From IMG/VR virus record IMGVR_UViG_3300049489_000463, positions 1-21,395 of that record: DNA of 21,395 bases, one strand, 5' to 3'. Positions 1 through 21,395 of this stretch are shown one piece after another; position 1 is the first letter of the stretch; the number at the start of each line of letters is the position of its first letter. This DNA is from a virus. The notes under the pieces are model-generated. The model had not been told where the DNA came from. It was given only the letters and a program-made list of their open reading frames with translations, and made no database searches. The position numbers and the translations under genes are program-made.

Positions 1-60
1 CTTGACTCCACGACCATTGGCCGTTATTCCCAAGGTCCGTTCATTTTAAAAAAGGAGTGA
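1..60 (+). CDS. Possible C-terminal end of an upstream gene (partial)
   Basis: Frame 1 is open from the first base to a TGA at 58-60 and would encode the last 19 residues of a gene that starts outside the window. It ends inside the ribosome-binding site of the RecT-like gene, the tight spacing seen elsewhere here. A second frame is also open from base 2 to a TAA near 47-49, so the choice is uncertain. Nothing about function can be said. Confidence 0.3.
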   Translation, partial: LDSTTIGRYSQGPFILKKE

Positions 61-62
61 CG

Positions 63-635
63 ATGTCCGACCTAGCAACCTACCAACCCATCCTGAGTCT
101 CGCCGAGGTTCTTGAGAAATCGAGCATCCTGCCAACCCATAGCCGAGGAGCGAAATATACAAAGTTTGATATCTTTGTTTTGGCATCCATCGGCCAAAGG
201 CTTGGAATTGACCCTCTAGCGTCCGTTATGGGCATCTACATCGTCGAAGGTAGGCCATATATCGGTTCTCGCCTTGTGCGTGCCCTTATCCTCAAAAACG
301 GCCATAAATTTGAAATCAAGGAATGGACTTCCACGGCCATCAAGGTCACGGCGGCTCGGGCAGGCGGGCCAGACCAGGAATTCGGATATTCCGTCGCCGA
401 AGCCACCCATGCCGGGCTGACCGGAAAGACAAGCTGGAAGCAACATCCGCGCCGGATGCTTCTAGCTGCGGTGACCCGCAATGTTGCAGATGCAATTTTT
501 GCTGATATTTTCCTCGGCATCACGACCGATGACGGTAGCGGGCCTGGATTTGAGGAGGGCGAGCAACAGGCTAGCGCTGCCCCCGCCATCACCCTCGAGA
601 GCCTGAACGAAGGAGCGAGCGATGCTAGTGTATGA
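63..635 (+). CDS. RecT-like single-strand annealing protein
   Basis: Probable RecT-family recombinase, 190 aa, which would anneal complementary single strands during phage recombination or repair. The sequence shows the usual RecT signature: a GIDPLASVMGIYIVEGRPYI stretch at residues 48-67 (family pattern G-x-DP-x(6)-I-x-I-x-G-x-P), then a strand and helix leading to an AGLTGKTSWKQHPRRML segment near 117-133, and a final helix with an acidic tail. It is shorter than the usual 250-320 aa, mostly because the N-terminus is compact. I start it at ATG 63 because AAGGAG at 52-57 lies five bases upstream; the GTG at 57 is inside that site. The stop overlaps the next gene's start region by 14 bp, and that gene is a RecE-like nuclease, the classic partner. 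This supports the call more than similarity alone. Confidence 0.8.
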   Translation: MSDLATYQPILSLAEVLEKSSILPTHSRGAKYTKFDIFVLASIGQRLGIDPLASVMGIYIVEGRPYIGSRLVRALILKNGHKFEIKEWTSTAIKVTAARAGGPDQEFGYSVAEATHAGLTGKTSWKQHPRRMLLAAVTRNVADAIFADIFLGITTDDGSGPGFEEGEQQASAAPAITLESLNEGASDASV

Positions 636-1374
636 CGAACCTATGAGCGATTACCTGTCTTCGGACGCGATTAGCGCGTCATGCCTTAAGACTCTGATAA
701 TGAAATCACCTTATCACTTTCAAAAACGTAAGGACCTTATAAAGGAATCTGATGCCCTAAGTTTTGGCACTTTGTGCCACACCGCCATCCTTGAGGCTGC
801 AAAACTAGCCGAGTACGTCATTGAGCCACCGCTGGACAAGAGGACAAAAGCTTGGAAGGAATGGCTTGCGCAGAATGAAGGCAAACCCTCTATCAGTGAA
901 TCCGACGCCGAGCGCGTGCATCTCATCCGTGAGCGATTGCGGCAGGTCGGAATTCTGCCAATATTTGATCGAGGGCAGTCGGAAGTTTCGGGGTACGCGA
1001 TGACCGAGAACAAGCTTCAAATCCGCGCTAGAGCTGACAAGTGGGATGAGAAGAACAAGATTATCGTGGACCTCAAGACAACGAGAGATCTGCAGTGGTT
1101 TGCAAAAGACATTTTCCGTTATAACTACGATCTCAGCGTGCCTCATTATACGGCTATCTTTGGGGACAACGCAGGCATCCCACCGCGCAATCTCACATAC
1201 CTTTTTGTTGCAGTCGAATCGGTGCCCCCATATGACTGCGGTTGGTATGTGCTTGGGCGCGATTCTTTGGAGAAAGCAACGGCGAGATGGGAAAGTGCTT
1301 TAGTTCAGTGCAGAGAAGTGATGGACAACAACATCACGCAGGGGTTTACGATGCCGACTCCCCAGGAGGTCTAA
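622..1374 (+). CDS. RecE-like / PD-(D/E)XK exonuclease
   Basis: Probable 5'-3' double-strand DNA exonuclease of the RecE/PDDEXK type, 250 aa, which would make the single strands that the RecT-like protein anneals. Visible motifs are an N-terminal S-x(3)-SCLKTLIMKSPYHF segment, LSFGTLCHTAIL with His53, Glu121 in SEVSGYA, Asp139 in IRARAD, and the catalytic IIVDLKTT core with Asp150 and Lys152, followed by a helix with Tyr176 (YDLSVPHYTAIFG). The length equals that of the compact C-terminal nuclease domain of RecE; there is no long N-terminal extension. AGGAG at 611-615 sits six bases before ATG 622, so this start is preferred over the in-frame ATG at 643, although the recognisable domain begins close to the latter. 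The start lies inside the end of the RecT-like gene, which implies translational coupling. Confidence 0.82.
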   Translation: MLVYDEPMSDYLSSDAISASCLKTLIMKSPYHFQKRKDLIKESDALSFGTLCHTAILEAAKLAEYVIEPPLDKRTKAWKEWLAQNEGKPSISESDAERVHLIRERLRQVGILPIFDRGQSEVSGYAMTENKLQIRARADKWDEKNKIIVDLKTTRDLQWFAKDIFRYNYDLSVPHYTAIFGDNAGIPPRNLTYLFVAVESVPPYDCGWYVLGRDSLEKATARWESALVQCREVMDNNITQGFTMPTPQEV

Positions 1375-1376
1375 AA

Positions 1377-1547
1377 GTGAGAACCAAGGACATAAAGCAA
1401 ATCCGGTTATCCTTGGGTTATACACAGGCCAAAATGGCATCGTGCCTGAAGGTCAATACCCGCACGGTGCAACGCTGGGAGTCGGGTGAGCGAAATTGTC
1501 CTGAGTCAATTATCCTCCTGGCGTGGTTTTTAAAGAAAGGACTTTAG
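1377..1547 (+). CDS. Small Cro/XRE-type HTH regulator
   Basis: A 56-residue protein that is essentially one helix-turn-helix domain of the Cro/CI (XRE) type: IRLSLGYTQAKMASCLKVNT is the first half and RTVQRWESGERNCPES carries the recognition helix and the family's W-x-x-G turn. There is no extra dimerisation or cleavage domain, so it is Cro-like rather than CI-like. It starts at GTG 1377, six bases after a perfect AGGAGGT at 1364-1370 that overlaps the end of the exonuclease gene; a longer in-frame start inside that gene is not supported. Probably it represses or tunes promoters of this accessory block. Its target cannot be read directly; the palindrome at 3465-3481 is one candidate. Confidence 0.75.
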   Translation: MRTKDIKQIRLSLGYTQAKMASCLKVNTRTVQRWESGERNCPESIILLAWFLKKGL

Positions 1548-1548
1548 A

Positions 1549-1701
1549 ATGATATGGATTATCGGCTTCGTAGCCTTCGTGGCTCTGATTGTTATTGGCC
1601 TCTGGATAGCCTCCGAGTTTGCCCATGCCAGGGCAGAGACAGCGGCTATGCGGCAGTTCAGGGAAGCGGTGAGATATTTAAAGAAACGCAATAACGGCTA
1701 A
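1549..1701 (+). CDS. Small single-pass membrane protein
   Basis: Short gene of 50 codons. The N-terminal 20 residues are strongly hydrophobic (IIGFVAFVALIVIGLWIA) and predict one membrane helix with a very short N-terminus. The remainder is a basic, Ala/Arg-rich helix ending in KKRNNG, which should lie in the cytoplasm. It begins one base after the stop of the HTH gene, with AAAGG eight bases upstream of the ATG. The last 17 bases of its coding end are duplicated exactly about 0.4 kb downstream (see the direct repeats). I do not recognise a family. The layout (one helix, positive tail) also fits small phage membrane effectors such as exclusion proteins, but nothing specific supports that. Confidence 0.6.
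   Translation: MIWIIGFVAFVALIVIGLWIASEFAHARAETAAMRQFREAVRYLKKRNNG
1684..1700 (+). repeat. 17-bp direct repeat, left copy
   Basis: AAACGCAATAACGGCTA, identical to 2093-2109. It is the end of the membrane-protein gene (encoding KRNNG plus stop). Both copies are read in a frame that gives KRNNG and a stop. Confidence 0.95.
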
Positions 1702-1711
1702 AGGAGATGGT

Positions 1712-1969
1712 ATGAAGAAATTAATTGAAGTTGACAATTCGGGGTTTCAGGCATCCATCGGTGAGGTTATCACACTGTTTTGTTGCCGTTATATTTACAC
1801 CGGCAAGTTAACAGGTGTTAGCGCCACAACCTTAGAGCTGACTGATGCAGCCATCGTTTATGATACCGGCGCTTTTGATAAAAAGGACTGGAGTGATGCG
1901 CAGACGTTGCCGCACGGTATTTGGAATATTGAGAGGACTGCGATTGAGTCCTGGGGTAAACTCAAATGA
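1712..1969 (+). CDS. Conserved-looking small protein, function unknown
   Basis: An 85-aa soluble protein. AAGGAG at 1701-1706, overlapping the previous stop codon, is five bases upstream of the ATG. The middle (ITLFCCRYIYTGKLTGVS, then a run of beta-prone residues to AIVYDTGAF) looks like a small beta-barrel, reminiscent in pattern of Sm-like folds, and the C-terminus (LPHGIWNIERTAIESWG) looks like a strand plus short helix. I believe similar hypothetical proteins occur in phages and bacteria, but I know of no assigned function. It sits alone between two exact 17-bp direct repeats, together with the hexamer array, which raises the possibility that it arrived as a unit. Confidence 0.65.
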   Translation: MKKLIEVDNSGFQASIGEVITLFCCRYIYTGKLTGVSATTLELTDAAIVYDTGAFDKKDWSDAQTLPHGIWNIERTAIESWGKLK

Positions 1970-2088
1970 ATCATAGTCGAGCATTTTGGTCTAGGTTTGG
2001 GTCTGGGTCTTGGTCTGGGTCTGGGTCTAGGTTTGGGTCTAGGTCTTGGTCTTGGTCTTGGTCTGGGTCTGGGTCTGGGTCTGGGTAA
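1966..2088 (+). CDS. Low-complexity Ser/Gly/Trp/Arg peptide ORF across the hexamer array
   Basis: A 40-codon ORF whose ATG overlaps the TGA of the preceding gene (ATGA), with GGGG nine bases upstream. Nearly the whole ORF is the hexamer array read as alternating TCT/TTT and GGG/TGG/AGG codons, giving Ser-Gly, Ser-Trp, Ser-Arg and Phe-Gly dipeptides. The coupled start makes translation possible, but array differences change the amino acid in this frame, so selection on this peptide is not evident. The frame continuous with the upstream gene, just past its stop, reads as (Gly-Leu)16 then GKIKRNNG. I regard this as a possible small gene, not a firm one. Confidence 0.25.
   Translation: MNHSRAFWSRFGSGSWSGSGSRFGSRSWSWSWSGSGSGSG
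1988..2083 (+). repeat. Tandem hexamer array, 16 units of GGTCTN
   Basis: Sixteen uninterrupted 6-bp units. In order the last three bases are CTA, TTG, CTG, CTT, CTG, CTG, CTA, TTG, CTA, CTT, CTT, CTT, CTG, CTG, CTG, CTG. The first three bases are always GGT. Differences occur only at unit positions 4 and 6, and CTA-TTG is repeated, which suggests both single-unit and larger-block duplication. The period is a multiple of three, so gain or loss of units keeps the frame. The array lies between the 85-aa gene and the right direct repeat. Confidence 0.97.
2065..2085 (+). other. Canonical G-quadruplex motif
   Basis: The 3' end of the hexamer array reads (GGGTCT)3 GGG: four runs of three G with three uniform 3-nt loops, the standard intramolecular G-quadruplex pattern, on the + strand. 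Because genes here are read from the same strand, the motif would also be present in the transcript. The function is unknown. Confidence 0.75.
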
Positions 2089-2092
2089 AATA

Positions 2093-2109
2093 AAACGCAA
2101 TAACGGCTA
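2093..2109 (+). repeat. 17-bp direct repeat, right copy
   Basis: Identical to 1684-1700. It immediately follows the hexamer array, and in the Gly-Leu frame it encodes KRNNG and then TAG. Confidence 0.95.
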
Positions 2110-2216
2110 GTTACGTTACCTTTAGTAAATAGTTCTTAAGCTTTTGCGATAGCGTCCGATATGTATCTCATGAGCAAGCAATGCAGCCTGCTCGAAACTC
2201 CTGGAAAGGGGATGAG

Positions 2217-2495
2217 ATGACAAAGTCGCAAAAATTAAAAAACTGGTTAGAACTTTGCAAAACACTGGGAATGCCTTTTGATAACGGCACAGTAATCCGA
2301 GATATTATTTATAAAGCCAGCGATTCTGGACTAGCTTCTTTTGTCGCTTGGCCGCGCCTGAATGGATATTATGTAGAAACCAAAGATACTGCGCTTTGCG
2401 GAACAGGAGCATACTACAAGACGTTGGCAGACTACAGAGCTTGGGAGCGCAAGGCTCTAAAGAATAAATGCAAAATTATTAGGGTGGGTTTTTAA
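2217..2495 (+). CDS. Hypothetical protein
   Basis: A 92-aa protein I do not recognise. It opens with a helical MTKSQKLKNWLELCKTLGMP segment, followed by a mixed region rich in Tyr and Ala (SGLASFVAWPRLNGYYVETK) and a basic helical C-terminus (YRAWERKALKNKCKIIRVGF). No signal peptide or membrane helix is seen. I use ATG 2217, with AAAGGGG at 2205-2211 five bases before it, rather than the in-frame ATG at 2181, which has no ribosome-binding site. It is followed after one base by a small HTH gene, so the two are probably co-transcribed. A role in early phage takeover or regulation is possible from position alone. Confidence 0.6.
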   Translation: MTKSQKLKNWLELCKTLGMPFDNGTVIRDIIYKASDSGLASFVAWPRLNGYYVETKDTALCGTGAYYKTLADYRAWERKALKNKCKIIRVGF

Positions 2496-2496
2496 A

Positions 2497-2688
2497 ATGA
2501 CCCTCCTACAAATCCGCCAAACCCTGCACATGACCCAACTACAGTTTGCCTTTGCCCTCGGCATTCGCCGGGACTCATACGCTAAGTATGAGCGAGGGCA
2601 GCGAGCGCCGCCCAAGTGGCTGATGGAGAGAGCGAGACAGATATTGGCTGATTACGGATTTGAAACAACAAAGGAGAACAGAAAATGA
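2497..2688 (+). CDS. Second small XRE-type HTH regulator
   Basis: A 63-residue one-domain helix-turn-helix protein. LLQIRQTLHMTQLQFAFALG forms helices 1-2, and the following IRRDSYAKYERGQRAPPKWL carries the recognition helix and the typical YERGxRxPP turn of this family. The C-terminal helix (MERARQILADYGFE) finishes the domain. It lacks a partner domain, like the 56-aa HTH at 1377, but the two differ clearly in sequence and are not a recent duplication. The start lies one base after the previous stop and has only a weak GGGTGGG ribosome site, so translation is probably coupled. Its stop overlaps the lipoprotein start (ATGA). Confidence 0.75.
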   Translation: MTLLQIRQTLHMTQLQFAFALGIRRDSYAKYERGQRAPPKWLMERARQILADYGFETTKENRK

Positions 2689-3386
2689 AAGCACTTATCA
2701 CCCTAGCAGCACTAGCAACCTTGACAGCATGCGGCTCAGAGAAGACCGAGACGAAGTTTGAAGCAGCTCCACAGCCTGCACAGCAGCCGCAGCAATGGGG
2801 TTCACTGATGCTAGACAATGCTGCAGCCCTCCCTGCCTGCTCTGCAGAGCGTAAGGGTTGGCTAGCCTATCTAAAGGACCAGGCGGTGTTCCAGGCATGC
2901 GACGGTTCGGCTTGGGCGGCTGTTGATATCAAGGGCAAAGACGGCGCTGCTGGTAAAGACGGGGAAGCGGGCAAAGACGGCAAGGATGGAGTAGCGGGTA
3001 AGGACGGCGTGAACGGAACAAACGGAACTGATAACAGGATTGTCTCAACGGAATACTGCTCAACTATCTTTAATCAGTTTGGCCTAGCGCTTATCCTCAC
3101 CCTGCGGGTAGCGGAGACTGCAGCAGGTGACGTTATTTCTAATTGCTCGGTTATGAGTCCAGACACTTCAGTTTCAAGCACAGAGACCTGGATGGCGGGA
3201 TCAGCTGGCGCATCAAATGCGAGCTGCACAGTGTATGCAGATGTCGACTTTGCTGCAGACTATGGCCGGTTCTCTTTTGACCGAACGGGCTCTATTTATT
3301 CCCCAGCAACAAATGCCGCTGACAATCAAAAGATTGCTAGCCCGTTTACCGAAGACGCTTGCTTTAAGCATGAGGCTGCAGAATGA
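2685..3386 (+). CDS. Phage lipoprotein with collagen-like repeat
   Basis: A 233-aa secreted lipoprotein. The first 16 residues form a short signal peptide with a lipobox (LTAC, Cys16), so after lipidation the protein would be held in a membrane, probably the outer one. A Gln/Pro-rich linker follows, then a segment around residues 40-80 (LPACSAERKGWLAYLKD and an ACDGSAW motif), then 11 Gly-x-y triplets at residues 84-114 dominated by GKD, and a C-terminal domain of about 115 aa with several Cys. The Gly-x-y stretch may form a collagen-type trimer. I recall a similar design in lipoproteins of Bdellovibrio-like bacteria, which hints at the host. A surface role such as blocking superinfection or altering the host envelope is plausible but not proven. 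The start is coupled to the HTH gene (ATGA). Confidence 0.7.
   Translation: MKALITLAALATLTACGSEKTETKFEAAPQPAQQPQQWGSLMLDNAAALPACSAERKGWLAYLKDQAVFQACDGSAWAAVDIKGKDGAAGKDGEAGKDGKDGVAGKDGVNGTNGTDNRIVSTEYCSTIFNQFGLALILTLRVAETAAGDVISNCSVMSPDTSVSSTETWMAGSAGASNASCTVYADVDFAADYGRFSFDRTGSIYSPATNAADNQKIASPFTEDACFKHEAAE
2934..3026 (+). repeat. Collagen-like (Gly-x-y)11 coding repeat
   Basis: Eleven consecutive triplets with Gly at the first position (residues 84-114 of the lipoprotein), mostly GKD, with GAA, GEA, GVA, GVN and GTN variants. Codons vary (GGC, GGT, GGG, GGA), so the amino-acid pattern rather than a raw DNA repeat is being kept. Confidence 0.9.
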
Positions 3387-3457
3387 TCCTCCTCACCCTC
3401 ATCACCATAGTCTCCCTGACTTCCTTTGCTGGCCTCTGCCTGCAATTGACACGCTGA
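3383..3457 (+). CDS. 24-residue hydrophobic peptide
   Basis: A very short ORF coupled to the lipoprotein gene by an ATGA overlap, with GAGG seven bases upstream of its ATG. The product is almost wholly hydrophobic (MILLTLITIVSLTSFAGLCL, then QLTR), enough for a single membrane helix with a basic C-terminal end. There is no proper lipobox at its Cys. It lies directly before the endolysin, and its 3' end contains the -35 box of the endolysin promoter. Candidate lysis accessory or toxin-like membrane peptide, on position and composition only. Confidence 0.4.
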   Translation: MILLTLITIVSLTSFAGLCLQLTR

Positions 3458-3474
3458 GCCCCAAGCCCTAAACT
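3446..3474 (+). promoter_or_regulatory. Strong sigma70-like promoter for endolysin
   Basis: A perfect -35 box TTGACA (3446-3451), a 17-bp spacer and a -10 box TAAACT (3469-3474, four of six matches). The expected start of transcription is 3481-3483, that is, at or next to the endolysin ATG at 3482. Confidence 0.6.
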
Positions 3475-3481
3475 CTAGGGC
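3465..3481 (+). promoter_or_regulatory. Perfect palindrome over the -10 box, possible operator
   Basis: GCCCTA, five-base spacer AACTC, TAGGGC: a perfect 6-bp inverted repeat covering the -10 box and ending one base before the endolysin ATG. The position suits a repressor operator (two small HTH proteins are encoded just upstream). In read-through RNA the same sequence would form a short hairpin next to the start codon. Confidence 0.45.
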
Positions 3482-4666
3482 ATGAAACCAAGCCAACAAT
3501 GCATTGACCTTATCAAGTCTTTTGAAGGACTAAGGCTATTAGCCTATCCCGATCCAGGCTCTATTGATGGCAAGCCCATCACCATAGGTTGGGGCACTAC
3601 TCAGTACCAAAATGCGGGCATAGCGAAATATGGTCGTTCGGCTGTGATGCTTGGAGACACACTGACAGAGCACGACGCAGAGCTAGAGTTGCAGGCAGCC
3701 ATTGCGCGGTTTGCTAAAGTCATCAACGGAGCTACCAACAAGCTTAACCAGCAACAGTTCGACGCTGCTGTTTCGTTTGCGTATAACACTGGCGCTAACA
3801 CTAGGCAGATCACCAGGCTTCAATCCGGCGCTATCCGCGAATTCCGCAAAATGATGCCGCAGTATACCAAAGGCGCAGATGGCAGAGTGCTACCTGGCCT
3901 GGTCAGGCGCAGACAGGCAGAAACAGACCTCTGGGACAGTGGAGCTAATCAGGACAGACCAGGGGCTACCTGGGTCAATCTTGTGCGTCACGGTTCCAAG
4001 GATGCCCCCGAGTACCGCGCCTACATCATGGACGGCGAGGCCTGCCTGGCGGTCAAAAACTGGACTACTCGCGATGAGCTAATGGCTATCCTTAAGCCTC
4101 TGGGTAATCTGAATGTAACTATGGGTGAGTATGGCTGGCATAGGGAGCCGTCTGCTCCGGTCAAGAAAGACAACCCCTTCAAGGTCCCATACTTCTCCCA
4201 GCGTGACTATGGTGGTGCCCAGGCTTGGTCGATTTGTGGGTGCACAAGTGTGGCGATGGTGCTTGCCTATTACGGCATAGGCGCAACTCCTGACACAGTC
4301 TTAAAAGGCTACGGCAAAGCAGCGTGCCAGTCTCCGCCTGGGTGTGAGGCCGTCTTTGAGGCCAACAAGCTTCGGGCTAAGAGCACATACAAAGGCACAT
4401 GGAAGCAGATCAGGGATGAGATAGACCTCGGTAGGCCAGTGGTTATTCATGGCATGATGACAAGCAGCGGCCACATCATGGTCGTGACTGGCTACGATGA
4501 CAAGGGCTATTGGTGCAATGACCCCGCTGGCAAGTGGGAGCAGAAGGTTAACGACTCCTACAGCGACAACCCTAAGAACGGCGCAGGCGTCTACTACCGC
4601 GAAGAGGCTATGTGGCTTGCGTGTGGTAAGGATGGGGATGTGTGGTATTCGACTGCGTTTCGGTAG
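3482..4666 (+). CDS. Two-domain endolysin: GH24 lysozyme plus C39-like peptidase
   Basis: A 394-aa cell-wall lytic enzyme. Residues 1-155 are a phage lysozyme of the T4/P22 type that cuts the glycan chain: SFEGLRLLAYPD with Glu15 and Asp24, then PITIGWGTT with Thr34 as the third active-site residue. Residues about 160-225 are a linker of unclear fold. Residues about 230-394 are a papain-like domain of the C39 type: ICGCTSVAMVLAYYG with Cys252, SGHIMVVTGYDD with His331 and NDPAG with Asp347 match the Cys-His-Asp triad, and Gln247 lies in the right place for the oxyanion hole. It may cut peptide cross-links or another protein. No signal peptide is seen, so export would need a holin. No usable ribosome-binding site precedes the ATG (AGGG is one base away), consistent with a leaderless or near-leaderless message from the promoter at 3446-3474. 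Confidence 0.85.
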   Translation: MKPSQQCIDLIKSFEGLRLLAYPDPGSIDGKPITIGWGTTQYQNAGIAKYGRSAVMLGDTLTEHDAELELQAAIARFAKVINGATNKLNQQQFDAAVSFAYNTGANTRQITRLQSGAIREFRKMMPQYTKGADGRVLPGLVRRRQAETDLWDSGANQDRPGATWVNLVRHGSKDAPEYRAYIMDGEACLAVKNWTTRDELMAILKPLGNLNVTMGEYGWHREPSAPVKKDNPFKVPYFSQRDYGGAQAWSICGCTSVAMVLAYYGIGATPDTVLKGYGKAACQSPPGCEAVFEANKLRAKSTYKGTWKQIRDEIDLGRPVVIHGMMTSSGHIMVVTGYDDKGYWCNDPAGKWEQKVNDSYSDNPKNGAGVYYREEAMWLACGKDGDVWYSTAFR

Positions 4667-4717
4667 CCTGTCAACTTCTAGACTTTGATTTAGCCGTAAG
4701 AATCAGCGACACTCTAA

Positions 4718-4738
4718 GTGCGCTCATTTTGGGCGCAC
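4718..4738 (+). promoter_or_regulatory. Inverted repeat upstream of the membrane/coiled-coil gene
   Basis: GTGCGC, nine-base loop, GCGCAC: a perfect 6-bp stem ending next to the GAGGAG ribosome-binding site of the gene at 4751. No T-run follows, so it is not an obvious terminator. It may be an operator or a 5' RNA hairpin. Confidence 0.4.
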
Positions 4739-4750
4739 GAGGAGACAGCC

Positions 4751-4987
4751 ATGCAGGACACGACAAAAGCGGATATCAGTTGGATATCAGACCTAGTTGT
4801 CAAAGCACTCTGCGGAGCCTGCACTATCCTCTTAGCCATCGCTGTTACTTCTCTGCAGAGTATGAATGATGAGATCAAGTCACTGAGTGCTAACGTCTTT
4901 GAGCTGTCCTCGCAGTCCAAGGTGCTTAACGTTACTATCGCTAACCTCGAGAAGCGTCTCGAGAAGCTTGAGGGACAGAAGCCTTAG
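4751..4987 (+). CDS. Small membrane protein with C-terminal coiled coil, lysis candidate
   Basis: A 78-aa protein with one membrane helix at about residues 16-36 (VVKALCGACTILLAIAVTSL) and a helical C-terminus at about 40-76 with regular Leu/Val spacing (IANLEKRLEKLEGQK), typical of a coiled coil. GAGGAG at 4739-4744 is six bases before ATG 4751, so the upstream GTG at 4718 is rejected. It directly follows the endolysin. One helix plus a coiled coil is the layout of inner-membrane spanins and of some holin-like proteins. No Rz1-type lipoprotein is nested within it, so which role applies is open. It ends tail-to-tail with the methyltransferase gene, overlapping it by four bases. Confidence 0.6.
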   Translation: MQDTTKADISWISDLVVKALCGACTILLAIAVTSLQSMNDEIKSLSANVFELSSQSKVLNVTIANLEKRLEKLEGQKP

Positions 4988-5910
4988 CGCCTGTTCCAGT
5001 ATAGCCGCTCCATCGTCTTGTCGGCTGACTTTGCGCCAGTGGCTGCCATACTAACCCGTTTACCTTTTTCAAATACCAGCTCAAACCTCGGATCGTCACA
5101 GTTGTATTCAGAGAAATAGACAGGAAAGTCTCTTGTTGCAGCCCACTCAAAGAATGCAGTGTGATCAAAATGAACTCCGTACTGCTGTTTTATGTATGAT
5201 TTTGAAGCAATGAAATATGGTATATCGCAATAAACAACCGAGTTCGGTTTAATCTCGACTTGCCTATAGTCTAGGCCAGTCATTGTTAGATTACCCGGCA
5301 ACTGCTTCAACTGCTCCAACCGCTCCAACTGCTGCAACGATCTTTGTCTTTCTAGTTGCGCTTTTTGTGTCTTACTCAAGTACGGCAAAAGGAAGTCTGG
5401 CACATTTTTTTTGTACTCGCCGATATGCCTTCTCGCTATCAAGCGCCTCTCTTTGATGCTCTCGGTGCTCCAAGAGTCACGGGAAAGCACTTGCTTTGCG
5501 AGGTCATCAAACTCGCTGAACACGATAGCTTGATGCAGCGACCGCTTGTAGCCTTCGATATTTTTGCCAAAGAGATAGGTCTTCTGATCATTCCCAAACG
5601 ACCACAGGCACCGCACATAGGCATCGCTATCTTTGCGGGCAAAAAACTCCTGACGCGACACCCATGCCGGCTTAAATACGTTGTAGTTGTATTTGCCTTC
5701 AATGGCGTCGCGAATTAGGACAAGAATATCGCTCTTAATCTCGTTGAAATGAAAGTGCTGATACTTGTGTTTCTGGTGAGTCAGCATGTAGTGCGTGACG
5801 GCAAAGCCACCACCAAACAGATCGTAGAAGTTTTCTGCAGGTGGGAAGTAATCGGCTAGATACTGCACAAAATTAGACTTAGAACCCTGGTAGGGAATCC
5901 CGCATTTCAT
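4984..5910 (-). CDS. Orphan DNA adenine N6-methyltransferase (D12 class), DIPY variant
   Basis: A 308-aa adenine methyltransferase of the Dam/D12 class, transferring methyl from S-adenosylmethionine to adenine N6. IPYQGSKSNF (residues 5-14) is the N-terminal motif, FYDLFGGGFAV (28-38) the AdoMet-binding motif, and VVYCDIPYF (225-233) the catalytic motif. The usual DPPY is DIPY here, a form I have seen in some phage enzymes. Residues 192-204 have Leu at every third position (LQQLERLEQLKQL), encoded by a 9-bp tandem repeat. No restriction enzyme is nearby, so it probably protects phage DNA or changes gene expression. It starts at ATG 5910, with GAGGT about five bases upstream. A promoter is proposed at 5934-5962. 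Confidence 0.85.
   Translation of the reverse strand: MKCGIPYQGSKSNFVQYLADYFPPAENFYDLFGGGFAVTHYMLTHQKHKYQHFHFNEIKSDILVLIRDAIEGKYNYNVFKPAWVSRQEFFARKDSDAYVRCLWSFGNDQKTYLFGKNIEGYKRSLHQAIVFSEFDDLAKQVLSRDSWSTESIKERRLIARRHIGEYKKNVPDFLLPYLSKTQKAQLERQRSLQQLERLEQLKQLPGNLTMTGLDYRQVEIKPNSVVYCDIPYFIASKSYIKQQYGVHFDHTAFFEWAATRDFPVYFSEYNCDDPRFELVFEKGKRVSMAATGAKSADKTMERLYWNRR
5299..5337 (-). repeat. 9-bp tandem repeat inside the methyltransferase
   Basis: About 4.3 imperfect copies of a 9-bp unit (CAACTGCTC-like on the + strand), encoding Leu-x-x four times and then Leu, at residues 192-204 between the helical domain and the catalytic motif. Copy changes would keep the frame. Confidence 0.8.
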
Positions 5911-5933
5911 TTTTGACCTCGTTGTTTTGCAAC

Positions 5934-5962
5934 AAGATAGATGAAGCGGGAAAGTCTAGCAA
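5934..5962 (-). promoter_or_regulatory. Possible sigma70-type promoter for the methyltransferase
   Basis: On the minus strand TTGCTA (5962-5957), a spacer of exactly 17 bp and TATCTT (5939-5934), each four of six matches. The leader would be about 20 nt and contains the GAGGT ribosome site. Confidence 0.4.
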
Positions 5963-5963
5963 A

Positions 5964-6221
5964 TCAGACCTGCTCACCAACAGCCTTACCAAGCTTCAGA
6001 ATCTCGAACAGGTCAAGATCTCCAAGCTCACCAGGCACAGCAGCGATACCAACAAAAGCAGCGAGCAATTTCTTGCCTAGCTCTGCGTCTTCATCAACCG
6101 CCTTTTTAATCAGCTCAAGCACGTCCATAGGCTGGAAGCCGTCTTTGAGCTGCAGGATAACAGCCTTAGACAATGCGCCAAGTCCAACGATCAATTCTTC
6201 CGTTTCTTTAATACCGGCCAT
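5964..6221 (-). CDS. Small helical phage protein, unknown
   Basis: An 85-aa protein with a perfect AAGGAG six bases upstream of its ATG. It appears almost all alpha-helical, acidic overall, with alternating hydrophobic positions (ELIVGLGALSKAVILQLKDG, then FVGIAAVPGELGDLDLFEIL), and no continuous stretch long enough to be a clear membrane helix. I recall similar short unassigned proteins in tailed phages, but know no function. It starts 31 bp inside the end of the upstream gene at 6191-6505, so these two are co-expressed. Near lysis genes an amphipathic helical protein could affect membranes, but this is a guess. Confidence 0.65.
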   Translation of the reverse strand: MAGIKETEELIVGLGALSKAVILQLKDGFQPMDVLELIKKAVDEDAELGKKLLAAFVGIAAVPGELGDLDLFEILKLGKAVGEQV

Positions 6222-6505
6222 ATGACACTCCTTATCACGTTAATGGCTATACCAATCCATTTGGTAACCGGGACAAATTGTAACACACCGAGGGCAATAT
6301 CGATCCATGTCTCATGGTCGAATTTGACGCTGTCATGATATCTTTGCAACTCAGGCAGCATCTTGTCATCGCCGAAGACCTTGATGAGGTACTCAGATGG
6401 TGCCTTGAAGTCAGCAGCAGACACGGGAGACTCTTTGCCCGTTTGGATGTGATACCACTCTTCTATGATGTCAGCGGGTATCCTTGTTTGCTTGATTACT
6501 GTCAT
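6191..6505 (-). CDS. Small protein with hydrophobic C-terminus, holin-like candidate
   Basis: A 104-aa protein. I start it at the ATG at 6505 because GAGGA lies seven bases upstream; an earlier in-frame ATG at 6568 lies inside the divergent gene. The first 65 residues are polar and mixed. The last 40 are hydrophobic (IDIALGVLQFVPVTKWIGIA, then INVIRSVIWPVL) and end in the basic tail KKRKN, a pattern that fits one or two membrane-associated helices with a cytoplasmic positive end. This is compatible with a holin or membrane anchor, but no known family is recognised. It is the first gene of the minus-strand island and overlaps the next gene by 31 bp. Confidence 0.55.
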   Translation of the reverse strand: MTVIKQTRIPADIIEEWYHIQTGKESPVSAADFKAPSEYLIKVFGDDKMLPELQRYHDSVKFDHETWIDIALGVLQFVPVTKWIGIAINVIRSVIWPVLKKRKN

Positions 6506-6545
6506 GATGCTATCCTCTCGCAAAACAATTAAAGAGCTTGAAGCA

Positions 6546-6992
6546 ATGTCCATTCCTGATTTTCCCACAAAGATTCGTGATTACAAAGACAGCGATTTGG
6601 CGTTCTGCCGTGACAGCTTCTACAAAGGAGCCGCATCAGCTCCTGAATTCACAGGCATGGATCAGAATATCGCTAAGCCTGGCTTTCGTAACCGCTTCGA
6701 TCGTGTGTTCCAATGGGCAGATATCCGCATCATCTGCGATGCTGAGCACGAGGAGCCTATTTTTGGATGGGTGGCAGTTACCAATCTGCCTAATCACTCT
6801 ATCGTCTGGTGGGTTTACGTTAAGAGCGGCTACCGTAACTTTGGCTTTGCTAGAAGGCTTATTGAAGCAACAGTAAAACACGATAACGTGTACTACCCTT
6901 GGCGCTCACGCGCATCTAATGCGCTCGCCATTAGCTTCAATGCCTCGTTCAATCCTTTCGTCTATGAGGATATTATCCATAATGCGCATTAA
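6546..6992 (+). CDS. GNAT-like acetyltransferase fold protein
   Basis: A 148-aa protein. IRDYKDSDLAFCRDSF near the N-terminus and VYVKSGYRNFGFARRLIEAT in the second half match the GNAT layout: the latter is motif A, with the R-x-x-G-x-A loop that binds acetyl-CoA pyrophosphate. GWVAVTN and IVWWVYV would be the central strands. Tailed phages often carry such a protein just ahead of the small terminase; its substrate is unknown and some may be inactive. The start is uncertain: ATG 6546 has only AAAGAG nine bases upstream, and in-frame ATGs at 6504 and 6507 would overlap the divergent gene. I prefer 6546 because it fits the usual family N-terminus. Confidence 0.65.
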   Translation: MSIPDFPTKIRDYKDSDLAFCRDSFYKGAASAPEFTGMDQNIAKPGFRNRFDRVFQWADIRIICDAEHEEPIFGWVAVTNLPNHSIVWWVYVKSGYRNFGFARRLIEATVKHDNVYYPWRSRASNALAISFNASFNPFVYEDIIHNAH

Positions 6993-7320
6993 GAAACTAT
7001 GTACCTACGAAAACCTCCAGCTGCAGAATGAAGACGGCTCGCGGCCAAGGGGCGCGTGGTCGCGTCTGTCAAAGACATTCACAAGTGAATTCTTCAACAT
7101 AGAGCTATTGCCTGGAATTGGTGCTAAGATAACAGGCAAGAGCCCAGAAGACGACATGAGTACTTTTATCGTGCCGTTTGCTAACATCCCTTATATTGTC
7201 GCGGAGCAAGAGAGCGATGGAGAAACTGCCAACATTATTCGGAGACGACGAAAGAAGACCTCCGCACCAGCCCAAAGCGAAGGGATTCCTGAGGGCGATA
7301 CAGGATCAGATCCACTCTGA
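6982..7320 (+). CDS. Hypothetical protein upstream of terminase
   Basis: A 112-aa protein of unknown function. The N-terminal two thirds (LQLQNEDGSRPRGAWSRLSK and FFNIELLPGIGAKITGKSPE) look like a small beta-rich domain; IVPFANIPYIV gives a last strand, and the C-terminus is a basic then acidic disordered tail (RRRRKKTSA to DTGSDPL). I start it at ATG 6982, which overlaps the end of the GNAT-like gene by 11 bp; the longer in-frame start at 6919 lies deep inside that gene. Its 3' end overlaps the small terminase gene by about 100 bp, an unusually long overlap. The basic tail might bind nucleic acid, which would suit a position beside the packaging genes. Confidence 0.55.
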   Translation: MRIKKLCTYENLQLQNEDGSRPRGAWSRLSKTFTSEFFNIELLPGIGAKITGKSPEDDMSTFIVPFANIPYIVAEQESDGETANIIRRRRKKTSAPAQSEGIPEGDTGSDPL

Positions 7321-7732
7321 AGACGTAGCCAATACCAAGTACAAAGAAGAGTACTGTGAAACTGTTCAGCAGATGGCCTTGTCTGGCTTCTCGCTAAGAG
7401 CTTTCTGTGCTCATGTCGGTATCACATACAAGACAGCTATGCACTGGATCAACAACATCCCGGAGTTTCACGAAGCGGCTAAGGTAGCTGACATGAAGCG
7501 GCATTTCTTCTATGAGCAGAAGGCTATCGAAAATCTAGAAAACAGAGAGTTCAACTCTCAGCTATTCAGCAAACTGACTCAGACAGTAGTCAAGTGGAAT
7601 GAGACAACAGAGCTCCATCAGCATGTGCATCTAGATTCAAAGAATCCGGAGCAGATGACAGCAAGAGAGCGCCTAGAGCGCATTAAACAGCTGCAAGAAT
7701 CTCTTAACATAGGGGCAGTAGTTGAGAGCTGA
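7217..7732 (+). CDS. Terminase small subunit
   Basis: A 171-aa DNA-recognition subunit of the packaging motor. Residues about 54-78 (LSGFSLRAFCAHVGITYKTA and on) are a helix-turn-helix, as expected for a protein that binds the packaging start site. The central region is helical and would form the ring-shaped oligomer, and the C-terminus (TARERLERIKQLQESL) is the usual TerS-TerL contact helix. The start at ATG 7217 is chosen because GGAG and AGAG lie upstream, though neither is ideal; ATG 7178 would add 13 unrelated residues. It directly precedes the large terminase, overlapping it by 11 bp. Confidence 0.78.
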   Translation: MEKLPTLFGDDERRPPHQPKAKGFLRAIQDQIHSEDVANTKYKEEYCETVQQMALSGFSLRAFCAHVGITYKTAMHWINNIPEFHEAAKVADMKRHFFYEQKAIENLENREFNSQLFSKLTQTVVKWNETTELHQHVHLDSKNPEQMTARERLERIKQLQESLNIGAVVES

Positions 7733-9089
7733 CCTGGAGCTTCTAAAACTGCTTGAGTACGAAGACAGCATAAAGAATATCTTTAGCCGCTGCTTTGAGC
7801 CACAGCGTAAAGCCGCACTACACCCAAGTAAGCGCAAAGCTATCAGATGCTCGAGACGAGCAGGCAAGACAGAGCTAGCGGCAACTAAGTTAGTTGAATC
7901 ATCCCTATCAGGGCCTAATGGGATTTCGCTTTATATTGCTTTGACCAGAAAATCCGCAAAGCGGCTTCTATGGTCAAGGTTGAAGCGGATGTGTCAAGAA
8001 TTGCAAGTTTCATTTGATGCCTCAGAGACTGAACTTATTATTAAGTTCTCTAATGGTTCAGAAATATGGCTAGCTGGAGCGAATCAAGAAGACGTAGCCG
8101 AAACTCTCCGGGGCCACGCATACAGAGTAGTTATCTTAGATGAGTGCGCATCGTTCCGTGGCCATATCGACTCTCTCATTGAAGAGATCCTAGAGCCTGC
8201 TACGATAGACGAAGACGGTGAGCTATGGATTATGGGAACACCAAGTTGGGATTTCACAAGTTACTTTTACAAGGCTAACCATAACCCTGAAGAGTGGGAC
8301 TCGTTCTATTGGACGCTGTTCGATAACCCGCACATCAAAGATGCAAAGACTTGGGTAGATGGCCTCAAGAAGCGCAGAGGCTGGAGTGATGACAATCCTA
8401 TTCTGCTGCGTGAGTATCACGGTTTATGGGTGCGTACTAATGACCAGATGGTCTACCTGTTCAACCCTCTTGTTAACATCTCCAAGCGTCAACCAACGCA
8501 ATTTGCCCAAACTGTACTCGGCATTGACTTAGGTTTTGAAGACAAGACAGCTTTCTCCATTGTCGGCCATGAGCAAGATTCTCCTGTTGCACATGTCATC
8601 TATACCGAACGAGTCGGTCATATGCTTATTCACGAAATGGCACAGAAGGCTCTGAGACTCATTGGTAAGCACAATATAGGAACGGTAGTGGTTGATGAAG
8701 GTGGCTTGGGTAAGTCCATCGCTGAGGAGTTTAGGCAACGCTATGGCATCAACTGTAAGCCTGCTCAGAAGCGCGATAAGAGGCTCTATATTGAGCTGTT
8801 CAACTCAGAGTTAAAGGAAGGGCGTATCTTAGTTGACGAAGACAATCCCGTCATTGACGAGTGGAATACGCTGCTCTGGGACGAAGGCAAGCAGGTCGAG
8901 AAGCCAGGCCTACCAAATGACTGCGCTGATGCCACCCTATACGCTTGGCGCGAATCGTACTATTATGCCGAGACAATACCCAGAGAGAAGCCAAAGCGCG
9001 GTTCAGAGGAGTTTCTTCGAGAAGAAGAAGAGAAGCTACTGAAAGAGCGTGTCCGTAAGTACAAACAACAAGAACAGCGGGGCTGGTGA
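7722..9089 (+). CDS. Terminase large subunit
   Basis: A 455-aa ATPase and nuclease that pumps DNA into the capsid. Walker A is CSRRAGKT (residues 43-50), Walker B VVILDE (136-141) with catalytic Glu141, and MGTPS (171-175) is the coupling motif. The C-terminal RNase H-like nuclease shows GIDLG with Asp269, VVVDEGG with Asp325 and NDCADATLYAW with Asp403, the three metal-binding acids expected. All motifs are intact and the length is normal. The start codon is TTG 7722: AGGGG at 7711-7715 is six bases upstream and no ATG or GTG is near. The start overlaps the end of terS and the stop touches the portal start. Confidence 0.93.
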   Translation: MRADLELLKLLEYEDSIKNIFSRCFEPQRKAALHPSKRKAIRCSRRAGKTELAATKLVESSLSGPNGISLYIALTRKSAKRLLWSRLKRMCQELQVSFDASETELIIKFSNGSEIWLAGANQEDVAETLRGHAYRVVILDECASFRGHIDSLIEEILEPATIDEDGELWIMGTPSWDFTSYFYKANHNPEEWDSFYWTLFDNPHIKDAKTWVDGLKKRRGWSDDNPILLREYHGLWVRTNDQMVYLFNPLVNISKRQPTQFAQTVLGIDLGFEDKTAFSIVGHEQDSPVAHVIYTERVGHMLIHEMAQKALRLIGKHNIGTVVVDEGGLGKSIAEEFRQRYGINCKPAQKRDKRLYIELFNSELKEGRILVDEDNPVIDEWNTLLWDEGKQVEKPGLPNDCADATLYAWRESYYYAETIPREKPKRGSEEFLREEEEKLLKERVRKYKQQEQRGW

Positions 9090-10975
9090 CTATGCGTGCA
9101 AGCTGGTGGGAAGAGAAGGGCGAAGAGGCTGCCAAGTGTCTATTTTCTGAGATCAAGGACATCACGCAAAAGGACAGCTCACGGCTCAATACTCTCATGC
9201 AGTACACTAAGCTGTACACTGGCCGCGATAACGTAGCGGTAAGCACACAGGATCTTGTTAGCCGCTTAAGGCTTATTCAAGATGTGCAGAAGCTAGTGCC
9301 CAATGGCCTTCGTTATAACGTTGTCCAGTCGGCTATCAATACCCTCCACGCTAAGATCTGTAAGCGTAAGGAGCGGGTAAGATTCTTGACAGATGGCGGT
9401 TCATGGGCACAGCAGCGAGCAAGCCAGAAGGCTGATCGGATGATCTATGGCGCTTTCATGGATGCTAGAGTGCATGAAGAAAACATGAAGCAGACCCTTG
9501 ATAGTTACTGGGCTGGTTCGGGCTTTGTGCAAGTGTTTCACAAGATACAGGGCGGCAAGGTGCGTCTGTGCGTCAAGCGTGTGCACCCATCGGAGATAGT
9601 TGTCTCCCATGAAGACTCTGAAGATGGCCAACCGTCAACTCTTAGGCGCATCAAGGGGGTGGACGCCGAGAAGCTCATAGCGGCCTTTCCTCAGCACAAA
9701 GAGCGCATTGAGCACATGCAGACCTCTAAGAGCGGCTCATATATGAGCTATGATTACGCAAGCAGACAAGTGCTTGTAGCGGAAGCTTGGCATTTGCCCA
9801 ATGATGACGGAACCGGCGGCAAGCATATCCTTGCCATCGAGAATCAGATTTTAGCCGAAGAGGAGTACACAGCTGACGAGTATCCTATCATCAAACAGGA
9901 TTATCTTTGGGCTCCGATTGGCTACTATGGCATAGGTGTCGCTGAGATTCTGCAAGGTCATCAAAGAGAGATTGACGAGCTGCTGCAGTACAGACAACTG
10001 TGTCTTAAACGAGGTTCTAATCCCCGCACCTACGTCGAGAAGTCTTCAAAGGTCGACCAGGATCAGCTCACCAATGCGCCCAATTCCATTGTTGAATACA
10101 TTGGCACCATGCCTCAGCAGGAAGTGCGCCCACCGTATGCCGATCAATTGGCTAGGGATATAGAGGAGATTTATCAGAAAGCTTACATGGAAGTTGGCGT
10201 GAGTCAACTATCAGCTGCTAGCGAGAAGCCCGCAGGGCTTAACTCAGGCAAGGCACTGCGAGAGTATTCCGATATCGAAACCGAACGCTTTCAGACTGCA
10301 GGGCAGAATAGACAGAACTGTCATGTTGATATCGCTAGAGCGCTCATCAGAGAGATTAAGCGCGTCAATGAGTTGTCAAAGACGAATGCCGAGTACAAGG
10401 CGGCAGTAAAGAAGATCCAGAGTTACAGCAAAGAGAATGGACTGGAGTCGTTTGCATTCAAGGATATCGACATGCTCGAGGGCGACTACATTATCCAGGC
10501 GCACAATGTGTCAATGTTCCCTCAGAAGCCAGAGGGCCAGCTTGAGTATGTGCAGGAGCTGTCAGCTGCAGGACTGCTTGCCCCTGAAGACTCCCTAGAG
10601 CTTCTTGACTTTCCAGACACATCTAGCCTCATTACCCGTCGCCTGTCTGGTAACAGGTACCCGCGTATGGTCATCGAGAAGATGCTAGACACTGGCGTCT
10701 TCATTCAGCCGGATCCCTACGAGAATCACGCACGCAATTTCTCTCTAGCTAACGAGTACTACAACGAAGCTAAGCTTAATGGTCAAGATGAGGAGATGCT
10801 CGAGCTTCTTAGGCGCTACATGGACGCCAATGATAGGTTCATCAAGCTAGCGCAAGAGGCTCAGAAGGCTGAGCAGCAGGCTATGCAAGCACCTGCCGCA
10901 GCTCCAGCGCCTATGCCTGAACAGATGCCACCAGAGATGCCAATAGACCCAAGTCAGTTACCCCAAGCAATGTAA
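9086..10975 (+). CDS. Portal protein
   Basis: A 629-aa portal, the dodecameric channel through which DNA enters and leaves the head. Evidence is its place after terL and its make-up: a helical N-terminus, a mixed domain (SGFVQVFHKI, then RVHPSEIVVSHED, with the typical P-x-E-I-x-x site), a clip/wing region with WAPIGYYGIGVAEILQGHQREID near residue 280, an LNSGKALREYSDIETERFQ helix near 385-405 and a long helical C-terminus. The last 40 residues are rich in Pro, Met, Gln and Ala and are probably disordered. GTG 9086 overlaps the terL stop by four bases (GTGA). ATG 9092, two codons later, is an equally possible start. Confidence 0.88.
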   Translation: MTMRASWWEEKGEEAAKCLFSEIKDITQKDSSRLNTLMQYTKLYTGRDNVAVSTQDLVSRLRLIQDVQKLVPNGLRYNVVQSAINTLHAKICKRKERVRFLTDGGSWAQQRASQKADRMIYGAFMDARVHEENMKQTLDSYWAGSGFVQVFHKIQGGKVRLCVKRVHPSEIVVSHEDSEDGQPSTLRRIKGVDAEKLIAAFPQHKERIEHMQTSKSGSYMSYDYASRQVLVAEAWHLPNDDGTGGKHILAIENQILAEEEYTADEYPIIKQDYLWAPIGYYGIGVAEILQGHQREIDELLQYRQLCLKRGSNPRTYVEKSSKVDQDQLTNAPNSIVEYIGTMPQQEVRPPYADQLARDIEEIYQKAYMEVGVSQLSAASEKPAGLNSGKALREYSDIETERFQTAGQNRQNCHVDIARALIREIKRVNELSKTNAEYKAAVKKIQSYSKENGLESFAFKDIDMLEGDYIIQAHNVSMFPQKPEGQLEYVQELSAAGLLAPEDSLELLDFPDTSSLITRRLSGNRYPRMVIEKMLDTGVFIQPDPYENHARNFSLANEYYNEAKLNGQDEEMLELLRRYMDANDRFIKLAQEAQKAEQQAMQAPAAAPAPMPEQMPPEMPIDPSQLPQAM

Positions 10976-10988
10976 AAGGAGCCAAAAT

Positions 10989-11810
10989 ATGTTTGAATCA
11001 GCACAGTCTACACCAACAGCACCAGAGACGTCCGCTACCGAGTCTAACCCTCAAAGCGAGATTGAGTCGCTGAGAGCCCAATTAAAAGCTAAGGAGGAAA
11101 GTCTTGTCGGCAAGTTTGAAGGCCTCACAAGACGCGAGCGCATGCTCATGCAAAAAGAGCAGGAGCTAAAGTCAAAGCTTGGACAACTTGGCTCGGTGGA
11201 TGAGCTGAAGGATCTGGCGTCAAAAGATCCGCTTAAGCTGCTTGAACGCTTTGGCCTTAACTATGACAAACTCACAGATATCTATGCGGGCATGAACCCA
11301 GAAGATGAGACGAAGGCCAAAGTCAATAACGTGACAAAGGAGCTAGAGGATCTCAAGCGCAAGCTTGAGGAGGGCCAGGCAGAAGGCCAGATGAAAGAGA
11401 TTATGCGCGTCAAAGAAGCCAAGCTCGAGGGGCTCAAGTCACTTGCTTCTAGGGAAGGCTCAGATTATACTCTAGTTAATCAATTCGGTAACTTTGATGA
11501 TGTCTTGTTGTACATGTCCGAGCATTACAATGCGACCGGAGAGATACTATCCGATGACGAAGCTCTAGAACATGTCGAGCGTCGCCTAGAAGATAGTTTG
11601 AAGGTGCTAAAGGGTAACGCAAAACTGCAGAAACTTTTTGGCATCAATGAGCCTGCACAGAACGAACGCGAGCAAGAAGTTCAAGGTACTTTCGGTTTAC
11701 ATGACTCTAAACTAAAAACTGAGACGCCCAAGACAGAATCAACTCGCGGACTATCTGATCAGCAGCTATGGGAACTAGCTCTATCTAAAATGCCGCAGAT
11801 CAAGCTGTAA
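10989..11810 (+). CDS. Capsid scaffold protein
   Basis: A 273-aa acidic, Glu/Lys/Leu-rich protein with a disordered N-terminus (rich in Ser, Thr, Pro, Ala) followed by coiled-coil helices (EIESLRAQLKAKEESL and, near 110-150, NVTKELEDLKRKLEEG). It ends with a short helical segment (LSDQQLWELALSKMPQIKL) that may be the capsid-binding tail. Its place between portal and capsid genes and this composition are typical of phage scaffolds, which guide shell assembly and then leave or are cut. No protease motif is seen. AAAGGAG lies about six bases before the ATG. Confidence 0.8.
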   Translation: MFESAQSTPTAPETSATESNPQSEIESLRAQLKAKEESLVGKFEGLTRRERMLMQKEQELKSKLGQLGSVDELKDLASKDPLKLLERFGLNYDKLTDIYAGMNPEDETKAKVNNVTKELEDLKRKLEEGQAEGQMKEIMRVKEAKLEGLKSLASREGSDYTLVNQFGNFDDVLLYMSEHYNATGEILSDDEALEHVERRLEDSLKVLKGNAKLQKLFGINEPAQNEREQEVQGTFGLHDSKLKTETPKTESTRGLSDQQLWELALSKMPQIKL

Positions 11811-11816
11811 CGGGCG

Positions 11817-11833
11817 TCTCCTATAATTGGAGA
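11817..11833 (+). promoter_or_regulatory. Hairpin that would cover the capsid gene's ribosome-binding site
   Basis: TCTCC, loop TATAATT, GGAGA. The 3' arm contains GGAG (11829-11832), the likely ribosome site for ATG 11842, so pairing could limit capsid translation. The loop contains a perfect -10 hexamer (TATAAT, 11822-11827), but no fitting -35 box lies 16-18 bp upstream. Confidence 0.35.
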
Positions 11834-11841
11834 TTACCCTA

Positions 11842-13062
11842 ATGGGACTTGACCTAACCAGCTTTGCACCAGCGCTGAAAACGCTGTACCCTGGCGACAA
11901 GATCGAAAAGCTTATTTACGCTGACCGTCCTATCCTTGCTATGATGCCTAAAGATGAGTCTTTCTTCGGAGACAGCTCTAAAGAAACTTTGATGTATGGC
12001 AATCCTCAGAATATCTCGGCTACCTTTGCAACTGCACAAGGCCTCAGCTCTAACTCCGAGTACAAGGCCTTCTTGCTTACTCGCGTTAAGAAGTATGGCT
12101 TTGGCTTTGTTGACAACGAAACCATCAAGGCTTCGTCCAACGATAAGGGCGCTTTCCTTAAGGCACTCAGCGAAGAAATGGACAACGCCATCTCTGGAGT
12201 TGGCCAGGCCATTGCTGTTGACCTCGCAAGAGACGGATCCGGTGCACTTGCGCAGCGAGCCTCTATCTCTTCGGACACCGTGACTCTTTCTAACCCCGAA
12301 GACGCACGCAACTTTGAAGTAGGCATGAGCGTTTCAGCTGCTGCCGCTAAGTCGTCTGGTGGCCTCCGCACGGGCTCAACAACGGTTACAGCTGTTGACT
12401 CCATCGCTGGAACAATCACGCTTGCATCTGCTGCAGCTATCAGCTCGTTTACCAATAACGACTACCTGTTTCGCACTGGCGACCGTAACGCTTGCGTTGC
12501 TGGTATTCAGGACTGGCTACCCCTTGATGACCGCTCTACTGAGTTGGCAGCTTCGTTCTTTGGTGTGGTTCGTTCTGCTAACCCCACCCGACTTGCTGGC
12601 GTAACTGCTGACCTCTCTGCTCTGCCTATTGAGCAAGCAGTTAGTCGCGCAGTCACATTGGTTGAAGCTGAGGGCGGCATGCCTGACTACTGCTTTTTGA
12701 ACTATGAAGACTTTGAAGACCTGCGCAATGCGCTTGGCTCTAAGGTCCAGTATGTTGAAGCAGTGACTTCGGGAAGCCAAACCAAGTACGGATCGATTGG
12801 CTTCTCTGGTATCGGCATTCACGGCTCTAAGGGTAAGGTGACGGTTCTTGCTGACCGTACTGTAGTTCCTGGACGATGCTACATGCTGACAACCAAGAGC
12901 TGGAAGCTCCGGAGCCTCGGGCCTCTAATGGACGTATTCGACACCGATGGCTTGCCTTTCTTGCGACAGGCTTCTGCTGATGGCGTTGAAATCCGCATCA
13001 CAAGCTACGCAAACCTTGTTTGCCGCGCTCCTGGCTGGAATGGCCAATTTAAGATCCGTTAA
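11842..13062 (+). CDS. Major capsid protein
   Basis: A 406-aa shell protein, by position after the scaffold and by similarity in pattern to the capsid proteins of short-tailed phages. LKTLYPGDKIEKLIYADRPI and LAMMPKDESFFGD near the N-terminus, then MYGNPQNISATFATAQ and FLLTRVKKYGFGFVD, fit the HK97-fold arm and spine region. An insert at about 165-205 is rich in Ala, Ser and Thr (a surface domain), and the C-terminal half holds the A-domain and ends in RITSYANLVCRAPGWNGQF. I use ATG 11842, not TTG 11827, since GGAG at 11829-11832 lies nine bases before it. It carries no visible cleavage site. Confidence 0.85.
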   Translation: MGLDLTSFAPALKTLYPGDKIEKLIYADRPILAMMPKDESFFGDSSKETLMYGNPQNISATFATAQGLSSNSEYKAFLLTRVKKYGFGFVDNETIKASSNDKGAFLKALSEEMDNAISGVGQAIAVDLARDGSGALAQRASISSDTVTLSNPEDARNFEVGMSVSAAAAKSSGGLRTGSTTVTAVDSIAGTITLASAAAISSFTNNDYLFRTGDRNACVAGIQDWLPLDDRSTELAASFFGVVRSANPTRLAGVTADLSALPIEQAVSRAVTLVEAEGGMPDYCFLNYEDFEDLRNALGSKVQYVEAVTSGSQTKYGSIGFSGIGIHGSKGKVTVLADRTVVPGRCYMLTTKSWKLRSLGPLMDVFDTDGLPFLRQASADGVEIRITSYANLVCRAPGWNGQFKIR

Positions 13063-13088
13063 TCGATAAACTGAAAGGAGATTAAATT

Positions 13089-13475
13089 ATGCCAACAGTT
13101 ACCTATCTTAAGCGCAATCCTGTTCAAGCAGTTGAACAGGGCGCAACAGTACTTTATGCAAAGGTGTCCATTGGGGCATCCGGAGCAGCTACTACAACTG
13201 GCTACGGGTTTACGAGTATTGCCAAGTCGACAACCGGTGAGTACTTGATCACGCTTGACAGAAAATACAAAAAGCTCCTTGGGCTTAATGTAACATTTGA
13301 GCAAGCTACTGATCAGGGACTCATTCACTCGATCAAGACAAACTCGCTATCCTCGGCTGGAACTATTCTCATCCGCACAGCAGTCGGAACCACAGAAACG
13401 GAGCCATCTAGCGGCACCATTATGTACGTCCAGGTTATCCTCGGGGACACTGGCATGACTGGCGGTGTAGCATGA
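13089..13475 (+). CDS. Small head-region protein, possibly decoration
   Basis: A 128-aa protein after the capsid gene, with AAGGAG about nine bases upstream of the ATG. It is beta-rich and low in charge (AKVSIGASGAATTTGYGFTS, STTGEYLITLD, GTILIRTAVGTTE, TIMYVQVILGD), consistent with a small virion structural or decoration protein. I know no named family. Its stop overlaps the start of the next gene (ATGA). Confidence 0.6.
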   Translation: MPTVTYLKRNPVQAVEQGATVLYAKVSIGASGAATTTGYGFTSIAKSTTGEYLITLDRKYKKLLGLNVTFEQATDQGLIHSIKTNSLSSAGTILIRTAVGTTETEPSSGTIMYVQVILGDTGMTGGVA

Positions 13476-13696
13476 TTGGAATGGGATCGGAGAAGAAAGT
13501 TGGCACTCTGCTGCTTGCCCTTGGCGGTGGCCTGAAGGCTGACGCTAAGAAGGAAGATCCCTATTCTGACATGGTCGTCTTGCAGGCTGAACGTGTGCTA
13601 GAATGCATCAAGAGCGGAGACGCTCTAGCATTCTTGAAGGAGCTGCCCAGGCTCCTGAACGTGCTGCCAGCAGCTGAAATGGATGAGGGAGATTAG
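13472..13696 (+). CDS. Small hypothetical protein in the head module
   Basis: A 74-aa protein coupled to the previous gene by ATGA. A short Gly-rich N-terminal segment (VGTLLLALGGG) is followed by two probable helices (MVVLQAERVLECIKSGDALA and FLKELPRLLNVL), acidic at the end. No family recognised. Position suggests a head or connector accessory protein or a small chaperone. Confidence 0.55.
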   Translation: MIGMGSEKKVGTLLLALGGGLKADAKKEDPYSDMVVLQAERVLECIKSGDALAFLKELPRLLNVLPAAEMDEGD

Positions 13697-13699
13697 TTT

Positions 13700-14386
13700 A
13701 TGACGGACACAGCGACCGCATCGGTTCTCATGACCCAAGTCAGACAGCACACTGACACGGAGTCGGATGCCAATATCACCGATGCGTTCCTGTTGTCTCT
13801 CATAGACAAGTCCTACAATAAACTCTACAGGCAGATTGCCACAGAGTATGCTGGTTACTTTGACGTTGAAGACTCCTCTAAGTCGCTTATCGTCGGGCAG
13901 AGGGCATATGCTCTAGCTGCTGACTTTATGCACCTGAGAGGTGTCGACATTGTTATCGGAGGCGAGCGGGTTAAACTTAGCCGCATAGGCTTCGGAGAGC
14001 GCAACAGGCGTACCAATGACCCGCGCTATGTGCCCAGGCGCATCGAGAGACTGCGCACGAACTATGCTTACTATACCCAAAAGGACAATCTGATCATCGA
14101 CCCTGTGCCCACAACCACAGAGCAGATCATTATGACCTACGTGCCTAGACCCACTCGCATCACAAACTCTAGCAACACCTTTGACGTTATTGCAGGCTTT
14201 GAGGACTTTGTTGTCTACGATGCTTCTGTGTCTGTCCTTGGCAAACAAGAGCGTGATGTCACTGTCATGGCAGCACAGCGGCAAGATGCATTATCGTTGA
14301 TTATACAAACCGTTTCACCCCGTGAGACCGGCGACCCGATTCAAGTCAGGGACGACTATTTTGGGGCTGGGGGATTTTACTGGTGA
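13700..14386 (+). CDS. Head-tail adaptor protein (SU10 type)
   Basis: A 228-aa protein that would attach below the portal and close the head. The pattern fits the adaptor family of SU10-like and other short-tailed phages: a helical start (MTQVRQHTDTESDANITDAF, then LLSLIDKSYNKLYRQIATE), FDVEDSSKSLIVGQRAYALA leading to DFMHLRGVDI, then a beta region (YVPRRIERLRTNYAYYTQKD, LIIDPVPTTTEQIIMTYVPR) and a last helical part ending in an aromatic tail. GGGAG sits about ten bases upstream of the ATG. The end overlaps the next gene's GTG by four bases. Confidence 0.68.
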   Translation: MTDTATASVLMTQVRQHTDTESDANITDAFLLSLIDKSYNKLYRQIATEYAGYFDVEDSSKSLIVGQRAYALAADFMHLRGVDIVIGGERVKLSRIGFGERNRRTNDPRYVPRRIERLRTNYAYYTQKDNLIIDPVPTTTEQIIMTYVPRPTRITNSSNTFDVIAGFEDFVVYDASVSVLGKQERDVTVMAAQRQDALSLIIQTVSPRETGDPIQVRDDYFGAGGFYW

Positions 14387-14715
14387 CGACGTTTTCCATT
14401 AAAAGACAACAGCCAACACAGGAAACTGTTTCGGATGTTGTCTCCGATATGCAATCAGATTTAGCGGTTGTCATGCAGCAGCTTAATCAATTGCCATCTT
14501 CGAAAATGACTCTGCTGACTAACATTCCTTTGACAACCACTGTTTCACTTGTCGCTCATAACCTAGGTTATCAAGCTAGGGGCTTCTTTGTTGTCGACAA
14601 GACAGCTTCGGTAGATGTCTACCGTGACACGACCGCAACAAATATCGACCCGTTGCGCTTTATAGCGCTCCGAACCGCTTCTGGCTCCGCCACTGTTAGT
14701 TTGATCTGCTTTTAA
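14383..14715 (+). CDS. Small tail/neck-region protein, unknown
   Basis: A 110-aa protein with a GTG start that overlaps the adaptor stop. The first 40 residues are helical (VSDVVSDMQSDLAVVMQQLN), the last 60 beta-rich (TNIPLTTTVSLVAHNLGYQA and on), like a small helix-plus-jellyroll virion part. No family is recognised; the position between adaptor and nozzle suggests a neck or tail component. Confidence 0.5.
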   Translation: MTTFSIKRQQPTQETVSDVVSDMQSDLAVVMQQLNQLPSSKMTLLTNIPLTTTVSLVAHNLGYQARGFFVVDKTASVDVYRDTTATNIDPLRFIALRTASGSATVSLICF

Positions 14716-14726
14716 AGGGGCTTTCT

Positions 14727-17645
14727 ATGGCGCTACAAAAACAACTCGTTCCGCTAGCGCTTAATAGGGGAACAGATCTCGGGACAGCTGAGTTTCTTCG
14801 GTCCCCTGATTCCCTAGCGCAAGGCCTCAACGTCGAACAACTAAAGAGCGGGGAGATCACTAAGCGCGGCGGATTTGTTAGTCTTAGTTCAGCTTTCGCT
14901 ACTCCGCTTTCAGCCTTTCCTACTGGCGGCTCTATTGGAGTGCTTGAGAATGCGGGAAACGCAGAGAACTTCAGCAGCACATACGGCGCTCAGCCCATCC
15001 GCTTTCCTGGAATCATCAGACCGCTTATTGGCGAAGTGACTGCAGAGCTAGAGGGGCTGCTTGGCCTCGGCTCAGATATTAACAACATGGACACATATTC
15101 AACGAGCGCAGCAATCACAGTTGCTGTTACTATAAACTCTGGAGCCGAAGTTAGGATATACAGGTTTGACCCTGACTCTAACTCTGTCCCCTCCTCATTA
15201 TCCCAATATGCGGCAATAACTGGCCTTAGCTCTGCCAATGTCAAAATAGCTAATGGCCGCATCTTTGTTCGAAGCGGCTCAACGATAACTATTTATGACA
15301 CCAATGGCAGTTCGCTTGGCGTTACCTTTAGTCTTGCTTCGGCTACAGCACAATGGGACGTAGAAACAGACCCGCTTGGTGGCTTTCTTATTGCCTACGA
15401 TGACGGAGCTAATGTCGTCACTCGCATCTATTCAAACCTGACGCTATCCGCATCTGCCACCAGCACAAGAACCAACCTCCTCAGGCTTTCCTGCGCTATT
15501 CGAAGCTCTACAGAGTATTATGTTGCTGCAGCATTTACGACAGGAATAGAGCTTTACAGGTACAACAGCTCTCTGTCCCTTGGGAGTACAGCGACTTATC
15601 CAGGCTTCACAGCCGGGGAAACCTCTTGGAATATTGCCCTGTCTGTCCCGGCTGGCGGCACTTATGCACTGCTTGCTAGCGAATACTTCACAAATAACGA
15701 CCCTGCTAATCGCACATTTGTATCTGTGCGCTTTCTTTATGCCAACGCATCAACAAGCGGCAACTGGACGGCATACGGCAACGAAATCAAGCAGGCAGCG
15801 CTAGCGACTAAAGCGTGTGTCTTTGGCTCTAACCAGATGCCTTATATCATGCTCCGCAAGCGCTCATTCGATACCTATGGACTACAGCACAGCTATCTGC
15901 TGTTTCAGTTCGGAACTCCAACTGGAAACTCATCTGGTTTTGTTGCGCAGATTGCTTACGGCCAAGCTCATGACTACATCTCTCTCGATTCATTCGGGAA
16001 TAATGTGTTGCCAAACTTCACGACGCTGTCATCCGTCAACCCAGCAACGCTTATGGTTTGCGGGCTACTTACGCGAAGCAAGTCGTCATTTACTTCTACG
16101 CCAGCTAACTCTGTCTACGGGCTCTCACTGCTTAGGCTGCGCAAAGACACGTATTACCAGGGCAGCAAGGCAGCAAAGCTAGGCAACTACACGCTCATAG
16201 CCGCTAATCAGATTTATCTTGCCGACCCTTCTGGAATCAACGAGCTGAACTTTAACTATTATCCAACACAGGCTCCCGCTGTGCTTTCTACTGCTGCAGG
16301 GAATGTTGCTAATGGCACATACAGTTATCTAACTGTATATGAGGCGCTGGACATAGCTGGTAACCTCATTGAGTCCTCAACCTCTGTTGCCACAAGCTAT
16401 ACTGTTTCCGGTGGACCACTACAGGTAACAGTAGAATGCTATCCTGTTACTTTTACAACTAGGACAGAGGTCCGCGTATCGCTTTACAGAACAGAGGCAA
16501 GCGGAACGATATATTATCTTGTTGGCTCCAATAGCTCATTTTCTGCAACAAGCGTAACAGTTGTCGATAACCTTGCAGATGCTACGCTTAGGCAAAACAA
16601 AGTGCTGTATACAACCGGCGGTGTTGTCGAGAATATCACGCCACCAAATAGCAACTTCATAGCCGCAGCCAAGAACAGGCTCTGGACCTTTGAGACGGGC
16701 AATAGTGACACCGTATGGTTTACTAAAGAAGCTAGGCAGGGATTTGTGCCGCAGTTCTCTGACCTGCTCACCATTCCTGTTAACCCTAACTTTGGCAAGC
16801 TTGTCGGCATTGCTCAGCTTGATGACAAGGTGCTTATCTTCAAAGAGTTTGCTGTGCTGGCTATCTTTGGAGACGGGCCTTCAGACAATCTCATTGGAGC
16901 ATGGGCATCGCCTGTTATCGTTGCGCAGGGCATTGGCTGTGTGTCAGCTCGGTCCATAACAGAGACTCAGATTGGCGTCTTCTTTCAGTCTAATGAAGGC
17001 ATCTATCTTGTAGACAAGGGCCTTAATGCTGTCTTTATTGGGCAACCTGTCTATAAGGCAGACGGAACAATCTTATCAAGCACCTATGATCCGGTTCGGA
17101 ATGTTGTTTTCTTTCTAACCACAAGCAGACTATGGGCCTACTATGCCACTCAAGGCGCATGGTATGAGTGGTCATCGAATAGTGCCGTGGACATTGTCTA
17201 CGAGGCTGGAACACTGTTCCTTGTGACTCCGACAAAGGTGCTCACACAATCAGCAAGTGTGTACCAGGATGACGGCTCAAACTATGAGCAGACCATCAAG
17301 CTTGGCCAGTTCCAGTTTGCCGGATTTCAGGGCTATCAGCGTATCTATAGAATGCTCATATCAGGCAGAAAGACATCAGATGCTGGCTCCGATAACATTC
17401 TTATTGAGACCTTTAACGACAACTCTGCTACAGCAAACGGCGGTACCAAAACAATCATACACACTGCCGCCATTACCGGCGACAAACTGGCGATAGAAGT
17501 TAGACCTACACAGCAAAAATGTGAGACACTAGAGCTTAAGATTTCCCAAACAGCAGCCACCAGCGGCCTTATCATTAGCTCAGTTGCGGCAGAGATAGGC
17601 GTCATTGGCGGAGCTGGTAGACGGGCTCCAACAGGGAGGGTGTAA
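14727..17645 (+). CDS. Large beta-rich virion protein, tail nozzle-like
   Basis: A 972-aa protein, by far the longest complete gene here. It begins with ALNRGTDLGTAEFLRSPDSL and NVEQLKSGEITKRGGFVSL, the N-terminal pattern of nozzle or DNA-stabilisation proteins in short-tailed phages. The body is rich in Ser, Thr, Gly and Tyr with repeated beta strands. The C-terminal third contains KNRLWTFETGNSDTVWFTKE, KVLIFKEFAVLAIFGDGPSD and DPVRNVVFFLTTSRLWAYY, blade-like segments of a beta-propeller. It follows the adaptor gene, as a nozzle gene would, and would form the tube end below the adaptor. AAAGGGG is six to seven bases before the ATG; the stop overlaps the next ATG by one base. Confidence 0.65.
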   Translation: MALQKQLVPLALNRGTDLGTAEFLRSPDSLAQGLNVEQLKSGEITKRGGFVSLSSAFATPLSAFPTGGSIGVLENAGNAENFSSTYGAQPIRFPGIIRPLIGEVTAELEGLLGLGSDINNMDTYSTSAAITVAVTINSGAEVRIYRFDPDSNSVPSSLSQYAAITGLSSANVKIANGRIFVRSGSTITIYDTNGSSLGVTFSLASATAQWDVETDPLGGFLIAYDDGANVVTRIYSNLTLSASATSTRTNLLRLSCAIRSSTEYYVAAAFTTGIELYRYNSSLSLGSTATYPGFTAGETSWNIALSVPAGGTYALLASEYFTNNDPANRTFVSVRFLYANASTSGNWTAYGNEIKQAALATKACVFGSNQMPYIMLRKRSFDTYGLQHSYLLFQFGTPTGNSSGFVAQIAYGQAHDYISLDSFGNNVLPNFTTLSSVNPATLMVCGLLTRSKSSFTSTPANSVYGLSLLRLRKDTYYQGSKAAKLGNYTLIAANQIYLADPSGINELNFNYYPTQAPAVLSTAAGNVANGTYSYLTVYEALDIAGNLIESSTSVATSYTVSGGPLQVTVECYPVTFTTRTEVRVSLYRTEASGTIYYLVGSNSSFSATSVTVVDNLADATLRQNKVLYTTGGVVENITPPNSNFIAAAKNRLWTFETGNSDTVWFTKEARQGFVPQFSDLLTIPVNPNFGKLVGIAQLDDKVLIFKEFAVLAIFGDGPSDNLIGAWASPVIVAQGIGCVSARSITETQIGVFFQSNEGIYLVDKGLNAVFIGQPVYKADGTILSSTYDPVRNVVFFLTTSRLWAYYATQGAWYEWSSNSAVDIVYEAGTLFLVTPTKVLTQSASVYQDDGSNYEQTIKLGQFQFAGFQGYQRIYRMLISGRKTSDAGSDNILIETFNDNSATANGGTKTIIHTAAITGDKLAIEVRPTQQKCETLELKISQTAATSGLIISSVAAEIGVIGGAGRRAPTGRV

Positions 17646-19015
17646 TGGCTAGATTTGGTAACACTAGTAGCTCAAGCAACAGGGATGTTGGTTCTTATCG
17701 CGGCCAAACAAGGCTAAATGTTGCGCCAGTCGCAAAACCAGCAGTCAAAGCACAGGACACTGGACCTAAGCGCCCTGGCCTCACTGACTCCATTCGGGAA
17801 ACAGCAGACAGGGCTGGCGACCTATCTAAGCAGTTTACCCAAAAGAATATTCCACTCTTTAAGCCAACTACAGTAACAGTCAATCCAGCTCAAGTTGCAC
17901 AGATTGGAGTGCCTACTGGCTCAAGAGAGATGAACGTCGCCATAGCAGATGCTAATGCCAATATTGGGCAAGCGGGGCGTATTGATCCACAAGTTGCGGC
18001 CTATCTTCGAGCAGCTCAACAGTCAGGGCAATACTCTCCCCAAGCCATTGGCATGATGCAGCAAGCGGCAATGGGTCAAGGGCCATCAGCGGCACAGGCA
18101 CAGCTACAAGCGGGCGTTGATCAGTCTATCCAAGCACAGATGGCAGCAGCAGCTAGCAGAGGCTTCTCGCCAGCTGCTATGCGTGGCGCTCAGATGCAAA
18201 GCGCTCAGATGCAACAGCAAGCACTTAATCAAGCGGCTCAGCTTCGGGCTCAAGAACAGCAAGCAGCTCAGCAGTCATTTTTGCAAGCTTCATTGCAGCA
18301 AGAAGAAATGCAAAGACAAGCAGCCTTGCAAGCAGGACAAACAACCCTGCAACAAGAGATAGCAAAAAAAGACGCTATCCAGAATGCTATCAATGCGCAG
18401 CTACAGGGCTCAGGTCAGCTCTTGCAAAGCGGCACACAGCTAGCAACCACACAAGCGCAATTGCAACAGCAAGCAGCCCTTGCTGATCAAGAAGCTATGC
18501 TAAGAGCCGGGATGTTTAACAATCAAATTGGACTGCAGGCCAGAGAGCTACAGCAGCAGGGCGAGCTTGGATATGGTGGCTTAGGTATCGGCGCAATGGG
18601 TCAACAATTTAGCGGCCTTGGTACCTTGTATGCAGGCGCTCAGGCAAAAGCTGCTCAAGATGCTCAAATGAGACAAACGCTGCTTGGTGGTCTTTTAGGG
18701 GCTGGTGGAGCTGTTGGGGCGGCTGCTCTATCGGATAGAAACGCAAAGACAGACATCCGAACTAACAAGGAAACGCAGGCATTCCTTAACGCGCTAACAG
18801 ACAACGAATACAGATACAAAGACACTTCACAGGCGGGTACTGCTCCAGGCAAACAATACGGGCCAATGGCTCAAGATCTTGAGAAGACGCCTATGGGTCG
18901 CACTGCTGTTATTGAAGGGCCTAATGGCAAGATGGTTGACTCTGCACGGGGTTTTTTGCTTGCGCTTAGCGGGCTCGCCAACCTCAATCAGCGACTTGCC
19001 AAACTGGAGGGATGA
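17645..19015 (+). CDS. Gln/Ala-rich virion protein with S74-type chaperone domain
   Basis: A 456-aa protein in two parts. Residues about 100-340 are very rich in Gln and Ala with long helices (QAQMAAAASRGFSPAAMRGA, MQQQALNQAAQLRAQEQQAA), like internal or ejected virion proteins. A short Gly/Leu hydrophobic stretch (LLGGLLGAGGAVGAAAL) precedes a C-terminal domain from residue 363: SDRNAKTDI, YRYKD, YGPMAQDLEKTPMG, MVDSARGFLLAL and a final coiled coil. This matches the intramolecular chaperone (peptidase S74) domain, in which Ser of the SD pair cuts the chain after the trimer has folded. Such domains usually cap tail fibres, so finding one on this kind of protein is unusual. ATG overlaps the nozzle stop (TAATG). 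Confidence 0.65.
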   Translation: MARFGNTSSSSNRDVGSYRGQTRLNVAPVAKPAVKAQDTGPKRPGLTDSIRETADRAGDLSKQFTQKNIPLFKPTTVTVNPAQVAQIGVPTGSREMNVAIADANANIGQAGRIDPQVAAYLRAAQQSGQYSPQAIGMMQQAAMGQGPSAAQAQLQAGVDQSIQAQMAAAASRGFSPAAMRGAQMQSAQMQQQALNQAAQLRAQEQQAAQQSFLQASLQQEEMQRQAALQAGQTTLQQEIAKKDAIQNAINAQLQGSGQLLQSGTQLATTQAQLQQQAALADQEAMLRAGMFNNQIGLQARELQQQGELGYGGLGIGAMGQQFSGLGTLYAGAQAKAAQDAQMRQTLLGGLLGAGGAVGAAALSDRNAKTDIRTNKETQAFLNALTDNEYRYKDTSQAGTAPGKQYGPMAQDLEKTPMGRTAVIEGPNGKMVDSARGFLLALSGLANLNQRLAKLEG

Positions 19016-19018
19016 TCG

Positions 19019-20566
19019 GTGCCAATAAGCAGCGCAGATGACAAATTCTACTACACAGACACTGGCAACAAGATTGCCAAGAATGGCCTGTCTTCAAGTA
19101 AGCGTAGCAAATATGACTCGGAGATAGCTGCAGCACTAGCGCCGCAAGCATCAACGCAACCCATTCCACCCGATCAGGCTCCTATGCTCAGTACTGTCCC
19201 TGCCCCCACAGCAGCTCCCATCTGGGAACAGCCAGCTGCATTTAGCGCATCCACTCCTGACCAGCTCAATCTAGCGCCATCTGCCCCTATGGCATCACAG
19301 GGGCCAGTGATGGGTGTAGCTGCTGAGCCAGCCAATCCCCTTAACGCCATGGGCTCAGAGGCTGTTAAGTCTCTCGAGCAGGGCATAGAGCTGCAGCAGG
19401 CAGGAGCAAGGAAACAGGCTAATGCCGTTGCTAAAATGAACCAAGAGGCAGAGAAAGAGCAGATAGCTCTGAGGCGGCAGCAAGATATTATCGACTTTGA
19501 TATCATGCGCGAAACAGAAAAACGAGATGCGGCAGTTGGTGAGGCGAGCGCTAAGCTTGACACACTGCGCAATAACTATGCAGAGGCCAAAATTGATCCT
19601 GATCGTTTCTTTGGAGGCAGCACTGGCAAGCGGCTACTCGCAGGCATAGCTATCGCCTTCGGTGAGATTGGCAGGGCAATGGCCGGGGGGCAGTCTAACG
19701 CTGCTCTAAACATCATTAACAAGGCCATAGATGACGACATTGCTTCGCAGAAGGAAAGCATTGCAAACAAGCAGAATCAAATCATCCTAGCTCGCCAGGG
19801 GCTGGCCGATATCAAAGACCTCTACAAAGACAAAATCGATGCACAGCTCGCTCAGAAGGTCATTGCAACAGAGATGGCTCAGAGCAAGATCAAGTCCATA
19901 GCCGCTCAGTACGGAACGGCTGAAGCTATGGCTAAGGCTGATGTGCTCATTGGGCAGCTCGAAGTGCAGAAGGCTGAGGCTCTTAGCAAGGTATTTGAGA
20001 AAGCGGCCAAAGGAGCGCAATCGGCTCCTCTTTCCGATCAACAGATTAAGGCTGTGTCTGACTTGTCTTCAGCATACGAAGGTAATGAGGGCATCAAGTC
20101 TTTCAACAAGATTGATCAGGCTTACAGGAAGATGGAGAATCTCGCCAAGCTCACACAGTCTAACCCTAACGCCGCACAGGCCATCATTACCACGTTTAAC
20201 CGCGTGCTTGATGAAAACTCTGTTGTCCGTGAAGCTGAAGTTAACTTGACCATGCAGGCAGGATCTGTTGTAGACCGATTCAAACAACAAGCCGAGAAGT
20301 TTGCAACGGGTAAGATGACTCCAGAGCAGACAGCTAACCTTGTTGAAGCAGCTAGAGAGCTTCGCAATGCAGCACTAACTGGCAAGCAAAGCCTTGATAG
20401 GCGCTTTACAGAGCGGGCAAATGCTTTCGGCGTCCCTGCTCATCTAGTCATCAGTCCCCTAGCCAATACCGATAAAGATATGTCACAATTGACAAGCTTC
20501 ACACCTAGAGGACAAGAGCCAGCAGTCCGGACACAGACCGCTAACCGCGTTATGCCAGGACGGTAA
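19019..20566 (+). CDS. Ala-rich coiled-coil virion protein, probable ejection protein
   Basis: A 515-aa protein with a GTG start; GGAGG at 19006-19010 is eight bases upstream. A low-complexity Ala/Pro/Ser region (residues 38-105) is followed by long helices (LEQGIELQQAGARKQANAVA to about residue 180; then 220-330 with IASQKESIANKQNQIILARQ) and a helical C-terminal domain with LTMQAGSVVDRFKQQAEKFA. A Gly/Ala-rich segment near 200-222 (LLAGIAIAFGEIGRAMAGGQ) is hydrophobic enough to enter a membrane. These traits and its position before another large Gly/Ala-rich gene suit proteins ejected with the DNA to cross the cell envelope. No lysozyme-like motif is seen. Confidence 0.6.
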   Translation: MPISSADDKFYYTDTGNKIAKNGLSSSKRSKYDSEIAAALAPQASTQPIPPDQAPMLSTVPAPTAAPIWEQPAAFSASTPDQLNLAPSAPMASQGPVMGVAAEPANPLNAMGSEAVKSLEQGIELQQAGARKQANAVAKMNQEAEKEQIALRRQQDIIDFDIMRETEKRDAAVGEASAKLDTLRNNYAEAKIDPDRFFGGSTGKRLLAGIAIAFGEIGRAMAGGQSNAALNIINKAIDDDIASQKESIANKQNQIILARQGLADIKDLYKDKIDAQLAQKVIATEMAQSKIKSIAAQYGTAEAMAKADVLIGQLEVQKAEALSKVFEKAAKGAQSAPLSDQQIKAVSDLSSAYEGNEGIKSFNKIDQAYRKMENLAKLTQSNPNAAQAIITTFNRVLDENSVVREAEVNLTMQAGSVVDRFKQQAEKFATGKMTPEQTANLVEAARELRNAALTGKQSLDRRFTERANAFGVPAHLVISPLANTDKDMSQLTSFTPRGQEPAVRTQTANRVMPGR

Positions 20567-20569
20567 CAC

Positions 20570-21395
20570 ATGAGGCTACTTGACAAACGAAGACAGGTTA
20601 TTGTTGACGTAGCGGATAACCTTGTTAACGAGGCTCTTAGCTCTGGTAACTATGAAGTACGTCCTGGCGTGCGGGTACCTGTTACTTTACCTGATGGCAC
20701 TGCAGGAGATATCGACTCCGAAGAAATGCCTAAAGCCCTGCAAATGGGCGTCAAATACAGAACAGCACAAGAAGACAGAGATCAGGCTAAGGCTGAGATT
20801 GCGGCTATCAAAAAAGAGCAGTTTGATAGGCCAGCCCTGGCCGCTACTCTTGGAGCTGCTAGGGGCGCTACCCTCGGCCTGTCCGATGCAGCTATTAGGG
20901 CATTAGGTGGCAAACAAGCGGCTGAGACTGTCAGAGAGATCAAAGAGGCTTCTCCAACCGCTTCGCTTGTCGGCGAAATAGGTGGCGGTGTCGCTTCGTT
21001 CGTTACTCCTGCTGGTCCACTAGGCGCTCTTACTCGCGTAGCTGGAGCCCCCGTCAGAGCCGCTACAGCACTCGGCGAGAAGGCAGCTAAGGGTCTTATC
21101 AAAGGCTCACAGCAGCTTACAGCAGTTGAGAAGATGGGCAGAGCGCTTGTAGGTGGCGGCATAGAAGGCGCAGCTATTGGAGCAGGTCAGACAGTGTCAG
21201 AGCTGGCGCTTGCCGACCCTGAGCTAACAGCTCAGAAGGCCATCACCAATATAGGTATGGGCGCTCTACTTGGCGGCTCGCTGTCAGCTGTTGGCAGGGG
21301 GGCGCTAGAAGGTGGCAAGGCGGCTATCACTGGCACACTGAGCCAGGCGGCTAAGACCAACCTAGTTACTCAGCCCGCTAAGTTTGTAGCAGGCA
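20570..21395 (+). CDS. Large Gly/Ala-rich internal virion protein (partial, cut by window end)
   Basis: An open frame from ATG 20570 to the last base, 275 codons with no stop. AGGA lies nine bases upstream, and the start follows the previous stop by three bases. The first 60 residues are mixed (RRQVIVDVADNLVNEALSSG, VRVPVTLPDG), then a helical link and a long run of Gly/Ala-rich hydrophobic helices (LAATLGAARGATLGLSDAAI, ASLVGEIGGGVASFVTPAG, ALVGGGIEGAAIGAGQTVSE, MGALLGGSLSAVGRGALEGG). Such glycine-zipper-like stretches are common in the largest phage ejection proteins, which can insert in membranes. Its C-terminus, where any enzyme domain might sit, is outside the window. Confidence 0.7.
   Translation, partial: MRLLDKRRQVIVDVADNLVNEALSSGNYEVRPGVRVPVTLPDGTAGDIDSEEMPKALQMGVKYRTAQEDRDQAKAEIAAIKKEQFDRPALAATLGAARGATLGLSDAAIRALGGKQAAETVREIKEASPTASLVGEIGGGVASFVTPAGPLGALTRVAGAPVRAATALGEKAAKGLIKGSQQLTAVEKMGRALVGGGIEGAAIGAGQTVSELALADPELTAQKAITNIGMGALLGGSLSAVGRGALEGGKAAITGTLSQAAKTNLVTQPAKFVAG

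Follow-up and report, generated by a model that had tools for sequence, protein, structure and literature searches.

The hexamer array of IMG/VR virus record IMGVR_UViG_3300049489_000463, a virus contig of 21,395 bases that was analysed over its whole length and is called the window here, almost certainly forms the main coding part of a small gene (gene 2), which is paired with the gene directly upstream (gene 1) in a phage module. The best overall explanation of our data, to which we assign a probability of roughly 0.6, is a coding gene pair that combines an Sm-like gene 1 with a gene 2 of the sticker-spacer type. The module has apparently not been described so far, as neither its peptide strings nor DUF6948 appear in any paper of the literature searched, a body of text that covers few of the subscription journals. 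The relevant features of the window are:

1684-1700, plus strand: left 17-bp direct repeat AAACGCAATAACGGCTA, bracketing the two-gene module
1712-1969, plus strand: gene 1, 85 aa, predicted to have an Sm/LSm-like fold (YIYTGKLTGV...AAIVYDTGAF...ESWGKLK)
1966-1969, plus strand: ATGA start/stop overlap, with the start of gene 2 inside the stop (TGA) of gene 1
1966-2088, plus strand: gene 2, a dipeptide-array gene of 40 aa with the leader MNHSRAFW followed by (Ser-[Gly/Arg/Trp])n, based on translation, the related loci and the frame test described below
1988-2083, plus strand: array of sixteen GGTYTN units, codons TCT-NGG for Ser-[Arg/Gly/Trp]
2093-2109, plus strand: right 17-bp direct repeat AAACGCAATAACGGCTA, which brackets the module exactly

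The array and its reading frame

The original prediction, made from the sequence alone, described sixteen tandem GGTCTN units that vary at positions 4 and 6 alone, with blocks of units recurring. This description holds: positions 1988-2083 consist of 14 GGTCTN and two GGTTTG units followed by a partial GGT, variation is confined to the two positions named, with A, G or T but never C at position 6, and the block GGTCTA-GGTTTG is found twice (1988-1999 and 2024-2035). TRF reports a period of 6 with 16.5 copies and a score of 135, the highest of all arrays in the window, and at least three such units in a row did not occur in any of 100 dinucleotide shuffles. The neighbouring stretch is also A/T-richer as claimed (65% A+T in 2084-2165 versus 50% in the window). 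What had been missed is that the array is enclosed in the open reading frame 1966-2088. Among the roles originally proposed, the variable-length peptide is the correct one.

Translation from the ATG at 1966 gives MNHSRAFWSRFGSGSWSGSGSRFGSRSWSWSWSGSGSGSG*, a product that begins with MNHSRAFWSRFGSGSWSG and, like the Ser-X products of this type in general, is cationic and Trp-rich. Judged from the sequence, the ATGA overlap is expected to couple the translation of gene 1 and gene 2. Two other frames were considered and rejected: a large one on the reverse strand (1858-2100, Pro-Arg/Lys) and one that reads Gly-Leu are both lost when the hexamer changes in other phages, and the latter mostly has no start codon. 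A structured RNA was likewise discarded, with no match in Rfam and a folding z-score of only -1.6 (8 of 200 shuffles fold equally well), as were promoters and terminators, which show no excess over shuffles, the sole "terminator" being the array folding on itself.

Pairing with gene 1 and conservation of the dipeptide code

Related loci were collected from among the listed matches of an IMG/VR scan for five GGTYTN units. Phage loci with long mixed arrays usually carry A, G and T without C at the sixth base, and a minority of phages have C in place of A. A basic leader with a start codon precedes the Ser frame of these arrays, and directly upstream most of them encode a small protein of one of two types: the ETGAF type ("YIYTGKL.GVN...IVYETGAF"), to which gene 1 of the window belongs, or the IADTGRF type ("IRTVTM...WIADTGRF...EVEPF"). 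A comparison by hhalign identifies both types as homologs (probability 96.8, E 2.6e-10). Using alignments of the two as queries, we then searched IMG/VR by the gene 1 protein alone, although the queries themselves derived from array-bearing loci, and kept the best 80 of 193 and the best 79 of 255 relatives. These 159 viral loci, the window and two phages with deposited genomes make up a set of 162, which includes some near duplicates that were removed in the frame test.

A Ser-alternating open reading frame directly follows gene 1 in 145 of the 162 loci. Among the remaining 17, seven have kept the leader intact and possess a contracted array (such as MTRGLKQKYRSGS and MNAAVTRAGFDNPRSRSWSY), six have a contig end at most 75 nt away and only four truly go without it. 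Exceptions exist in both directions, as some contigs harbour arrays but no gene 1 in the vicinity, and in a few others gene 1 lacks an array. The start of gene 2 overlaps the stop of gene 1 by four bases, as in the window, in 75 of the 145 loci and by one base in 20. Tandem paralogs with a common leader such as MIKKSIYKRNIW or MITKRTKWRR are frequent. The most extensive sets were seen in L010 and L314 (IMGVR_UViG_3300042987_003260), where about 17 Ser-X array genes in tandem, each with a MITKRTKWRR-like leader, come after a single Sm-like gene; comparable sets are present in L035, L098 and L112, and L437 has one of the Gly type.

The leaders are matched to the gene 1 subfamily. Leaders of the KQK type (MIRGKKQKW, MRGLKQKYR) accompany 45 of 60 ETGAF partners versus 2 of 58 IADTGRF partners, and RxG[FY]-like leaders (MNAAILRTGFD type) accompany 35 of 58 IADTGRF versus 1 of 60 ETGAF partners; MNHSRAFW, the leader of the window, fits poorly to both. 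This pattern suggests docking of the leader on its gene 1 partner, but joint descent of the pair predicts the same.

The hexamer itself differs between phages (GGTCTN, GGTCGN, GGTCAN or GGAGCN), whereas the product is always Ser-[Gly/Arg/Trp], and the array is therefore conserved at the protein level. Among the Ser codons, TCG dominates in 59 loci, TCT in 51, AGC in 21, TCA in 12 and AGT in 2, and in each of these classes Gly, Arg and Trp account for 86-95% of the X residues. Their totals are close to 1:1:1 (G 1101, R 1024, W 944), and Arg makes up one third in place of the half expected from a freely variable base. Mostly a single Arg codon is used per phage (only AGG in 57 loci, only CGG in 44, mixed in 17), and codon choice tracks local GC content, both for Ser (0.386 in TCT loci versus 0.543 in TCG loci, p = 4e-10) and for Arg (AGG versus CGG, p = 3e-6). 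In an agnostic frame test, which located the tract of period 6 and the base that varies in it without translation, this base occupied codon position 1, counted from the overlapping start, in 72 of 79 arrays with a 4-nt overlap (p = 8e-27).

These synonymous hexamer classes are the reason to reject the iteron-like protein-binding array of the original prediction and, more generally, an element acting at the DNA level in replication or recombination with an incidental reading frame. Within one phage the unit is nearly invariant at five of six bases, the wobble positions are homogeneous and the flank is A/T-rich, all of which would suit such an element. However, the hexamers found at the same place in related phages have no DNA site in common and encode the same chain, start codon and frame are fixed, codons follow GC content and leader peptides are conserved, which makes a DNA-level role very unlikely.

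Conservation of the code goes along with a rapid turnover of its units. Comparison of unit numbers among relatives, which had been proposed as a check, revealed that both length and order vary between nearly identical phages: L303 and L304 have flanks of 100% identity and array genes of 55 versus 27 aa, L279 and L282 (98.7%) 53 versus 61 aa, and L329 and L330 (93.7%) 109 versus 83 aa, with individual lengths possibly collapsed in short-read assembly, and the array is reordered between L393 and L405 (96.5%). Other close pairs have identical arrays. As anticipated for a 6-bp unit, the differences are whole hexamers and keep the frame. The X letters show no dependence on their neighbours (mutual information no higher than in shuffles), but blocks of at least six X letters recur about two-fold more often than in shuffles. 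Of the originally suggested recombination hot spot, the local instability is thus borne out, with block duplication above chance, shifts of unit number and order in close relatives and contig breaks within the array.

Besides, there is hardly any variation of the Ser codon or of the third base of X within one phage, the latter being G in 3183 of 3446 cases. This is beyond the demand of plain protein selection and needs rapid unit turnover; the Gly:Arg:Trp balance persists alongside both. Block duplication and fast length change would also be produced by neutral slippage, that is, by a simple repeat that has grown at the end of a gene and is merely tolerated. Selection is nevertheless needed, because one two-residue code is shared by five Ser-codon classes, with a balanced Gly:Arg:Trp ratio, in nearly all carriers of gene 1, and we regard pure neutrality as hardly credible. 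The chance that the array stems from misassembly or contamination is smaller still and practically negligible. Contig ends do cluster in the array, lying within 300 nt of gene 1 on the downstream side in 28 of 159 loci versus 2 of 159 upstream, but the array is internal to contigs from many independent samples and to two deposited complete phage genomes.

Gene 1 and the sister modules with Gly arrays

Gene 1 very probably adopts an Sm-like fold, a small and strongly bent beta barrel, as predicted by structural models of both subfamilies. The AlphaFold model of the window type, built on 63 homologues, reached a pLDDT of 91.6 and that of the IADTGRF type 92.0, and in Foldseek searches against the PDB all top 50 matches of either model were Sm/LSm or Lsm-domain chains with a probability of 1.00. 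The best E values were marginal (1.1e-3 for the window type, 1.5e-3 for IADTGRF), with target-normalised TM scores of up to 0.83. The predicted fold is common to both subfamilies and the Sm/LSm/Hfq superfamily, including archaeal SmAP (1i8f) and spliceosomal Sm proteins, and phage proteins that databases already call Sm-like, such as a Synechococcus phage S-CAM3 protein with an Sm-like domain in BFVD, have the fold in common with the window model as well. At the sequence level, in contrast, searches with gene 1 detected neither a Pfam nor a PHROG family, nor any sequence match in the PDB or homology to Sm profiles. A further difference from the superfamily is that the low-complexity tail is encoded by an overlapping gene of its own. 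The models of gene 1 are monomer predictions.

Canonical Sm motifs are only partly visible, with correspondences judged by eye. In the ETGAF alignment a nearly invariant Asn37 lies in a GVNxT loop, where a Gly-Val-Asn turn may correspond to the Sm1 Asp-x-x-Asn, and the IADTGRF alignment has a nearly invariant Arg93 in VIVGRGxII, whose Arg-Gly may correspond to that of Sm2.

A structure search of BFVD with the window model also returned proteins named DUF6948, next to which Gly-Tyr-rich open reading frames occur. A pattern scan for Gly-[Tyr/Asp] arrays yielded 120 viral stretches, including 75 mixed arrays with enough upstream sequence, and 52 of these 75 come after a DUF6948 (PF22253) protein or related small families. 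Conversely, in scans by protein alone, an overlapping Gly-[Ser/Tyr/Asp/Asn] array gene follows in 66 of 75 DUF6948 loci and in 69 of 75 loci of the "WGTTKGLG" type (sister-module loci L409-L688). Like the window module, these modules consist of a small phage protein, an overlapping dipeptide-array gene and a subtype-specific leader (METxLTLDG with WGTTKGLG), and their contigs break in the Gly arrays too. They differ in that Gly is fixed and Tyr, Asp, Ser or Asn variable, which makes the product acidic and not basic. The plan of a small barrel protein with an overlapping dipeptide array is hence realised in basic and acidic chemistries.

Profile comparison connects IADTGRF with DUF6948 (probability 84, E 7.5e-6) and DUF6948 with WGTTKGLG (97.2, E 4e-11). 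The ETGAF subfamily of the window has no direct profile link to DUF6948 and its protein no PF22253 match above the Pfam cut-off, so that the relation is one of fold and of chained profiles. Through such chained links only, a common ancestry of all these modules appears likely.

The sister modules also bear on the idea that gene 2 encodes a toxin-like or membrane-active Arg/Trp-rich peptide with gene 1 as partner or control. A cationic, Trp-rich product from a small two-gene operon with overlapping frames would fit this idea, but acidic Gly-[Asp/Tyr] arrays occupy the same position in the sister modules, up to about 17 tandem copies exist per phage and, by eye, no signal or transmembrane segment was seen in the leaders. 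We therefore consider a toxin improbable.

Possible mode of action and genomic surroundings

How the pair acts can be proposed only tentatively: an Sm-type nucleic-acid-binding protein may work together with a multivalent sticker-spacer tail. Gene 1 would form an Sm-type oligomer that binds RNA or single-stranded DNA, and the gene 2 leader, matched to its gene 1 subfamily, would dock on this oligomer. The array would serve as the tail, in which Arg and Trp as stickers bind nucleic acid and one another and Ser and Gly act as spacers, and many weak contacts could bring the RNA or DNA of the phage together in a complex or a condensate. As mean composition would be important and exact order would not, fast slippage could be tolerated. 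The wider notion of undescribed ribonucleoprotein-like phage modules, in which an Sm-fold protein and a separately encoded, hypermutable two-residue-code polymer (Ser-[Gly/Arg/Trp] or Gly-[Tyr/Asp/Ser/Asn]), selected for its composition and not its order, organise the RNA or DNA of the phage, perhaps in a condensate, is equally speculative and at present rather doubtful.

If true, bacterial viruses would have in this module a counterpart of those Sm proteins that carry Arg-Gly tails. In eukaryotes, SmB, D1 and D3 carry Arg-Gly tails and SR proteins RS domains; the likeness consists in an Sm fold with Arg-rich dipeptide repeats in the former and in Ser-Arg dipeptides in the latter. Unlike these proteins, the module belongs to phages, its repeat is a separate polypeptide, Trp is as common as Arg and Ser stands at every second residue. 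The module is present in hundreds of environmental phage contigs, with a gene 1 outside the Pfam and PHROGs families and a gene 2 whose repetitiveness lets it be overlooked by gene finders and masked by the low-complexity filter of BLAST. It joins a predicted Sm-type fold in phages with a dipeptide polymer of fixed amino-acid set but freely changing codons and order. This offers a clean test case from nature for protein function that is coded by composition and independent of order, and for genes that persist as unstable tandem repeats, and the unexplained Pfam family DUF6948 gains a partner and a fold hypothesis.

In the window, RecT-like and exonuclease-VIII-like genes precede the module, and HTH and lysis genes follow it. 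Other phages have recombination, replication and methylation genes as neighbours, with RecT, exonuclease, SSB and methyltransferases in the early region, and no constant neighbour-gene partner was found across phages. Bracketing repeats of at least 14 bp, as in the window, occur in 10 of 102 modules, two of them with array units as repeats, versus 0.2% in mismatched pairs. This suggests that the module is gained or lost as a cassette. Longer locus-specific bracketing repeats were seen in L342 (40 bp), L376 (27 bp) and L344 (21 bp).

These surroundings would also fit a function in counter-defence or recognition, with gene 2 as a fast-evolving bait, tag or inhibitor against a host factor and X varying by arms race or self-recognition. 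The early-region neighbours, the hint at cassette movement and an X order and length that differ in near-identical phages with a conserved gene 1 speak for it. However, X is an unordered string of constant mean composition, unlike a precise recognition surface, and a PADLOC search returned no model match to a known anti-phage defence protein, so that we rate this function as unlikely, if less so than a toxin.

Regarding hosts, one ETGAF module lies on a Patescibacteria MAG contig, and this contig, already known, was the only match of the ETGAF profile among 287 Patescibacteria genomes. The IADTGRF profile had no match in 754 genomes (369 + 385) drawn from two proteobacterial classes. A distant blastn search of window positions 1-5000 against phages gave no match, and the terminase of the window has only distant relatives of about 25% identity. 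Pure (GGTCTC)n microsatellites were encountered in many bacteria (L128-L246), with dozens in the Kofleriaceae MAG JAGPCY01 and several in roseobacters. They belong to the same hexamer family as the window array but are mostly of a single unit type and have no partner gene, and were not accepted as relatives.

Further downstream, the window encodes a protein with a lipoprotein-like N-terminus followed by collagen-like GKD repeats (2685-3386; Pfam Collagen below cut-off) and an endolysin that combines a phage lysozyme domain with a C39-like peptidase domain (3482-4666). On the minus strand, opposite to its neighbours, an open reading frame at 4984-5910 resembles a DNA adenine methylase by eye and contains an internal 9-bp coding repeat (LEQLERL-like) at 5299-5338.
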